Part shown: positions 1-62,740 of the stretch, one piece after another
How the letters are laid out: every line of letters begins with the position of its first letter
How positions within the stretch are numbered: position 1 is the stretch's first letter
From: an uncultured Deferribacteres bacterium
GTDB taxonomy: Bacteria; Zhuqueibacterota; JdFR-76; DREG01
Assembly (NCBI GenBank): GCA_913009825.1
Contig: CAJVYQ010000029.1
Location: forward strand, 1 to 62,740
Length of the DNA stretch: 62,740 nt
Direction: 5' to 3'
Notes under the pieces: model-generated
What the model saw: only the letters and a program-made list of their open reading frames with translations
Told to the model about the DNA's origin: nothing
The model's database searches: none
Made by a program: the position numbers and the translations under genes

Positions 1-267
1 ATTTTTTCAATTTCTCTGCGCCCTCCGCGTCTCTGCGTTAAAAAAACAGGCGCTTTAAAACGCAGAGACGCAGAGAGCGCAAAGGAAGCGGATTTGTTCA
101 AAAAACTAAAGTGTTACGGTATTGTCAATACTCAGGCAGCCCGCGAAAGACTCAAAAATAAAACAGGAAAAAAGTTAGATGAGATCATTCGATTGTTTCG
201 TGCGCTTTCTGCCTGTGTCAGACAGACGTGAGCTGAATAGTTACCAATTTCATTAAAAGGAACATAG
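1..267. repeat. Intergenic repeats at left window edge
   Basis: No gene is seen. Positions 13-80 form a hairpin-like repeat (CTCTGCGTTAAAA facing AAAACGCAGAG) that recurs in variant form at 45805-45880. Positions 105-117 (AACTAAAGTGTTA) match the right end of the element family found at 44535-44806. Positions 232-244 (CTGAATAGTTAC) match the right terminal repeat of the family seen at 17488, 41540 and 54099. AAAAGGAAC at 256-264 is a plausible ribosome site for the first gene. Confidence 0.6.
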
Positions 268-654
268 ATGAAGCAAATAACGCACAGCGGAATAGCTATC
301 GATCTGGTCGGCCGGGTTCTGGAAATTGAAACCGATCATTTTGCCCGGGTGTCCCTGGTTACTAATGAAAATATGCTTGCCGATGAAAAAGGACTCATTC
401 ACGGCGGGTTCACTTTCGGACTGGCCGATTACGCTGCCATGTTAGCTGTGAATCATCCCAACGTCGTTTTGACTGCGGCGAATGTGCAATATATCCACCC
501 GGTTAAATTGGGTGATATTTTACTGGCTTTGGCCAGGGTGGAAAAAAAGGAAGGACAACAACGGCAGGTCGCCGTGGAGATTCGTGTGGCCGATAATACC
601 GTCTTTCACGGGCAATTCACTTGCCTGATCACCAACAAACATGTTTTAAGTTGA
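268..654 (+). CDS. PaaI/YbgC-like hotdog-fold thioesterase
   Basis: A 128-residue single-domain protein of the PaaI-type hotdog thioesterase family, which hydrolyses acyl-CoA thioesters in the cytoplasm. The family hallmark HGGFTFGLADYAAMLA lies at about residues 45-60, at the N-terminal end of the central helix, followed by the beta-strand region with QYIHPVKLGD. The length is typical for a stand-alone hotdog domain. AAAGGAAC just upstream of the ATG supports the start. It is the first gene of a co-directional run that continues through the Nif3-like and YlxR-L7Ae genes, which does not reveal its substrate. The family is clear; the acyl substrate cannot be told from sequence. Confidence 0.8.
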   Translation: MKQITHSGIAIDLVGRVLEIETDHFARVSLVTNENMLADEKGLIHGGFTFGLADYAAMLAVNHPNVVLTAANVQYIHPVKLGDILLALARVEKKEGQQRQVAVEIRVADNTVFHGQFTCLITNKHVLS

Positions 655-682
655 TAAAAATTTCTCCGATGAGGGAAACACA

Positions 683-985
683 ATGGGCCTGAGAATTTTA
701 ATTGTAACGCTGGCAAGCCTGATTATGCTCGGATTTATCGATGCATTCATCAACTGGTACCGGCAATTTCTAGACAGAAGATTTCCTTTTCCCAACATGA
801 AACCGGTTTTAATCAATTTCATCTGGGTTATTCTGTCGATCGTTTTTTGGCTGCACATCTCCTTTCGTCATCTGCCGGAAAGTTTGGATATGTCTCATTT
901 CCTTTTTGCTGCTTTCATCTACAGTTTAAAAGGATTACTCTCCTCTTTTTTTCATCACGAACCGGCCGCTCCGGAGGGCAGGTAA
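683..985 (+). CDS. Small membrane protein, function unknown
   Basis: A 100-residue protein with hydrophobic stretches at about residues 4-22, 44-60 and 72-88, consistent with two or three membrane segments, and a charged turn (YRQFLDRRFPFP) between the first two. I do not recognise a family. Its stop codon overlaps the ATG of the Nif3-like gene by one base (TAATG), so the two are probably translationally coupled. It begins 28 bp after the thioesterase, so the three genes may be one operon. The spacing and overlap argue that it is a real gene. Confidence 0.6.
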   Translation: MGLRILIVTLASLIMLGFIDAFINWYRQFLDRRFPFPNMKPVLINFIWVILSIVFWLHISFRHLPESLDMSHFLFAAFIYSLKGLLSSFFHHEPAAPEGR

Positions 986-1728
986 TGGACCGGCAAAAGC
1001 TGCTGCATCATCTCAATCAACTATTGGAAATCGATCGCTTCGCGGATTTTTGTCCCAACGGTTTACAGGTAGAGGGAAAATCCGAAATTCGCAAAATTGT
1101 TGCCGGAGTAAGCGTCGGTGAAAAACTGTTCCGGGCGGCCGTTGAGAAACAGGCGGATATGATCATTGTACATCACGGCATGTTCTGGCAAAAAGATCCC
1201 CACCCGTATTTCATTACCGGTTACCGTAAAAGACGGCTGGAATTGCTAATCAAAAATGACATCAATTTAGTTGCCTATCACCTGCCGCTGGATGCCCACC
1301 GGCAACTTGGCAATAACATTCAGATTCTGCGCCGTCTCAATATTGAACCGCTGGAAGCGATGGAAATCGGTTTCATCGGCATCATCAGAAATTCACTAAC
1401 TATCTTGGACCTGCACGAGAACATCGATCATCAATTAGAAACCCGGGCGATGCTTTTCGATTTTGGCCCGGAGCAGGTTGAAAAAGTGCTGGTTATCAGC
1501 GGCAGCAGTTCCTCGGCAATCGAAAAAGCCGCCGAATTGGGTGTGGATACATTCATCGGCGGCGATATACGGGAAGAACATGTGCGAATTTGCGAAGAAT
1601 TGGGTTTAAATTTCATCGCCGCCGGGCATTATAACAGCGAAAAATTTGGCGTAAAAGCGCTGACTGAATATATCAAAGAAAAATTCAATCTGAATATGGA
1701 ATTCATCGATATCTCAAATCCGGTTTAA
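985..1728 (+). CDS. Nif3-like dinuclear metal centre protein (GTP cyclohydrolase I type 2 / YbgI family)
   Basis: A 247-residue member of the Nif3/YbgI family, toroidal cytosolic proteins that hold two metal ions. Their biochemical role is still debated; some are annotated as GTP cyclohydrolase I type 2. The N-terminal DFCPNGLQVEG, the metal-binding VHHGMFW at about residue 65 and the C-terminal GHYNSEKFG are the usual family signatures. The open frame extends upstream, but the start at 985 is chosen because it overlaps the previous stop (TAATG) and gives the family's normal N-terminus and length. The extra upstream residues are a frame-shadow of the membrane-protein gene. Confidence 0.88.
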   Translation: MDRQKLLHHLNQLLEIDRFADFCPNGLQVEGKSEIRKIVAGVSVGEKLFRAAVEKQADMIIVHHGMFWQKDPHPYFITGYRKRRLELLIKNDINLVAYHLPLDAHRQLGNNIQILRRLNIEPLEAMEIGFIGIIRNSLTILDLHENIDHQLETRAMLFDFGPEQVEKVLVISGSSSSAIEKAAELGVDTFIGGDIREEHVRICEELGLNFIAAGHYNSEKFGVKALTEYIKEKFNLNMEFIDISNPV

Positions 1729-1755
1729 TAAAAAAAATAAGAAAGGGGCAAAACC

Positions 1756-2106
1756 ATGAGCGATGAGAGCAAGCAACATTTTTCCGAAGAAAAACAGAAA
1801 ATGGAAGGTTCAAAATTTTTGAATCAAATCGAAAAATTGCAGACCGAACTGAAATCTTATATTCAGGAGATTCATAACGAAATCAGGGATATTGTTTCCG
1901 GGCATTCAGTACAGGATGAACTGAACAACAAACTTGTCGCGGAAGTACATCAAATAACCGAGATGCTGCAAAAACTGGAAAATGCTCATCAATATACCCA
2001 CCGTGTCGTTAGCCAGCACGAAAAGAATCTTGAGGAGAACCGCACCCTGATCCACAAAATCGAAGAAGATATCCAAAAAATAAAATCTCTGCTTCGCGTC
2101 GATTAA
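1756..2106 (+). CDS. Coiled-coil protein, function unknown
   Basis: A 116-residue, highly charged protein with heptad-like spacing of I, L and V over most of its length (about residues 18-112) and no cysteine or signal peptide, so a cytoplasmic coiled coil is expected. AAGAAAGGGG precedes the ATG at good spacing. It lies between the Nif3-like gene and the YlxR-L7Ae fusion, only 12 bp before the latter. I see no catalytic motif. This position next to Nif3 resembles small zinc-ribbon/coiled-coil proteins that often neighbour nif3, but the CxxC pairs typical of those are absent here. Confidence 0.65.
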   Translation: MSDESKQHFSEEKQKMEGSKFLNQIEKLQTELKSYIQEIHNEIRDIVSGHSVQDELNNKLVAEVHQITEMLQKLENAHQYTHRVVSQHEKNLEENRTLIHKIEEDIQKIKSLLRVD

Positions 2107-2118
2107 ATCAGCAGAACC

Positions 2119-2709
2119 ATGCGGCGAGATTCTGCTCATATTCCGTTTCGAACCTGCCTGGCCTGCGGCGGTAAAAAAGACAAATTTACACTCATCCGTT
2201 TTGTGATCTCCAAAGATCATGCTCTAATGCCGGATCCGGGACAAAAATTAGCCGGCCGGGGATATTATCTCTGTCCGTTAATGGACTGCTTCCGCAAATT
2301 GATAAAATCCCGCCGTTTTCGCAAAATTACGGCCGGCAGCAGCGCCGTACAAAAGCAAAATTTTATCTGGGAGTACAAAGAAATGATTCAACCGGATCGC
2401 ATCCAATCTCTCGTCGGCCTGGCCCGCAGGGCGGGTAAAGTGGCGCTGGGTCAGCAGGCGGTACAGGCGGCCATCAAAAGGAAACGGACACAATTAGTGA
2501 TCATCGCCGAAGATGCGGCGGAGAACACCAAAAATAAATTCCGGGAACTGACAAATCGCACGGGCGGAGCTACTGTATTCATCACCGGCTCCAAGAGCGA
2601 ATGGGGCCGGCTTTTCGGCAAAGAAAGCACCGCGGTTTTTGCTATTTTAGACCGCAATTTTGCGCGGGGAATTTTAACAGAGACGCCCCGAAAAATGAAA
2701 AAAGAGTAG
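2119..2709 (+). CDS. YlxR (DUF448) - L7Ae/YlxQ fusion, RNA-binding
   Basis: A 196-residue fusion. Residues about 8-75 are a YlxR/DUF448 domain (RTCLACGGKKDK and GRGYYLCP with a later Cys). Residues about 92-185 are an L7Ae/YlxQ-type kink-turn RNA-binding domain (LVGLARRAGKVALGQQAV, then LVIIAEDAAENT). In most bacteria ylxR and ylxQ are separate small genes between nusA and infB; here they form one protein and neither nusA nor infB is nearby. The role is presumably in RNA or ribosome biology; YlxR has also been implicated in regulation of RNase P. No clear Shine-Dalgarno sequence is seen, and it starts 12 bp after the preceding gene. Confidence 0.82.
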   Translation: MRRDSAHIPFRTCLACGGKKDKFTLIRFVISKDHALMPDPGQKLAGRGYYLCPLMDCFRKLIKSRRFRKITAGSSAVQKQNFIWEYKEMIQPDRIQSLVGLARRAGKVALGQQAVQAAIKRKRTQLVIIAEDAAENTKNKFRELTNRTGGATVFITGSKSEWGRLFGKESTAVFAILDRNFARGILTETPRKMKKE

Positions 2710-2718
2710 AACAGTTTA

Positions 2719-2986
2719 AGACCCGGCAGGTTTTCTTTAAATTAATGAGTTCACTCTAAAAAGCCCTGAAGGGCTTAGAATAATAATTGTTTGCTCTTTT
2801 CCCCCGACATGAATGTCGGGGCTAACATATTTTATATTCATCAATTAGCCCCGTCCTTTAGGGCGGGGTTTAAATCGAATAATCAAGATGATGAGGGGCT
2901 TTAGCCCCTTTTTAGAGTGGAATCATTAATGATTTTAAACATTCAATTTTGGGTGAATAATACCCGAATTAAACCTGCCGGGTCTT
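2719..2986. repeat. Nested 268-bp imperfect inverted-repeat element
   Basis: The outer arms AAGACCCGGCAGG (2719-2731) and CCTGCCGGGTCTT (2974-2986) are exact complements. Inside them, TTAATGAGTTCACTCTAAAAA pairs with a TTTTTAGAGTG...ATTAATG counterpart near 2911-2935, and two further short hairpins (CCCGACATGAATGTCGGG; GCCCCGTCCTTTAGGGCGGGG) fill the middle. No reading frame is present. It looks like a non-coding mobile or structural repeat and may also act as a bidirectional terminator. Confidence 0.6.
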
Positions 2987-3012
2987 TTTAGATTTATTAA
3001 AAAAGTTCATTT

Positions 3013-3047
3013 CAGAAGCTGACCTTCTTTAAGAAGGTCAGCTTCTG
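3013..3047. terminator. Strong hairpin between convergent genes
   Basis: CAGAAGCTGACCTTCTT and AAGAAGGTCAGCTTCTG form a perfect 17-bp stem between the YlxR-L7Ae gene (+) and the beta-propeller gene (-). A near-identical hairpin stands at 24163-24199, again next to a hairpin of the AACCTGCC/AACCTTCC type, so this is also a dispersed repeat. Confidence 0.55.
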
Positions 3048-3133
3048 CCTTTTAAAGCGCTAAAATGATTTTTTCCCCGAACTCAGCCCACAACTTGATT
3101 GTGAGTTTCCACATTCATTTTCTTCAAAACCGC

Positions 3134-5041
3134 TCACCGTATCAAAACCATCTTATGCACATCTACCTGGTTTTCTATTTTCAGACGATAGTAATATACG
3201 CCGCTGTTTACTAAATCACCCTTCTGATTTTGTCCCCGCCACATTACGCGATAAGTTCCGGCATTTTTCGTTCCCGCCACAAGTGTAAACACTTCCCGGC
3301 CAAGGGAATTAAATATTTTCAGTTCCACATTACTTGATTTTGGCAGCGAGTACGATATCATGGTTTCAGGGTTGAAAGGGTTCGGATAGTTTTGTCCCAG
3401 ATGAAATCTAACCGGCTGCACCTCCACGCCGTTTTCCACAACTCTTGTGAGCGGCTCACTGTTAATAGCTGCAACCGCATCCAGGTCAAAATCGCCGTTA
3501 TAAAGTCCTTCCTTATAGATGTCGCCCAAATCTGTTAGTTTCACATACGTCGCCCAGGCCAGACCAACATCCTCAAGATCAAACTGGTCGCCGCCGGAAA
3601 CAGAAGGATCAAGCGGCTGTAAATTATTCTTCGTCGGCGTTACGCCGGCCAGGCCGGACATATCGGTAGTGTCATACGGAAACGTCACCCAATTTTGACC
3701 GTCCTGACTGACGGAAACAATGGCTGCTTCCACAAACACCGAGCCGTCGAATAACGAAATAAACGGATTTTCAAAAACAGTAAAATCTGCGCCTGGACCG
3801 TTGACTATTTTATTGTCCGTAAATTGCAGGATAATTTCACCGCCATCGCCCAGCGAAAGGATCTCCTCCGGTTTGGAACTGGGATTATAAGGCGTCAATG
3901 CCGGATCCTGATCAGGCGGGCCAAGGACATTAATCGGGAAAAACGCCTCACCCAGATGACTCCAGTTTTGTCCCGGCGTAAAACCGGCCACCGCATCCGC
4001 CCACGGATCTGAACTTTGAATCGGTTCCACAATCACCATATCCTGGGCGCCCAGGCCAAAACCGTACGTTGCCAGCACAGTGTCTGCTGAAATATCGAAC
4101 TTCTGTGCCGTATCATCGCCAAAATTGGCGATCCAAAGCACATTTTCTTTACCGTCGAAAAACAGATTCATGGCGCCAAAACCTACTTTGATGGGATTAC
4201 CTGCGCCGTGCAAAATGGAACCGGAAAAAGCGTTGTACGAGTAAAGGTAGCCATCGGGATCGACACCGAAATCCGGCAGATACGCTTTTCCGTCCGGCGT
4301 GATGAGAATATCTCCCGGCGCACCGCCTATTTCAATGGTGTCTACTACTGCCGGTTTCCAGCCGGGCCCGGCGTAGCGATCGATGACCGCAACCTGTCCC
4401 TTTATCGTCGCGTAATTTCCGGTGCAGATCACGTGAATTTTGCCATCGGGAGAGAGCGCCAGATCCTGTGGATTGGCGGGAACATTCAACGTCTGCACAA
4501 CGGAATCCGCGCCAATATCTATGATGGATACAGTGGAAGGATCGTACGCAGGATAACCGCCGGTATTGCAGACAAAAGCCTGTCCTTCAACCACTAAAAT
4601 ACCTTCCGGGCCCACGCCGACGGGGATTTCTTTCAGCACGGCACCGGTTGAAACATTCACTACGGAAACTGTGCCGGCAACCAAATTGGTGATATACACT
4701 TTATTCAATCCGACAAAAACCATTTTATACGGGTTGCTGCCCTGCGCCAGCGCAATGGTTTTTGCCGCGCTGCCATCATTTTGCGGATCGATCACCATTA
4801 TGTCATTTGTGCCGGAATTTAAAATATAAAGTTTGTCATTGAAGGTAATAATTTGATTGGGCCACTGACCGACCTGAACAAAATCATTAAGTATTTCGCC
4901 TGTTTCCAGATTCATCTTGGAAAGGGTTCGTGCCGTTCCGTTCAACACATAAAGCGTTCTCGGCACATCGCCCAGGACGGTACCGGCAAAAATGATTGTT
5001 GAAAACAACACGGTGAAAAATTTTACTTTTGGGCTTTTCAT
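3134..5041 (-). CDS. T9SS-exported YncE-like beta-propeller, candidate BtuG-type B12-binding protein
   Basis: A 635-residue secreted protein. Residues 1-24 are a signal peptide. About 27-340 is a YncE/YVTN-type beta-propeller with repeated PNQIIT, NPYKMVF, PQDLALSPDG and PGDILITPDG blade turns. About 345-535 is a second beta-rich domain (GGEIILQFTDN, GADFTVFENPF, FDLDAVAAIN) common in surface proteins. The C-terminus (about 545-635) is a T9SS type A sorting domain with NYPNPFNPE. It lies downstream, on the same strand, of a TonB receptor that follows a cobalamin riboswitch. In Bacteroides the YncE-like propeller BtuG pairs with BtuB and binds B12 at the surface; by position and fold this may be its equivalent, anchored by T9SS rather than by a lipid. 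B12 binding is inferred. An element-filled 740-bp gap separates it from the receptor, so co-transcription is uncertain. Confidence 0.75.
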   Translation of the reverse strand: MKSPKVKFFTVLFSTIIFAGTVLGDVPRTLYVLNGTARTLSKMNLETGEILNDFVQVGQWPNQIITFNDKLYILNSGTNDIMVIDPQNDGSAAKTIALAQGSNPYKMVFVGLNKVYITNLVAGTVSVVNVSTGAVLKEIPVGVGPEGILVVEGQAFVCNTGGYPAYDPSTVSIIDIGADSVVQTLNVPANPQDLALSPDGKIHVICTGNYATIKGQVAVIDRYAGPGWKPAVVDTIEIGGAPGDILITPDGKAYLPDFGVDPDGYLYSYNAFSGSILHGAGNPIKVGFGAMNLFFDGKENVLWIANFGDDTAQKFDISADTVLATYGFGLGAQDMVIVEPIQSSDPWADAVAGFTPGQNWSHLGEAFFPINVLGPPDQDPALTPYNPSSKPEEILSLGDGGEIILQFTDNKIVNGPGADFTVFENPFISLFDGSVFVEAAIVSVSQDGQNWVTFPYDTTDMSGLAGVTPTKNNLQPLDPSVSGGDQFDLEDVGLAWATYVKLTDLGDIYKEGLYNGDFDLDAVAAINSEPLTRVVENGVEVQPVRFHLGQNYPNPFNPETMISYSLPKSSNVELKIFNSLGREVFTLVAGTKNAGTYRVMWRGQNQKGDLVNSGVYYYRLKIENQVDVHKMVLIR

Positions 5042-5122
5042 AACTCCTCCTTTTTTGATAAATTGTTAGTTAATATGTAGGAACCCTTCAACTCCTCGCC
5101 TGAGTCGAAGCGTGATTTTACT

Positions 5123-5497
5123 TAATTAGAGCCTGTCCGAAAACTCCCGTTTTTATCATTTAGATCCGCCATTTGGTGGAGAGAAATGTAACCAATCACA
5201 GGAGTAAATATGCAGCTTTTTAAAACCGCTGAAGCGGTTATTACAATTTTTACTGTTTTAGCCCACGACTTAAGTCGTGGGCTAGCGGATAAAAAATATT
5301 TTAGAACCGTTTTAACGGTTTTTTTAGGTTATTCACCTACCGTGATCGGTTACAGAGAAATCTGTTTAACCCGTTAAATTATAATAGAATACAGATTCCT
5401 CGACTTCGTCACGATAAAAACCATCGGGACTGCCCGCCTGAGTCGGGCAAGCGCTCGGAATGACAGGTTTTACTGGTTTTCGGACCGACACTAATTA
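5123..5497. mobile_element. MITE-like element, family 1 (copy a)
   Basis: About 375 bp with imperfect terminal inverted repeats built on AGTGTCTGTCCGAAAA (GAGCCTGTCCGAAAA at the left, TTTTCGGACCGACACT at the right). It contains no reading frame but several internal hairpins, such as AACCGCTGAAGCGGTT and GCCCACGACTTAAGTCGTGGGC. The copy at 11018-11383 is the reverse complement of most of this sequence. AATTAG flanks both ends and could be part of a target duplication. Confidence 0.72.
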
Positions 5498-5687
5498 GAG
5501 TTCGAACGAAAACTCATGTTTTTGTCATTTTGATCCGTTAAAGACAGAGAGAAATCTGTTTAATTTATTTATCGTGGTACAAAGAATTCTTGAATCCGTC
5601 CCGGTAAAAACCATCGGGACTCCCCACCAGAGTTGGGCAGGCGCTCGGAATGACAGGTTTTACCGATTTTCGGTCGGGCGCTCACTA
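5491..5687. repeat. Degenerate family-1 element remnant
   Basis: It directly abuts copy a. It starts with TTAGAGTTCGAACGAAAACTC and ends with GATTTTCGGTCGGGCGCTCACT, and its centre repeats the CCATCGGGACT...GGCGCTCGGAATGACAGG segment found inside copy a. It appears to be a shortened, diverged relative sharing the junction repeat. Positions 5688-5783 show nothing recognisable. Confidence 0.5.
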
Positions 5688-5783
5688 TTTTTTAGCAAAT
5701 CATTTCTTTTTCAACCTCATGGTTTACTGCGGACCGATACTTTTTCACTAAATTAACACAATCACTTTCAGTAACAAAATCGC

Positions 5784-7994
5784 TCACATTTTCACCGCAA
5801 TTCCCAACCTCCACTCCCGGGGCGGCAACGGCATATCTTCCAGAATTTCATAGCTTTGGCCGGTTAAATTAAAAACAGAAAATTTCAGCAGCAATTCCTG
5901 TTTATGCAAATGCAGTTTCTGCGACAGATGGCAATCCAACACTTGATATCCCGGGATGGTAACGGTGTTTGATTCGGTTACATAGCGACTGCCGGAGTAT
6001 CGGTAGTTGAACAAAGCCTGCAAATTCCTGTAATCGATCCGCAAACCGATTTTAACGGAATTTTGCGGACGATAGGGCAGTATTTTATCCCGGATAGTTC
6101 TTCTCGGACTTTTATTCACGGGTCTCAATTTGGTATACCCAAAAGAGAGAGAAAACCACTGATTTTGCGGCTGAAAATGGAAGGAATATTCCTGCCCGGT
6201 GATGACGGCGTCCGTATTGTAAGGAGAAAAAGTTTGAAAATTACCCAACCGCCAGACGATCAGATCGGATACCACATTTTGAAAAGCGGAAATCTCCGCC
6301 CGAAATTCACCCCGGATTTCCAATTTCCCGCCGCAGCTTAGTTCTCTGTTTTCACTTTTTTCCGGCAGGAGATTCTGCTTGCCGCTGACACGAAAATCCT
6401 GATAAAAAAGATCGGCAAAAGTTGGCATCCGGAACGAGCGACCGAAGTTTGCCCGTAGAAAAATCCGGTTTCGCTCACCGCAGCTTATCAGTAGTCCCAC
6501 AGCGGGGCTCATTTGTTTATCCCGGCGCGCTTCGTTTCCGGCGGCAATGCCGATCTGATCGTAGCGCAGAGACGAAGACAGAGTGAACCCGGATTTCAAA
6601 CCGGAATATTTCCGGTTCCACTCCTGAGACAGATAGATGCCGCGGCTTCGGTCACGCGCCGTTCCGATGGGAGAATGGCGCCGCGAAAACAGATTTTCAT
6701 CGCTGAAGTTGAGCCTTTTTTCCTCGTAACCCAGATCGATTTTACCTTGTTTTCCGGCAAACCAGGTCATACGCGTTTGTGCTGTGGTTATTTGCACAGT
6801 ATTCAAATAGTGGTACCGTGGGGTTCTGCGATTGCGTAATTCCGCATCGTCCGGCCACAAATTGCTGTTCTCCGTAACCGACCGGCTCTTTTTTGCACTC
6901 ATAAAAAATTGCATGTTTTCCCGGTCAAAACGATAATCGGCGCCCCAATTTTCCCGTTCTGTTTTCACCCGGGCGTAGGCTGTCCAGTAATTAATTTTAC
7001 CGGGCAGTCCCCGGCCGGAATGGAATCCTTGTCCCTGCAGAGAAAAAAGATGACCGCCTGAACGGTAATTCAGCCGGAAAAAAATATTGCGGGACCGGGT
7101 GTCCGCATTGAGCCTCTCTTCATTGACTCTTTTGTGATCAGGCGTCTCGTAATTGTAGGGATAATTTCCGGCGCTCAGCGAATAGTTGTACGATAAAAAA
7201 GCGGAGAAATTTCTAAATTGTCCGGACCAGCTCGGTGCCATCTGATACATGCGAAAAGAACCGGCGGCGCTGTTAAAATGGAATTTATTGTCAAAACTTT
7301 TCCGGGTGATAATGTTTAACACCCCGCCAATAGCGCCGCTGCCGAACCGGGCAGAATTGCCGCCTTTATAAATTTCGATTCTTTCAATCTGATTCAACGG
7401 GATAAGGGAAAGATCGCTTATTCCCGTTAACTGATCATTCAACGGCACACCGTCCAGAAGCACCAGCACCTGATTTGCTTCACTGCCCCGGATACTTATT
7501 CTTTTTCTGCCGCCGTCGCCGCCTGAATTTTGAATATCGATTCCCGGTACCGTTTGTAATATTTCCGCCACCTGCCGGTAATTGCTGCGCTCAATCTGCT
7601 GCCGGGTGACCGTAACCACCTTCTTTGTGGGATCTTTTTGCATTCTCCGCGCCGATACCTCCACTCCAGCCAATTGGATAATAGCCCGTTTCAACCGGAA
7701 TGTAACTGTCGCCGGCTGATCCGGCGTCACTACAACATGATCCGCCGTTTCAGACTTGTACCCCATAAAAGTTGCCTGAAGGGAATAAACGCCGACTAAA
7801 AGATTATCCAGTATAAAGCGTCCATTTTCATCGCTAGTTGTTCCGAAACCACTGCCGACAACCACAATGTTCGCTCCAACAAGCGGCTTTCCGTATTGCC
7901 TGTCGGTAACGGTACCGGATATCTTGACGATCGATTGCCCCCGGAGCGGGGCACAACCGAACAGAACAATGAGTAAAAATACTGAAATTTTCAT
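5784..7994 (-). CDS. btuB: TonB-dependent receptor, BtuB-like (vitamin B12 uptake)
   Basis: A 736-residue outer-membrane receptor. Signal peptide about 1-19; carboxypeptidase-regulatory-like domain about 24-105 (GTVTDRQYGKPLVGANIVV); plug domain about 120-235 (VAEILQTVPGIDIQ, RISIRGSEANQVLVLLDG, GAIGGVLNIITRK); then a beta-barrel to the C-terminus. The length is typical for the family. The substrate is assigned from context: the 5' leader (8051-8320) holds a cobalamin riboswitch followed by an intrinsic terminator, so expression should fall when B12 is plentiful. The ATG at 7994 lies about 55 bp past the terminator. The same-strand neighbour downstream is the beta-propeller protein. The receptor class is certain; cobalamin or a related corrinoid as substrate is a strong inference. 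Confidence 0.9.
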   Translation of the reverse strand: MKISVFLLIVLFGCAPLRGQSIVKISGTVTDRQYGKPLVGANIVVVGSGFGTTSDENGRFILDNLLVGVYSLQATFMGYKSETADHVVVTPDQPATVTFRLKRAIIQLAGVEVSARRMQKDPTKKVVTVTRQQIERSNYRQVAEILQTVPGIDIQNSGGDGGRKRISIRGSEANQVLVLLDGVPLNDQLTGISDLSLIPLNQIERIEIYKGGNSARFGSGAIGGVLNIITRKSFDNKFHFNSAAGSFRMYQMAPSWSGQFRNFSAFLSYNYSLSAGNYPYNYETPDHKRVNEERLNADTRSRNIFFRLNYRSGGHLFSLQGQGFHSGRGLPGKINYWTAYARVKTERENWGADYRFDRENMQFFMSAKKSRSVTENSNLWPDDAELRNRRTPRYHYLNTVQITTAQTRMTWFAGKQGKIDLGYEEKRLNFSDENLFSRRHSPIGTARDRSRGIYLSQEWNRKYSGLKSGFTLSSSLRYDQIGIAAGNEARRDKQMSPAVGLLISCGERNRIFLRANFGRSFRMPTFADLFYQDFRVSGKQNLLPEKSENRELSCGGKLEIRGEFRAEISAFQNVVSDLIVWRLGNFQTFSPYNTDAVITGQEYSFHFQPQNQWFSLSFGYTKLRPVNKSPRRTIRDKILPYRPQNSVKIGLRIDYRNLQALFNYRYSGSRYVTESNTVTIPGYQVLDCHLSQKLHLHKQELLLKFSVFNLTGQSYEILEDMPLPPREWRLGIAVKM

Positions 7995-8050
7995 AACAAT
8001 TTTCTTGTATTAAACCGGGCGGGAAGGACAGGACGGAAAAAGCAGGGAAT

Positions 8051-8085
8051 AAAAAAACCCCAACCTTCTTCAGAGAAAATCGGGG
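8051..8085 (-). terminator. Riboswitch expression-platform terminator
   Basis: On the minus strand CCCCGATTTTC pairs with GAAGGTTGGGG (with G-T pairs) and is followed by TTTTTTTATT. It lies between the cobalamin aptamer and the btuB start, so the riboswitch probably works by premature termination. Confidence 0.82.
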
Positions 8086-8139
8086 CGCAAAAATTAGCTA
8101 TCCACACCTTACCCGCGAAGGTTCCAATGGAACATGAAT

Positions 8140-8320
8140 CAAACGGCAGGTCTCCTGGCTTAAGGCATCCAACCTACTAATTACACCTTCCCATCCCGAA
8201 AGCCGGGACAGTGGTTTCAATTCTGTAACTTTCGTAGCCTATCACAGTAGCGGGGCTGCGACGGTTTTAAACCGTCTTCCCTATTATTCCGCCATGGCGG
8301 AACCGTTTAATATTGATGTC
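8140..8320 (-). promoter_or_regulatory. Cobalamin riboswitch (B12 aptamer)
   Basis: Reading the minus strand, the conserved B12 box GCCAGGAGACCTGCC lies at 8159-8145. The upstream core CAGCCCCGCTACTGTGA lies at about 8258-8242, preceded by GGGAAGACGGTTTAAAACCGTC, with a hairpin (GGTTCCGCCATGGCGGAA) at the 5' side. This order matches the adenosylcobalamin-class riboswitch architecture. It precedes the btuB-like gene and its terminator. The exact 5' and 3' limits are approximate. Confidence 0.93.
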
Positions 8321-8434
8321 AAAGAATGAACTGTTTGAAATGTAAGAATAGCACACATGGGATGCAAGAGATTTTTTTTGACACCATTAAAACTTTTCGG
8401 GTTGTGTTCGTTAACCGTAAACCTTCTGTTCGTT

Positions 8435-8466
8435 AACCTTCCGGGTTTTGAAAACCTGGAAGGTTT
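8435..8466. repeat. AACCTTCC hairpin repeat
   Basis: AACCTTCCGGGTTTT and AAAACCTGGAAGGTTT form a 32-bp near-perfect palindrome, a member of a dispersed hairpin family (also at 9576, 11403 and 24118). It ends 9 bp before the -35 box of the perR-like gene. GTTCGTTAACC occurs twice just upstream (8406 and 8429). Confidence 0.7.
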
Positions 8467-8475
8467 GAAATAAAA

Positions 8476-8504
8476 TTGACAAATAAGAATTATTCCTATA
8501 TAAT
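8476..8504 (+). promoter_or_regulatory. Sigma-70-type promoter of perR-like gene with internal inverted repeat
   Basis: TTGACA at 8476-8481, a 17-bp spacer and TATAAT at 8499-8504 make a consensus promoter. The spacer holds AATAA-GAA-TTATT (8482-8494), an inverted repeat resembling a Fur/PerR box, so autoregulation is plausible. The expected start point, about 7 bp after the -10 box, coincides with the ATG at 8511. Confidence 0.78.
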
Positions 8505-8510
8505 ATAAAT

Positions 8511-8960
8511 ATGGAAATAACTAACGACAACAATCCCGACTTCTTCAGAACGCAATGCATAGTACACAATCTGAAAATTACACCGCAGCGAATTCTGATT
8601 TATAACGAGCTAACCGGCGCGAAAAATCACCCGACCGTGGATAATATTTACCGGTCTCTCCATGAAAAATACCCCAATATTTCCTTTGATACGGTTAACC
8701 GCACTCTGCTTACATTTTACGACATCGGACTGGTGGATATCATCGAAAGCCCCGGTTCCCAACGGCGTTTTGATCCCAACAAGGAAAACCACCATCATCT
8801 GCATTGCATAAAATGCGGCAAAATTATCGATTTTACCAGTAGTGAGTTAGACGCTCTTTCCATTCCATTGGAAGTCGGAAAACATTTTAAGGTTTTACAA
8901 AAGAGAGTTGTCATCAACGGTATCTGTGAAGATTGTCAAAAAAAGACGGCCGGTTTGTAA
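8511..8960 (+). CDS. perR: Fur-family metalloregulator, PerR-like
   Basis: A 149-residue Fur-family repressor. Winged-helix DNA-binding domain about 18-85 (LKITPQRILIYNEL, FDTVNRTLLTF). Dimerisation and metal domain about 86-149 with RFDPNKENHHHLHC, KCGKIIDF and a second CxxC at 139-142. Cys99, Cys102, Cys139 and Cys142 form the structural zinc site. Asp88 and the His cluster at 94-98 fit the regulatory site, and the RFD context resembles PerR more than Fur. It probably controls peroxide or iron stress genes, including the bacterioferritin 114 bp downstream. There is no Shine-Dalgarno sequence, and the predicted transcript begins at the ATG, so it may be translated leaderless. PerR versus Fur is not settled by sequence alone. 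Confidence 0.85.
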   Translation: MEITNDNNPDFFRTQCIVHNLKITPQRILIYNELTGAKNHPTVDNIYRSLHEKYPNISFDTVNRTLLTFYDIGLVDIIESPGSQRRFDPNKENHHHLHCIKCGKIIDFTSSELDALSIPLEVGKHFKVLQKRVVINGICEDCQKKTAGL

Positions 8961-9074
8961 CTTGAACTATTCATAAAAATGGCCGCCAAGACATTAAGAG
9001 ATCGCCTGATGGTAAACAAACCGGGAGAGTCCGTTGTTTTACGGCCTCTTCCATTTAAAAACAGGAGGATTCAG

Positions 9075-9569
9075 ATGCACGAAAAAAGTATCGAACTGCT
9101 TAACAAAGCGATTGCCGATGAAATGTCGGCGGTACATCAGTACATGTATTTTCATTTTCACTGTGACGACCAGGGCTTCGATCTGTTGGCCGGATTGTTC
9201 AAAAGAACAGCCATCGAAGAGATGCTGCATGTGGAACGACTGGCCGAGCGAATTCTGTTTCTGAAAGGCGAAGTGGAAATGACCGCCTCCGCAGAAGTGA
9301 GCAAAATCCACCTGGTGGACGAGATGCTCAAAACGGCTCGGACAATGGAAGAAAACAGCGCGCGGGATTACAATCTCTGGGCTAACAAATGTTCTGCAAA
9401 TGCGGATTCGGTTTCCAAAAAACTGTTTGAGGATCTGGTGGTCGATGAAGAGCGGCATTATGATCAGTACGACACCGAGCTGGACAACCTGAAAAATTTC
9501 GGTGAAAAATACCTGGCGCTGCAATCTATCGAACGAAGCAAAAATCTGGCTGCGGGAGTGCAGCAATAA
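9075..9569 (+). CDS. bfr: Bacterioferritin
   Basis: A 164-residue four-helix-bundle iron-storage protein. The ferroxidase ligands of E. coli Bfr are conserved: Glu16, Glu49 and His52 in IEEMLHVERLAERILFLKG, a Glu in the third helix (TMEENSARDYN) and the Glu/His pair in VVDEERHYDQ. Met50 aligns with the haem-ligating Met52 of Bfr, so a haem-binding bacterioferritin is more likely than a plain ferritin. The open frame extends back to 8979, but AGGAGG at 9063-9068 and the family N-terminus fix the start at 9075. It follows the PerR-like gene on the same strand and ends at a hairpin terminator, so co-regulation by that repressor is likely. Confidence 0.9.
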   Translation: MHEKSIELLNKAIADEMSAVHQYMYFHFHCDDQGFDLLAGLFKRTAIEEMLHVERLAERILFLKGEVEMTASAEVSKIHLVDEMLKTARTMEENSARDYNLWANKCSANADSVSKKLFEDLVVDEERHYDQYDTELDNLKNFGEKYLALQSIERSKNLAAGVQQ

Positions 9570-9575
9570 AAACAA

Positions 9576-9607
9576 AACCTGCCGGGTTTTAAAAACCCGG
9601 CAGGTTT
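9576..9607. terminator. Hairpin terminator / AACCTGCC repeat
   Basis: AACCTGCCGGGTTTT and AAAACCCGGCAGGTTT form an almost perfect 32-bp palindrome 6 bp after the bacterioferritin stop and before the convergent ATPase gene. It probably terminates transcription and belongs to the dispersed hairpin family. Confidence 0.65.
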
Positions 9608-9659
9608 CCATTCTTCCGGAATGTTTTTCGCTTTGATATGCATAAATCAGAAATGCAAT

Positions 9660-10919
9660 TTAAAAAGGAGCATCTTGTTCCCGACCGGTTTGCCAGAGCA
9701 CATTGACGGGAACGGCAAATAAATTCTTCCCAAAAGGAATCATTTGGGAACCTGTGTAAAGCACAATACCCCGAAGAAAGTTTTTTCCTGTCACCTTGGC
9801 CATCTCATCCAACCCCTTAAAATCTTGCGAAGTGACAGTGTCGGTCATTTTAACTTCGATGCCGACAATATATCCGCTCCGATTTTCCAGAACAAAATCG
9901 ACTTCTCTCCCGGCTGTTGACCGGTAGAAATATACTTGCGGCAACACATTGCTCCAGCTCGCCTGTTTGGATAATTCCTGCATCACGAAACTTTCCAACA
10001 ATTGTCCTGCAATCTGAGGCTCCGACGATAGTTGCTCCATATTGATACCCAGCAAATAAGCAAGCAAACCACTATCGTTAAGATAAATTTTCGGCATTTT
10101 TATCAATCGCTTTCCCACATTACGGAACCATGCCGGTAACCTTCGCACCAGAAAAGTTGCTGCCAAAATTGCAAGATAACGTTTTAAAGTCATCATGACC
10201 ATACCCATATTCCGGGACAAATTACTCATATTCAGCAGGGAACCGCTTCTGGAAGCAAGCAAAGAGAGTAAGCGGGGAAATTCGTGCACGCCTTCGATCC
10301 TTGAGATGTCTTTGACATCCCTTTGCAAAATAGTTGTCAAATAGCTGTTAAACCAGGCATTGCGTCTTCTTTCCACAGATATTTTTTGAATCTCAGGATA
10401 TCCTCCCCAAAATATTTTTTTAAGCAGCATATCCCTGGAAGTGTCATCAAACCTTATTTTTTCTAATTCCTGATTAAAAACGCAATCGATAAAGTTTCCT
10501 TTTATTGCATTCAATTCGTCACAGGAAAATGGCCAAAGTGAAATAATTTCCATTCTCCCCGCCAGAGATTCCGACAACCGGGGGAGCATAAAAACATTTG
10601 CTGAACCTGTTAACAAAAATTGACCGGGAATCCGATTATTATCCACAATTATTTTAATTGCCGGAAATAATTGAACTGCCCGCTGAACTTCATCGATGAT
10701 AACCGGTTTTTTTATGTTTGATAAAAAAGCGACAGGATCTTTTAGGACAGCATTGAGAACCGTAAAATCATCTAAAGTAAAATATTCATAATTACGCCAT
10801 ACTGCAAGTTTCCGGGCAAGCGTACTTTTACCTGTTTGACGGGCGCCGTTCAACAGTACTACCGGTGATGTGGAAAGTGCGTCAAGAATTTCTGCAGCGA
10901 TATTTCTTTTAATATACAT
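9660..10919 (-). CDS. AAA-type ATPase of the DUF4143 family
   Basis: A 419-residue ATPase. N-terminal P-loop domain about 1-190 with Walker A GARQTGKST (about 25-33), Walker B-like KPVIIDEVQ (about 71-79) and a sensor LLTGSAN. The C-terminal DUF4143 domain (about 200-370) has the usual restriction-endonuclease-like signature (LLESFVMQEL, then REVDFVLENRSG and GIEVKMT). These proteins are common and mobile; the biological role is mostly unknown and toxin or defence links have been suggested. It is transcribed towards bacterioferritin. Two near-identical 19-bp palindromes stand just before the ATG, so it is probably repressed by a dimeric regulator. The family is certain, the function unknown. 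Confidence 0.9.
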   Translation of the reverse strand: MYIKRNIAAEILDALSTSPVVLLNGARQTGKSTLARKLAVWRNYEYFTLDDFTVLNAVLKDPVAFLSNIKKPVIIDEVQRAVQLFPAIKIIVDNNRIPGQFLLTGSANVFMLPRLSESLAGRMEIISLWPFSCDELNAIKGNFIDCVFNQELEKIRFDDTSRDMLLKKIFWGGYPEIQKISVERRRNAWFNSYLTTILQRDVKDISRIEGVHEFPRLLSLLASRSGSLLNMSNLSRNMGMVMMTLKRYLAILAATFLVRRLPAWFRNVGKRLIKMPKIYLNDSGLLAYLLGINMEQLSSEPQIAGQLLESFVMQELSKQASWSNVLPQVYFYRSTAGREVDFVLENRSGYIVGIEVKMTDTVTSQDFKGLDEMAKVTGKNFLRGIVLYTGSQMIPFGKNLFAVPVNVLWQTGREQDAPF

Positions 10920-10925
10920 GGAAAA

Positions 10926-10966
10926 TTTAACAGTTATTGTTAAAATATTTAACAGTTACTGTTAAT
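10926..10966 (-). promoter_or_regulatory. Tandem palindromic operators
   Basis: TTTAACAGTTATTGTTAAA (10926-10944) and TTTAACAGTTACTGTTAAT (10948-10966) are near-identical inverted repeats centred 22 bp apart, i.e. about two helical turns. They lie 7 bp upstream of the DUF4143 gene's ATG. This layout fits cooperative binding of a dimeric repressor over the promoter or start region. Confidence 0.65.
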
Positions 10967-11017
10967 ATATCCGAAATGTTTTAACAATCAAGTTTTTTTT
11001 GAAAACCGCTAAATTGC

Positions 11018-11383
11018 TAATTTGTGTCTGTCCGAAAACCGGCAAAACTTGTCATTCCGAGCGCCTGTCCCGATGGTTTTTATCGGGATGAAGTCGAGGA
11101 ATCTGTATGCTATTATAACTTAACAGGTTAAACAGATTTCTCCGTACCTGATCACAGGAGGTGAATAACCTAAAAAAACCGTTAAAACGGTTTTAAAATA
11201 TTTTTTATCTGCCAGCCCACGACTTAAGTAGGGGCGAAAGGCCTTTCGCCCCTACTAAAACAGTAGAAATTGGAATAACCGCTTCAGCGGTTTAAAAAAG
11301 CTGCATATTTACTCCGTGATCGGTTGCATTTCTCCCTTCAGTCGATATAACAAAAACGGCTATTTTCGGACAGACACTAATTA
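11018..11383. mobile_element. MITE-like element, family 1 (copy b, inverted)
   Basis: 366 bp bounded by TGTGTCTGTCCGAAAA and TTTTCGGACAGACACT. It is the reverse complement of copy a (5123-5497) over most of its length, except that the GCCCACGACTTAAGTCGTGGGC hairpin of copy a is enlarged by a second palindrome (GTAGGGGCGAAAGGCC and its complement). It has no coding content. Confidence 0.75.
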
Positions 11384-11402
11384 CATGTATGGTCAAATTT
11401 TA

Positions 11403-11434
11403 AACCTGCCAGGTTTTGAAAACCTGGCAGGTTT
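11403..11434. terminator. AACCTGCC hairpin after metallopeptidase gene
   Basis: AACCTGCCAGGTTTT and AAAACCTGGCAGGTTT form a perfect palindrome 5 bp past the stop of the minus-strand peptidase gene. It is another member of the dispersed hairpin family and a likely terminator. Confidence 0.6.
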
Positions 11435-11439
11435 CTCAC

Positions 11440-12285
11440 TTATTTTGAATCATTCAGCACAAATTCCCGCCAGTTACGCAGAAATTTTTTTTCGGTTGTG
11501 CCAAGAAATTTTAAAATACCCGGTTCGGTGGTTTGTACCAACAATTTTTTTATTACATCACGGCCATAAGTTTTGTCGATAAATTTTACCAACGTCCCGG
11601 AAACGCCATAACGATATTTTCCGGACCAGGCATTTTCCAACTTGGTTGGCGCTTTTCCGCTCAAAACTGCTTCCCTGGGGTCTGCCAGATACGCTCCTTC
11701 GAGCTGACCGGAAACATAGACCGCCAGCCCTTCCACAAACCAGCCGATCGGTTCCAAATCATCCAGATTGTGAAGCGGATTCACCTGGGCATGGAAAATG
11801 TGCACCATTTCATGGGCAATCAAGCGCTGAATATGCTGCCGGTCATCCGGGTCGTGCTCGCAGGCTTCTTTTCTCCAAACCCGTGGAGAGAGCAATGTCA
11901 ATCCTGTGGATGAACCGCTGCCCACCATCCAGCAAGCAGCTTCAAAGTCAGGTAATTTCCATGCTTTTCGCCAGAAAGCCGACAAAGAAACCCGGTTGGG
12001 GAAAATATGCACAACGAATGTTTCAGGAAAAGATTTGCCGAAAAACGATTCGATTATATTCCGGCTTTTTTCAACATAATCGACAATTCCGGGCACAATG
12101 CTTTCGTCTGCTAATTGATACAACAGCGTCGTATTGCCATGAATTTGCACAAGCCACTTCACAGAACCGGGGAGTGTTTTCTGTCGCGGTTCAGAATGAA
12201 TTTTTGCAGACACTCCCGTAAAACAGAAAAATAAAAAAATACCGGCTAAAACGGAAAAATATTTAAGCTTCACTTTGGGGCTCAT
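11440..12285 (-). CDS. Secreted peptidase MA-like zinc metallopeptidase
   Basis: A 281-residue protein with an N-terminal signal or anchor segment (about 8-28) and a gluzincin active site: AHEMVHIFHAQ (HExxH, about residue 168) followed about 25 residues later by VEGLAVYVSG, whose Glu would be the third zinc ligand. This is the pattern of the peptidase MA family. It probably acts in the periplasm or at the surface; its substrate is unknown. It overlaps the zinc-ribbon gene by 23 bp and is the last gene of an operon led by an ECF sigma factor, so it may be an effector or processing enzyme of that stress pathway. A hairpin terminator follows directly. Confidence 0.78.
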   Translation of the reverse strand: MSPKVKLKYFSVLAGIFLFFCFTGVSAKIHSEPRQKTLPGSVKWLVQIHGNTTLLYQLADESIVPGIVDYVEKSRNIIESFFGKSFPETFVVHIFPNRVSLSAFWRKAWKLPDFEAACWMVGSGSSTGLTLLSPRVWRKEACEHDPDDRQHIQRLIAHEMVHIFHAQVNPLHNLDDLEPIGWFVEGLAVYVSGQLEGAYLADPREAVLSGKAPTKLENAWSGKYRYGVSGTLVKFIDKTYGRDVIKKLLVQTTEPGILKFLGTTEKKFLRNWREFVLNDSK

Positions 12286-13339
12286 CCTCTGTTTCCATCT
12301 TTTTACTTTCCTTTAACTCCGCCCGGCAATTGGGGCAAAACTGCCAATCCGGTTTGATAGGATACTGACACTGCGGGCAAAACGTGCGGGACAGATCAAA
12401 ACCGCAGTGGGGACAAAAAGCTTTTGTGCCGTTCAGTTCATTTTCACATTGCGGGCAGTAGAAGGCTTTGTAGGTCGAAGGTCTGGTGATCAGATAAATG
12501 GTTAAGCCAAAAAACAGGGAAATCATGGTCAAAAACGCCCAGAGACCGGGACTTTTCACGTCACGCTGCTGCGCATCGATATAGACCCAGGTGGGCAGCA
12601 AAAACCAGAGGAACAAACCGGAAAAAAATACAATAACGCCAAAAATTGGATCCAACGTGGAAAAAAGATCACTCCGCTGAATCTTCCGTTTATTATAATA
12701 CAGTTTATGATTCCCGGCATCATCGATTTTCAAATACAGGTTGCCGATCAATGCGCCCGTTTGGTTCGTAACCGGAGTTGAAAGGACAAAACGAAACGGA
12801 CGGGAATAATAATATCCGGTTTCCTGATCGTCATAAAAACGCCACTTAAAATTTTGATTGTTATAGGTTGACCGTGATTCAAACTCGGAAAAATTAATTT
12901 TATTAAACTGATGGATCAAATGTGCCAGAAAATCATTTCTGTCGAAATAATAACCGTCATTTCCGATTACATCCGCATATCTGTCAAAAGCTTTATTCAA
13001 TTTGGCAAAGGGGGCGGCAGGACATCCGAACACAAACTCATTTTTTTCGTCCATCATCCAAAAATAAAGCTTAACCTGCTGCGCATCGAGTAAAACCCTC
13101 GACTGAAGTTTTCCCACAATTTTCTGATCAACCGGTAAAGAAGTGATTTCGCCGGCCGTGCGCATCAAAAACTGCTGATATGCGCCGGTTAACTCTTCAA
13201 TATGCGCTTTCATTTCAGCCTCATGCTGTTTATACCGGTGGGTGCGATAGGGAACCTGGGCAGACAAAACAAGCACAGAAATCACAAAAATAACTACCGC
13301 AGGCACTGTTAGTTTACGGATTAATTTTATCCTTTCCAT
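12263..13339 (-). CDS. Membrane protein with extracytoplasmic domain and double zinc ribbon
   Basis: A 358-residue protein. One membrane segment at about 11-33, an extracytoplasmic domain of about 200 residues, two membrane segments near 237-260 and 275-295, then a C-terminal double zinc ribbon with four CxxC pairs (YCPQCENEL, FCPHCGFDL, FCPQCQYPI, FCPNCRAEL). This topology could sense an envelope signal and pass it to the cytoplasmic zinc ribbons, but that is inference. The open frame extends to 13429 over the anti-sigma gene. GGAGGT directly upstream of the ATG at 13339, one base past the anti-sigma stop, fixes the start. Third gene of the ECF operon. Confidence 0.75.
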   Translation of the reverse strand: MERIKLIRKLTVPAVVIFVISVLVLSAQVPYRTHRYKQHEAEMKAHIEELTGAYQQFLMRTAGEITSLPVDQKIVGKLQSRVLLDAQQVKLYFWMMDEKNEFVFGCPAAPFAKLNKAFDRYADVIGNDGYYFDRNDFLAHLIHQFNKINFSEFESRSTYNNQNFKWRFYDDQETGYYYSRPFRFVLSTPVTNQTGALIGNLYLKIDDAGNHKLYYNKRKIQRSDLFSTLDPIFGVIVFFSGLFLWFLLPTWVYIDAQQRDVKSPGLWAFLTMISLFFGLTIYLITRPSTYKAFYCPQCENELNGTKAFCPHCGFDLSRTFCPQCQYPIKPDWQFCPNCRAELKESKKMETEDEPQSEA

Positions 13340-13340
13340 A

Positions 13341-13862
13341 TTACCTCCATAATAATTTATAAGATTTTCGCAGATATGTTTTATTTTCAGAATCAAACAA
13401 AAGAACCGGAGCAAGGGACAGAGTAACAAAACTGCCGATCAAAAAAAACAGAACCGCTACAAAGCCAAAGCTCCCTAATGTATTTATGATTTGTATTTTT
13501 TCCATCGATTCCCATACGGATAAGCCGGTCAGTTTATTTTGGATAAAATAGAGAATCGCCAGAATGAAAGGGATGGAGAGAGCAATCTGAAAGAAGGGCA
13601 TAACAGAAAAAGTGCGTTTTTTCTGCACGGATTGTTTTGAAGAGACGGCGATATCCTGAAGAATTATGTCACAAATGTTTTTTTCCGGCGCAACAGTCGG
13701 CAATTGATCCAGAATCGCCGAAGTCGCTTTTAAAACCTCCGGATATTCCCGGCATTGAGGACAAGACTGCAAATGTTCTTGGGTCTTTTGCAGTTCGTGC
13801 GCGCTGCCTTCTTTGTAAAAATATTCCAATAATCTGTTTTTATTAGGATGCTGCATAGTCAT
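13341..13862 (-). CDS. Anti-sigma factor with zinc-finger (ZAS-like) domain
   Basis: A 173-residue membrane protein. The N-terminus (about 1-45) has the HLQSCPQC signature of zf-HC2/ZAS anti-sigma domains. Two membrane segments lie at about 88-106 and 130-155. It overlaps the ECF sigma-factor gene by 20 bp, the usual arrangement for a cognate sigma/anti-sigma pair. It should hold the sigma factor at the membrane until a signal releases it. The short C-terminus after the second membrane helix leaves little periplasmic sensor, so sensing may fall to the zinc-ribbon protein encoded next. Confidence 0.85.
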   Translation of the reverse strand: MTMQHPNKNRLLEYFYKEGSAHELQKTQEHLQSCPQCREYPEVLKATSAILDQLPTVAPEKNICDIILQDIAVSSKQSVQKKRTFSVMPFFQIALSIPFILAILYFIQNKLTGLSVWESMEKIQIINTLGSFGFVAVLFFLIGSFVTLSLAPVLLFDSENKTYLRKSYKLLWR

Positions 13863-14469
13863 TTTTCACCTGCATTAAATGTTCTTTTAATAGGCCGACA
13901 GCGCGATGAAATCTGGATTTCAGCGTTCCTACCGGTGTATTTGTAATTTGGGCAATCTCCCGGAATTTTAGTTGCTGAAAATGTTTCAGAATAATAACCT
14001 CCCGTAAAAACGGCTGAAGTTTTAACAACGCCTGCTGAATTTTATCCTCTAATTCCAAGTGTTCCACTTTTTTATCCGGTTGTTCGTGAGTCGGTTGTAC
14101 TAATTTCCTTTCACTGCCGCTTATTTCATTTATATCAAGATAAGTATAGCCATATCGTTTTTTAGACATCTCACTGCGGATAATATTCAGAGCAATTGTG
14201 AACAACCATCCTTTGAAATTTCCTTTCGCGGCATTAAAAGAATGTGCCGCGCACCAAATACGTGTGAAAGTCTCCTGCAACAAATCCTGGCTCAACTCTC
14301 TGTTTCCGATATATCTCAGAATAAAATTATAAATCGAAATTTCATATCTTTGATACAATACTTTAAATGCCTGATGATTTCTTTCAATTACCATCAGCAT
14401 CAAATCCTTATCAGATCTATGCAACATTTTTGAGTTCGGTTTCATCACTATCATACTATACAGGAACAA
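13843..14469 (-). CDS. ECF-type RNA polymerase sigma-70 factor
   Basis: A 208-residue extracytoplasmic-function sigma factor. Region 2 at about 30-95 (FKVLYQRYEISIYNFIL, DLLQETFTRIW, FKGWLFTIALN) and region 4 at about 140-195 (LQPFLREVIILKHFQQL, FREIAQITNTPVGTLKSR). It directs RNA polymerase to the promoters of its regulon, probably including its own operon with the anti-sigma, zinc-ribbon and peptidase genes. The start may be the first Met or one of the internal Met residues at positions 6, 9 or 15; the family domain begins only around residue 20. Confidence 0.9.
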   Translation of the reverse strand: MFLYSMIVMKPNSKMLHRSDKDLMLMVIERNHQAFKVLYQRYEISIYNFILRYIGNRELSQDLLQETFTRIWCAAHSFNAAKGNFKGWLFTIALNIIRSEMSKKRYGYTYLDINEISGSERKLVQPTHEQPDKKVEHLELEDKIQQALLKLQPFLREVIILKHFQQLKFREIAQITNTPVGTLKSRFHRAVGLLKEHLMQVKNDYAAS

Positions 14470-14583
14470 CTGAAAAATGGTTGTTTTGATTGCATCAATT
14501 TAATGGGTAAAAGATAAGAAAGCTTGTTTACTGTGTAAAAAAAAACCGGCCTGCCTGAACAGTTACAGAAAAAAAATAAAAAA

Positions 14584-14606
14584 GCCGGACAAAAAAATGT
14601 CCGGCT
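14584..14606 (-). terminator. Intrinsic terminator of DUF5916 gene
   Basis: On the minus strand AGCCGGACA and TGTCCGGCT form a stem followed by TTTTTTATTTTTTTTCTG. It lies 23 bp past the stop of the DUF5916 gene. Confidence 0.75.
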
Positions 14607-14628
14607 AAAGCACCAGAAAAATCATCTT

Positions 14629-17226
14629 TCAATAACTGAACCACTTGTTGATCTTCAGTAAAAATACGTTATCGGATCGCACATCAAACAGGGTGGAAAA
14701 ATCTCTTCTGAAATCAAATTGTCCCCGGTTTTCGTAACTGGTTCTTCCCTGCGACCAAACCAAAAACAGGATGGAGCCGGGAGAATATTCCCAACGCACA
14801 ACCAAATTAGAGCGAAATTGCTTGAAATTGAAATCGGGAGAACCGCCGTAATTGTAAGCCTGAAAACGATTGTCGTAACGATCCTCTCTCGGATTTACTA
14901 CCTCGCGGAAATTACTGTAAGAACCGGCGGTAAAAAACGGCTGGCCGTAAAATTGGATGCTTAAATCAGGTGTAATAGTGTAATTCAAACGGGTAACGAT
15001 GAAAACGGTTTTCCTGTTTAATTCACCCAAAATATAATGAGTACCATTTTCATCCTGGATTTCATCTACATATTGCCGTTTATCCAATGAAGGATTCAAT
15101 CCCAAAAACATACTCATATTAAATCTGCCTGACGGGCGGAGATTTATCTTCGGACCGAAAAACAGTCTTCGCGTACCTTTGCCGTCAAAATTATAATTTA
15201 TATTGAACCCGCCACTGATGGCTTTTCTCTCATCAGAATTGAAGCCAAAATTGGTGTTGAAATGGTCCGGCAATTTCACGGCGGGACCACCGCGCAGCAG
15301 GGAAATATCCAATTGATCGGTTTCCCAATTTACATTACCACGGATATTCCAATAATTCAGGAACTGGAAAAAGCCGTTGACATTGCCGCCCAGGCTCAAA
15401 CGATCTGCGCCAAAATTGGCAACATGCCAGCCATTATAATTAAGATTATATTGCCGGAATATTTTCCCCGGCTTAAATTGATTGTAACCGCCCCAGAGCC
15501 CGGCTATAATCCAGTCCGCATTTCTCATAAAACCGATATCATTAGTTTCAAATCCCGGGCTCCTGATGAGAGAGAAAAAACCGTAGCGCCAATTTCCGCC
15601 GGCCATTTTACCGCCGAAAAGCGATGCGGCAAAACCACCCAACGAAGTCCGGTCCGGATTATAAGAAATATAGTTTGCGTCCGGTCTCTGAAAATAGCGT
15701 GCCGACGATAATTGAACCTCCCGGATCGCTTCTGCATCACCGGAAACATAAGAGCCCATCAATTTTGCATTCAGGAAAAAATGATCTTCACTCCAGCGGT
15801 GATTCAGGTCCAAACCGCCGGTTACAGCGCGACGATTCAGGAAATTCAGATTTTCGGTAGGAATGTCCCGGTAAACATGGGTAATGAGACCGCCAATGGT
15901 AGTCCGGCCGTTGCGAAAATCTTTTTGCACACGACCAACGAAATAATTTGTTAACGGTTCTACGGGTTCTCTGAACTCCTGTCCGGCCGAATGGATTCTG
16001 GCTTTCTCTTCTCTAGAAACGGCTTCCAGAATACCAATTGAAAAACCACGGGCAGTTTTCCCGGTTAGTTTTCCCGCACCGAGAATGGATGTTTGCTGCG
16101 GTTGATCCACAAAACCGCCATCCGGTACATTGGGATAATAATGAGGGGAACGGCCGATGCGGCGGGAATAAAACAGCGTTTCACTACCTAAATCCCCGTC
16201 ACCAATGCCGATGCTGTAATTAAAAATATTATTCCCCTCAACAAAAAACGGTCGTTTTTCTTCGAAAAATGATTCAAATGCAGAAATGTTCAGCTCGGAA
16301 GGATCTGCTTCCACCTGACCAAAATCAGGGTTGATCGTTAAATCCAAAGTAAGATTGCTGGTAACACCGTATTTTAAATCGCCGCCGATGCGGGAATCAA
16401 AATTCCGGCCGGTGCGGAAAGGATTGCCCTTCTCTTTGGGTGCGGCCTCTTCCAAAGCAACCCAGTATGGCATTACCTGAATATGCCGGGGCGAAGACAG
16501 GTTGTGGATCCCGTTCAGCTTTCCAAACAGCGACACCATGGCAGAAGCATCTTTCGGAACGTGTTTCCAAAAATCGACTTCGTTGTTGCGGTTTATCTGC
16601 CTCATCACCTGAAAACCCCAATCCTTCTTTGAATCGTTTGAAAAACGCAATTGGCTCAACGGGATGCGAAACTCGGCAATCCAGCCATCGGAAACGATTC
16701 GTGTCGCCACGTCCCATACCGCATCCCAGTTTTCATCCCGGTTGGTATCATCCGACCACAGCGCGTCTTGTTTTATACCCGCCGGATTGACGGCAAATTC
16801 AAATGCGGTGCGTTTGTCCGCATAGCTGTCAAAAGAGATATGCACCCAATCTGAGGGTGAATCCTGATCACGGCGCGTGAGCAGCCCTCGTATCTTATCC
16901 GGATGCGAATCGTAAGCGTAAACTCCTACATAAATGGCATCATGATCATAAGCGACCCGGACGTCGGTCTTTTCTGTGGCCGGTTTACCTTCGTTTGGGT
17001 CCTGTTGAATGAAATGGTCTGTAACGGCCGCCTTTTTCCAAACCGGTTCGTCCAGACGGCCATCAATCGTAATTTTTTCATTTTTTAATGCGAATGCCTG
17101 CAGTAATTTTACCGGAGGGACATAATCTTTTTTCTTCACTTTTTTGGCTATCCCTACTCCGGGGAATGAGCAGAATGAAAAACTTGCTAAAAGCAGAAGA
17201 GCTAACGTTCGACGTCTGAAAAGCAT
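14629..17226 (-). CDS. CBM9-like / DUF5916 outer-membrane protein
   Basis: About 865 residues. Signal peptide (RRRTLALLLLASFSF), then a carbohydrate-binding family 9-like domain at about 45-230 (ITIDGRLDEPVWKKA, VRVAYDHDAIYVGVYAYD, WIAEFRIPLSQLRF) and a DUF5916 region to the C-terminus that looks like an outer-membrane beta-barrel (alternating aromatic strands, terminal Phe-Ser-Tyr). Such proteins are frequent in FCB bacteria and are often annotated as hydrolases, but no enzymatic function is established. A GTG start at 17259 is open in frame. The ATG at 17226 is preferred because GAGG lies 8 bp upstream and the signal peptide begins there. Single gene with its own terminator. Confidence 0.82.
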   Translation of the reverse strand: MLFRRRTLALLLLASFSFCSFPGVGIAKKVKKKDYVPPVKLLQAFALKNEKITIDGRLDEPVWKKAAVTDHFIQQDPNEGKPATEKTDVRVAYDHDAIYVGVYAYDSHPDKIRGLLTRRDQDSPSDWVHISFDSYADKRTAFEFAVNPAGIKQDALWSDDTNRDENWDAVWDVATRIVSDGWIAEFRIPLSQLRFSNDSKKDWGFQVMRQINRNNEVDFWKHVPKDASAMVSLFGKLNGIHNLSSPRHIQVMPYWVALEEAAPKEKGNPFRTGRNFDSRIGGDLKYGVTSNLTLDLTINPDFGQVEADPSELNISAFESFFEEKRPFFVEGNNIFNYSIGIGDGDLGSETLFYSRRIGRSPHYYPNVPDGGFVDQPQQTSILGAGKLTGKTARGFSIGILEAVSREEKARIHSAGQEFREPVEPLTNYFVGRVQKDFRNGRTTIGGLITHVYRDIPTENLNFLNRRAVTGGLDLNHRWSEDHFFLNAKLMGSYVSGDAEAIREVQLSSARYFQRPDANYISYNPDRTSLGGFAASLFGGKMAGGNWRYGFFSLIRSPGFETNDIGFMRNADWIIAGLWGGYNQFKPGKIFRQYNLNYNGWHVANFGADRLSLGGNVNGFFQFLNYWNIRGNVNWETDQLDISLLRGGPAVKLPDHFNTNFGFNSDERKAISGGFNINYNFDGKGTRRLFFGPKINLRPSGRFNMSMFLGLNPSLDKRQYVDEIQDENGTHYILGELNRKTVFIVTRLNYTITPDLSIQFYGQPFFTAGSYSNFREVVNPREDRYDNRFQAYNYGGSPDFNFKQFRSNLVVRWEYSPGSILFLVWSQGRTSYENRGQFDFRRDFSTLFDVRSDNVFLLKINKWFSY

Positions 17227-17487
17227 AGGCGTTGCCTCAAAAAAATGATTAGTTACCACACATCATACATATTCGGTAAAATGGAAAATTTGTTTCAGGA
17301 AAAAATGGATTTGAAGATATTTTTTAGGAAAAATGAAGAAATTAACGAGCACACAAAACAAACAAATCTTTCATTCAGCTTAGATGATTCTGATTTTTAG
17401 AGTTTTTCATCTATTTAATGTCTGAACGAAAAGTGGAAAACATGCATCTTGCTGGTTTAATAAACTGTTTAGTTGCCTACTTTTCAA

Positions 17488-17585
17488 GTAACTATTCAGG
17501 CTAAGTATTCCTTGTAGAGCGGGACGCCCGCTAAGGCGATTCAGCGAATCGCCCTACATAAAAGAAAACAATGCTGAATAGTTAC
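17488..17585. mobile_element. MITE-like element, family 2, with 8-bp target duplication
   Basis: 98 bp with terminal repeats GTAACTATTCAG and CTGAATAGTTAC, flanked on both sides by CTTTTCAA (17480-17487 and 17586-17593). The interior holds a palindromic GTAGAGCGGGACG...GCGAATCGCCCTAC segment related to the repeat at 24292-24359. No coding content. Confidence 0.82.
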
Positions 17586-17643
17586 CTTTTCAATAAGATT
17601 ATAATTCAAACAAGATGTTTGATATACAATTTAGATACTTTTC

Positions 17644-17820
17644 GTGATCATCGTTACCGACACAGGCGCTCCGGCAATCACTGCTTACGTTCCGGATGAT
17701 AATACGACGCAGATCGATGCTCTCTGTCTTGCCGCTGTTGAAGTATCTCTCTTTCTATGGCAACTCATTTTTGCAGCTAAAGATGATCTGTTTTTATTTC
17801 TGAGCCCGGCGCCGCTTTAA
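17644..17820 (+). other. Possible 58-codon gene remnant
   Basis: A GTG-initiated frame (VIIVTDTGAPAITAY..., ending LFLSPAPL) runs to a TAA at 17818. It has no recognisable ribosome site or family match. Its codon use looks more gene-like than the surrounding AT-rich spacer, so it could be a decayed fragment. It is recorded only because it is otherwise unexplained. Confidence 0.2.
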
Positions 17821-17921
17821 TCGTGCAATCTGCATAGAATTGAATTGTTGCTAAAATTTAACTTGCCAAAGAAAAACATTTATCATATATTAGCGCTCAT
17901 TAAATATGCAAATATATATTT

Positions 17922-17939
17922 ATTAGACATGCGTCTAAT
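17922..17939 (+). promoter_or_regulatory. Palindromic operator for TetR-type repressor
   Basis: ATTAGACATGCGTCTAAT is an 18-bp inverted repeat 19 bp upstream of the tetR start codon, in an AT-rich promoter-like region (TATATT at 17914-17919). It fits an autoregulatory site that would also control the downstream RND pump genes. Confidence 0.65.
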
Positions 17940-17958
17940 TTATTGTCGGAGTTCAAAT

Positions 17959-18594
17959 ATGGGCATTCAGGAGAGAAAAGAGAGAGAAAAAGAACGGCGG
18001 CGCAGCGAAATAACCGATGCGGCGGAAATAATTATTTTTGCCAACGGAATTGAAAAAGCAAAAGTAGAGGATATTGCCGAACAGGCTGAACTAAGCAAAG
18101 CAACTCTCTATCTCTATTTCCACAACAAGGAAGAAATCTACTTTGCCATCTCCATGCGCGGTCAAAAAATCATGCTGGATATGGTTGAAAAGGCGATTCT
18201 CAGTGTGACGGAAATCCGGGCGAAAATTTTGTCTTTTCTTAAAACCATGGTTCAGTTCAAAGAAACTTACCCGGATTATTTTAACGCGGTTTTGTATTTT
18301 CTTACCAATAAAATTCAGTTTGAAGGTAAAAATGTTGCGCTGCATGAAAGCCGGATGAGCCATGAAAAATACCTCAATCTCTGGATCGACCTGATTCAAA
18401 AAGGGAAACAGGAAGGTGTGATTCGCACTGAATTGAACGAAGTAAACACAGTGCTGCTTTTGTGGATGCAGTTGATGGGTTTTCTGAGAATTTACTCGGT
18501 CATTGAGGAGAACTTAAACGAAATGTTCCATATTAAAAAAGAAAATATGATGAATGAATATTTTGAATTAATTTTACAAGGTGTGGTAAAATAA
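17959..18594 (+). CDS. TetR/AcrR family transcriptional repressor
   Basis: A 211-residue regulator. N-terminal helix-turn-helix at about 15-60 (VEDIAEQAELSKATLYLYFHNKEEIYFAI), then a helical ligand-binding domain. The open frame begins at 17845, but the ATG at 17959 follows CGGAG at a good distance and gives the normal TetR N-terminus. The stop lies 16 bp before the start of the membrane-fusion protein gene, so regulator and pump form one operon. The palindrome at 17922-17939 is the likely binding site. Ligand-induced release is expected from the family; the inducer is unknown. Confidence 0.88.
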   Translation: MGIQERKEREKERRRSEITDAAEIIIFANGIEKAKVEDIAEQAELSKATLYLYFHNKEEIYFAISMRGQKIMLDMVEKAILSVTEIRAKILSFLKTMVQFKETYPDYFNAVLYFLTNKIQFEGKNVALHESRMSHEKYLNLWIDLIQKGKQEGVIRTELNEVNTVLLLWMQLMGFLRIYSVIEENLNEMFHIKKENMMNEYFELILQGVVK

Positions 18595-18610
18595 AATGAA
18601 AGGAAGAATG

Positions 18611-19639
18611 ATGAAACGATCCATCTCATTTTTATTGTTATCGATTTTCGCACTGTATCTGTCATCTTGCAGTGGCAAAAAGGCGGAATCCAGAAATATA
18701 AACCGGATTTACCGGGAAGATGGTGTTCCCGTAAAAATTGAAAAACTGAAACTCACGAAATTTGAAACCAAATTGAGTTATCATGCGGTTTTATCGGGCA
18801 TTGAAGAGTCGTCGGCGTTTGCCATGGTTGGCGACAAAGTGGAAAAAGTGTTGGTTCGGGTTGGCGATTATGTGAAAAAAGACCAGGTTCTTGTGACCTT
18901 TCCCACCGACAACCCGGCGGCAAAATACTATCAGGCCAGGGTAGTTTATGAAAATGCCAAAACCGCTTATCGAAGGGTTGAAAACCTGTTTAAAACCGGG
19001 GGGATTTCGCAACAGGATCTGGACAATACAAAAGCGGGCTTTGATGTGGCGGAGGCCAATTGGCGGGCCGCCCGGCAGAAGGTTAAAGTGAAAGCTCCCA
19101 TCAGCGGGTACGTAACCAGGGTGAGCGTACAGGAATCCGACAACGTGCACCGGGACGCGGAATTGGTGACTATTTCCAGGACAGATAAATTGAAAGCAAA
19201 AGTCTGGGTAGCGGAAAGTGAAATCCGGAATGTAAAAAAAGGCTTACCGGCTTACGCTGTTTGGCGGGATTCCACAATTCGGGGTAAAGTAGAGCAGGTT
19301 GATATGGCGATGAACCAGAAAGTACAGGCGTTCGGCGCCACACTCGAGTTTGAAAATCCCCATTACCGTTTGACCTGTGGCATTACCGCAGATATCTTTA
19401 TCATCACGTACAGCAATTTGCAGACAATGGTGGTTGAAAGGAAAAATATTTTGCAGGATCAAAACGGCGCTTATGTTTTTATTGCCGACCAAAATCAGGC
19501 GAAAAGACGGCCGGTCAAATCAGGCCGTGAACAGGGGTTGGATATCGAAATACTTGAAGGATTAAATCCGGGGGACGAACTGATTGTTGCAGGGCAGCTT
19601 TTGCTGAAACCGGGTAGTAAAATCAACGTTATCAAATAA
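18611..19639 (+). CDS. RND efflux membrane-fusion (periplasmic adaptor) lipoprotein
   Basis: A 342-residue HlyD/AcrA-type adaptor. It starts with a lipoprotein signal (lipobox LSSC), so it is likely anchored by lipid in the periplasm. Lipoyl-like halves flank a short helical hairpin (VEKVLVRVGDYVKKDQVL; VKAPISGYVTRVSVQESD), followed by the beta-barrel and membrane-proximal domains. It links the RND pump and the TolC-type channel encoded downstream. An ATG at 18596 is open, but AGGA at 18601-18604 places the ribosome for the ATG at 18611. It is 12 bp from the pump gene. Confidence 0.88.
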   Translation: MKRSISFLLLSIFALYLSSCSGKKAESRNINRIYREDGVPVKIEKLKLTKFETKLSYHAVLSGIEESSAFAMVGDKVEKVLVRVGDYVKKDQVLVTFPTDNPAAKYYQARVVYENAKTAYRRVENLFKTGGISQQDLDNTKAGFDVAEANWRAARQKVKVKAPISGYVTRVSVQESDNVHRDAELVTISRTDKLKAKVWVAESEIRNVKKGLPAYAVWRDSTIRGKVEQVDMAMNQKVQAFGATLEFENPHYRLTCGITADIFIITYSNLQTMVVERKNILQDQNGAYVFIADQNQAKRRPVKSGREQGLDIEILEGLNPGDELIVAGQLLLKPGSKINVIK

Positions 19640-19651
19640 GAGGAGAATCGT

Positions 19652-22600
19652 ATGTTTCTTTCAAGTCTTTCGATCAAGCGCCCGGTTATGGTGAGCATGG
19701 GCTTGCTTGCCTTCCTAGTGTTTGGTATTATGGCTTATTTCAGTCTTACACTGGATATGATGCCGGAAGTGGAGATTGGTGTTGTCACGGTTCAAACCAT
19801 CTACCCGGGCGCCGGGCCCAAAGAGATTGAAATGCAGATTTCTAAAAAGATCGAGGACGCTGTAGCGACTGTCAGTAAAATTGATGTATTACAATCTTAC
19901 TCCATGGAAGGTGTCTCATTTGTCACTGTCCGGTTCAAAATCGGCAAAGATCCGGATATTGCTAATCAGGAAATAAAGGATAAAGTAAATGCCATCCTCA
20001 ACGATCTGCCCAAAGATGCGCATCTGCCGGTTGTGCAGAAGTTCGATATCGGTGCGTTTCCTATCGTAGAAATGGTACTGACGGGCAAACAGAGCATGAC
20101 GCAATTGTACGAAATCGCCGACAAACAGCTAAAAGACCGTTTGTCCCAGATAGAAGGCGTGGCCCGCGTAAATATTACCGGCGGAGAAAAGAGGGAGATT
20201 CGCGTGGAACTGGACAACCGGGTTGTTTTTCAGAATTCCATCTCTCTGCCACAATTGGCGCAAATTCTGGCGGTACAAAATTTGGATATGCCGGGGGGAC
20301 ATTTTCAACAGCGGAGCCAGGAGTATTCCGTGCGCTTGAAAGGTGAATTTGACCGCGTTGAGACGATCAACAACCTGGAAATCCCCACATCTTACGGAGT
20401 AAAAAAAGTAGGGCAATTGGCAAAAGTACGGGATACCGGCGCAGAAGTCCGGGAACGTACCATCTATTTTGATAATATCAATAAGATCAGAGAAAATCAT
20501 GTGGTTCTGCTCAGTGTGCTTAAAAGTTCAGGTGGAAATACCGTGGCGATGGCGAAGCTCATTAAAAAGGAATTACCGGCCATCGAACAGGATTTGCCGG
20601 CGGGAAGTCATCTAACCCTGGTGCGTGACGCCTCCCTGTTTATCGAAAGTTCCGTTGAAGACACCTTGAGTAACATCATCATGGGGATCATTCTGACTTC
20701 GCTGGTTTTGTTATTTTTCCTGCATGATCTGCGTTCAGCCATCATCGTGGCAGTGGCCATGCCCATGTCTATTCTTTCCACTTTTTTGTTGATGCAAATC
20801 TCCGGTTTCTCATTGAATATTATGACCTTGATGGGCTTGTCAACGGCGGTGGGAATTCTGGTGACCAATTCGGTGGTGGTTTTGGAAAATATTTTCCGCC
20901 ACAAAGAGATGGGGCACGGGCGCATCGATGCTGCCGATAAGGGAACCGCGGAAATTGCCGTTGCCGTCATCGCCTCCACTCTGACCAACATTGTGGTGTT
21001 TTTGCCCATCGCTTCCATGAGCAGTATGGTGGGGCAGTTTTTCAAGGAATTTGCTCTGACGGTAACGTATGCTACTATTTTTTCCTTGTTAATCTCCTTT
21101 ACGCTAACGCCAATGCTGGCGTCACTTATTCTCCCGGAAAATGTGGGCAAAAAAAATCTGCTGGGACAAAAGTTAGAAGCCATGTTCCATGCCTGGGAGC
21201 GATGGTATCAGAAAATTCTTCGTGTGGTACTGGCAAATAAAAAGAGAAGCGTAATAACAATCCTTACTTCTTTAGTTTTATTTATTTTGAGCCTTTTTGT
21301 CGCCGGGAAAGTTGGGTTCGAATTTATGCCGATTTTGGATGAGGGCGATATCAACATCGAAGTTGAATTGCCACAGGGCTATAATTTAAATGAATCCGCC
21401 AAATTGGTGCAAACCATCGAAGACCGGCTAAAAATCCATTCTGAAGTGAAACATATTTTAACTACTGTCGGCTCGCTAAGTCAATTGGATGTAGGGACAA
21501 ATATGGCGCTGATTAAAGTTAAGCTGATCGATGCGGCGGACCGGTCCAGTTCCGGCACGGAAATGGCCGGTCGTTTCAGCGAAGAATTGTCGACTATTCC
21601 CAATGCCAAGATTCGCGTCTCTCCGATTTCATCGATTGGCCAGGGCCAGGCGCCGGTGCAATTTTATTTACTGGGACAGGATGTAACCCGTTTGGAAAAA
21701 TATAAAAAGGATGTGCTCGATCGGATCAGCGATGTGAACGGATTGATCAACCTGAACACAAGTTCGCGCGCCGGCAAGCCGGAAATCACATTGATTCCGG
21801 ACCGGCAAAAGATCGCCGGCGCCGGTCTGACAGTTTACGATCTGGCCATGACACTGCGCAGCGCTGTGGAAGGGGTGATCGCCACCCGCTACCGCGAAGC
21901 GGGAAACGAGTACGATATCCGTGTGTGCATGACGGATGAATCGGTAGACACGCCGGAAAAAGTAGGGAATATTACGGTGGTTTCACCGACCGGAAAATAC
22001 CGGTTATCCCAATTTGCCGCAGTCAGATTTACCGAAGGTTATAGCAAAATTCTTCATAAAGACAAATACAAGGCGATCGAATTTAGTGGTTACGTGGCGT
22101 CCGGCTATAATCTTGGCGGTGTGGTGAATGAGATTCAACAGCGTATTGCAGCCGTACAATTACCCTCCGGCTACAAAGTCGATTGGGGCGGCAACGCAAA
22201 GATGATGCAGGAAACAGCAGTAGATATGTTAAGAACTTTCATTATTGCACTGCTGCTGACATATATGTTGTTAGCCGCCATTCTGGAGAGTCTTACCCAG
22301 CCGTTGATGATTTTGGGCACCGTGCCGCTGGCATTAATCGGTGTTTTTATTGCCATGTTTGTTACCGGAAAAACCATGAACACCATTTCCATGATGGCCA
22401 TTGTGATGCTGCTTGGAATTGTGGTCAACAACGCCATCCTTTTGTTAGATTACACCAACATTTTACGGAAGCGCGGCAAAAATGTACATGATGCGCTTCT
22501 TGAAGCTTGTCCGACCAAACTAAAACCGATCATCATGGCAACCATTGCCATTATGCTTGGCATGTTGCCGATGGCCTTAGGTATCGGCGCCGCAGGTTCG

Positions 22601-22720
22601 GAATTCAGGCAGCCGATGGGGATTGTCAGTATTGGCGGTTTGGTTGTATCGGCGATTTTTACGATGGTTGTGATACCGGCCATTTACTTTTTGAGTACAA
22701 AATCAAAAAAAGAAGCATAA
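19652..22720 (+). CDS. RND efflux pump, HAE1/AcrB-like
   Basis: A 1022-residue inner-membrane transporter with the standard RND layout: membrane helix 1 (about 12-32), a large periplasmic porter domain, a helix bundle at about 335-525, a second porter domain and a final bundle to about 1015. The N-terminal FLSSLSIKRPVMVSM is typical. It exports hydrophobic compounds in a tripartite complex with the adaptor and the outer-membrane channel. In helix 4 the residues aligned with the proton-carrying Asp pair of AcrB (407/408) are Thr405 and Asn406 (GILVTNSVVVLENI), which is unusual. AGAGGAG precedes the ATG. It is co-transcribed with tetR, the adaptor and the TolC gene. Confidence 0.92.
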   Translation: MFLSSLSIKRPVMVSMGLLAFLVFGIMAYFSLTLDMMPEVEIGVVTVQTIYPGAGPKEIEMQISKKIEDAVATVSKIDVLQSYSMEGVSFVTVRFKIGKDPDIANQEIKDKVNAILNDLPKDAHLPVVQKFDIGAFPIVEMVLTGKQSMTQLYEIADKQLKDRLSQIEGVARVNITGGEKREIRVELDNRVVFQNSISLPQLAQILAVQNLDMPGGHFQQRSQEYSVRLKGEFDRVETINNLEIPTSYGVKKVGQLAKVRDTGAEVRERTIYFDNINKIRENHVVLLSVLKSSGGNTVAMAKLIKKELPAIEQDLPAGSHLTLVRDASLFIESSVEDTLSNIIMGIILTSLVLLFFLHDLRSAIIVAVAMPMSILSTFLLMQISGFSLNIMTLMGLSTAVGILVTNSVVVLENIFRHKEMGHGRIDAADKGTAEIAVAVIASTLTNIVVFLPIASMSSMVGQFFKEFALTVTYATIFSLLISFTLTPMLASLILPENVGKKNLLGQKLEAMFHAWERWYQKILRVVLANKKRSVITILTSLVLFILSLFVAGKVGFEFMPILDEGDINIEVELPQGYNLNESAKLVQTIEDRLKIHSEVKHILTTVGSLSQLDVGTNMALIKVKLIDAADRSSSGTEMAGRFSEELSTIPNAKIRVSPISSIGQGQAPVQFYLLGQDVTRLEKYKKDVLDRISDVNGLINLNTSSRAGKPEITLIPDRQKIAGAGLTVYDLAMTLRSAVEGVIATRYREAGNEYDIRVCMTDESVDTPEKVGNITVVSPTGKYRLSQFAAVRFTEGYSKILHKDKYKAIEFSGYVASGYNLGGVVNEIQQRIAAVQLPSGYKVDWGGNAKMMQETAVDMLRTFIIALLLTYMLLAAILESLTQPLMILGTVPLALIGVFIAMFVTGKTMNTISMMAIVMLLGIVVNNAILLLDYTNILRKRGKNVHDALLEACPTKLKPIIMATIAIMLGMLPMALGIGAAGSEFRQPMGIVSIGGLVVSAIFTMVVIPAIYFLSTKSKKEA

Positions 22721-22786
22721 CGTGAAAACAGGCCTGTGCGTTTTTTAAGTCCGAAAAGGTTTTTAATAAACAGCAAGGAGTTCGGA

Positions 22787-24100
22787 ATGAAAAAAATTTT
22801 AGTGATCAGCATCGGTTTTTTTCTTCTCTTCGGCAATGCAGAAGGAACGGAAAAATTAACGCTGGATCGTTTTTTATCTCTGGTAAAACAACATAATAAA
22901 AATATCCAACTGGCGGAAAAAAGTCTGGAAACGGCAAAAGCGGTGAAGAAGGAAGCCCTAGCCTCGGCGCTGCCCAAAATGAACGTTCAGGTGGCCTATA
23001 ATCGTAATTTGCTGATCAATTATATTTATATCGATTTCCCCGATTTTAGCACGGGAATAGCCAAAACCCAGAAATTTAAAATTTCTTTCAACAATGAATA
23101 CCGGTTCAATGCCGTTCTATCGCAGCCGGTGTTCAGTTTTAAAATCGGCAACGCGCTGCGGGCGGCAAGCCGCTACGAGAAAACTACAAAATATGCTTAC
23201 AAAGCACAGATTCAGGCGATTCTCACCGGTTCAAAAAAAGCCTTTTTTCAGACCATGCTGCTGCAAAAAGTGGTGGAAGTTGCAAAAGCCGCTGAAGAGA
23301 ATGCCAGGGAAAATTATGTGCAAGTGCAGAATAAATACGATAATGGCCTGGCTTCACAGCTTCAGCTTCTCCAGGCAAAAGCAAGATGGAAAAGCCTCAT
23401 CCCGGCAACGTCGCAGACCGTCCGGAATTATGAAATGGCGCTGAACAATTTAAAGACCATGTCCGGACTGGATTTGAAAAAAGATATCCAATTATTGGGT
23501 GATATGGAGAAATATCCTCCGTTACCGGATAGCCTGAAATTCAGCTCGATTCTGCAAAACCGGCCCGATTACATTGCCCTGAAATGGGAAAAGAAGCTGC
23601 GGGAGAACGGCGTCACCAATGAAAAAGCAAATTATTTCCCCAGCTTAGATGCAAGCGTGATTTATGCTTTTTCTTCAATCTCGGATTATTTGAAGCTGGA
23701 ACGCAGAAATAACAATATCATCGTCGGTTTGACGCTGAATATTCCCATCTATACCGGCGGTTACACCGGCGCCCAGGTACAAAAAGCAAAAGTGGAATTA
23801 GATAAAACCAACATCAAAATTCAGCAGGCAGAGGAGTTGATTCAAACCCAGGTGCAGAATATCTATCTGAGACTGCGGGAAGCACAGCAGCGGATACTGT
23901 CGGCGAAGATGAATTTGACCACGATTGAGAAGGCGTATACTATCGCGCAAAAAAGTGCGGATAACGGACTGGCCACCCAATTGGAACTGAAAGACGCCCG
24001 GGTTCTGTTCGATCAGACCCAATTAGGCTATTACGCCGCCATTTACGATTATCTGTCCGCTTATTACGATTGGCAGCAAGCGACGGGAAATGTGAAATAG
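22787..24100 (+). CDS. TolC-family outer-membrane efflux protein
   Basis: A 437-residue outer-membrane channel subunit. Signal peptide about 1-21; two repeated coiled-coil halves (OEP domains) with NYVQVQNKYDNGLASQLQLL in the first and IAQKSADNGLATQLELKDA in the second. It forms the exit duct of the upstream RND pump. The open frame begins at 22736, but AAGGAG at 22775-22780 supports the ATG at 22787. Two strong hairpins (24118-24149 and 24163-24199) follow the stop and probably end the operon. Confidence 0.9.
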   Translation: MKKILVISIGFFLLFGNAEGTEKLTLDRFLSLVKQHNKNIQLAEKSLETAKAVKKEALASALPKMNVQVAYNRNLLINYIYIDFPDFSTGIAKTQKFKISFNNEYRFNAVLSQPVFSFKIGNALRAASRYEKTTKYAYKAQIQAILTGSKKAFFQTMLLQKVVEVAKAAEENARENYVQVQNKYDNGLASQLQLLQAKARWKSLIPATSQTVRNYEMALNNLKTMSGLDLKKDIQLLGDMEKYPPLPDSLKFSSILQNRPDYIALKWEKKLRENGVTNEKANYFPSLDASVIYAFSSISDYLKLERRNNNIIVGLTLNIPIYTGGYTGAQVQKAKVELDKTNIKIQQAEELIQTQVQNIYLRLREAQQRILSAKMNLTTIEKAYTIAQKSADNGLATQLELKDARVLFDQTQLGYYAAIYDYLSAYYDWQQATGNVK

Positions 24101-24117
24101 AGGGAAACCAACCTAAA

Positions 24118-24149
24118 AACCTTCCGGGTTTTCAAAACCCGGAAGGTTT
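24118..24149. terminator. AACCTTCC hairpin after TolC gene
   Basis: AACCTTCCGGGTTTT and AAAACCCGGAAGGTTT form a perfect palindrome 17 bp after the stop. It is a member of the dispersed hairpin family and a likely terminator. Confidence 0.6.
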
Positions 24150-24162
24150 GTTCCTCTTGCAA

Positions 24163-24199
24163 AAAGAAGCCGGCCTTCTTGAAGAAGGCCGGCTTCTTT
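24163..24199 (+). terminator. Second hairpin with T-rich tail
   Basis: AAAGAAGCCGGCCTTCTT and AAGAAGGCCGGCTTCTTT form an 18-bp perfect stem followed by CTTTTCT. It is the sister of the hairpin at 3013-3047. Confidence 0.6.
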
Positions 24200-24291
24200 C
24201 TTTTCTAAAAAACTTAAATTCAGATAAAATAAAAATCAGCAACCGGACAAAGAAGCGCCTCTCCGCTTTTCGTATTCTTCGTGTTTAAAAA

Positions 24292-24359
24292 TGTAGCGCG
24301 GGACGCTGTCCCGCCCCGGCGATTCGGCCTGCCTGCGCAGACAGGCGAATCGCGCTACA
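24292..24359. repeat. Palindromic GTAGCGCG repeat at ABC gene end
   Basis: TGTAGCGCG (24292-24300) and CGCGCTACA (24351-24359) bound a GC-rich 68-bp segment with internal stems (GGGACGCTGTCCC; GCCTGCCTGCGCAGACAGGC). A related sequence lies inside the element at 17488. Its right arm supplies the TAG stop of the ABC transporter gene. Confidence 0.65.
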
Positions 24360-25905
24360 CCAGAACCTGCTCCGCAAACATTCTCTGGTACAATCCGGCC
24401 TGCTGTGCCAATTCTTCATGTGTGCCCGTTTGCACAATCCTGCCCTTGTCCAATACCAACATTTTATTTGCGGCAACAACCGTGGATAACCGGTGGGCAA
24501 TGATAAAGGTGGTTTTGCCGTTGGAGGTTTCAAACAGAAGGTTTTTAATCGCTTTTTCCGTAATGGCATCCAGCGCGGAGGTTGGTTCGTCAAATATAAG
24601 AATGTCCGGATTTTTTAGCAGCGCCCGGGCAATGGAGATGCGCTGTTTCTGTCCGGTGGAAAGTTTTACGCCTCTTTCGCCGACTTTGGTTTCGTAGCCT
24701 TGCGGTAATTGTAAAATAAATTCATGCGTCTGGGATAATTTGGCAAAATGAACCACCTTTTCATCGGCAGCTTCCGGTTGGCCGTAACGGATGTTGTTCA
24801 ATATGGTGTCGTCAAAAAGAAATATCTTCTGGGAGACAATGCCGATCCGTTCCCGCAGCGATTGTGTGTGTAAAGTTTTTGCTTCATTGCCGTCGAAACA
24901 GATGTTGCCGGATGTGGGTTTGTAGAGCCGTAAAATCAGATTGACCGGCGTGCTTTTGCCGGCGCCGGTGGACCCTACCAGCGCAATCTTTTCCCCCGGC
25001 GCTGCGGAAAAGGAGACATTCCGCAGTACCGGTCTGCCGGTTTCATAGGCGAAACAGATGTTGTCAAAATTAACCGAGCCGTTCAGCCTTTGCACTCTTT
25101 GTTTCTGCCGATCGCCCACATCTTCCGGTAACAAATTATAAATGAAAAAAACCCGCTCCAGCGCGGCAAACGCCGATTGCAGAAACACATTGGCGCTTGC
25201 CAAAAAGCGGGAGGACCCGTAGAGATAGGCGATGTAGGAATTGAACGCAACAAAACTCCCCACCGTCATGTGGCCCACAATGATTTCCCGGGCGCCGTAT
25301 CCCAGCACCAGCAGTGTGCCCAGCGATGAAATGATGCCGATGACCAACTGTGAAAAGGCATTGCCAGTGTTTTGTTCGATGCTGGCCCGGATGGATTCCT
25401 GCACGTTTCGGGAAACCTGCGCCGATTTTTCCATCATGTTGTGGCTCAATTGCCGGGTTTTCTCGCCGAAAAAGCGGACGGACAAAAAGAAAAACGGCAG
25501 GATGATAAGCGACAGAAGCGTAAGCGGCCAATGCAGCAGAAACAGAATGATAATCCCGCCGAGCAATTTTAGAAAACTGGTAAATATCTCAACCGAGGTG
25601 TTGGAGAATAGTATTTTCAGCCGGAACACATCGCCGGATAGGCGGGACATGAGGTAGCCGGTCTGCTTGTTATCGAAAAACGATTTGGGAAAGCGCAGCA
25701 CTTTACTAAAAAGGCTGTTTTGAATTTCAAAGATCACTCTCTGCTCAAAATCGAAGAAATGGAACTGTTTTAGAAAGGAGAGAACCGCTTCCGTAACAAG
25801 AATTCCCAAAAGAATGGCTATAGTGATTGCCAATTTTGTCAAATCTTTGCTGACGATAATATCGTCAAGAATGTATTTGGTAAACAGCGGCTGAACCAAA
25901 GCCAA
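24355..25905 (-). CDS. ABC exporter (fused membrane and ATPase domains), 5'-truncated by an inserted element
   Basis: A 516-residue half-transporter of the MsbA/multidrug type. Six-helix membrane domain to about residue 265, then an ATPase domain with Walker A GSTGAGKST, signature LSTGQ (canonical LSGGQ), Walker B ILIFDEP and the His loop AHRLS. The only usual start is TTG at 25905, inside what should be the first helix. The same frame continues upstream (LFKRLFPFIKPHWRKGVLAS) to a stop inside the element at 25992. The element's 5-bp duplication shows insertion within or at the 5' end of the gene. Removing it extends the frame but still reveals no ATG. Pro follows the Walker A Thr, another departure. 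Probably a pseudogene or poorly expressed. Confidence 0.7.
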   Translation of the reverse strand: MALVQPLFTKYILDDIIVSKDLTKLAITIAILLGILVTEAVLSFLKQFHFFDFEQRVIFEIQNSLFSKVLRFPKSFFDNKQTGYLMSRLSGDVFRLKILFSNTSVEIFTSFLKLLGGIIILFLLHWPLTLLSLIILPFFFLSVRFFGEKTRQLSHNMMEKSAQVSRNVQESIRASIEQNTGNAFSQLVIGIISSLGTLLVLGYGAREIIVGHMTVGSFVAFNSYIAYLYGSSRFLASANVFLQSAFAALERVFFIYNLLPEDVGDRQKQRVQRLNGSVNFDNICFAYETGRPVLRNVSFSAAPGEKIALVGSTGAGKSTPVNLILRLYKPTSGNICFDGNEAKTLHTQSLRERIGIVSQKIFLFDDTILNNIRYGQPEAADEKVVHFAKLSQTHEFILQLPQGYETKVGERGVKLSTGQKQRISIARALLKNPDILIFDEPTSALDAITEKAIKNLLFETSNGKTTFIIAHRLSTVVAANKMLVLDKGRIVQTGTHEELAQQAGLYQRMFAEQVLV

Positions 25906-25991
25906 AAGAGAGGCACCGATGAGCAGCGATGAAGCAAGAACGCCTTTGCGCCAGTGGGGTTTAATAAATGGAAAAAGCCTTTTAAATAGAA

Positions 25992-26121
25992 CCTAAATTG
26001 AGCGATTCTTATGTCATTCCGTAGGAATCTTGTTGTTTTTGTGCACAGAACTAACAAGATTCTTCCAGAATGACAAATCTCTTTGGGTGGTTATTGCAAG
26101 CTAAGAATCGCTCAATTTAGG
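25992..26121. mobile_element. MITE-like element, family 3 (copy a), TSD TAGAA
   Basis: 130 bp with inverted ends CCTAAATTGAGCGATTCTTA and TAAGAATCGCTCAATTTAGG, flanked by TAGAA at 25987-25991 and 26122-26126. The inner part is also self-complementary (GTCATTCCG...AGAATGAC), so the element can fold into one long hairpin. It interrupts the 5' end of the ABC exporter gene. Confidence 0.88.
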
Positions 26122-26225
26122 TAGAATATAATTCTTGATTTTATCTTTTTTTGAGTACTTTTTGCGAATAAAAATGTCTGTAATAAACCTGGAAGGTTTT
26201 TTTTACCCCAATGCCAAATTTTCTC

Positions 26226-26283
26226 TTGACATTTCCTCTCTCTTGCCCTATATTTATCGGAAAACGATACATCGGAAAACGAT
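26226..26283 (+). promoter_or_regulatory. Promoter and tandem operators of MarR gene
   Basis: TTGACA (26226-26231), a 17-bp spacer and TATATT (26249-26254) form a near-consensus promoter. Immediately after it, ATCGGAAAACGAT occurs twice (26256-26268 and 26271-26283), each an inverted repeat ATCG-CGAT with period 15 bp. This covers the transcription start and fits MarR autoregulation. Confidence 0.7.
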
Positions 26284-26303
26284 GTTTATTTCTGGATTTT
26301 ATC

Positions 26304-26780
26304 ATGAATAAAAATTCTTTTGAGCAAAATGTGAACAAACTGTCTAAAACCTTCACGCCATTGATGCATATTTTTCATCATGTTGCCGGCGAGGTTTCCA
26401 AAGTCGGTGAATTTTCACTGGCCCAGTACCGGGTTTTGATGTTGATCTACCATGACGGTCCCATTTCCATCAGCGATCTGAAAATGCGCTTGAACATTGC
26501 CCAGAGTTCGGCCAGCGAAATGGTAGACCGGCTTGTGCAGCAGAAATTTTTACACAAAGAAAAAGCGGAAAAGGACCGCAGAATCACAATGCTTCGTATA
26601 ACTGCCAAAACTGGGCTGCTGCTGAAAAAAAGGATGTCGTCTATGCAGGATGTGTATCGCAAGATTCTGAAACCGCTCACTCCGGCGGAGCAGAAAGAAC
26701 TTGTGCAGGCTTCTCAACTCATTTTGCATCATTTGAAGAAATCCTCCAGTGTGAATACGGAGAAAATCAGCCGGGCGTGA
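26304..26780 (+). CDS. MarR-family transcriptional regulator
   Basis: A 158-residue winged-helix regulator. The helix-turn-helix lies at about 55-85 (ISISDLKMRLNIAQSSASEMVDRLVQQ), followed by the wing with EKDRRITMLRITAK. The open frame begins at 26211, inside the promoter, so the ATG at 26304 is chosen; it lies after the promoter and two operators, although the ribosome site (GGA) is weak. It precedes the second efflux operon (TolC, adaptor, RND pump) on the same strand and is the likely local repressor of it. The gap of about 330 bp means the pump genes may have their own promoter. Confidence 0.85.
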   Translation: MNKNSFEQNVNKLSKTFTPLMHIFHHVAGEVSKVGEFSLAQYRVLMLIYHDGPISISDLKMRLNIAQSSASEMVDRLVQQKFLHKEKAEKDRRITMLRITAKTGLLLKKRMSSMQDVYRKILKPLTPAEQKELVQASQLILHHLKKSSSVNTEKISRA

Positions 26781-27109
26781 ATATTAAGGTTATTTGGTTT
26801 CGCCGGCAGTCGCAGTCACCCATTGTCATCCGGTTCAAATAATGAGTACTAAATAAATGCTACTAAAACAATGGACGTTGATACAGCAATTAATTAGTGC
26901 GTGAATGAAAGCCTCACTTTTCTGTCATTCCCGCCGTGCCTGAGGCAGGCCCGCGGGCTCAAACAGAAACAACCCGCCGGGATTATAATGGAAATTTTTT
27001 TGCACTTCCCGTACCCCCTCGAGGGAAGTACGGGGTGTGTTTTCCGCCTCAGCTTTAATCGTTGCCAAACACAACCGATCAAAATAAAAAGAAAAAACGG
27101 AAACCGACA

Positions 27110-28456
27110 ATGAAAATAAAAAATGCGCGACTGGTACCTTTCATCATTTTATTTACTACCGGCGGGTTGATTCATTCCGCTCCGGCGCAGCAACGGCTCA
27201 CTTTGCAGGATTGCCTGCAACTGGCGTTTAAAAACAGCCGGCTACTCAAGACATCGGAGATGGCTTTGCAAATTGCCGGGCAGAAAATTGCCGCGAGCAA
27301 GGCACAGCAGCTTCCATCCGTTAATATCAGCGGCATTTACACGCGGATCGGCAAAATCACCGAAATCAGCATCCCCTCCGGGCCGGGCGGACAAAAACGG
27401 ACATTTCGCTTCGGCACGCCCAACCGGATGAATTTTGAAGTGAAACTACAGATGCCGGTTTTTACCTGGGGGTGGATCGGCAACACCATCGCTTTGTCCG
27501 AAACCGGCAGAGACCTTTCCGAACTGGATAAAAAGCAGCAGATGGCCGCCCTCACGGATCAGACGTTGCGCGCTTTTTATGCCGTCCTTTTGAACGAAGA
27601 GGTGATCCGTCTGCACCAGGCCAATCTCCGCCGGGCAGAAGACCACCTGCAGGCAACCCGGGAACAATACAATGCCGGGCTTGTGCCCAAATTAGAAAAG
27701 CTGCGCGCCGCAGTGCAGGTGAAAAATATTCAAACTTCTTTAAATGAAGCATACGGTAATTTGGAAAAAAGCCGGATTTTTCTGGCAAAAACGGTGGGCA
27801 AAAACGACGAGAAATTTCTGATTACAGGTGAGCTGCAATATGTGCTTTTTACACAAAATGTAAACCGGGTCATTAACCGTGCTTTGCAGCACAGATCGGA
27901 TCTGAAATCGTTTAAAATTCAGCAGCGGATGAAAGGAAAACAGATTTCCATCGCCGGCAGCGGCAACAAACCCAATTTGTTCTTCTTTTCCGGCTACAAC
28001 GTGCAAAATGGTTTCGACCCCATGAATCCCGATAAATTTATCGACAACTGGAGCATGGGGCTGCAGCTCTCCATTCCCCTGTTCGACGGTTTTGCCACAC
28101 GGCACAAAGTAGAGCAGGCGAAGATTGAACTGCGCAGCGTACAGATGCAGGAGAAGGAAATTGAAGATTTGATCCGCATGCAAATCCGGCAGACTTTCGT
28201 TGCCATCCGTCAGGCGGAACAGAAAATTCAAAATCAGGAAGAAAACATCGCATTGGCAAAAGAAGCGTACAGCGTTGCTGAAAAACAGTTCCGTCAGGGT
28301 TTGGTATCTTCTCTGGAAGTGAGCGACGCCCGGCAGGCGCTCAATCAGAACGAACTGGTGCGTACACAGGCAATTTTCAATCATATCATGGCCAAACTGG
28401 ATTTGTGCAAAGCGATTGAAGATTACACCTGGTTTGAATCTTCTGTGGAAAAATGA
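27110..28456 (+). CDS. TolC-family outer-membrane efflux protein (second system)
   Basis: A 448-residue channel protein. Signal peptide about 1-27 (VPFIILFTTGGLIHSAPAQ). Two coiled-coil OEP halves, with QYNAGLVPKLEKLRAAVQV in the first and EKQFRQGLVSSLEVSDARQ in the second. It pairs with the adaptor and RND pump that follow. The frame is open from 27062, but the Lys-rich upstream part is unlikely to be translated; the ATG at 27110 begins the signal peptide. No strong Shine-Dalgarno sequence is visible (GGAAAC only). The spacer before it contains a palindromic repeat (TACCCCCTCGAGGGAAGTA). Confidence 0.87.
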   Translation: MKIKNARLVPFIILFTTGGLIHSAPAQQRLTLQDCLQLAFKNSRLLKTSEMALQIAGQKIAASKAQQLPSVNISGIYTRIGKITEISIPSGPGGQKRTFRFGTPNRMNFEVKLQMPVFTWGWIGNTIALSETGRDLSELDKKQQMAALTDQTLRAFYAVLLNEEVIRLHQANLRRAEDHLQATREQYNAGLVPKLEKLRAAVQVKNIQTSLNEAYGNLEKSRIFLAKTVGKNDEKFLITGELQYVLFTQNVNRVINRALQHRSDLKSFKIQQRMKGKQISIAGSGNKPNLFFFSGYNVQNGFDPMNPDKFIDNWSMGLQLSIPLFDGFATRHKVEQAKIELRSVQMQEKEIEDLIRMQIRQTFVAIRQAEQKIQNQEENIALAKEAYSVAEKQFRQGLVSSLEVSDARQALNQNELVRTQAIFNHIMAKLDLCKAIEDYTWFESSVEK

Positions 28457-28489
28457 GGGTGAAGCAACAGTAACGCGAAATATTGATAG

Positions 28490-28690
28490 TTTCCTAAGGA
28501 ACAGGTATGAGACCCTTCGACAAAGTTTATCCTGAGCTTGACGAAGGGCTCAAAGTGACAGAGTCGGATAATGTCATATTGAGCGGAGTTCCGATGGTTT
28601 TTATCGGAACGAAGTCGAAATATCTCGTACCATGCAAACGACGAAACTAAAAACTTCAAAAAACTAAGATGTTAAATCCTGTCAAAAAAA
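28490..28690. repeat. Intergenic repeat between TolC and adaptor genes
   Basis: This stretch holds CCTTCGACAAAG...CTTTG-type inverted sequence and the block GTTCCGATGGTTTTTATCGG followed by ATCTCGTACCATGCAAACGACG, repeated nearly exactly at 32780-32830 after the pump gene. It ends with AACTAAGATGTTA, which resembles the right end of the element family at 44535. No coding content. Confidence 0.55.
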
Positions 28691-28724
28691 AACGGTTGAG
28701 TATTTACGAAATTCGGAGTTTTTT

Positions 28725-29609
28725 ATGAGAACCTCATTATTAATTTTAGCATCGGTTATTTTAAGTCTTTCCGGTTGCGGCAAATCGACCGAACCGGTTG
28801 AAAACGCGCTGCCAACTACGGTGAAAAAAATTGCCGTACAGGTGGAACCGGTGCAGATGGTGGAAATCGCAGTGACGCACAAAATCACCGGTGAGATTGC
28901 CCCGCTGTGGAAGATCGACGTTTTTCCAAAAATAAACGGCATTGTGCTGCGGGAGATGACCGGTCCCGGCAGCGTAGTGCAAAAAGATCAGGCTTTAGCA
29001 GAGATGAAGCAGGATGTTCCGGGCGTCGAATTCTCTCCGGTAAAGATCAATGCGCCTGTATCCGGCACCATCACCATGGACGCAGTGGAAGAGGGTGCCA
29101 CACTGACGATGCAAAAACCTGCCTATTCCATCAGCAAATTAAGACAGGTTTACATGGTCGCGCCGGTCATGGAAGCGCTGATCGGCAAAATTAAAACCGG
29201 CAATCCGGCGAAAATTTCGGTAGAAGCTTATCCTGACCGGCCGTTTATGGGAAAGATTGCCGAAATCAGCCCGAATGTGGACCCGGTTTCGCGAACGGTT
29301 CAGATTAAAATTAAAATTGACAATCCCAAACGTCTCCTGAAACCGGGTATGTTTGCCCGGGCTGCCATCAAAACAGATCACCGGAAAGGATTGATTGTGC
29401 CGCTGGACGCGGTTGTGTACACCGGGGCCCGGCGTTATGTGTTTGTCGTCCGGGAAGGGAAAGCAAAGAAAATAGACGTAATTCAGGGCGCTATTCTGGA
29501 CAACAAAATTGCCGTAACCGGTGACCTGCAGGAAGGGGAATTAGTGGTGGTGATGGGGCAGAATTTATTGGAAGACGGCAGAGCTGTCGAAGTAACAGAG
29601 GGTATCTGA
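28725..29609 (+). CDS. RND efflux membrane-fusion lipoprotein (second system)
   Basis: A 294-residue periplasmic adaptor. A lipoprotein signal with SLSGC at residues 14-18 predicts lipid anchoring. It carries lipoyl-like halves (DVFPKINGIVLREMTGPGSVVQ; INAPVSGTITMDAVEEGATL) with almost no helical hairpin between them, then beta-barrel and membrane-proximal domains (ISPNVDPVSRTVQIKIKID). It is shorter than AcrA because the hairpin is reduced. CGGAG precedes the ATG, and one base separates its stop from the pump's ATG, indicating tight coupling. Confidence 0.87.
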   Translation: MRTSLLILASVILSLSGCGKSTEPVENALPTTVKKIAVQVEPVQMVEIAVTHKITGEIAPLWKIDVFPKINGIVLREMTGPGSVVQKDQALAEMKQDVPGVEFSPVKINAPVSGTITMDAVEEGATLTMQKPAYSISKLRQVYMVAPVMEALIGKIKTGNPAKISVEAYPDRPFMGKIAEISPNVDPVSRTVQIKIKIDNPKRLLKPGMFARAAIKTDHRKGLIVPLDAVVYTGARRYVFVVREGKAKKIDVIQGAILDNKIAVTGDLQEGELVVVMGQNLLEDGRAVEVTEGI

Positions 29610-29610
29610 A

Positions 29611-32600
29611 ATGAAGATAGCAGAAATCAGTATAAAACGGCCGGTGGGAACCGTGCTTATTGTTATTGCGGTCATCATTTTGGGATTCATTTCAATACCG
29701 GACATTCCGGTTTCATTCTGGCCGGAATTCGTTGCCCCCACATTGATCGTAGTGTCTCCTTATCCCGGCGTTGCCCCGGAGGAAATTGAAGAGCAGATTG
29801 CCAAACCACTGGAAGAAGCACTCAGCACCATCGACGGCGTGGACGAGATCGAGACCACCTGCATGGAAGGTGTTTGCCGGGTTAACGTTCGTTTCGACTG
29901 GGGCATCGATTTTGACGAAGCAAAATTGAAAGTACAGGAACACAGCCGCCGGGCGCGGGCACGTTTCCCCAGGGAAGCGCAGGAGCCGCAAGTACTGCAG
30001 GTTCAGGATTTCCTGCCGCCGGGCATCGAGTTCGGTTTTCATTCCAGGACCCGCAGCCTTAACGATATCCGTGACTTCGTGGAAAATAAGATGAAAAACC
30101 GGTTCCTGCGTTTAAAAAATGTTGCTATTGTAGAAATTACCGGTGGATTTGTACAGCAGTTTGTGGTGGAAATAAACCCCGACAAATTGTATGCCTATCA
30201 ATTAACGCTGCAGCAGATTAGTTCGGTTTTAACTTCGGAAAATATAGACCTGCCGGCCGGGAAATTAACCGGCAGCCACAATAATTATTTTGTTCGAACC
30301 GTGGGCAAATTCAGGGGAATCGAAGATATTGAGAATCTCATCATCGCCGCGCCCAAAGGGAGTCCTGTTTATCTGAAAGATATTGCCGCCGTTTCTTTCA
30401 CTAATAAAGAAAGATCAACCATCACCCGTCTGAACGGGGAAGAGTTGATCGGCATGGCGCTGCGGGAAAAGAGCGGCGGCAACACGGTAGCCATGTGCGA
30501 TGAAGCGAAAGCCGAACTGGCGTTCATCAGAAATGAGATACCCCCGGATATTCAAGTGGATATCATTCGCGACCAATCCCTGTTCATCAAAACTTCGATT
30601 AACAATGTAGTGCGCAACGCCACTATCGGCGCGGTTCTGGCGGGAATCATCATCTTCCTTTTTCTGGGAAATTTAAGAAATACACTTATTATCGCCCTCT
30701 CTATTCCCATCTCCATCGTTGCCACTTTTGTGCTCATCAAACAGTTCGGTCTGTCGATCAACACCATTTCTCTGGGCGGGCTGGCTCTGGGTGTCGGTAT
30801 GATTGTGGATTCCTCGGTGGTAGTGATCGAGAATATTTTCCGGCATCTGCAGGAAAATCACGGTTCGAACCGCTACGAAAACGTGGTTAACGCCACCGCA
30901 GAAGTAGGTACGGCTGTATCATCATCCACACTTACTTCCATTGTGGTTTTTCTGCCCATGGCGTTTCTTTCCGGTCTGGTAGCCACCCTTTTAGGTGAAT
31001 TGGCATTAACGATTGTGTTCGCTCTTTCCATTTCCGTTATTGTCGCGCTTACCATCGTCCCCATGCTCAGTTTTAAGCTGATGAAAACACAAAAAGGCAC
31101 TTCCGTTTTCAGCAAAATCACCGGCGGCTGGCAGAGGTCATTTGACCGCTTATTGAGCGGATACATCCCCACTTTACGCCTGGCGCTTCGGTTCCGGATT
31201 GTAACCATTCTGCTGGCCGGTGCGTTGCTTGTCGCCAGTTTCATGCTCATTGCCCCCCGGTTGAATGTGGAAATGTTACCCGCCATCAATCAGGGCGAAT
31301 TCATCATCGATCTGTCCCTGCCCGAAGGTACGCGGATCGTATTTACGGATCAAATCACCGGCAAAATTGAAGCTGATCTGAAAAATTACCCGGAGGTGGC
31401 ACAGAGCTACGCAGTCGTGGGAATTCATTCGGTGAAACGGGAGCTTAAATCCAATTCGGCGACCATTACCGTGAATTTAAAAAAGCAATTTCAGCCGGTT
31501 ATCCATCAATTTATGGAAAAAATTCGCCAACGGTGGCAGAAATTACCGGGGGCTACAATTGCAGTACGGCAGACAGACGTAACCGAAGGGATGAAAAAGC
31601 AGCCCATCGATGTGCGTGTGGCCGGCGATAACCAACAAACTCTGAACCGGTTAGGCAAACAGATCCGGGACGAGATCGCCAAAATTCCCGGAGTGGTCAA
31701 TCTGAACACTTCATTTCAGGAGAGACTTGCCGATTTTGATATTCGTGTAAACCGGGAGAAAGCCGCCGATTTAGGAGTGTCCGGCAGCCAGATCGCCGGC
31801 ACCGTGCGCATGGCGCTGTTAGGCACGGCCGTCACCAAATTGAGCAGCTACGGTAAAGAATACGACATCAAAGTGATGGTTGATAACAACCGGATCCGGT
31901 CGATCAACGATTTACTGGATCTTCCGCTCACCACCATGAAGGGCCGGGTGATTCCGGTTCGAGCCGTTGCCGGTGTAACGCTGGAACAGAGTCCCAGCCA
32001 AATCAAACGGTTCGACCAGCAGCGTGTAGTGGAAATTAAAGGCGATGTTGCCGGTCGATCCCAGCGGCAGGTGAAAGCGGCAATCGAGAAAAAGATGGCC
32101 ACACTAAATCTTCCCCCCGATTATTTGATCACCTACGGCGGCCAATCCAGAGCCATCGCCGCATCGTTCAAAAGCCTGGGTACTGCCTTGATTATCGCCA
32201 TTTTTTTGGTTTATGTAGTTATGGGGTCACAGTTTAATTCTTACATTCATCCGTTTACCATCGCTTTCACCATCCCGTTGGCCCTGATCGGCGTACTGCT
32301 GGGACTGTTGGTCTTCGGCGCCAGCTTCAGCATGAACGCTTTTCTGGGCGGTATCATGCTGGTTGGCATCGTGGTGAATAACGGCATTCTGCTGTTAGAC
32401 TACATCAACCAATTGCGCGCGAAAGGGATGGAAAAAACGGCAGCCATCATCAAAGGCGGCGCCACCCGTCTGCGGCCGGTGCTGATCACTTCTCTCACCA
32501 CTGTTTTCGGCATGCTGCCCATCGCCCTGGGACTGGGCGAAGGCGCGGAATCGTTGCAGCCGCTGGGCGCCGTAGTGGTCGGCGGTTTAACCACATCTAC

Positions 32601-32667
32601 TTTTTTAACTTTGATTGTAATTCCCTGTGTTTATTCTTTGTTCGATCGGCTGAGGATAACGAAATAG
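29611..32667 (+). CDS. RND efflux pump (second system)
   Basis: A 1018-residue RND permease with the standard two porter domains and twelve expected membrane helices. The N-terminus IAEISIKRPVGTVLIVIAV is typical. Helix 4 reads GMIVDSSVVVIENIF and keeps Asp400, which aligns with the proton-relay Asp407 of AcrB, unlike the first pump in this window. Helix 10 has GIVVNNGILLLDY. It acts with the adaptor one base upstream and the TolC protein before that; order TolC-adaptor-pump differs from the first operon (adaptor-pump-TolC). Substrates cannot be deduced. The MarR gene at 26304 is the probable regulator. Confidence 0.92.
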   Translation: MKIAEISIKRPVGTVLIVIAVIILGFISIPDIPVSFWPEFVAPTLIVVSPYPGVAPEEIEEQIAKPLEEALSTIDGVDEIETTCMEGVCRVNVRFDWGIDFDEAKLKVQEHSRRARARFPREAQEPQVLQVQDFLPPGIEFGFHSRTRSLNDIRDFVENKMKNRFLRLKNVAIVEITGGFVQQFVVEINPDKLYAYQLTLQQISSVLTSENIDLPAGKLTGSHNNYFVRTVGKFRGIEDIENLIIAAPKGSPVYLKDIAAVSFTNKERSTITRLNGEELIGMALREKSGGNTVAMCDEAKAELAFIRNEIPPDIQVDIIRDQSLFIKTSINNVVRNATIGAVLAGIIIFLFLGNLRNTLIIALSIPISIVATFVLIKQFGLSINTISLGGLALGVGMIVDSSVVVIENIFRHLQENHGSNRYENVVNATAEVGTAVSSSTLTSIVVFLPMAFLSGLVATLLGELALTIVFALSISVIVALTIVPMLSFKLMKTQKGTSVFSKITGGWQRSFDRLLSGYIPTLRLALRFRIVTILLAGALLVASFMLIAPRLNVEMLPAINQGEFIIDLSLPEGTRIVFTDQITGKIEADLKNYPEVAQSYAVVGIHSVKRELKSNSATITVNLKKQFQPVIHQFMEKIRQRWQKLPGATIAVRQTDVTEGMKKQPIDVRVAGDNQQTLNRLGKQIRDEIAKIPGVVNLNTSFQERLADFDIRVNREKAADLGVSGSQIAGTVRMALLGTAVTKLSSYGKEYDIKVMVDNNRIRSINDLLDLPLTTMKGRVIPVRAVAGVTLEQSPSQIKRFDQQRVVEIKGDVAGRSQRQVKAAIEKKMATLNLPPDYLITYGGQSRAIAASFKSLGTALIIAIFLVYVVMGSQFNSYIHPFTIAFTIPLALIGVLLGLLVFGASFSMNAFLGGIMLVGIVVNNGILLLDYINQLRAKGMEKTAAIIKGGATRLRPVLITSLTTVFGMLPIALGLGEGAESLQPLGAVVVGGLTTSTFLTLIVIPCVYSLFDRLRITK

Positions 32668-33743
32668 GGATGATTCCCTTCAACTCCAGCCAAATATAGT
32701 TCATCAGGCTTCCCCCACTGAGTCGGGCAGGCATTCAGGGTTACACTGGCATATCATGTCAGGTTGAGCACCGTTCCGATGGTTTTTATCGGAACGGAGT
32801 CTAAACATCTCGTACCATGCAAACGACGAAATTAGCAGTAATTTCGACAAACTAAAATATTGCCCTCTCAATAATTTATGTTAACTTACTGTTACCCAAA
32901 AAATAAAGATTGAGCCAAACGCCATTAGAAGAAATATACATTGAATTTGTGCAGGAATTTTCGTAAAATTACTGAGTTCAGTCTGAAAAGATTCGAACCG
33001 CTAATTTTGCCAGTGAACGTTAGTTGGTTTTTGTAATATTTTAGTTCTTTGAAACAAATCGATGATTTTTTTTGTGCTTTCATGATGAACGTTATATTGG
33101 GGGATGAATATTCAACCGTCCCTGCGGGACGGGATATGTTTTATTCTTTGTTACCCACCAATAAATTGGCGGGCTATTTTCATTAATCCCTGCGGGATTA
33201 TTGGGATTGCAATTTGAATTTTTTTAAAAAAAAAGTGATACAAAATTGATGAGTTTGTTGATTTAATGCAAAAAACTTCCAAAGTTTTTGATCAATTCTG
33301 CAAAATGTGATTTATATTTTTAGAACATACGATATGTTGACAAACGCCCCCGGGGAAACTTTGGAAGTCTAATTAATCAACAGAATCATTGATGAACTCG
33401 TAAAAAGTCCAAAAATCTGAGAACGAATCTATATACGGTGTGCGATTAAATGCAATCTATGCCATATATTGATCATATTTTTATTATGTCGACTTTTTAT
33501 GAATCCATCAAAATTAATTTCCCGGATACCGGCACAATACATTTGGGACTTTGTCCCGCAGGGACAATGCGAAAATAGCCCGGAGATTCATCTCCGGGAA
33601 AAGAAAAGAGAAGGATATTTGTCGTCCCGCAGGGACGATTGAAGGCAGCCCCCCTTGAGGGATGGTACAGGGAGTGTTCTTTCAATCTATCTGAAAAGTT
33701 ACATCAAGTCATTATTTATCTAACCAATCAAAAGGAGATTGCC
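32668..33743. repeat. 1-kb gene-free stretch with palindromic repeats
   Basis: No gene is seen. It contains a copy of the 28570-28640 block (32780-32830), a left-end-like sequence TATTTTAGTTCTTTGAAA near 33040, and two CCCTGCGGG/CCCGCAGGG repeat groups (33115-33210 and 33545-33645) in opposite orientation to each other. Several are internally palindromic. AAAGGAGAT at 33731-33739 is the ribosome site of the next gene. Confidence 0.6.
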
Positions 33744-34925
33744 ATGTTAAAGAAAACCAACATTTTGCTGCTTATCACAGTTTTTCTGTTTGGTTCCCTC
33801 TCCGTCGGGATGGCGCAGGATAAAGCCGTCTATGTCAAGAAAAAATACGGAAAGAGAGAACGACAGGTTCTCACATTTGATTTTTCTAAGATCAAAAAGC
33901 CGGCTTCGGTGGCGGAAATGAATCCGGTATTTCACAATCCGCCTATTCATCAGGATACCACGGGAACCTGCTGGTGTTTTGCCACCACTTCCTTTCTGGA
34001 ATCGGAAGTGTATCGTTTGCATCAGAAAAAAGTGAAGATTTCAGAAATCTTTACCGTCTATCATGAATATCTGGAAAAAGTGCGCCGCTACGTTCGCGAG
34101 AAGGGTAATTCCGCCTTTGCCGAAGGTTCGGAACACAATGCGGTCATTCACCGCATGAAACAGTACGGCGCCGTGCCGGAATCCGCGTACACCGGATTGA
34201 TCGATGGCCGCACCGGTCATAATCATGGCCCTATGGTTCGGGAAATGCGCAACTATTTGCAATTTATCAAGCAGCACAATTACTGGCACGAAGATGAAAT
34301 CCTGGCAAATATCCGCAATATTTTGAACCGTTACCTGGGCGAGCCGCCGAAAACCGTGACCGTTGACGGCCAAATCATGACCCCCAAAGAATATCTTAAA
34401 AACGTTCTGCAACTGCCATTGAACGATTACGTTGCTTTCATGTCCACGAAATCCCTCCCGTTTTATACCAAAGGCGAATACAAAGTGCCGGATAACTGGT
34501 GGCATAGTACCGCGTACCACAACGTTCCACTGAACGAATTTTACGGTATCATCAAAAATGCCATCAAAAACGGCTACTCGGTTGATCTGGGCGGCGATGT
34601 CAGCGAACCGGGTAAAAACGGTGAAAATGAAGTGGCGGTCATCCCCTCGTTTGATATTCCGGGTAAATATATCAACCAGGATTCCCGTGAATTCCGCTTT
34701 TACAACCACACCAGCACCGACGATCACGCCATCCACCTGATTGGGTACAAACGCGTGGGCAAACATGACTGGTTTCTCATCAAGGATTCCGGGCGCAGCG
34801 CTTATGCCGGACCGAGTAAGGGGTATTATTTCTTCCGCGACGATTTCATCAAACTGAAAATGCTCACAATTCTGGTGCATAAAGATGCTGCCAAAGAAGT
34901 TTTGAAAAAGTTTAACCTAAATTGA
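33744..34925 (+). CDS. Secreted papain-fold (C1) cysteine peptidase
   Basis: A 393-residue peptidase of the C1 family, related to bacterial C1-type/bleomycin-hydrolase-like enzymes. Signal peptide about 1-24. The active-site block is HQDTTGTCWCFATTSF, with Gln70 and Cys76 spaced as in papain. The catalytic His is in DDHAIHLIGY. At the third position, where papain has Asn (NSWG), the sequence reads IKDSGRS, i.e. Asp. A longer frame starts at 33639, but AAAGGAGAT fixes the ATG at 33744. The last codons (Leu-Asn-stop) come from the element beginning at 34916, so the original C-terminus was slightly different. Confidence 0.82.
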   Translation: MLKKTNILLLITVFLFGSLSVGMAQDKAVYVKKKYGKRERQVLTFDFSKIKKPASVAEMNPVFHNPPIHQDTTGTCWCFATTSFLESEVYRLHQKKVKISEIFTVYHEYLEKVRRYVREKGNSAFAEGSEHNAVIHRMKQYGAVPESAYTGLIDGRTGHNHGPMVREMRNYLQFIKQHNYWHEDEILANIRNILNRYLGEPPKTVTVDGQIMTPKEYLKNVLQLPLNDYVAFMSTKSLPFYTKGEYKVPDNWWHSTAYHNVPLNEFYGIIKNAIKNGYSVDLGGDVSEPGKNGENEVAVIPSFDIPGKYINQDSREFRFYNHTSTDDHAIHLIGYKRVGKHDWFLIKDSGRSAYAGPSKGYYFFRDDFIKLKMLTILVHKDAAKEVLKKFNLN

Positions 34926-35065
34926 GTGATTCTTATGTCATTCCGTAAGAATCTTGTTGGTTTAGTGCACAGAACTAACCAGATTCTTTCCCGCCTGCGG
35001 TCGGGCAGGCGGAATGACAAAACTCTTCGAGTGTTTGTTTTAAGCTAAGAATCGCTCAATTTAGG
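34916..35065. mobile_element. MITE-like element, family 3 (copy b)
   Basis: 150 bp with ends CCTAAATTGAGTGATTCTTA and TAAGAATCGCTCAATTTAGG, same interior plan as the copies at 25992 and 62304. Flanks read TTTAA and TTAAA, so the duplication is blurred (shared TTAA). Its left end lies inside the final codons of the C1 peptidase gene. Confidence 0.82.
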
Positions 35066-35290
35066 TTAAAATAAAATGTTTTCACTGTTTTCGGGTTACG
35101 CTTATCTTCTGCTGACAATCGTGACCCGAAGCAAAAAAATGTAACCAATCGGATAGTGAACTCTTCTAATAAATAATGGAACCGGAGCCTCATTCAGTTT
35201 TTAAGGCACCGTGCGCAGTCATTTTTGCTCAGGTGGATTCATTTCATCATGTTTTCGGATTGAAAGTCCGGTAAATAGGGAAGATGCCTC

Positions 35291-35965
35291 ATGAAACAAA
35301 AGATGTTGCTGATGATTGTTTTTGCAATCGCCATGGCGTACCTGGAAGCCGCCATTGTGGTTTATTTCCGGGAACTCTATTATCCCGACAACATTCTTGC
35401 TATTTTTCCCGTTCCTAAATTTCGATCGCTGGATTTTGCCGTTGAATTTGGCAGAGAAGCAGCAACCATTATTATATTGGTTGCTGTTGCTTTGCTTGCC
35501 GAGAGGGGAAGAGTGATTCGCCGGTTTGCTGCTTTTGTTTTCCTTTTCGGCCTGTGGGATATTTTCTATTACGTCTGGTTGAAGGTACAGATCGGCTGGC
35601 CTGTTTCCTGGCAGGAATGGGATATTCTGTTTCTCATTCCCTGGGCGTGGTTCGGCCCCTGGATTTGCCCGGTGCTCATCGCTTTAATCTTTGTAATATG
35701 GGGGGCTGTTGTTCTTTTCTCCCAACAGGAATATACGTTCGATAAAAAAACTACAATCAGATTTATCGTTGGTGCTATTCTGGCTCTGTTTGCATTTTTA
35801 CAGCCGGCTGCCGAAATCATGATTCAATCCGGTGTTGAAGGTATTTTTACTTATTCGCCGGGCAATTTCCTTTGGGGTGTGTTTGCTATTGGCTATATTA
35901 TTATGACGGTTGAGCTGTTTTTAATGATCGTAAAAAAACAAGGGAAAAATCAAACAAACCAGTAA
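35291..35965 (+). CDS. Multi-pass membrane protein, function unknown
   Basis: A 224-residue hydrophobic protein with about six membrane segments (near 5-25, 52-70, 78-98, 113-140, 156-175 and 190-212). Trp- and Phe-rich helices include a conserved-looking stretch WDIFYYVWLKVQIGWP and IPWAWFGPWICPV. I do not recognise the family and see no catalytic motif or cysteine pair. It stands alone between the C1 peptidase and a peroxiredoxin relic. The ATG at 35291 lies soon after AGGGAAGA, a plausible ribosome site. Confidence 0.65.
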   Translation: MKQKMLLMIVFAIAMAYLEAAIVVYFRELYYPDNILAIFPVPKFRSLDFAVEFGREAATIIILVAVALLAERGRVIRRFAAFVFLFGLWDIFYYVWLKVQIGWPVSWQEWDILFLIPWAWFGPWICPVLIALIFVIWGAVVLFSQQEYTFDKKTTIRFIVGAILALFAFLQPAAEIMIQSGVEGIFTYSPGNFLWGVFAIGYIIMTVELFLMIVKKQGKNQTNQ

Positions 35966-36019
35966 ATTTATCCCGATTTATTCCCTTTTACATAAAAACT
36001 AAAAAGAGGAGAAGCAAGG

Positions 36020-36300
36020 ATGAAGAGAATGCCCCTATGGCTGGTGAAATGGCGATCCGGCCGGTTCTGCTTCCCGGCCGGCCGGCAGTGGATTTGCAGT
36101 TAACCGCCGGGGCGGCGGCAATGATATCAATACGGTAAAATCGTCCGGCTATTAGGAGACAAATGGCGGGTCGCTTGTTTCTTTACCGCCGCATTTACAT
36201 TTGCCTGACCGACGGAGCTCTTTGCAGTTACCGAGAAATATGCCGAATTAAAAAAAGATCAAATAAAAGAATGGTTTGTTGGATCGCGGCGCACCCTTCA
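36020..36300 (+). pseudogene. Decayed peroxiredoxin (AhpC/Prx) relic
   Basis: Translating across frames recovers peroxiredoxin landmarks: a start with AGAGGAG upstream and MKRMP...AGEMA (36020-36055), then GGGNDINTVKSSGY in another frame (about 36110-36153), then GDKWRVACFFTAAFTFA, a TGA, and PTELFAVTEKYAELKK (36155-36262). Intact 2-Cys peroxiredoxins read FFYPADFTFVCPTEL, so the TGA at 36206-36208 sits exactly at the peroxidatic Cys. At least two frameshifts and loss of the C-terminal half mark it as a pseudogene. Confidence 0.72.
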
Positions 36301-36468
36301 CCTCAAGTGCGCCGCCCTTATTTTCTTGCAAGAAATGCAAAACGAGTTATAAACAGGCCACAGAAATAATCTCAAATAAATATTGTGTGATTCCTCTTTT
36401 CTGCGGTTAAGAATAAATAGATCAACTAATGTCAGAATGGGAATTCATGATTTAAGAAATTAATTTTC

Positions 36469-36495
36469 GCCCCGGGGTTTAATAAACCCCGGGGC
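36469..36495 (-). terminator. GCCCCGGGG hairpin after M28 peptidase gene
   Basis: GCCCCGGGGTTTA and TAAACCCCGGGGC form a perfect 13-bp stem 11 bp past the stop of the minus-strand M28 gene. There is no long T-run, so it may be a repeat as much as a terminator. Confidence 0.5.
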
Positions 36496-36506
36496 TACCT
36501 GTTAAC

Positions 36507-37916
36507 TTAGATACCCTCTTCCGATAACATATAAGCCATAATTGCCATGGCGATGGCGCCTAATTCCAGCTCCCTGTCGTTGACCGCATGTAAAATATCA
36601 TTGGCGGAGTGATGCACATTGAAATAACGCTGATCATCGGGAACCAGGCCCAACATAACCGTCCCCTGTTTCGCCAGCGGAGCGATATCACCGCCGCCGC
36701 CGCCTTTACGAAGCCAATACATCTCCAACGGTTCGAACAGTTTGAACCAGGACTGCACTTTCCGCAGCGTTTTTTCACCCCCGCCCACGCCAAAACCAAT
36801 CGGTAGAAAACCGCCGCGATCCGATTCGATGGCCGCTACATGTTTTTCGCCTTTCCGTTCTTTTGCCACAGCGTATTCCCTGCCGCCGCTGCTGCCGAAT
36901 TCTTCATTCATGAACATCACCGCACGAATGGTGCGTTTAGGCTTCAACCCCAATTTTTTAATCAACCGCACCGCTTCCAATGCATGCACACAGCCGGCGC
37001 CGTCATCGTGAGCGCCGGTGCCCAATTCCCAGGCATCCAGATGGCCGCCCATGAGAATAATTTCTTCGGGCTTTTCTGTGCCGGTGATCTGCCCCGCCAC
37101 ATTGGCCGATGGTACCGGCGATAAATTTTTACAGCCCAATTTGAGATGAAGCTGAACATCCGGTTCCTGTTTTAACAGATCGCTCAAAAAATTCGCATCG
37201 ATTGTACTGATTGCAGCGGCGGGGATTTTTTTAACACCGGGATTGTAGCGCATCATTCCCGTATGCGGATAATCATCCAGACTGGTGGTGACTGAACGCA
37301 CCAGAACCGCCACGGCGCCGACTTTTGCTCCCTCTGCGGCTCCCTGCGTACGTTGATCGACGGCGCCGCCGTACGCGCGAAATGTATTCATTTCTGTGGG
37401 ATCCATCGGGCGATTGAAAAAAATAATTTCCCCCTTCGCTCCGGCGCCAATTTTGTGTAATTCATCAAAAGAATCCACTTCTACAACCGGGGCGGTAATT
37501 CCCATTTCCGGCGTGCCGATACTGTTGCCCAAAGCGCAAACAGAAAGCGGCACAGAACCCACGGCTGCGGAATTTACAATCGCCGCTTCTTCAACACCGC
37601 GTACCCAGCGTTGCACTATGATTGATTCCAGATGGACATTGTCAAATCCCATATCCTGCATCATCTGCCGGGTAAGCTCCACCGCCGCGGCAGCGCCGGA
37701 ACTTCCACCTAACCGGCTGGGTGCCTGGGTGGTCAATTCTTTTAACATGGCAAAAGCCCGGCCGTGCAGCAGTCCTTCTTTGCGGATACTCTCTGTAATG
37801 GCCAGATATTTTTTAACGATTTTGCTTTCCTGCCCATTGGCAGCCGACAACAAAACAGAACCTTGCAGCAGAAAAACAGTTCCCAATACACAACACAACT
37901 TTTTGAACCGATTCAC
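36507..37916 (-). CDS. Secreted M28-family zinc peptidase with PA domain
   Basis: A 469-residue aminopeptidase- or carboxypeptidase-type enzyme. Signal peptide about 1-28. A PA-type insert lies at about 125-250. In the M28 catalytic core, two-zinc ligands fit His292 and Asp304 (GGHLDAWELGTGAHDDGAG), Glu338/Glu339 (MNEEFG), Asp366 (IESDRGG) and His435 or His436 (NVHHSAND). All key residues are present. The start is GTG at 37916 with GGAGAAGG upstream. It probably trims peptides in the periplasm or outside the cell. Single gene. Confidence 0.9.
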   Translation of the reverse strand: MNRFKKLCCVLGTVFLLQGSVLLSAANGQESKIVKKYLAITESIRKEGLLHGRAFAMLKELTTQAPSRLGGSSGAAAAVELTRQMMQDMGFDNVHLESIIVQRWVRGVEEAAIVNSAAVGSVPLSVCALGNSIGTPEMGITAPVVEVDSFDELHKIGAGAKGEIIFFNRPMDPTEMNTFRAYGGAVDQRTQGAAEGAKVGAVAVLVRSVTTSLDDYPHTGMMRYNPGVKKIPAAAISTIDANFLSDLLKQEPDVQLHLKLGCKNLSPVPSANVAGQITGTEKPEEIILMGGHLDAWELGTGAHDDGAGCVHALEAVRLIKKLGLKPKRTIRAVMFMNEEFGSSGGREYAVAKERKGEKHVAAIESDRGGFLPIGFGVGGGEKTLRKVQSWFKLFEPLEMYWLRKGGGGGDIAPLAKQGTVMLGLVPDDQRYFNVHHSANDILHAVNDRELELGAIAMAIMAYMLSEEGI

Positions 37917-38241
37917 GATACCTTCTCCATTTTTAGATTTTGATGGACAATTTTACAACGTTTGCTAAAACCAATCATAGTGAGGATTTTCACATTGTTC
38001 AACTTAACAATATTCACTTCGGTTCAACACTTTAAAAAAAATCATTCCTGTCGTAGAATTCGCATCAATTTTCTGATATGCCTGAAAGAAATGACAATAT
38101 GGTGACAACCAGATTAAACAGCATGTGACTAACTGTTAGAAACACAAGATTTTAAACAAACTGTAGTCAGAAAAAAACACATATTAAATTCACATTGAAC
38201 TGAAGTTAGAAGCTAAGACCCATCTATTGTATTATAAAATA
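37917..38241. other. AT-rich gene-free stretch
   Basis: 325 bp with no recognisable gene, repeat or RNA. It presumably carries the promoter of the M28 peptidase gene on its left side. It marks the beginning of the AT-rich island that runs to about 40.6 kb. Confidence 0.4.
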
Positions 38242-39279
38242 TTAAATTGTAATAATATTTTGTTTTGAAAAATTAGCATGTAGTAATGTTGCCATCGATA
38301 TTGCATCACGCCAATCTTTATTTTTACTTAACGAATAGTATGATTGAGGAGGAGTTAAATCTTTTTTTATTAAATGAGATATTTGGGATAAAGGAATAAT
38401 ATTTTGATAAGCATGTACATTATCCAGGAAAATAGCAAATATTTTATCCATATCTGAGGTATATCGATCAAATTCTTGTTTATTTACACCTATATTTTTA
38501 TTAAACTTTTCCCAAATTGTACTTGGCTTATCAACTATGATATTTTTAATTATTGCATATCCGACCAAAGCTTTATCCGGGGATGATGAATATAAAGAAA
38601 CTTTTTCCCCCAACCATTTTTTTGAGAATTTTCTTCTTATCTCGATTGACTTCTCACCTGATAAAATTTTATCTATATATACTGGTTTGATTGAAAAAAC
38701 AAGGCTATTATCATTTGTGTATCCACCCAATGAATAGTGGTACATTAATTTTGGTATTTTTTTTAATACAATATCCCAAACTTGATTAAAAGGAGTAGAA
38801 CAAAACAATTCATCCTCAGAAGATCTATATTGATTTTTTGCTTTTATAAAATTATTAAAACCAAACGAATTAAAAAAATCTTTTTTAGAAATCCACAAAC
38901 TTTCAGGAAGAGTAAAATGGATTTCTTTTGCCATATGTCTTACCTCTAATGCCATTAAAGAAAAAAACATCTCACCGATATTCAATTTTTGAAAATCTTC
39001 CCCAATCCTAAGATGACAAAATTTTGCCTTTTTACCCTTTTTTACAACAGCAGAGATCATTGGCTTTTCATTATAATAACCAATATAGGCTACTCTTTCC
39101 CCTGATTTTATCCCAGGAATTACCTTGTTTTTATACCATTTTTCAATATTGGGGTACATTTGTTCATTTGATAATATCGATTCTCGAAAATTCCGCAAGT
39201 CATCAGTTTTGAAATTAACAGAATCGATATTTAACTTAACGATTTGAATGTTTTTTTTAGCCGAAAACAGATCAAGCAT
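38242..39279 (-). CDS. GNAT acetyltransferase - ASCH domain fusion
   Basis: A 345-residue protein. Residues about 1-190 resemble a GNAT N-acetyltransferase (AYIGYYNEKPMISAVV, then HLRIGEDFQKLNIGEMFFSLM as the acetyl-CoA-binding region). Residues about 205-310 are an ASCH/PUA-like domain (SIKPVYIDKILSGEKSIEIRR with the GxKxxExR motif; LVGYAIIKNI). ASCH domains bind RNA or modified nucleosides. GAGG precedes the ATG. It lies 12 bp downstream of the dCTP-deaminase-family gene, on the same strand, so the two are probably co-transcribed. Both are far more AT-rich than the rest of the window, which suggests horizontal transfer. Target unknown. Confidence 0.75.
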   Translation of the reverse strand: MLDLFSAKKNIQIVKLNIDSVNFKTDDLRNFRESILSNEQMYPNIEKWYKNKVIPGIKSGERVAYIGYYNEKPMISAVVKKGKKAKFCHLRIGEDFQKLNIGEMFFSLMALEVRHMAKEIHFTLPESLWISKKDFFNSFGFNNFIKAKNQYRSSEDELFCSTPFNQVWDIVLKKIPKLMYHYSLGGYTNDNSLVFSIKPVYIDKILSGEKSIEIRRKFSKKWLGEKVSLYSSSPDKALVGYAIIKNIIVDKPSTIWEKFNKNIGVNKQEFDRYTSDMDKIFAIFLDNVHAYQNIIPLSQISHLIKKDLTPPQSYYSLSKNKDWRDAISMATLLHANFSKQNIITI

Positions 39280-39291
39280 TGTTGAGCCTCA

Positions 39292-39615
39292 CTATAATTC
39301 TTCTACACGTCCATCTTCATGGATTTTAATTTTTTTAGGCCAATCATCAAATATACCAGAGAGCTGTAACGTTTGTTCATTATAAAGGTCTATATTATTT
39401 CCCATTTTTACCAGTTTTTTAAACTTTGAATCCTCAGACATTCTATAAAATATTAATTTTGCTAAAGGTTCGTCATCACATAAACTTACATTTACATCAT
39501 GACCTCTTACTTCAAAAATTAGAGGCGTTCCATCCTTTTTATCTGAACGATTTTTTCCGAAAAATGGATGAACAAAACCAGTATAAATGTATTCGCATCT
39601 CTCCAAAAGTTTCAT
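39292..39615 (-). pseudogene. dCTP-deaminase-family protein, C-terminal part (frameshifted)
   Basis: This frame continues the upstream DCD-family gene: YTGFVHPFFG, then PLIFEVRGHDVNVSL and EPLAKLIFYRM are the C-terminal half of the second deaminase-fold repeat. The join falls at AAA 39585-39587 (TTT on the coding strand). Removing one T restores GEMRIH-YTGFVHPFFG as in intact family members. As it stands this piece has no ribosome site of its own. Full span 39292-40507, about 404 residues if repaired. Confidence 0.7.
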
Positions 39616-40507
39616 CCATAGCCCTACAATAAACGGCTACTCCACCAGGGAGGGATATTCTTTCTTTTGACCTTAAGATATAAAATGCATCCTTTTCAAT
39701 TAATAACCGAAGTTTGTTGATACCTTTAATCGGTTCTGCTTTTAAAAACTTCCAATGATTACATGGATTAGGCCTTTTGTTATTTTTCCATAATATTATT
39801 GGATCATCATTATCTGCAGCAACATTGGCACTAAATGCAGAAACTTCATATCCATTTATTTTAGTAGGAGTGAGGTCAACTGATAAAGTTCCATCTGTTC
39901 TACTTGAATTAAGCAGGATCGAATGATATATTTCTAATCCTTTTAATTCACAATCTTCAGGTCTTCCCCAAAAAAGCCTTAATTGCGTTACAGGGATGTT
40001 CTCCTTCACGAATATATGGAATGTAATAGGAGTTATTTCAACATACATATTACCATTTCCACGTTTTAGACCATCAGGGTCACAATAATCATATCTATCA
40101 ACACCGTCGACAATTAGTCTTACGAGAACATCCATTCTGCCAATTGTACTTTTCGCGGTAGCTAAACCATATATGCTATTACAATCTCCTAATGAAATTT
40201 CTTCTTTAATTTTAAAAATATATGTTTCCTTTGATTTAAGAAGAAAATATCCATTTTCATCTTTGCTTAACTTCCTAGCCAATTTCATATTTTTATTTAA
40301 AATATGATTATATCTTGGCCCCGAAGGTTTTATTGCACCCTCGATCATTCCATAACCTTCATTTGATAGATGTAAATCTATAGAAGAATAATCAATTTGG
40401 GGACCACTATCAGAGTAATTACTTATATAAGATTCTTTACATAATTGTTCTACTTGATTTTTAGAAAGGACTCCTGGAATCCACTCCTTCCATGGTGTTT
40501 TAGTCAT
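39539..40507 (-). CDS. dcd: 2'-deoxycytidine 5'-triphosphate deaminase-family protein, N-terminal part (frameshifted)
   Basis: A 322-residue frame of which about the first 309 residues are genuine. It carries the family motifs PQIDYSSIDLHLS, YGLATAKSTIGRMDVLVRLIVDG and VEITPITFHIFVKE in the first deaminase-fold repeat, and YILRSKERISLPGG with MDETFGEMRIH in the second. This is the duplicated DCD type (about 360-400 residues), which deaminates dCTP towards dUTP. After MRIH the reading shifts because of one extra T in a TTT run, and the last residues here (YWFCSSIFRK) are out of frame. The damage could be real, a sequencing error or a slippery site. It is paired with the GNAT-ASCH gene in an AT-rich island. 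Confidence 0.75.
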   Translation of the reverse strand: MTKTPWKEWIPGVLSKNQVEQLCKESYISNYSDSGPQIDYSSIDLHLSNEGYGMIEGAIKPSGPRYNHILNKNMKLARKLSKDENGYFLLKSKETYIFKIKEEISLGDCNSIYGLATAKSTIGRMDVLVRLIVDGVDRYDYCDPDGLKRGNGNMYVEITPITFHIFVKENIPVTQLRLFWGRPEDCELKGLEIYHSILLNSSRTDGTLSVDLTPTKINGYEVSAFSANVAADNDDPIILWKNNKRPNPCNHWKFLKAEPIKGINKLRLLIEKDAFYILRSKERISLPGGVAVYCRAMDETFGEMRIHLYWFCSSIFRKKSFR

Positions 40508-40687
40508 GTTCTAACCAATTTCCTTTATTTTTTTACTTCCAATATAATTTTGATGAGTAATTAAATCAAGAAATAAATTATTTTTTTATAAAGCTTTTAG
40601 AAACGCATTAAAAATTAATATTATCCAATGGGAAATTTGTTATCAATTCCCTGCCATCGCAATAAAAAGAGCTTTTGGGAAAGTTTT

Positions 40688-41518
40688 TCATTTCAGCCAA
40701 TCGCTGTACAACTCCGGACGGCGATCGACCAAAAAATGTTGGCGGGCGTTGGAAGTGGCGACTTTCGCAAGATCAATTTCGGCATACAGAATATCATCCA
40801 CGCCGGCTTTCGCCTGAGCAATTACGCTGCCGTCCGGCGCCGTAACAAACGACTTGCCTTCGAACTCAACACTATCTTCTTTGCCTACCCGGTTACACAA
40901 CGCGGTAAAATACCCATTCTGAAAACCGGCCATCTGCATCTCCGCTTCAAAAATACCGGCAGGCCACTCGTCAATTGCGCCTGCCTGTGGTACTATCACC
41001 AGGTCGGCGCCGTGTAAAGCCAATGCACGCATATATTCCGGATAATGACGATCGTAACAGATTGCCACGCCAATTTTACCCGCCGCAGTCTGATAAACCG
41101 GCGCGCCGGTATCGCCCGGAACATAATATCCCTGTTCATGAAAACAGGGCGCTTCGATGATGTGCACCATGCGCGTCACTCCCAACAGTGTCCCGTCGGC
41201 ATCAATGACCGGCGAAGAATCGTATGTTTTATCTCCGGCGCGCTCAAACAGGTTCAGCACAGTGACAACGCCGTATTTTTTTGCCAATGCCATAAATTTC
41301 CCCGTAGTGGATCCTGGGATCGGTTCGGCTAACTGCTGCACCGAACCCGGCGCCGGATGCTGCGGATAAAAGTGAGTGAAGGCCAATTCGGCAAAAGCGA
41401 TGACGCGGGCGCCGTTTTCTGCGGCCTCTGCAAAAGTTCTTAAACCGCGGGCAAGATTTTCCGAACGGTCCGGTGTGGCATGCTGTTGAATTAGCGCCAA
41501 TTTTAACGGTTCAGACAT
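40688..41518 (-). CDS. Carbon-nitrogen hydrolase (nitrilase superfamily)
   Basis: A 276-residue cytosolic amidase of the nitrilase superfamily, nearest to N-carbamoylputrescine amidase-like members. Catalytic Glu44 (FAELAFTHFYP) and Cys154 (GVAICYDRHYPE) are clear, as is FHEQGYYVPGD. At the catalytic Lys position (usually YRKMH) the sequence is TRMVH, with Met117. AAAAGGAG precedes the ATG. It lies downstream of the HD hydrolase on the same strand, separated by an inserted element. The superfamily is certain; the amide substrate is not known. Confidence 0.87.
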   Translation of the reverse strand: MSEPLKLALIQQHATPDRSENLARGLRTFAEAAENGARVIAFAELAFTHFYPQHPAPGSVQQLAEPIPGSTTGKFMALAKKYGVVTVLNLFERAGDKTYDSSPVIDADGTLLGVTRMVHIIEAPCFHEQGYYVPGDTGAPVYQTAAGKIGVAICYDRHYPEYMRALALHGADLVIVPQAGAIDEWPAGIFEAEMQMAGFQNGYFTALCNRVGKEDSVEFEGKSFVTAPDGSVIAQAKAGVDDILYAEIDLAKVATSNARQHFLVDRRPELYSDWLK

Positions 41519-41539
41519 TTTAACTCCTTTTATTTTTTA

Positions 41540-41637
41540 GTAACTATTCAACCCGCGAATAACACGAATCATGTGAATCGGAATAACATAACTATTCGCG
41601 TTTTTTAGCGTTATCGGCGGGCAACCTGAATAGTTAC
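41540..41637. mobile_element. MITE-like element, family 2
   Basis: 98 bp with terminal repeats GTAACTATTCAACCCGC and GGGCAACCTGAATAGTTAC. Flanking bases are T-rich (ATTTTTTA and ATTTTTAG), so the 8-bp duplication is imperfect. The right end supplies the TAA stop codon of the HD hydrolase gene. Confidence 0.78.
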
Positions 41638-42053
41638 ATTTTTAGCATATTCCAGGCTTTATGATACTGCGCCAGCCGTTTCTGATCTATTTCCGTCAAT
41701 CTGTCGATGCGTTTCATATCCATATTATCGGTCAGATCCGCTAACTTTACGCTCCGGGCGAGTTGATTTGCGCCAACCCGGCGGATATATCGAAAATAGT
41801 CTTCCCCATCTCTTTTGCTGATGACGTCAACAGCAGCAATGATTTCCGGAGAAAATCCCGCTTCAGACAGATCCGTCAGAGTCAGATCGCTGTCCTCGAT
41901 GACATCATGGAGGATGGCAACCATCTTTTCTTTGGGGGAATCGACGTTCATCATCACCCGAATTGGATGTAGAATGTACGGCTGTCCGTACCGGTCTTTC
42001 TGATTTTCGTGCGCCCGCACGGCTATTTGCAGCGCTTTATCCAGTGACGGCAT
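41634..42053 (-). CDS. HD-domain hydrolase of the SpoT/MESH1 type
   Basis: A 139-residue HD-domain protein. HPIRVMMN, ILHDVIEDSD and the following ISKRDGED and ARSVKLADLTDNMD blocks match the hydrolase half of RelA/SpoT proteins and the stand-alone MESH1 type, which remove pyrophosphate from (p)ppGpp. No synthetase domain is present. An upstream TTG start is open, but the ATG at 42053 with AGG upstream and the family N-terminus is preferred. It starts 4 bp after the PPK2 stop, so it is in the Nudix-PPK2 operon. A link between alarmone and polyphosphate metabolism is plausible. The stop codon is provided by the element at 41540-41637. Confidence 0.82.
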   Translation of the reverse strand: MPSLDKALQIAVRAHENQKDRYGQPYILHPIRVMMNVDSPKEKMVAILHDVIEDSDLTLTDLSEAGFSPEIIAAVDVISKRDGEDYFRYIRRVGANQLARSVKLADLTDNMDMKRIDRLTEIDQKRLAQYHKAWNMLKM

Positions 42054-42057
42054 GTTT

Positions 42058-43545
42058 TTACAACCTGTCTTCCAGTCTTTCCACAAAGGTTCTCAACGCT
42101 TTGATTCTGGCATACCATTTGGAATTGGATTCCACAATGGTCCACGGCGCATGGGAGGTGCTGGTTCTGAACAGCATTTCATCCACGGCGGATTTGTACA
42201 AATCCCATTTCTCCCGGTTACGCCAATCTTCTTCGGTGATTTTCCATTGTTTGTAGGGCGTTTCCTGCCGCGCTTTGAACCGCCGCAACTGTTCGTCTTT
42301 ATCGATCTGCACCCAAAATTTGATCAGCACCGTGCCGAAATTGGCCAGATGTTCTTCCATTTCATTAATTTCCCGGTACGCCCTCTTCCATTCTTCTTCC
42401 GTGCAGAAACCTTCCACCCTTTCTACTAACACACGCCCGTACCAGGAACGGTCGAAAATGGCGATGTGACCGGCTTTGGGAATTTTGGTCCAGAAACGCC
42501 ACAGGTAATGATGCGCCAATTCGATATCATTGGGCGCCGCAATGGGGATCACTTCGTACCCTCTCGGATCCATGCCGCGTACCAGTCGTTTGATGTTGCC
42601 TCCTTTTCCCGCTGCATCCCAGCCTTCATACACCATAATGATGGGGAGCCGCCTGATATAAACTTCATGCTCCAGTTCCCGGATTCGCTGCTGATATTTT
42701 TTCAGCGCCGCCGAATACTCCTCCCGTGTAAGTGAAACAGAAAGGTCTACTTTATCCAAAACCGACGAAGATATATTTTTCACATCGATGGAAGATTTAA
42801 CAAAAGCGGCATGGTTTTCTTCAGCGTGCTGCAGCTCAAACTTTTTTCTCTCCACGGCGTCGATGATCGTTTTAAAAATTTTCACGGAGGCAAAATGCCT
42901 GTCGTGTGCTTCCACGATAGTCCAGGGAGCGTATTCCGTGTCGGTTTTGGCCAGCATATCTTCAACAGCATCAAAATATTCCCGGTACTGTTTATGATGC
43001 TTCCAGTCATCTTTGGTCACTTTCCACGCTGTAGAAGAATTATTCTGCAATTTTTTGAACCGTTTTTTCTGCTCGTTTTTATCAATATGCAGAAAAAATT
43101 TAATAATCACCGCGCCTTCATCCACCAACTGCCGTTCGAACGATTTTATCTCATCGTAAGCAACCATCCAGTCTTTTTTCTTTACAATTTTATCCACTCT
43201 CTCCACCAGTACCCGGCCGTACCAACTGCGGTCAAATATGGTTATGCGGCCTTTTTCCGGCGTGTTGCTCCAAAACCGCCACAAAAACGGCCGCAGCCGT
43301 TCTTCTTCGTTGGGAGGATTCGTCGGATAAACGGTGAACCCCCTTGGGTCTATGGAGAGAATCAACCGGTTGATCATGGTTCCTTTACCGGCCGCGTCCC
43401 AGCCTTCAAAAACGACGATCACCGGGATTTTCAGATCCTTCGCTTCCCGCTGCAATTCGGCTAATTTCAATTCAAGACCGGTGATGATTGTTTTGTACTC
43501 GGGTTTGGCAATCTTTTTTGTCAAATCAATTTTTTCCAACATGGT
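42058..43545 (-). CDS. pap: Two-domain PPK2, polyphosphate:AMP phosphotransferase type
   Basis: A 495-residue protein made of two PPK2 domains. Each has Walker A (FEGWDAAGKGT at about 45-55 and YEGWDAAGKGG at about 300), the DRSWYGRVLVERV block and the lid region. Two-domain PPK2 proteins such as Pap use polyphosphate to phosphorylate AMP to ADP. AAGGAG upstream fixes the ATG at 43545; the open frame before it is the end of the Nudix gene. It overlaps the Nudix gene by 20 bp and is followed within 4 bp by the HD hydrolase, so the three are one operon. It is an energy-salvage enzyme that consumes stored polyphosphate. Confidence 0.92.
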   Translation of the reverse strand, partial: TMLEKIDLTKKIAKPEYKTIITGLELKLAELQREAKDLKIPVIVVFEGWDAAGKGTMINRLILSIDPRGFTVYPTNPPNEEERLRPFLWRFWSNTPEKGRITIFDRSWYGRVLVERVDKIVKKKDWMVAYDEIKSFERQLVDEGAVIIKFFLHIDKNEQKKRFKKLQNNSSTAWKVTKDDWKHHKQYREYFDAVEDMLAKTDTEYAPWTIVEAHDRHFASVKIFKTIIDAVERKKFELQHAEENHAAFVKSSIDVKNISSSVLDKVDLSVSLTREEYSAALKKYQQRIRELEHEVYIRRLPIIMVYEGWDAAGKGGNIKRLVRGMDPRGYEVIPIAAPNDIELAHHYLWRFWTKIPKAGHIAIFDRSWYGRVLVERVEGFCTEEEWKRAYREINEMEEHLANFGTVLIKFWVQIDKDEQLRRFKARQETPYKQWKITEEDWRNREKWDLYKSAVDEMLFRTSTSHAPWTIVESNSKWYARIKALRTFVERLEDRL

Positions 43546-44044
43546 AAGCTCCTTCTTTTTCGATCCGTTCCCGGTCGCAGCATCGAACAGAATTGCGATG
43601 CAACTTCCCATTGGCGTAAATCAGAGGGGCGGCGCGGTGGATTATTTCTTCTATCTGAGGCAAATCGAGAAAAAATTTCGCTTCCTCCACACCAACCCAA
43701 ATTCTGTCCCGGATATCCGATTCGGGCCAATTCTGCAGCACTTTCTCGATTCTCATCGGAAACACCTGAACCGTGCAGACACCGCCCCATTTTTTGTATC
43801 GGTAACTGCCGGCACATTCTTCATAAACAGCGCCGGTGATACCCGCTTCTTCGCCCGCTTCTTTGGCCGCGGATGCTGCCGGGGACATGTCTGTTTCGAT
43901 TATTCCTTTGGGAAAAATCCATTTCCGTCGTTTCCGGTTGGTAATCAGAAGAATTTTAATTTTGCCGTTCCGCCGTAAAAAAGGGATAACCGCCGATTGA
44001 TCGTAATAATAACCGGGACGACTTTTTTTTCTGTTTTTTTTCAT
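43526..44044 (-). CDS. Nudix hydrolase (diphosphoinositol/polyphosphate type)
   Basis: A 172-residue Nudix protein. The box reads GIIETDMSPAASAAKEAGEEAGI at about 46-68, with the catalytic EExGI intact. The context (RKWIFPKG before and RYKKWGG after) resembles the DIPP/NUDT3-like group that acts on diphosphoinositols, dinucleoside polyphosphates or polyphosphate. The open frame starts at 44122; the ATG at 44044 with CGGA upstream gives the family N-terminus. First gene of an operon with PPK2 and the HD hydrolase, which favours a role in polyphosphate or dinucleotide turnover. Confidence 0.82.
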   Translation of the reverse strand: MKKNRKKSRPGYYYDQSAVIPFLRRNGKIKILLITNRKRRKWIFPKGIIETDMSPAASAAKEAGEEAGITGAVYEECAGSYRYKKWGGVCTVQVFPMRIEKVLQNWPESDIRDRIWVGVEEAKFFLDLPQIEEIIHRAAPLIYANGKLHRNSVRCCDRERIEKEGAYHVGKN

Positions 44045-44306
44045 GGTTCCGTTACCAAACTTTTCCTTTCTCCGGCCGTAGAACAGCCTCGCACAGGTCT
44101 TTTTTGATGGAAAAGCAAGCATAAAAATCTAGTAACATTTGTAACACCTTCGATCAGTGAAATATTCTGCCAAACCCCCATTTTAGGTACATGAGCAAGT
44201 ACCTGACCTCCATTATGTAAAGGAGAGGAAATCCCATCCCTTAGCAAATAGCTTACTTTTCCCTCATTTATTGCTGTACACAGGCATTACTTTTTACAAT
44301 CTATTT

Positions 44307-44493
44307 CGCCCCTTCAGGGCTGATAACAGGGCATTGTTATTTCGAATCCCGGCGCTTCGCACCGGGCCGGTATATTTTGCTCTTTAAGAGCATGTTTCTG
44401 CAGATTTTTATCACCCCCGAAGAAGTAGATAAATCAGACCGGGCAGCGCCCCGGATTGATGTATATAATATTTTCCATAGCCCTGAAGGGGCG
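44307..44493. repeat. 187-bp inverted-repeat element
   Basis: CGCCCCTTCAGGGCT (44307-44321) and AGCCCTGAAGGGGCG (44479-44493) are perfect inverted ends around a non-coding interior with further GC-rich stems (CCCGGCGCTTCGCACCGGG). It lies in the gene-free 44.05-44.81 kb stretch. Confidence 0.65.
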
Positions 44494-44534
44494 TACTAAT
44501 TGTCTCCCTTTTTAACACATTCTTTCAGAATTTG

Positions 44535-44806
44535 TAACATTTTAGTTCTTTGAAAAAATAGATTGTCTGCTATCAACATATATCTACACAAACATGTCAT
44601 TCCCTGCCCGAGCAGGCGGGCGAATGGAGTTCCGATGGTTTTTATCGGAACGAAGTGAGAAATCTCTACTCACAAATATACAAAGAGGCATGAGATTCCT
44701 CATCCCCCAAAGCGGGGATTCGCCCGCCTGCTCGGGCAGGGAATGACATCACTCGGACTTATTTATCTGATAAAAAGACACAACTTTTCAAAGGACTAAA
44801 GTGTTA
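44535..44806. mobile_element. MITE-like element, family 4, with 9-bp target duplication
   Basis: About 272 bp bounded by TAACATTTTAGTTCTTTGAA and TTCAAAGGACTAAAGTGTTA. TCAGAATTT occurs at 44525-44533 and again at 44807-44815, a 9-bp duplication. The right duplication overlaps the parA stop codon, so the element landed exactly at the gene's 3' end. A 31-bp perfect inverted repeat (TGTCATTCCCTGCCCGAGCA at 44595 and its complement ending 44748) is nested inside. Confidence 0.8.
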
Positions 44807-44813
44807 TCAGAAT

Positions 44814-45551
44814 TTACAGATTCTTTATCTCCCGCCATAATTGCCGGTAGGAATCTGCTGCAGCGGATTTTGGTTTTGAGCAGGCCGCCGGTTCACGATG
44901 AACTCCCATTTTTTCAATATCGGTTGAATAAGGAATTTTTGTTAAAAATACCCGGGGATTGTTTTCTTTGAACCGCGCTATACTTTCCCGGTGCAGTTTT
45001 TTTCTTTTTTCCACCATTGAGAAAAAAACATAAATTTTCTTCCGGTTTATTTTAGATGTTTTGATGAATTCGATCAGTTTTTCAAAGGCAAGGAGGGACA
45101 GGGTTGTCGGGATCAACGGGACGCAGATTAAATCCGCAGCGCGAAAAACATTTTCCGAAGCCAGTGTAATATTGGGCGGGCAATCCAGAAAAAGATATTC
45201 GTACTCCCGGTCAAAAGGGGAAAGAATTTTACCAAACTTTTTCCGGGGCTTTTTCATCTCGTGCAGGGCGATATCCAGATTACGAAAGGAAAAATCGGCC
45301 GGCAACAGGTCCAAATGAGCATAATCCGTTCCTTTAATGTATCCGGCCAACTTTTCCCCGCCGCGCAGGAATTTAACCGAATTATACTTTTTGGCCGGGC
45401 GGATTCGGAAATAAAATGAGGTCGATCCCTGCGGATCCAGATCGCACAGCAGCGTTTGGAACCCTTCCTGCGCCGCAAAATAGGCAAGATTTACGGCGGC
45501 GGCTGTTTTTCCCACACCGCCTTTGATGCTGTACAGAGCGATTGTTTTCAA
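44814..45551 (-). CDS. Orphan ParA/MinD-family ATPase
   Basis: A 245-residue ParA-type ATPase. The deviant Walker A is KGGVGKT at 10-16, switch I is around LDPQGSTS, and Walker B is YLFLDCPPN. It has no N-terminal DNA-binding domain. No parB, repA or plasmid genes are nearby. Such orphan ParAs often position cargo (carboxysomes, flagella, chemosensory arrays) on the nucleoid. Here it lies between two polyphosphate operons on the same strand: Nudix-PPK2-HD downstream and CHAD-PPK1-SixA-glucokinase upstream. Positioning polyphosphate granules is a hypothesis from this context only. It is monocistronic and repeats flank it on both sides. Confidence 0.87.
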   Translation of the reverse strand: MKTIALYSIKGGVGKTAAAVNLAYFAAQEGFQTLLCDLDPQGSTSFYFRIRPAKKYNSVKFLRGGEKLAGYIKGTDYAHLDLLPADFSFRNLDIALHEMKKPRKKFGKILSPFDREYEYLFLDCPPNITLASENVFRAADLICVPLIPTTLSLLAFEKLIEFIKTSKINRKKIYVFFSMVEKRKKLHRESIARFKENNPRVFLTKIPYSTDIEKMGVHREPAACSKPKSAAADSYRQLWREIKNL

Positions 45552-45614
45552 ATTCCGTTCCCTCCATTCCCTGATATTTTATCTCTGCAACGAAACTTTT
45601 CAAGCTGGGATAAT

Positions 45615-45910
45615 GCAGCACTTTAGTCCTTTGAAAAAGGATAATTAGTTTCCGACCGAAAATTCCCTGTTTCTGTCATTCATAGTTCTCGGTCAAACAC
45701 CGATTACTCAGGTAGCCTGCGAAAGATACGAAAAATCATGGAAAAAAAATCAGATAAGCCCTTTTGGAGTATTTCGTGTGTTTCGCAGGCCAAATAGTCA
45801 CCCAATTTCTCTGCGTCCTCTGCGCCTCTGCGTTAAGAAACAGGCGCTCTAAAACACAGAGGCGCGGAGAGCGCAAAGGATGCAGATTTCAGTAAAAATT
45901 AAAATGTTAC
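45615..45910. repeat. Family-4-like repeat block upstream of parA
   Basis: It begins with CACTTTAGTCCTTTGAAAA and ends near AAAATTAAAATGTTAC, echoing the ends of the element at 44535. It also carries the CTCTGCGTTAAGAAACAGGC hairpin seen at the left edge of the window, and TTACTCAGGTAGCCTGCGAA as at 130-145. No gene is seen between 45552 and 46054. Confidence 0.6.
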
Positions 45911-46054
45911 GGAAAATATTATATTGTAAGCTTTTGCCCATCTTCCCGCCTCAATTGAAAAATTTGCCGGTCTCCACCCGGAGGGAATGCGGGAGTGACA
46001 GGCTCAAATATCCGAACCGTTCACCATAAACTATTTGCCTGTCCCGGACCAATT

Positions 46055-47587
46055 TCAACCAAACAACTTTTTAAACAAAGCCCGGTTTTCTTCGTTATGA
46101 AAGGCATTGAAGATAGCGCTGAAATTCTGCCGAACCTGCTTCTGTCTGTTATCGAGCACAGCCATCAGGCCGCCAATGGCGGCGCAGCTATATTTCGCGT
46201 CTTTGTCCCGACGATCCTCCTGCTGCAAATATTCCTTCAAATATTGCTGCTGCAGGGACAAATCATTCAGCTCACCTAAATTATCCTGTAATTTTTTAAA
46301 ATGTTTGATCAATCCGGCCATATCTTCTGCGGGGAACAGCGAAGTGAAAAATTCCAGCAGATAGCGCAATTTTTTGCACTGAATACGCAAGCGGTGCAGT
46401 TCTCCGTCCGGAGTGGCGGGATGGATGGAAACGCCGTCGCGAACCACTTTTTTGTACTGTTTGTAAATGATTTCCCTCGCCAATTCGTAAACAGGTTTGC
46501 GGGAATTCTCCGCCTCTTCCGTTTCTTCCTGTTTCAGACTGTGCAGAAAATCTTCCCAGGCGGAAACAATTTGGCCGTAAGCCGGAGAATGGAGCTGCTG
46601 CACAAAATTATCATGCTCAGCCTTTCTCTGAGTACGCATGGATTGGAACAAAGGTTTCAGACCGGGACGCAAATCTGCCGGCAGCATGGTCAAATACTGT
46701 TTTTCTTTGAGCAGATAAACATCCAGATCGCGGAGCCGGTTGGTCCACTTTCCCAGCGCAGAAAACTCTTTTTTGAACCGGCCGGTTACCGTTTTCGGTA
46801 AAACTCCCCGGATTTGTGTGATTGCCGAACGGGTTCTGCGCACCGCAACGCGGAAATCATGAAGGAATTCGGTGTCAATATCGGCAATGATCCCCTCTTC
46901 ATTGCACCGCATAACAGACAGCAGATGAGATAATATTTTTGGCAGCGCAATGGAAGCAGGTTCATCCGGCTGCAATTCAATTTTCAACTTTGATGAATAA
47001 TCGCCGGGATGCTTGCCGGCGGATTCGATAATGATTTCATATACCGGTTTGCTCAACAACCGGCACCCGTTTTGATTTAAAACCCGGCAAAATTCAGTAA
47101 ATTCTGCACCGTAGCCACGGATCGGATTAACCAGAATCAGGTTTAGTTTTTTCGGCTCCTGCCGGGATCGAAGCAGATCAATTTCGGCTAAACAGGCACG
47201 CAACACGGTTTTTTCATCACGGTTCAAAATGGCAAAGGTTTGAACCGTTGCGGAAATTTCCGTTAGTTCAATAAGTGCGCGCAGACCTGCCGGTTGCCGG
47301 ATTTTTTTTCGCAGCGATCCCGGCGGAAAATCATGCCAAAATCCAGCATGCTCGTGGTTTCGCCACTCGGTTGCGGCCAACTCTTCTCCGGTATCTGAAG
47401 AAATCAAAACATAACGCTCCTCTTCTTTTATCAGAAAATATCCGGCATGATAAATACGCCAATCGAATGTATCATAAAATTTTTGATTCTTTTGGCGGGC
47501 AGTCTCTATCCGCACCAAAAAATTATTTTGGCCGGCGTGAGTGAGATCGGCGGGATGAACCTTGTCGGGTAAAATAAATGATTTCAT
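46055..47587 (-). CDS. CHAD-domain polyphosphate-binding protein
   Basis: A 510-residue protein. Residues about 20-200 resemble a degenerate CYTH-like domain (FYDTFDWRIYHAGYFL, a pattern like YFDTPDRRL of CYTH enzymes), without an obvious full set of triphosphate-binding Lys/Arg. Residues about 215-500 are a CHAD domain, a helical bundle rich in conserved His/Arg/Lys (FLHDFRVAVRRTRSAI; LHRLRIQCKKLRYLLEFF). CHAD domains bind polyphosphate and localise to granules. Its ATG overlaps the PPK1 stop by four bases (ATGA), so it is translationally coupled to polyphosphate kinase. It probably acts as a granule-associated or regulatory protein. Confidence 0.87.
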   Translation of the reverse strand: MKSFILPDKVHPADLTHAGQNNFLVRIETARQKNQKFYDTFDWRIYHAGYFLIKEEERYVLISSDTGEELAATEWRNHEHAGFWHDFPPGSLRKKIRQPAGLRALIELTEISATVQTFAILNRDEKTVLRACLAEIDLLRSRQEPKKLNLILVNPIRGYGAEFTEFCRVLNQNGCRLLSKPVYEIIIESAGKHPGDYSSKLKIELQPDEPASIALPKILSHLLSVMRCNEEGIIADIDTEFLHDFRVAVRRTRSAITQIRGVLPKTVTGRFKKEFSALGKWTNRLRDLDVYLLKEKQYLTMLPADLRPGLKPLFQSMRTQRKAEHDNFVQQLHSPAYGQIVSAWEDFLHSLKQEETEEAENSRKPVYELAREIIYKQYKKVVRDGVSIHPATPDGELHRLRIQCKKLRYLLEFFTSLFPAEDMAGLIKHFKKLQDNLGELNDLSLQQQYLKEYLQQEDRRDKDAKYSCAAIGGLMAVLDNRQKQVRQNFSAIFNAFHNEENRALFKKLFG

Positions 47588-49650
47588 ACTTTTTCAAGCT
47601 CAGATTTTAGCCATTCGTAAATATCATCTTGAGCACGAACCGGTTTGTCCGCCGTTGATTTTTTGACTCGATTGCTTTGCTTCTCATCGATGATGCGTGC
47701 TTTTACACGGTCTTTAAACTGAATATCCATGAAAGTTTTTAACTCTTTTTGAATCCTCTTGTCATAAATAGGAACGGCAACTTCAACCCGGTTGTCCAGA
47801 TTGCGGATCATCCAGTCGGCTGAAGAGAGGTAGTATTTTTCTTCACCGCCGTTACAAAAGATGAAAATGCGGGAATGTTCCAGATACTTGTCCACAATGC
47901 TGATCGCGGCAATATTTTCACTGAATCTTTTCACACCGGGCACCAAAGAACAGATACTGCGGATGATCATTTTGATCTTCACACCGGATTGACCGGCTTC
48001 GTATAATTTATCGATGACCGTTCTGTCGACCAGGCTGTTCAGTTTGATATAAATGTAAGCCTCTTTGCCTGCCTGCGCATTCTTAATTTCATTTTTGATC
48101 ATACGAACGATATTTTTACGCATGTAAAACGGCGCCACCATAAGATGTTTGTATGAAAATGTTTTATAATTATGTTCTAAAAAATCAAAAACCTTGTTCA
48201 CTTCGTTGGTGATTCTTTTATCGGCGGTAAGTAAAGTATGGTCGCTGTAAATTTTAGCGGTGGTCTCATTGAAATTTCCCGTGCCCACAGTTGCATAGCG
48301 TACTTTTTTGTCGTCCTCTCTGCGCGTAACCAGGCACAATTTGGCATGGACTTTCAATCCGGGCACACCTTCGATTACTTTGGCGCCCTCTTCTTCCAGC
48401 CGTTTGATCCAGTAAATATTTGCCTCCTCATCGAAGCGGGCCTGAAGTTCCATTAAAACCGTGACCGACTTGCCATTTCTTATGGCATTGATCAGAGCAT
48501 TCACTACATTTGAATATTTTGCCACGCGATAAAGCGTCATCTTGATGGAAGTAACATTGTGATCGATTGCGGCTTCCCTGAGCAGATCAAGGATGTAATC
48601 AAAAGATTGATAGGGATAATGAAGCAGAATATCCTTTTTTCGCATGGCGTTGAGCAGACTTCGCTGCCTGAGAATATCCCGGTGCAGCAATGGCTCTCTC
48701 GTTTCATAAATTAGAGAAGGTCCGCTAACATGGGGAAAACTCATAAAATCCCTGGCATTATGGTAAAGACCGCCCGGAATAAGATTGTCAAAATTTTCCA
48801 GATGAATCCGCTTCAAAATAAAATTCAGCAGTTCATCGGGAATCTCACGATCATAAACAAACCGCACTGCCCGCCCCTTCGCCCTGCGTTTGATAGATTC
48901 GGAAATCTTCTCATAAAAACTTTTGGTGATATCATCTTCAATATCAAATTCGGCATTCCTGGTTAATTTTATCGTGTAGGCTGCGCAGCTGTCAAAATCC
49001 AGGATAGAAAAGATTTCCTTTAAACCAAAGCGGATAACATCATCCAGCATGATAATGTAATCTTTATCATCTTTTCCCGGCAAAGGGAGAAAGCGCGATA
49101 ACACATCGGCAGGAACTTCTATGAGTGCATATTTCACTTCTTCTGGTTCCCGTTCTCTTTTCAAATATATCGCCAGATAGATAACCTGATTTTTCAGATA
49201 AGGAAAATCGGGCAGAGAATCGATCATGATCGGTACAAGACGGGGATGGACTTCATGTAAAAAATAGTGATGAACAAACTGCTGCTGCTCTTCAGTCAGT
49301 TGCTTTTCATTAACAAAAAATATGTTTTTCTTTTCCAGTTCATGTAAAATTCCATCGAACAGATCATCAAACTTTTTCCGCAGAGGAATAACTGTCTTTT
49401 GTATCTCATTGATAATTTTTTTGGGCTTGCCGCCTATTTGTGACTTTAATTTGACACCGGCTTCAAGCATACGCTGCAGAGAACCAACCCGGACACGAAA
49501 AAACTCATCCAGATTGGATGAAAAGATGCCGATAAATTTGATTCTTTCGATGAGCGGTACATCCGGGTCGGCCGCCTCTTGTAATACGCGGGCATTAAAA
49601 GAGAGCCAGCTAATCTCCCGGTTCACATAATAATCGTTCTCTTTCGCCAT
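47584..49650 (-). CDS. ppk: Polyphosphate kinase 1
   Basis: A 688-residue PPK1, the enzyme that makes polyphosphate from ATP reversibly. The N-terminal YYVNREISWLSFNARVL is diagnostic. The two active-site histidines fall at exactly the E. coli numbers: His435 (GLKVHAKLCLV, the phosphorylated residue) and His592 (LEHSRIFIF). The length matches the E. coli enzyme. It is followed by the CHAD gene with a 4-bp overlap and preceded by SixA and polyphosphate glucokinase, all on the minus strand. This is the synthetic core of the cluster. Confidence 0.97.
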   Translation of the reverse strand: MAKENDYYVNREISWLSFNARVLQEAADPDVPLIERIKFIGIFSSNLDEFFRVRVGSLQRMLEAGVKLKSQIGGKPKKIINEIQKTVIPLRKKFDDLFDGILHELEKKNIFFVNEKQLTEEQQQFVHHYFLHEVHPRLVPIMIDSLPDFPYLKNQVIYLAIYLKREREPEEVKYALIEVPADVLSRFLPLPGKDDKDYIIMLDDVIRFGLKEIFSILDFDSCAAYTIKLTRNAEFDIEDDITKSFYEKISESIKRRAKGRAVRFVYDREIPDELLNFILKRIHLENFDNLIPGGLYHNARDFMSFPHVSGPSLIYETREPLLHRDILRQRSLLNAMRKKDILLHYPYQSFDYILDLLREAAIDHNVTSIKMTLYRVAKYSNVVNALINAIRNGKSVTVLMELQARFDEEANIYWIKRLEEEGAKVIEGVPGLKVHAKLCLVTRREDDKKVRYATVGTGNFNETTAKIYSDHTLLTADKRITNEVNKVFDFLEHNYKTFSYKHLMVAPFYMRKNIVRMIKNEIKNAQAGKEAYIYIKLNSLVDRTVIDKLYEAGQSGVKIKMIIRSICSLVPGVKRFSENIAAISIVDKYLEHSRIFIFCNGGEEKYYLSSADWMIRNLDNRVEVAVPIYDKRIQKELKTFMDIQFKDRVKARIIDEKQSNRVKKSTADKPVRAQDDIYEWLKSELEKV

Positions 49651-49747
49651 TTTTCACCACATCTATGTTTGATAAAAAAAACTGTTTAATACGATTCGGT
49701 CTTGCCACAAAAGCACGAGATAAGTACATAAATTATAACTCTTCCGG

Positions 49748-50248
49748 TTAAACGGTACGATGCTTTCCGGGGTAATCGAAAAACAGCACGGTGCCGTTTT
49801 CAGCGGCGACCTCTTTCCAGGAACCGGTGTTAAATTCCACACAGAGGATGCCGCAGGTGGGCATGTTGGGTATTATTTTATTTGAAAAATAATTCGCCAG
49901 ACCGGTTATTTCCGGGTTGTGGCCAAACAGCATCGCTTCATTTACGGCCTCATCCGTATTTCGGATGAAGGATAACAGATCAAAACTATTTCCGTTGTAG
50001 ATAATATTGGCCGTTTTTATTTTTTTTACCGGATAGTTTATTTTTTTGGCGATGATTTTGGCAGTCTTCAGCGCCCGTTTTGCCGGACTCGAGACAATTA
50101 TATCCGGCACAACGTGGTATTTTTTTAATCGCTCGCCCATAAACGGAGCATCCCTTTTGCCCCGCTTGTTCAACGGCCGGTCTGAATCATGTAAACCGGG
50201 ATCATCCCAGCTTGACTTTGCATGACGAACCAGATAGAGTCTTTTCAT
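49748..50248 (-). CDS. sixA: SixA-like histidine phosphatase
   Basis: A 166-residue member of the histidine phosphatase superfamily with LVRHAKSSWDD (catalytic His9), NKRGKRDAPFMGERL, VSSPAKRALKTA and FGHNPEIT. It belongs to the SixA type, which removes phosphate from phosphohistidine proteins. Because PPK1 works through a phosphohistidine (His435), an SixA-type enzyme next to ppk could act on PPK1 itself; this is inference. It is 48 bp downstream of the glucokinase gene and about 100 bp before ppk. Confidence 0.87.
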   Translation of the reverse strand: MKRLYLVRHAKSSWDDPGLHDSDRPLNKRGKRDAPFMGERLKKYHVVPDIIVSSPAKRALKTAKIIAKKINYPVKKIKTANIIYNGNSFDLLSFIRNTDEAVNEAMLFGHNPEITGLANYFSNKIIPNMPTCGILCVEFNTGSWKEVAAENGTVLFFDYPGKHRTV

Positions 50249-50296
50249 AACAAATCGATTGATGGGAATAGTCGTATCAAATTCCGCTTGTTTGAT

Positions 50297-51034
50297 TTAC
50301 TGTGCATTTTCTGCCGACAATGCTGCACCGATGATGCCGGCGTGGTTGAGCAGCCGGGCGGGTACCACTTTGGCGCCAACGGTAAAATAGCGCATAAACT
50401 TTTCACTTTTTTTGCTCGCGCCGCCGCCCAGGATAATCAAATCGGGCCAGAGAAGTTCTTCCAGACGCAGCAGATATTTATTAAAACGTTTTGCCCATTT
50501 TTTCCACGACAAATTTTCTTCTTCACGCGCTGCATCGGAAGCGTAGTGTTCTGCAATCATTCCTTTCAAAATGATATGGCCGAATTCGGTATTAGGAAGC
50601 AGTTCACCTTTGGTAAACATGGCGGTGCCCAAACCGGTGCCGATGGTGATCAGTATCACAACTCCCTTTTGTCCCTTGCCGGCGCCAAATTTCATTTCCG
50701 CCAAACCCGCTGCATCCGCATCATTAACCACGGTGGTGGCACAACCGGTTGTTTTCGTGAAAAGCCGGATCGCATCGGTGCCGATCCAACTCTCATCGAT
50801 GTTGGAAGCGTTGCGCACAATTCCACCCGGAATCAGCGCGGGAAAACCGCAGCCGACCGGCCCCTGCCAATTAAAATGTTGCGCAACTTTTGCCACTGTT
50901 TTTGCCACTACCTCAGGAGTGGCCGGCTGCGGCGTTGGGATGCGGTACCTTTCCGCCAAAAACTTACCATTCTCCGTATTAATTAGCGCTCCTTTAATAC
51001 CGGAGCCGCCGATATCAATTCCTAAAATTTCCAT
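50297..51034 (-). CDS. ppgK: Polyphosphate glucokinase (ROK family)
   Basis: A 245-residue ROK-fold kinase. The N-terminal [14 protein letters not shown] phosphate loop, catalytic [21 protein letters not shown] and the polyphosphate-glucokinase-specific [16 protein letters not shown] and [17 protein letters not shown] are all present. It phosphorylates glucose using polyphosphate (often ATP too). It leads the SixA-PPK1-CHAD series and gives a direct route from stored polyphosphate to glucose-6-phosphate. Length and motifs match the actinobacterial enzyme class. Confidence 0.93.
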
Positions 51035-51433
51035 AAAACGGTTCTCATTCCATTTGCTGTTTTAAATAAATAGTCATAAGTACAAATTTTTCAATAGAAT
51101 ATTATAATATTACAAAGTTTGTTAAAGGAAAACAAGCTTTTTTTACTCTGGTTGGTAAAACCTCAGTTACGGGTGGTTGATCTGACTTAAGGGGATGGTT
51201 GCAGAAATGTCATTCCCGTAATGTTTTTAGCGGGAATACGGTTTTTTAAGCTATGGATGCCCGATAAAAGTATTCGGGCATGACAATCAACAACAGCCTG
51301 CTTTGCAGGAATGAAGATCATTTTCCACCCGTAAATGTGGTTTTACTCTGGCTGGAAACATCCCGTTACTTATGAAAAAGAAAATGATTTTCATAGGATT
51401 ATAATATGTCTATTTCCTAACCCAAACAAAAAA
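51035..51433. repeat. Gene-free stretch with short repeats
   Basis: No gene is seen. It contains a direct repeat (TTTTTACTCTGGTTGG at about 51138 and TTTTACTCTGGCTGG at about 51343, each followed by a CCGTTAC or AGTTACGG sequence) and a GCATGCCCG/CGGGCAT-type hairpin near 51265-51285. The promoter of the glucokinase operon should lie at its left. Confidence 0.45.
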
Positions 51434-51456
51434 GGAAGGGAATTGGCTTCCCTTCC
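51434..51456 (-). terminator. Intrinsic terminator of T9SS protein gene
   Basis: On the minus strand GGAAGGGAAG and TTCCCTTCC form a stem followed by TTTTTTGTTTG, 29 bp past the stop codon. This is a classic intrinsic terminator. Confidence 0.85.
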
Positions 51457-51484
51457 TTTCGTTACAAAAATGCCGGAAATAATA

Positions 51485-53788
51485 CTATTTCAGCACGGAC
51501 ATTTTTTTCCTGAAAGTAATATCGTTCACTTTCAGCACATAAAAATAGACGCCGGATGCAATTCCTCCGGCATCGAATGTTACGGAATGGCGTCCTCTTT
51601 CGTAAAATTTATCCGCAATGGAAGCAATTTCCTGTCCCAAGGTTGAATAGACTCTTAATGTGACATGTCCGCTCTCTTTGAGAGAGAAATTGATGGTTGT
51701 TGTCGGATTGAACGGATTGGGATAGTTCTGCTCCAGGGCATATTCCGTGGGCATCATATTTTCATCGTTCACGCCGGTAACTAGATAATTTACTTCCGTA
51801 GGATCACTCTGGTTTTTGTTGAAATCATAAGCCGTGATGGCATAATAATAAGTAGCACCGACGGCCACATTATCATCCACAAAATCGGTTCCGGTCATCG
51901 TTGCCAACGGCGTTGTTACATTGGTGTTGATGCCGGGATTTTCCGAGCGGTAAACGGCAAAATATTTGAAATCTTCATCCTGAGATTCGTCCCAGGTAAT
52001 TTGGACACCGCTCCTGGTGTTATCGACAAAGATCTCTTTCGCCATCACATTGGCAGGAGCCATCGGACTTAAATTGTCGACGGAAAACCCTCTTTTCGGA
52101 AAAGATTTCCAGTTTGTAAGCGGATCGTTGGTATGTGCAACCACTGCAAATGTGCTGATCGGATCAAGATCACTACCGCCGGGAACCATATCCACTAAAG
52201 TAGGCACCACGGCTGCATACATTTTTGCCTGCACCGCTTTTGTCAGACCCACCTGTTCCCATGTAGCGCCGTTAATATTCATTATTTTACCCAGCGATTT
52301 TTTGCTCAATCCGGGTTCAATCTTACGCCACACAGAATATTCGGTAATCGGTTCTTCCATAAAAGCCGAGCTCGCCATATTTCCTTCCGGAGCCATGTCT
52401 CCGTACGAACCTTGCCATCCCACACGGACAAATCTGCCCTGATCATTGGGAATATCTTTCACCGAACGAACGATCGGTTGATTGGGTGGAATCATATCCA
52501 AAATGACAATTGGCTGCGGCGGCTGCTCAGCGGATTGGCCGCGCGGGGTTCCGGTATAAACCACTTCATCCATTCCATCCGAGTCCATATCTCCTACTGC
52601 AATTACATCATATTGAACTGCTTTTGAGACGCCAAAATCCATCACACTCAATTGATAATTGTTCATATCGGTAATGTCTCCGCCCTGATATTCAAGGCGA
52701 AAAATCATGCCGTTGGGTGTGGATTGACGGGAGCCAAATACATAATCGATCATGCCGTCGCCATCCAGATCCCCGGCAGCGCCTCCGTAGAGACGGTTTG
52801 CCGTATTCGGGACATCCGCGATCATGGTTGTTTTCAGCGTATCTGCATCCCGCTGCACCAGATAAACCGCGCTTGCCGATGAACTCCAGGATGCTACCAA
52901 TACTTCGTTAATTTCATCGCCGTCAAGATCCACAACAGTCGCAGAATTCCAGGAACCGTGCGGTACAACATTGGCCTGAACCGCGCCGACGCGAAATGAA
53001 TCACCGGAGGCCGACCAGGTAATGGGTGTCACGCTGCCGCCGCTCTGGATAGGATAGAAAGTTGAATCCAAGATAAAGGCATCATAATCAGTGCCGGTGG
53101 TTCCGGAAAACTCGAGGGTCCAGGTCTCGGAACTGTCGCCGTTATCCGGAACATTGTCCACAGAATAGATTTGCGCGCGGTCATCGCCTTTACGCAGCGC
53201 AGCGACAATTTCATCGGTGCCGTCCTGGTCGATGTCGTTGATGAACCAGCGAAACGGACGGAGTTCCGTCATATTCTTGTCGGTGATCGTCCATTGTGCA
53301 TTAGGGCGGTACATCCCGTCCGATCCCGGAACGCCCATCACATCGCTGCCGTCTCCTGCTGTTTCAAATACGACAATCCGTTCCGGGTTTTCCTGCACAC
53401 CGGCTTTAAGATTATTGACCGGCCCGTAAACAATTTCCATTCTCCCGTCTTTATCCAGATCGGCCGCGGCCATTGCCGGCCAGGTATTTTGCAGGAACAT
53501 ATCCAACTCCGTGGACCAGACTACTTCCCATTTGCCCAGGTCATTCTGTTCATATTTGTACATACGGGGGGTTAAATCATAACCCAGCTTATCATGCCAA
53601 TCATTATTTACCGCGTAAATTTCCGGTTTGCCGTCATTATCAAAATCAACACCGGCAATGATATTGCCAAAGCCGCCGATGTCCAGTGTATCCGCCGGAA
53701 TAACCGCCGTGCGGTCAAAACGATCCTGCGCAAAAAGCGGAGCGCTAATCAGCAATAAAACTGAAAGTACAACAATAATTTTTTTCAT
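51485..53788 (-). CDS. T9SS-exported FG-GAP/VCBS-repeat protein
   Basis: A 767-residue secreted protein. Signal peptide about 1-20. Repeated FG-GAP/VCBS-like calcium-binding turns follow (GVDFDNDGKPEIYAV, AADLDKDGRMEIVYG, VVDLDGDEINEVLVA, AGDLDGDGMIDYVFG, VGDMDSDGMDEVVYT), forming an integrin-like beta-propeller. A fibronectin-III-like domain lies at about 590-675, and the C-terminus (about 685-767) is a T9SS type A sorting domain with YPNPFNPTT. It is expected at the cell surface or outside the cell. GGAGGT lies at good distance from the ATG. The function is unknown; adhesion or binding is suggested by the domains. Confidence 0.85.
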   Translation of the reverse strand: MKKIIVVLSVLLLISAPLFAQDRFDRTAVIPADTLDIGGFGNIIAGVDFDNDGKPEIYAVNNDWHDKLGYDLTPRMYKYEQNDLGKWEVVWSTELDMFLQNTWPAMAAADLDKDGRMEIVYGPVNNLKAGVQENPERIVVFETAGDGSDVMGVPGSDGMYRPNAQWTITDKNMTELRPFRWFINDIDQDGTDEIVAALRKGDDRAQIYSVDNVPDNGDSSETWTLEFSGTTGTDYDAFILDSTFYPIQSGGSVTPITWSASGDSFRVGAVQANVVPHGSWNSATVVDLDGDEINEVLVASWSSSASAVYLVQRDADTLKTTMIADVPNTANRLYGGAAGDLDGDGMIDYVFGSRQSTPNGMIFRLEYQGGDITDMNNYQLSVMDFGVSKAVQYDVIAVGDMDSDGMDEVVYTGTPRGQSAEQPPQPIVILDMIPPNQPIVRSVKDIPNDQGRFVRVGWQGSYGDMAPEGNMASSAFMEEPITEYSVWRKIEPGLSKKSLGKIMNINGATWEQVGLTKAVQAKMYAAVVPTLVDMVPGGSDLDPISTFAVVAHTNDPLTNWKSFPKRGFSVDNLSPMAPANVMAKEIFVDNTRSGVQITWDESQDEDFKYFAVYRSENPGINTNVTTPLATMTGTDFVDDNVAVGATYYYAITAYDFNKNQSDPTEVNYLVTGVNDENMMPTEYALEQNYPNPFNPTTTINFSLKESGHVTLRVYSTLGQEIASIADKFYERGRHSVTFDAGGIASGVYFYVLKVNDITFRKKMSVLK

Positions 53789-53951
53789 GACACCTCCAAA
53801 TTGGTTTGTTTTGTGTGGATAAATAAATGGTTGCTTGGAATTTTGATAAACTTTTCGGGCATCACCTCCTTATCTGATTCTTTGATATTTCATCCATGCG
53901 ACACTGCGAACGCCAAAGCTGTTCGCTACAATTTAACGACCACCTCCTTTC
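53785..53951 (-). promoter_or_regulatory. Leader with two extra strong Shine-Dalgarno sequences
   Basis: On the minus strand GAAAGGAGGTGGTC (about 53953-53940) and AAGGAGGTGATGCC (about 53872-53859) occur upstream of the gene's own GGAGGTGTCATG. The second is followed at once by a 25-codon frame (MPEKFIKIPSNHL...) from 53862 whose TGA overlaps the main ATG. Spacing from this SD to its ATG is too short for normal initiation. A leader peptide or ribosome standby site is possible. Confidence 0.3.
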
Positions 53952-54098
53952 ATAAAAGTTCTGGTTAAGAATATGGTTGAATCATTAGATTATGAATAAT
54001 TAGCTTGATTTAATGAAATTATTGTAATAAACAGGTCACTCGTTGCGCTGCCTTTCCAAGTATGATTCAGGGAATCCCGGTAAAATAAAAAAAGATTC

Positions 54099-54450
54099 GT
54101 AACTATTCAGCTTGGTTTCGTTTTGCCACGAAGACACGAAGCCTCAAAATTTCACAAAGAAAACCATTATTGTTTTTTATGTCATCCAATACATCATGTT
54201 TCATGTTTTATTACGAACCTGAATCGAGCGATTGTAGGGCGATTCGCTGAATAGCCAACCTAATTTACATTAAAAATGAAAATCTGTTTAGTAACAAAAA
54301 CAAGCTCAAAAACAAGAGAACCGCTCAATCTGGGACGAGGTAAAATCCACCGCCGCGAGCAATAATAATTTGACTAATTTCTTTTTCTTTGTGTTTCTCA
54401 GTACCTTCCCTGCCCAATGCAGGCAGGGAGACTTTGTGGCTGAATAGTTC
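54099..54450. mobile_element. Family-2 element with 8-bp target duplication (long copy)
   Basis: 352 bp bounded by GTAACTATTCAG and CTGAATAGTTC, flanked by AAAGATTC at 54091-54098 and 54451-54458. The interior holds shorter repeats, including TGTAGGGCGATTCGCTGAAT and CTGCCCAATGCAGGCAGG. It has no long reading frame. It ends two bases before the stop codon of the PorV-like gene. Confidence 0.78.
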
Positions 54451-54459
54451 AAAGATTCT

Positions 54460-55491
54460 TTAAAAGCGAATGCCAACGGAAACGAATTGCACATTTTTCA
54501 GCCGGCCAAAATCGGAATAGCCGAAATCGAATTTAAGATTGGTACCGACTGCATCGTATTGAATACCGGCACCGAACGTAAGACCGCCTTCACTGTCCTG
54601 CATGAACAGAGCTTTGTAACCGGCACGCAGAAAAATAATCTTCTTCAATCCTATTTCCATGCCGCTGTTGATATATTCGGTGTTATCGTTGGGATGGGCG
54701 CCATCGGCAAGGATCAAGACGGAATAGTATTCGTTTTCAACTGCCTGCCATGCCAAACCGAAGCGTAAAAAGAGCGGGATATTAAAGCTTTCCAGTTTGT
54801 ATTTGGATGGAACCTGATCCACCGAGCCGACATCGGGGAGGGGATCATTATTGAAGAATATGTCCCGGCCATTCAAGCGCATTTTTGTGCCGAAATTGGT
54901 AATGGATGCACCCAGACTCAATTTATCATAAGGAGTGCGATACAAAACACCGATATCCATGGCCGCGCCGCGGGCAATCTCGTTAAAAAGATCCTCATGA
55001 ATATATTTTCCGGTGAATCCGATGGAAAAACGATCGGTCAGATTTCTGGCGTATGTGACGCCAAATGCAATGGCATTATAATCCCACACCTGACCGGTTC
55101 CATTCGGCGAGCGCACGGTACGCACGGCTTCTTCCGGGGTCCGAAGCGAAATAATTTGCAGCCCCATAGTACCGAAGGCTCCCGTATTAAAAGAGAATGC
55201 GGCAAAATCATATTGCGTATCCGCCAGCCATGCCGCGTGGTTGAATGTGGCCTCTCCGTTGCCGCCAATCCGGGACAATCCGGCAGGATTCCAATAAATG
55301 GCATTGATATCATTGGCCAATGCAGTAAATGCGCCGCCCATACCGATAGCACGCGCCCCGGCGCCAATTTTCAGAAATTGAGCAACCGTTGTGCCAACTT
55401 TCGTTACCGATTTATTAACCTGGGCAGAAGCTCCGCCATTCACGGCAAATACAGAAAAACTCAGCAAAAAAATGGAGACAATTCTTCTCAT
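54460..55491 (-). CDS. PorV/PorQ-family outer-membrane protein
   Basis: A 343-residue outer-membrane beta-barrel protein. Signal peptide about 1-23. The family signature TVAQFLKIGAGARAIGMGGAFTALANDINAIYWNPAGL lies at about 35-75, and the C-terminal strand ends in VSVGIRF. PorV proteins collect T9SS substrates after outer-membrane passage; PorQ-like relatives serve related roles, and FCB genomes carry many paralogues. It follows the 1203-aa secreted protein gene by 88 bp and may handle that protein specifically. A dedicated partner rather than the general T9SS PorV is an inference from context. Confidence 0.82.
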   Translation of the reverse strand: MRRIVSIFLLSFSVFAVNGGASAQVNKSVTKVGTTVAQFLKIGAGARAIGMGGAFTALANDINAIYWNPAGLSRIGGNGEATFNHAAWLADTQYDFAAFSFNTGAFGTMGLQIISLRTPEEAVRTVRSPNGTGQVWDYNAIAFGVTYARNLTDRFSIGFTGKYIHEDLFNEIARGAAMDIGVLYRTPYDKLSLGASITNFGTKMRLNGRDIFFNNDPLPDVGSVDQVPSKYKLESFNIPLFLRFGLAWQAVENEYYSVLILADGAHPNDNTEYINSGMEIGLKKIIFLRAGYKALFMQDSEGGLTFGAGIQYDAVGTNLKFDFGYSDFGRLKNVQFVSVGIRF

Positions 55492-55579
55492 TTTCTTCTC
55501 GCTCTATTTTGTATCGGTTCAGATATTCTTAATTTCCAACATCTTTTAAAGTTACGTGAGTCCTCGAAACAATGATAGT

Positions 55580-58500
55580 CTATTTTATCAAAGCGAACCT
55601 GCCTATCTTTGCACCGATTCCCGGCGCATCCACATGATAGATGTAAACGCCGTAAGCGGTTTCCTGTGCCTCAGATGTCAACAGATTCCACACGGCATAA
55701 TCCGTTTCATCATCTTTTTCGATGGTGTACACCAACTCCCCTGTAATAGTATAGATTCGAATTGTACATTTTTGCGGTAGATTGCGGAATTCCAGACGGC
55801 GGTCATCTCTCTCTCCCGTCCTCGGCGCGGCAATCTCCGCAGCGCTGTAGGCAATGTAAGGATTGGGCACCACATAAATATCCCGCAATGCATCTTTTGC
55901 CTGTTCCGGCTCAAAATGGGCGGCAAAGGTAGTGAAGGTGTAACGGTCACCCGGTGCAAAAGGTTTATGAGAAAAGAACAGGAAAACATCGCCGTTGCCC
56001 GGATAAACCGGATCATCAAATGTGATTAAAGAATCTTTAGTCCCATCCGCCGTTTTAATGGTATCGCTGGGAGGAGCAAAGACAACCATATACATGGTTT
56101 CCGTCACCCTTGCAGCTCCCGGCCGGATCAGCACAATCGATTCCGGATAATCCCATCTTTTATTCCGTAATTTTGGTTCCGATTCATTGACAAAAAAATC
56201 GACCGGTTCGCCTGTTTCCAGATCGATGATCTGAAATGGTGAAGCCACCTCGGTGATCACGCTGGAATCCGGGGCATTTACCAATTTACCATCAGAGGTT
56301 GTGTCGTAATCGACAAACCGGATTTCAAAATCGGCTGGATAGGGTTTTGGCCGGCCGACATTGGCCATGCCAAGCTGTACCACCCGGAAATTTGTATCGG
56401 TTTGTTTTATTTTAAAGCCGGAGCGGTTCAAATCCAGGCCGGTTTCTTCGTTCTGAACATAAATGCGCATGCCATCGAAAACGTCATTGTTGTCTTCATC
56501 ATTGTCAGACAAACTATGAGCTACCGGTTCAAATTTATAGCTGATGGAAAATTCTTCTCCGGCAGGCAGCGCGTCATGACCGGTACTCCGGATTCGGCCT
56601 TCGCGATAATCAATTTCATAGTTGGCCGGATCCACAGCGCCGCCGGCAGTATTGGTCACTATTATTGAACTTTCCACCAGATTTTTCGCCGGCAGATTTA
56701 CAAACACCGTATCTCTTGAAACGAAGGAGAGGGATCGCTGTTGTTGATCGATCACCGAATAACCCGTTGCCACCGTTTGGGAATCGATCTGCACCTCTTC
56801 AAAAACAACATCATATTGTTTGTTGTCCTGCACATTCGATGGACTGAGCACTTTTAACAAGACGGAGCCGGTGGCATTGCCGGTTACCCGCTGGGCCAGA
56901 TTCAAATCACTTTCGTTAATTCCAGGGCCGGCATACCCGGCAGCCGGCGGTCCCGGGATAGTCATAGCCGTATTCACATCAAAAGAGAAAACACGCGTCA
57001 GAGCATCCCTGTTGATGGTTCTCTGTGATTCGGAAGGCGGAATGTTGGCATTTAAATCGCCGTGATCGTATGAAGTGATCGCGTAAAAATAAGTAATCCC
57101 ATTAACAACATTATTCGAATCCACAAAACTATGCATCAGGCCGGTATTACCGCCAAGATCAAAACGAACACCGCGTCCTTTGTATTCGATTTCCGAGAGG
57201 CCGGAATATTCATTCTTAATATCAAACTGAGCGGGAACGCCATTCTTTTGTTTCAAAGGAACGGAAAGAAAATTGATTCCTTTCGAATCGGTAATTGTTT
57301 TGGTGTCGTTGAAACTGTAATCCCTGCTGCGATAAATTTTGTAACCTTCAAAATCAAACCCTTTTTGAGTATCATCGGGATTAGCCCGGGCGATGAACGG
57401 ATCGAACGATTTTTCCGCCTCGGTATTCCAATAGAGGGTTGCTTTTTTATCGCCCTGAACAACGGTTAGCCTGGGTTTAATGGGTGGTTTGGCAAAGCGG
57501 TAATCCGATTCAAAAACCTGCTGGGAAGTTTCTGCATTTTGTAAGAGATCATCTAAATTGCTGCCTAACAGCAGCGCAATAGAAAACCGCTGACTCTCAC
57601 CGGGTTTTAACCGGAACGGTCCGGAGCCGTAAATGAACACATTGTCTGCTTGTTGCTCGATATCCGGCTCCGGAGAATCCGGGAGCTGGTTGTTTGTGGA
57701 AAGCATCCGCCACATCAACGGATCATTTTTAGGACGATTGTTGCCGCCGAACAGAATGGCATTAAAACTGGTTAAACCCAACTGATCGGATTCGGCGATA
57801 TCCAGGAAACCAAAATTGGGTTCTCCGCCATAAAACCGCATCCCTTCCAACCTTGATCCCGAGGTTGCTTCGCCTGTATCGAGGATACCATTATTGTTAA
57901 CGTCATCATAAAACAGTTGACTGGGTTTCCCATCCCCTTCGCCAAAATCACCGGTTCCGGCAATGCCGTCCACGCCCACATCATCAAATTCCGCATCCCA
58001 ATCACCGTCTTCATCGCCGGACCAATGGAGTTTGGCTTCGCCGTATATTCCGATGGGACCAAAGATTTCCTGGCCGGCATCGTTGAAGGGGCTTTCGTCT
58101 ATCAAGTGGTCATTGTCATTGTCGAAGCCATCATTTGAAATTCCCGGGCTTTCCAAAAAACGATAGCCGAAATATCCGGGTGTTTTGCCACCGTCGCCAA
58201 TTCCATCCTCATCGTACGCATACAGCATGTTGCGCGTATCGAACGGAAAATTGTTGTTAAAAGCTGAAATAAAGGAGGCGTTATCATCGGAATAATCGTT
58301 TGGGCCGCCGATATGCGGATCGCCGAACATACCCAGATAAACCTTGTCCAACGTTTTGGGACTGGTATTAGTGATGGTATAAACCAAAAAAATCAAGTCT
58401 TCCGCCAACGGGTTGTTAAATTGAAAAATGCGAACCTGCAGTTCCAGGCCAAGTCCTCTCCTGGTGGAATCATCCGGGAACGGATAGTAGGGGAATTCGG

Positions 58501-59191
58501 CATTGCTGTAATCATCCATCACATAAAAGACTTCTTCATCGGGCGTCGTTGCATCGTCACCCAGAAAGGCCGGCCAGACATAACGCCCCAGGGTTTCATT
58601 ATACCAGTTTTTCGGCCAGCTATCGGGCTTACCATCGAGGTTTCGATCCAGATCGGAAAAGTGCGCCATACGATTCGATTTGGGATCTGAAAATCCGACA
58701 CGGGGACGCCAGCCCCATTTTACGGCGGTGCCCGGTTGAAAATCGCCGTCGCTCGGGCTGATAAAGCCATCATCGACAATATGAATCAGGCTGTCCTGAA
58801 TAAACGCATGGGGGACTTCCGCCGTTACCAACGGGCCAAATTCATACGCATATCCCAAACCGGAAGGGCCTTTCGGCCACACCAGGTCCGCATTGGCATT
58901 GTCTGCATTCGGTGTAGAGATGGAGCCCCAATTGGTAAGCAGCACACGAATTTCATTGCCGGTAATAATGGTTTCTTTGCGAACATCATGAAACGGGTCA
59001 TTCTGGTCCGCTTTCCGAATGGAGCGCAGCAGTTTTTTCATCACATTATTGCGCTCGGTTTTGGAAAGCTGTTTGAGACGACCCAGCTTGCCGGCGATAT
59101 TTTTACTCAATTTTTGCGCATTTGCATCGGCGCCGGCAAAGATAAAACAAGCCGTAAAACTAAAAATAATAAAGGATTTTAAAAATCTCAT
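55580..59191 (-). CDS. Large secreted multidomain protein with T9SS/FlgD-like C-terminus
   Basis: A 1203-residue secreted protein with a signal peptide at about 1-26. The body is beta-rich and Asp-rich with calcium-loop-like sequences (DNDNDHLIDES, SGDEDGDWDAEFDD, DDVNNNGILDTG). It also carries fibronectin-like segments (about 600-720) and a C-terminal FlgD/T9SS-like fold (YVVPNPYIAYSA..., ending AKIGRFALIK). The classic YPNPFNP is absent, but VPNPYIA and the strand pattern fit this sorting-domain family. GAGGGTG precedes the ATG. It lies between a large TonB receptor and a PorV-like protein, all on the minus strand. I do not recognise a catalytic domain. Confidence 0.8.
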   Translation of the reverse strand: MRFLKSFIIFSFTACFIFAGADANAQKLSKNIAGKLGRLKQLSKTERNNVMKKLLRSIRKADQNDPFHDVRKETIITGNEIRVLLTNWGSISTPNADNANADLVWPKGPSGLGYAYEFGPLVTAEVPHAFIQDSLIHIVDDGFISPSDGDFQPGTAVKWGWRPRVGFSDPKSNRMAHFSDLDRNLDGKPDSWPKNWYNETLGRYVWPAFLGDDATTPDEEVFYVMDDYSNAEFPYYPFPDDSTRRGLGLELQVRIFQFNNPLAEDLIFLVYTITNTSPKTLDKVYLGMFGDPHIGGPNDYSDDNASFISAFNNNFPFDTRNMLYAYDEDGIGDGGKTPGYFGYRFLESPGISNDGFDNDNDHLIDESPFNDAGQEIFGPIGIYGEAKLHWSGDEDGDWDAEFDDVGVDGIAGTGDFGEGDGKPSQLFYDDVNNNGILDTGEATSGSRLEGMRFYGGEPNFGFLDIAESDQLGLTSFNAILFGGNNRPKNDPLMWRMLSTNNQLPDSPEPDIEQQADNVFIYGSGPFRLKPGESQRFSIALLLGSNLDDLLQNAETSQQVFESDYRFAKPPIKPRLTVVQGDKKATLYWNTEAEKSFDPFIARANPDDTQKGFDFEGYKIYRSRDYSFNDTKTITDSKGINFLSVPLKQKNGVPAQFDIKNEYSGLSEIEYKGRGVRFDLGGNTGLMHSFVDSNNVVNGITYFYAITSYDHGDLNANIPPSESQRTINRDALTRVFSFDVNTAMTIPGPPAAGYAGPGINESDLNLAQRVTGNATGSVLLKVLSPSNVQDNKQYDVVFEEVQIDSQTVATGYSVIDQQQRSLSFVSRDTVFVNLPAKNLVESSIIVTNTAGGAVDPANYEIDYREGRIRSTGHDALPAGEEFSISYKFEPVAHSLSDNDEDNNDVFDGMRIYVQNEETGLDLNRSGFKIKQTDTNFRVVQLGMANVGRPKPYPADFEIRFVDYDTTSDGKLVNAPDSSVITEVASPFQIIDLETGEPVDFFVNESEPKLRNKRWDYPESIVLIRPGAARVTETMYMVVFAPPSDTIKTADGTKDSLITFDDPVYPGNGDVFLFFSHKPFAPGDRYTFTTFAAHFEPEQAKDALRDIYVVPNPYIAYSAAEIAAPRTGERDDRRLEFRNLPQKCTIRIYTITGELVYTIEKDDETDYAVWNLLTSEAQETAYGVYIYHVDAPGIGAKIGRFALIK

Positions 59192-59304
59192 TCGCTACAC
59201 CCTCGATGTCAATTTTCACCGGAAATAGAAAATTCAGTTTTCTGCTGATAAAATTTTTGCATGGTTGTAAATTCCCGATAGTTCATACCGGTAATTAGTT
59301 CAGA

Positions 59305-62064
59305 TTAATAACTGATAGAAGTGCCTATCCGAATTTCTCTGGGTTTGCTCAACCAATCTTCCCGCTGGTAATATTGGTCCAAAAAACGGATGGGGAAATA
59401 GTTGGTTGGGTCGGCTTCTATTTTTCGTCTAAGATTGTTGAACAGATTCGGATTCGTGGATTCTTCCAGGGCGGTCAAAGAGCGGCCGGTGCTGCTGTAC
59501 ACAAAACGCTCGTTATTGAGATCCAACAGATTTTCAATATACATGAACAAGGAAAAACGGACTTTCCCGAAATGAAAGAATTTTTCCAGTCTCACATCCA
59601 GATTGGTAGTAACAGGCCTCCTGGCGCTGTTCACTTCGAACCTGACATCTTTAACGGAAGAAGGAAGGGCGGGTGTGTACGGCGTTCCCGTCCAAATGCT
59701 GGCGATTGCACTGAACAACCAATTGTTCCGCTTGTTAAGTGTCAATGTTCCATTCAAAACATGGGTTCGATCATGATTGAGCGGAACAAATTTCTGCTCC
59801 GTAACATGACCGGAACGGGTATCCACGGCCAAACTAAGCGGATTGTCATAAGCGCCTTCAGCAACCTGAAATGTGTAGTCCAGCGTTGCGGAAAAAATAC
59901 CATTTCGTGACGGCCGCTTTAAAAATGAGATCGTAAAGCCTTTGGCATTGGCATAACTTATATTGGTAATCACATTGTACTCTTTGGTAGCCGCTACTTC
60001 ACCGGCGTAAACTCTTCTGGTCTGCAACAGGTCGTTCACATCTTTATAAAAGATGGTCAAATCAACTTTCAAATCTTCCGTGAATTGTTGTTGCAGCCCC
60101 ATTTCGTACTGAATGCTGCGTTCCGGTTGTAAATTGGGGTTGCCAAAAGTAGGAACCGTCGTAAAATTATAATCTTCGAAACGGGGATTGACATAAATGC
60201 TGGCAAAAGTAGGGTTCTGATAAAAATGGCCGTAAGAAAACCGGATAATTCCCTGATCGGTAATCGGAAAACTGAGATGGATACGCGGGCTGAGACGAAA
60301 CTTGGGTTTGGCCCGGATCAGGTTTTTATCCACACCCGTATCGACTGTGCCGGCCAGGTCCGGATTGTAAAACGCGTCGGTAGCTAAATATTCGTATCTC
60401 AATCCCACATTCAGGATAAACCGTTTTGCCAACTCCATTTTATCCAGAATATAAACTGCTCCCTGAGCCGGCTTTCTTTCGTAATAGGAATAGTTGGTAA
60501 ATTCTGAATTTTCTTCTAAGTTGGGGATGATCGGCTTGTTCTGATCAAGATTGTAGATTAAAGCATACGCCTCCCGTTTCAGATTGATCCATCTCATTTC
60601 ACCGCCGAAACGAATTTCATGAGCCGGATGCACCTGGCTGACCAAATCAAATTTTGCCAGGTATGATTTGGTTTTGTTCCACGACCGGTTCAAATTTGTC
60701 CCTCCGGCAAGGTAAGCCGTGGGCGGAATCAGGTTACTGGAGACCGAGCTGTTAAAACTTGCCACATACCGTGAATCGTAAGGCTTTTCAAACGCATAAC
60801 TCTTGGCGTGCGTTAAACCCATGCCCAGTTTAAGCGTATAAAATGTTTTGCTGCTCAAGGTATGGGTGATGCCGATCGAATGATTGGCGTTATTGGAATA
60901 AGTTGTCGAGCGCCCGTCGGGATTAAAGCGATAGGCGCGGGAAAAAGATTTCCAGGAACCGGCATCAAAAATCAGATCGTAGGTCAGTTTAAAATTGGGT
61001 ATCGGTTTCCAGGCTAATTTGGCCGTTATATTCCAGCTATCGCCTGTATTCATGGGCACAATTTTCCGGTCGCCGCTGGCATGGCGGTCGCCATAAGGAT
61101 CGATGACAAAAGAATCCGAATTGATTAACAAAATCTCATCGGGATTGTAAACACGAATTCCGTAGAGGTATCCGTTGTTGGAAACTCTGGTGCCGGACGT
61201 AAAAAAGGTGACCTTCTTGCCTAATAACGGCACCGGGCCTCCCAGTGTCCATTCCGCCCGCACATGATTAAAGATGTCAAGATCATCAATATTGAAAAAA
61301 ATATTCTTACGGGAGCTAAAATTATCACCGGTCCAGAATTTAAAACTTCCATCTAATTTATTGCCGCCGTCTTTTGTCACATAATTGATCACCCCGCTCA
61401 AAGCATTGCCATATTCGGCGCTGAATGTTCCGGTGGAAATTGATACTTCCTGCACCGCATTGGTAGCCAGTCCCACGCTTTGCAAATTATTTAATGGATT
61501 GTTGATGGAAATTCCGTTCACCTGAAATGCAATTTCATTTGATCTGCCGCCCCTGATATGGAGCGCTCCGGAATTATCCTGAATAATACCGGCCTGAATT
61601 TTGATAATATCTTTAATTTGATCCACCGGCAAATTTTCGATATCCTCGGCTGTGACCGCAACTTGCGTGTTGGTTAAATCCGGCCTGACCAACGGATTCC
61701 GTTCCCCGACAATTTCAACCGCTTCCATCTGTAAAGTTGTGGGGTTCATTTTTTGCTCGATCCTGGTTGTGAAGTCCACATTCACACGCACCTGCGAAAG
61801 CCGAACGGTTTGGTAACCCATAAAATTGATCCGCAATGTATAAACGCCGGGAGGAATATTCAAAATCACAAAATTTCCCTGTAGATCGGATGCAGCGCCA
61901 AGCGTGGTTCCTTCAATTTGAATATTGGCGCCGGGAAGGGGCTCACCGGTTTTTTCATCTAATATCCGGCCCGCTATTTTCCCCGTTGTTCCGGCGAATA
62001 CATAAGTTGTGACGAATAGAAACAATAGAAAAAAAGAGAAAAAAGAAACAAACTTTTTCATCAT
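59305..62064 (-). CDS. TonB-dependent receptor with carboxypeptidase-regulatory domain
   Basis: A 919-residue outer-membrane receptor. Signal peptide about 1-24; regulatory-like beta-sandwich about 27-115 (GRILDEKTGEPLPGANIQI); plug about 128-240 (DLTNTQVAVTAEDIENLPV, LHIRGGRSNEIAFQVNG, ALSGVINYVTKDGG); then a long barrel ending in IRIGTSISY. The family is energised by TonB-ExbBD, which are not in this window. It leads a block with the 1203-aa secreted protein and the PorV-like protein, recalling SusC-type systems but without a SusD gene. Substrate unknown. The start is the first of two adjacent Met codons, with GAGG about 5 bp upstream. Confidence 0.9.
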   Translation of the reverse strand: MMKKFVSFFSFFLLFLFVTTYVFAGTTGKIAGRILDEKTGEPLPGANIQIEGTTLGAASDLQGNFVILNIPPGVYTLRINFMGYQTVRLSQVRVNVDFTTRIEQKMNPTTLQMEAVEIVGERNPLVRPDLTNTQVAVTAEDIENLPVDQIKDIIKIQAGIIQDNSGALHIRGGRSNEIAFQVNGISINNPLNNLQSVGLATNAVQEVSISTGTFSAEYGNALSGVINYVTKDGGNKLDGSFKFWTGDNFSSRKNIFFNIDDLDIFNHVRAEWTLGGPVPLLGKKVTFFTSGTRVSNNGYLYGIRVYNPDEILLINSDSFVIDPYGDRHASGDRKIVPMNTGDSWNITAKLAWKPIPNFKLTYDLIFDAGSWKSFSRAYRFNPDGRSTTYSNNANHSIGITHTLSSKTFYTLKLGMGLTHAKSYAFEKPYDSRYVASFNSSVSSNLIPPTAYLAGGTNLNRSWNKTKSYLAKFDLVSQVHPAHEIRFGGEMRWINLKREAYALIYNLDQNKPIIPNLEENSEFTNYSYYERKPAQGAVYILDKMELAKRFILNVGLRYEYLATDAFYNPDLAGTVDTGVDKNLIRAKPKFRLSPRIHLSFPITDQGIIRFSYGHFYQNPTFASIYVNPRFEDYNFTTVPTFGNPNLQPERSIQYEMGLQQQFTEDLKVDLTIFYKDVNDLLQTRRVYAGEVAATKEYNVITNISYANAKGFTISFLKRPSRNGIFSATLDYTFQVAEGAYDNPLSLAVDTRSGHVTEQKFVPLNHDRTHVLNGTLTLNKRNNWLFSAIASIWTGTPYTPALPSSVKDVRFEVNSARRPVTTNLDVRLEKFFHFGKVRFSLFMYIENLLDLNNERFVYSSTGRSLTALEESTNPNLFNNLRRKIEADPTNYFPIRFLDQYYQREDWLSKPREIRIGTSISY

Positions 62065-62303
62065 GAAAGCCTCATTGTTTCGTTATGAAAATTGTCGGTC
62101 ATCATTCTGAGCTTGATTGTAAGCTATAAGAACAAATTATTTTGAATATATTATCAAAATTTGTTATATTCAATAAAAATTTTTAAAAATCGATCAATTT
62201 TACACTTTAAAGGGATGCTACAGTTACACGACAACAACATTTTGTCATTCCAAGGAGAGAAGCGATGAGGAATCTTCTGCCGAGGAGTACCATTTTCTGT
62301 TGA

Positions 62304-62452
62304 CCTGAATTGAGTGATTCTAATGTCATTCCGTAGGAATCTTGTTGGTTTAGTGCACGGAACTAACAAGATTCTTTCCCGCCTGCTGCGAGCAGGCAGA
62401 ATGACAAAACTATTTGGGTGGTTGTTTCAAGCTAAGAATCGCTCAATTTAGG
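62304..62452. mobile_element. MITE-like element, family 3 (copy c), TSD GTTGA
   Basis: 149 bp with ends CCTGAATTGAGTGATTCTAA and TTAGAATCGCTCAATTTAGG-type repeats, flanked by GTTGA at 62299-62303 and 62453-62457. The interior matches copy b (GTAGGAATCTTGTTGGTTTA and its complement). It lies about 240 bp upstream of the large TonB receptor gene. Confidence 0.85.
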
Positions 62453-62610
62453 GTTGAGTTATATTTTTCTATGATTGGAATCCGTTAGTTAGAGATTTTG
62501 AATCCTCCGTCTGAGGCGAAGAATTAGAAATAAAATTTTGGCGGTAGATGCCGCTGCAGGAATAATTCAAATCAAAAAAAGTGGATATTGGAAATCAAAT
62601 TTATTAAATA

Positions 62611-62740
62611 TTTGTAACTATTCAGGTTGCCCGCTAATATCGCTAAAAAACGAGAATCGTTAACTATTTTGTCCTATTCGTATGATTCGTGTAATTCGCG
62701 GGCTGAACAGGCAGACGATTTTTTCAATTTCTCTGCGCCC
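62611..62740. repeat. Family-2 left end and window-edge repeat
   Basis: TTGTAACTATTCAGGTTGCCCGC begins a family-2 element (left terminal repeat from about 62614) whose right end is outside the window or interrupted. The last 23 bases are identical to the first 23 bases of the window (ATTTTTTCAATTTCTCTGCG and three more). Positions 62458-62610 show no gene. Confidence 0.6.

Follow-up and report, generated by a model that had tools for sequence, protein, structure and literature searches.

A ParA subfamily encoded with polyphosphate-binding CHAD proteins is a candidate polyphosphate granule-positioning system

The window, a 62,740-nt contig from an uncultured bacterium of candidate division KSB1, raises the question of what a ParA-type ATPase does within a polyphosphate (polyP) gene cluster. 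The cluster comprises eight genes, all on one strand, in the order polyP-glucose phosphotransferase, SixA-like phosphatase, PPK1, CHAD, ParA, Nudix, double-domain PPK2, and RelA/SpoT-like HD protein (Table 1). The initial annotation described a ParA/MinD ATPase flanked by PPK2 on one side and CHAD-PPK1 on the other, and proposed that it positions polyP granules. Both the gene and its same-strand neighbours were found as described: the ParA/MinD-type reading frame is complete on the minus strand, and the plus-strand frame over the same interval contains seven stops. The product matched the Pfam profiles AAA_31 (6.8e-34) and CbiA (1e-17), which alone do not tell this protein from an ordinary partition ParA, and none of the NCBIfam equivalog models was reached at its cut-off.

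Table 1. Features of the ParA locus (window positions; a dot marks an unstranded feature).
Feature	Position	Strand	Remarks
Double-domain PPK2, polyP:AMP phosphotransferase	42058..43611	-	TIGR03708 above cut-off
Nudix hydrolase	43526..44122	-	Pfam; also after the CHAD-ParA pair in relatives and in Paracoccus
Dispersed inverted-repeat (MITE-like) element	44538..44803	.	directly behind ParA stop
ParA-family ATPase, founding query of the CHAD-associated subfamily	44814..45551	-	245 aa, TTG start
Clade signature EKMGxxR (213-219)	44895..44915	-	in place of canonical SEAPSFG, beside DNA-binding face
Clade signature IPTTLS (147-152)	45096..45113	-	in place of QCEYYA of canonical ParA
Loop IKGTD (residues 72-76), HpSoj L34 equivalent	45324..45338	-	D76 invariant, aligned to HpSoj Q79
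Loop FYFRIR (residues 46-51), HpSoj L23 equivalent	45399..45416	-	Y47 invariant, R49 98%; alignment and PMC11229316
Deviant Walker A KGGVGKT (K10-T16), signature lysine K10	45504..45524	-	conserved in clade and outgroup
GGAGG, ribosome-binding-like	45561..45565	-	9 nt 5' of ParA TTG; read from sequence
Second copy of dispersed element, in CHAD-ParA gap	45619..45910	.	far end degenerate, coordinates approximate
Partner: TTM-like plus CHAD protein	46055..47587	-	510 aa; PF05235 8.5e-60; CtCHAD homologue 3e0s/6qv7, E 6e-66
CHAD domain with polyP-contact residues H243, R246, R250, R286, K376, K379, K380, K431	46058..46996	-	
N-terminal degenerate TTM/CYTH-fold domain, residues 1-197	46997..47587	-	model pLDDT 86.9; EXEXK absent
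PPK1 polyphosphate kinase	47584..49650	-	4-nt overlap with CHAD
SixA-like histidine phosphatase	49748..50248	-	score below TIGR00249 cut-off
Polyphosphate--glucose phosphotransferase (ROK)	50297..51034	-	NF045942, 330.6 bits, cut-off 250

Sequence comparison showed that the window ParA is a member of a sharply separated subfamily rather than a generic ParA. Subfamily members were mostly 48–62% identical to it, as against at most 33% for canonical ParAs. Within KSB1, 16 of 82 genomes carried a clade copy (50–60% identity), and all other ParAs there remained at or below 33%. In the ParA tree, a branch with 100% support split 92 clade members from 15 canonical ParAs. The residues Y7, Y47, R49, R90, the IPTTLS segment, F176, F177, K184, H187, E213, M215, G216, R219, and W239 were conserved in at least 93% of the clade and nearly absent from canonical ParAs.

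The predicted ParA structure (pLDDT 91.5) carries the features of the ParA/MinD superfamily in both its nucleotide motifs and its fold. K10, K15, D37/D39 (Walker A' Asp), and D123 (Walker B Asp) were at least 90% conserved in the clade and in the outgroup alike. The closest solved structures, by profile and by fold, were the Soj/ParA proteins of ParABS systems (HpSoj 6iub/8jmj, TthSoj 1wcv, ParA 8ray; TM 0.85–0.90). The clade ParA keeps all of their nucleotide motifs, but it shares only 23–28% identity with them, has IPTTLS where they have QCEYYA and IPYxSDIEKMGxxRxP where they have IPRNVRLSEAPSFGKP, and is accompanied by neither ParB nor parS. A MinD-like membrane switch was rejected, as the model showed no C-terminal targeting amphipathic helix beyond the last ParA helix; the MinD model TIGR01968 gave 37.6 bits against a cut-off of 212.9.

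The gene neighbourhood was followed in one scan of GTDB genome contigs, from which the best 80 ParA-clade loci were taken. These loci carried about a dozen phylum labels, some of which may be wrong for MAGs: KSB1, Desulfobacterota, Chlorobiota, Bacteroidota, Ignavibacteriota, Gemmatimonadota, Latescibacterota, Lentisphaerota, Calditrichota, Poribacteria, and Pseudomonadota, with a few MAGs labelled Chloroflexi or archaeal. The carriers include the cultured genera Methylomonas, Chlorobium, Desulfobacter, Sedimenticola, Tritonibacter, and Paracoccus. A long-CHAD gene lay directly upstream of ParA on the same strand in 66 of the best 80 loci; among 57 measured pairs the median distance was −1 nt, and 22 had an exact 4-nt stop/start overlap. 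The 14 exceptions fell mostly into one Methylococcaceae branch, and 12 of the 14 genomes keep one CHAD elsewhere that belongs to the same CHAD branch. A second cargo for this branch was considered and rejected: its neighbours vary (glgP, mgtE, lysS/prfB/dtd), and since these genomes retain a CHAD at another site, relocation explains the arrangement more simply.

The same pairing emerged when whole genomes were compared. CHAD adjoined all 15 testable clade ParAs of KSB1 (the sixteenth copy is cut by a contig end), and no CHAD match occurred on the contig of any of the roughly 105 other ParAs listed for this phylum. The class of Methylomonas was sampled evenly, and 34 of its 229 sampled genomes had a ParA match at E ≤ 1e-40, which adjoined CHAD in 25; CHAD was present in 30 of these 34 genomes versus 42 of the 195 without ParA. 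The enrichment of CHAD with ParA (Fisher, p = 7e-7 in KSB1 and 9e-14 in Gammaproteobacteria) exceeded that of PPK1 (p = 0.002 and 8e-5), values that overstate certainty because clade members are not independent. PPK1 was found within 6 kb of ParA in only 17 of the best 80 loci and anywhere in 11 of the 16 ParA-positive KSB1 genomes; counting PPK1, PPK2, Ppx, SixA, or CYTH within 6 kb raised the figure to 30 of the best 80. The core pairing is therefore ParA-CHAD, not ParA-PPK. The association of the clade with polyP genes, anticipated by the initial annotation, is thus strongly supported, and a lack of such association in other genomes, which would have spoken against that proposal, was not what we observed.

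The two genes are also inherited together. The ParA and CHAD trees had their main groupings in common, and copies from the Roseobacter group and Desulfobacter clustered in both with starred support; here the pair crossed phyla as a unit. The spread over phyla and this joint transfer argue against inertia as the cause of the linkage. CHADs from genomes without ParA fell mostly outside the linked CHAD branch; one that lay well inside it (G039) was located at a contig end.

The partner comes from a family with a known polyP binder, CtCHAD. A crystal structure shows CtCHAD in complex with a polyP 9-mer, and long polyP leads it to form larger oligomers (PMC6537752). The CtCHAD fragment shares 78% identity with a CHAD from Chlorobiaceae (L026) encoded directly upstream of a clade ParA, and the window partner belongs to the same CHAD subfamily as CtCHAD (PDB 3e0s, 6qv7, 6qva) and the phosins. 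At the ten polyP-contact positions of CtCHAD, taken from PMC6537752, the window partner is basic or identical in nine, and H243, R246, R250, and R286 were invariant (100%) in 64 ParA-linked CHADs. The N-terminal domain matched TTM proteins in Foldseek, including ygiF (5a60). The EXEXK catalytic motif was found in only 3 of the 64 ParA-linked N-termini, and its loss from the other 61 makes a catalytic role unlikely; CYTH triphosphatase activity of the partner was accordingly rejected despite the fold matches. A basic N-terminal peptide of the ParB/McdB kind was not found in the 64 partners, whose first 25 residues had a mean net charge of −0.4.

The surfaces through which ParA would meet its ligands are unusual in two respects. 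In HpSoj, loops L23 and L34 clamp the ParB peptide, Q79 contacts ParB Arg9, and both loops vary across ParAs (PMC11229316). The equivalent loops of the clade follow the consensus [FY]YFR[IV]x and [KR]-x-[TS]-D, a strong conservation that fits a single shared partner. They are themselves basic (R49, K73), whereas the partner lacks the basic N-terminal peptide. The other departure concerns nonspecific DNA (nsDNA) binding: HpSoj K227 corresponds to the variable position 220, and the nsDNA-binding residue R218 of Bsu Soj corresponds to D/E211. Next to position 220, R219 is 99% conserved in the clade. Nucleoid binding by the clade ParA is thus not guaranteed. The protein is also very basic, with a net charge of +17 in the window ParA and +9 on average in the clade versus −1.7 for canonical ParAs; together with the loss of the nsDNA positions, this implies either a remodelled DNA face or polyP as the ligand.

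We consider granule positioning a plausible reading and assign a probability slightly below 60% to the proposal that ParA is the ATPase of a two-protein system for positioning or partitioning polyP granules. ParA would dimerise on ATP and bind a scaffold within the cell, in all likelihood the nucleoid, while the TTM-like/CHAD protein, co-translated with ParA, would coat the granule through polyP binding by its CHAD domain. Acting as cargo adaptor, the CHAD protein would meet ParA and stimulate its ATPase, and a ParA gradient would space the granules and apportion them to the daughter cells, in the way that McdA/McdB handle carboxysomes. The intact ParA motifs and the predicted Soj/ParA/McdA-like fold support this reading, and orphan ParAs commonly adjoin their cargo genes (PMC10241942). 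The missing basic peptide on the partner, the changed nsDNA positions, a repeat-bearing gap of 503 nt between the two genes in the window genome, and the non-universal PPK1 count against it. We know of no report of granule positioning in KSB1. Positioning on the nucleoid nevertheless appears to be the likeliest function of the clade, and the CHAD pairing conserved across phyla makes its ParA the strongest current candidate for a granule-spacing and granule-sharing machine. The wider proposal, which we regard as evenly balanced, is that of a widespread, unnamed ATP-driven polyP-granule positioning system in which the ParA subfamily and a TTM-like/CHAD adaptor would combine a changed polyanion face with a partner contact unlike the arginine/lysine peptide of ParB/McdB.

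The polyP genes within 6 kb in 30 of the best 80 loci would suit a regulatory or assembly ATPase, BcsQ- or MinD-like, that recruits or activates PPK and Ppx at the granule through CHAD and alters granule nucleation or turnover, with no movement of granules. Weak similarity to BcsQ exists (TIGR03371 2e-15, below its cut-off), and BcsQ/BcsR occurred among the fold matches. The fold and sequence are nonetheless nearest to Soj/ParA and McdA rather than BcsQ (TM 0.85–0.90 vs 0.79), and the constant partner is a non-enzymatic CHAD protein, not an enzyme. We consider a regulatory role rather unlikely. More doubtful still is a role in which polyP, not DNA, is the polyanion bound by ParA, and ParA and CHAD form an ATP-switched coat or cross-link controlling granule size, fusion, or condensation. 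The raised net charge, the clade-specific basic residues R49, K73, R90, K184, K214, and R219, and the lost canonical DNA-binding positions would agree with such a coat, but the same residues might just as well belong to an altered surface for DNA binding, and polyP is not known as a ligand of any ParA.

That the window gene is an ordinary ParA for chromosome or plasmid partition, or a decayed plasmid remnant, residing in the cluster by chance is very improbable, and for the clade in general this explanation is already refuted. The ParA fold, the database annotation as ParA/AAA ATPase, and the undiscriminating Pfam matches are what one would expect of such a protein. The ParABS equivalog NF041546, however, gave 89 bits against a cut-off of 180, and no ParB gene was found near the clade ParA. 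The canonical ParB of the window genome lies on another contig (C75), directly behind a different ParA, and a search for a distant parB in that genome yielded none paired with the clade ParA. The conserved CHAD neighbour across phyla is likewise at odds with ordinary partition, and only 12 of 72,556 plasmids had a homologue at E ≤ 1e-20, the Paracoccus copies among them adjoining CHAD. The earlier interpretation is partly supported: the association with polyP genes and the lack of ParB pairing hold, PPK is less strongly associated than CHAD, and granule positioning with CHAD as adaptor is an inference. A second ParB_N protein of the window genome (G000:C70:19130-19342) lies near none of its listed ParAs. 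A phage origin of ParA was also rejected, the best phage matches being only about 28% identical.

Among known systems, McdA/McdB is the nearest in design, as a ParA-fold ATPase without ParB that is encoded with a cargo-associated protein. The clade fold matched McdA at TM 0.84–0.87. Conserved pairing with a cargo-binding partner, a mark of McdAB-type positioning, was found (CHAD at 66/80 and 15/15), but the basic N-terminal activating segment was absent from CHAD. The systems differ further in that the partner here is a polyP-binding CHAD protein, not McdB, and that granule positioning is here a proposed function. The Walker A of McdA reads SGGQGKT (PMC9178275), where the clade has KGGVGKT. 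AlgP of polyP granules and the PHB proteins PhaM/PhaF/PhaH also organise granules relative to the nucleoid (PMC13052382, PMC9239181), but they are histone-like DNA-binding tethers without ATPase and are unrelated to ParA-CHAD.

The absence of an established positioning ATPase for polyP granules, assumed in the initial annotation, agrees with a 2025 review in which AlgP is the sole organiser identified for polyP granules, no ATPase is listed, and the need for energy or ATP is called unknown (PMC13052382). Our literature search, outside which lay preprints and most subscription papers, found none either. PolyP does not feature in a survey of ParA/MinD proteins in Halothiobacillus (PMC10241942). 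A 2024 copper-resistance paper reported conserved folD-ppk-parA-CHAD synteny in Acidithiobacillus with no functional proposal (PMC10892726); by name this is the same pairing in one genus, with the ParA called a plasmid-partition protein, and the likeness is by description only. Earlier studies of CHAD/CtCHAD regard CHAD as a module for polyP binding and do not appear to deal with a linked ParA. In several bacteria, polyP granules show regular spacing or an ordered mode of inheritance, and the ParA-CHAD link makes the energy question directly testable. It also suggests a possible role for CHAD proteins beyond polyP binding and a likely cargo, polyP granules, for a large set of orphan ParAs whose present annotation goes no further than AAA or plasmid-partition ATPase.

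In the window genome, ParA is separated from CHAD by 503 nt and from the Nudix gene by 691 nt. A dispersed element has copies in both gaps, so the ParA-CHAD pair is not tightly coupled there. The element ends in a 19-nt inverted repeat, TTTTCAAAGGACTAAAGTG, with 110 genome copies (at most two mismatches) versus two for a reversed control pattern, often in inverted pairs 90–500 bp apart; one element copy contains a perfect 32-nt inverted repeat (44594-44625/44718-44749). A mobile ParA cassette bracketed by the 19-nt repeats was rejected, since the repeats are the ends of this genome-wide element.

Several other loci showed variant arrangements. On the Paracoccus marcusii plasmid pCP157_03 (L156), the genes pstA-pstB-phoU-phoB are followed about 1.5 kb downstream by CHAD-ParA-CYTH-Nudix-CYTH, a proximity that suggests Pho-regulon control of these CHAD-ParA genes. 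In Methylobacter-type genomes (L050, L085, L093, L098), the clade ParA lies 33–53 nt upstream of glycogen phosphorylase, with CHAD elsewhere in the genome; this neighbour may reflect a second cargo or chance relocation. A Bacteroidota-labelled MAG (L040:9992-11674) encodes ParA fused to a C-terminal HAD-type domain, sucrose-phosphatase-like by eye, with only a 75-aa CHAD remnant upstream. A 42%-identical relative on the Marinobacter nauticus conjugative plasmid pMAQU02 (NC_008739; L157) lies near phbB (polyhydroxybutyrate) with no CHAD in view, and another 42%-identical ParA (L191, G261:C2) is directly behind PPK1 with no adjoining CHAD. In Chlorobiaceae loci, including L033:7635-8417, a repeat protein (c10) with repeated FDCSxNxL units is encoded between PPK1 and CHAD.
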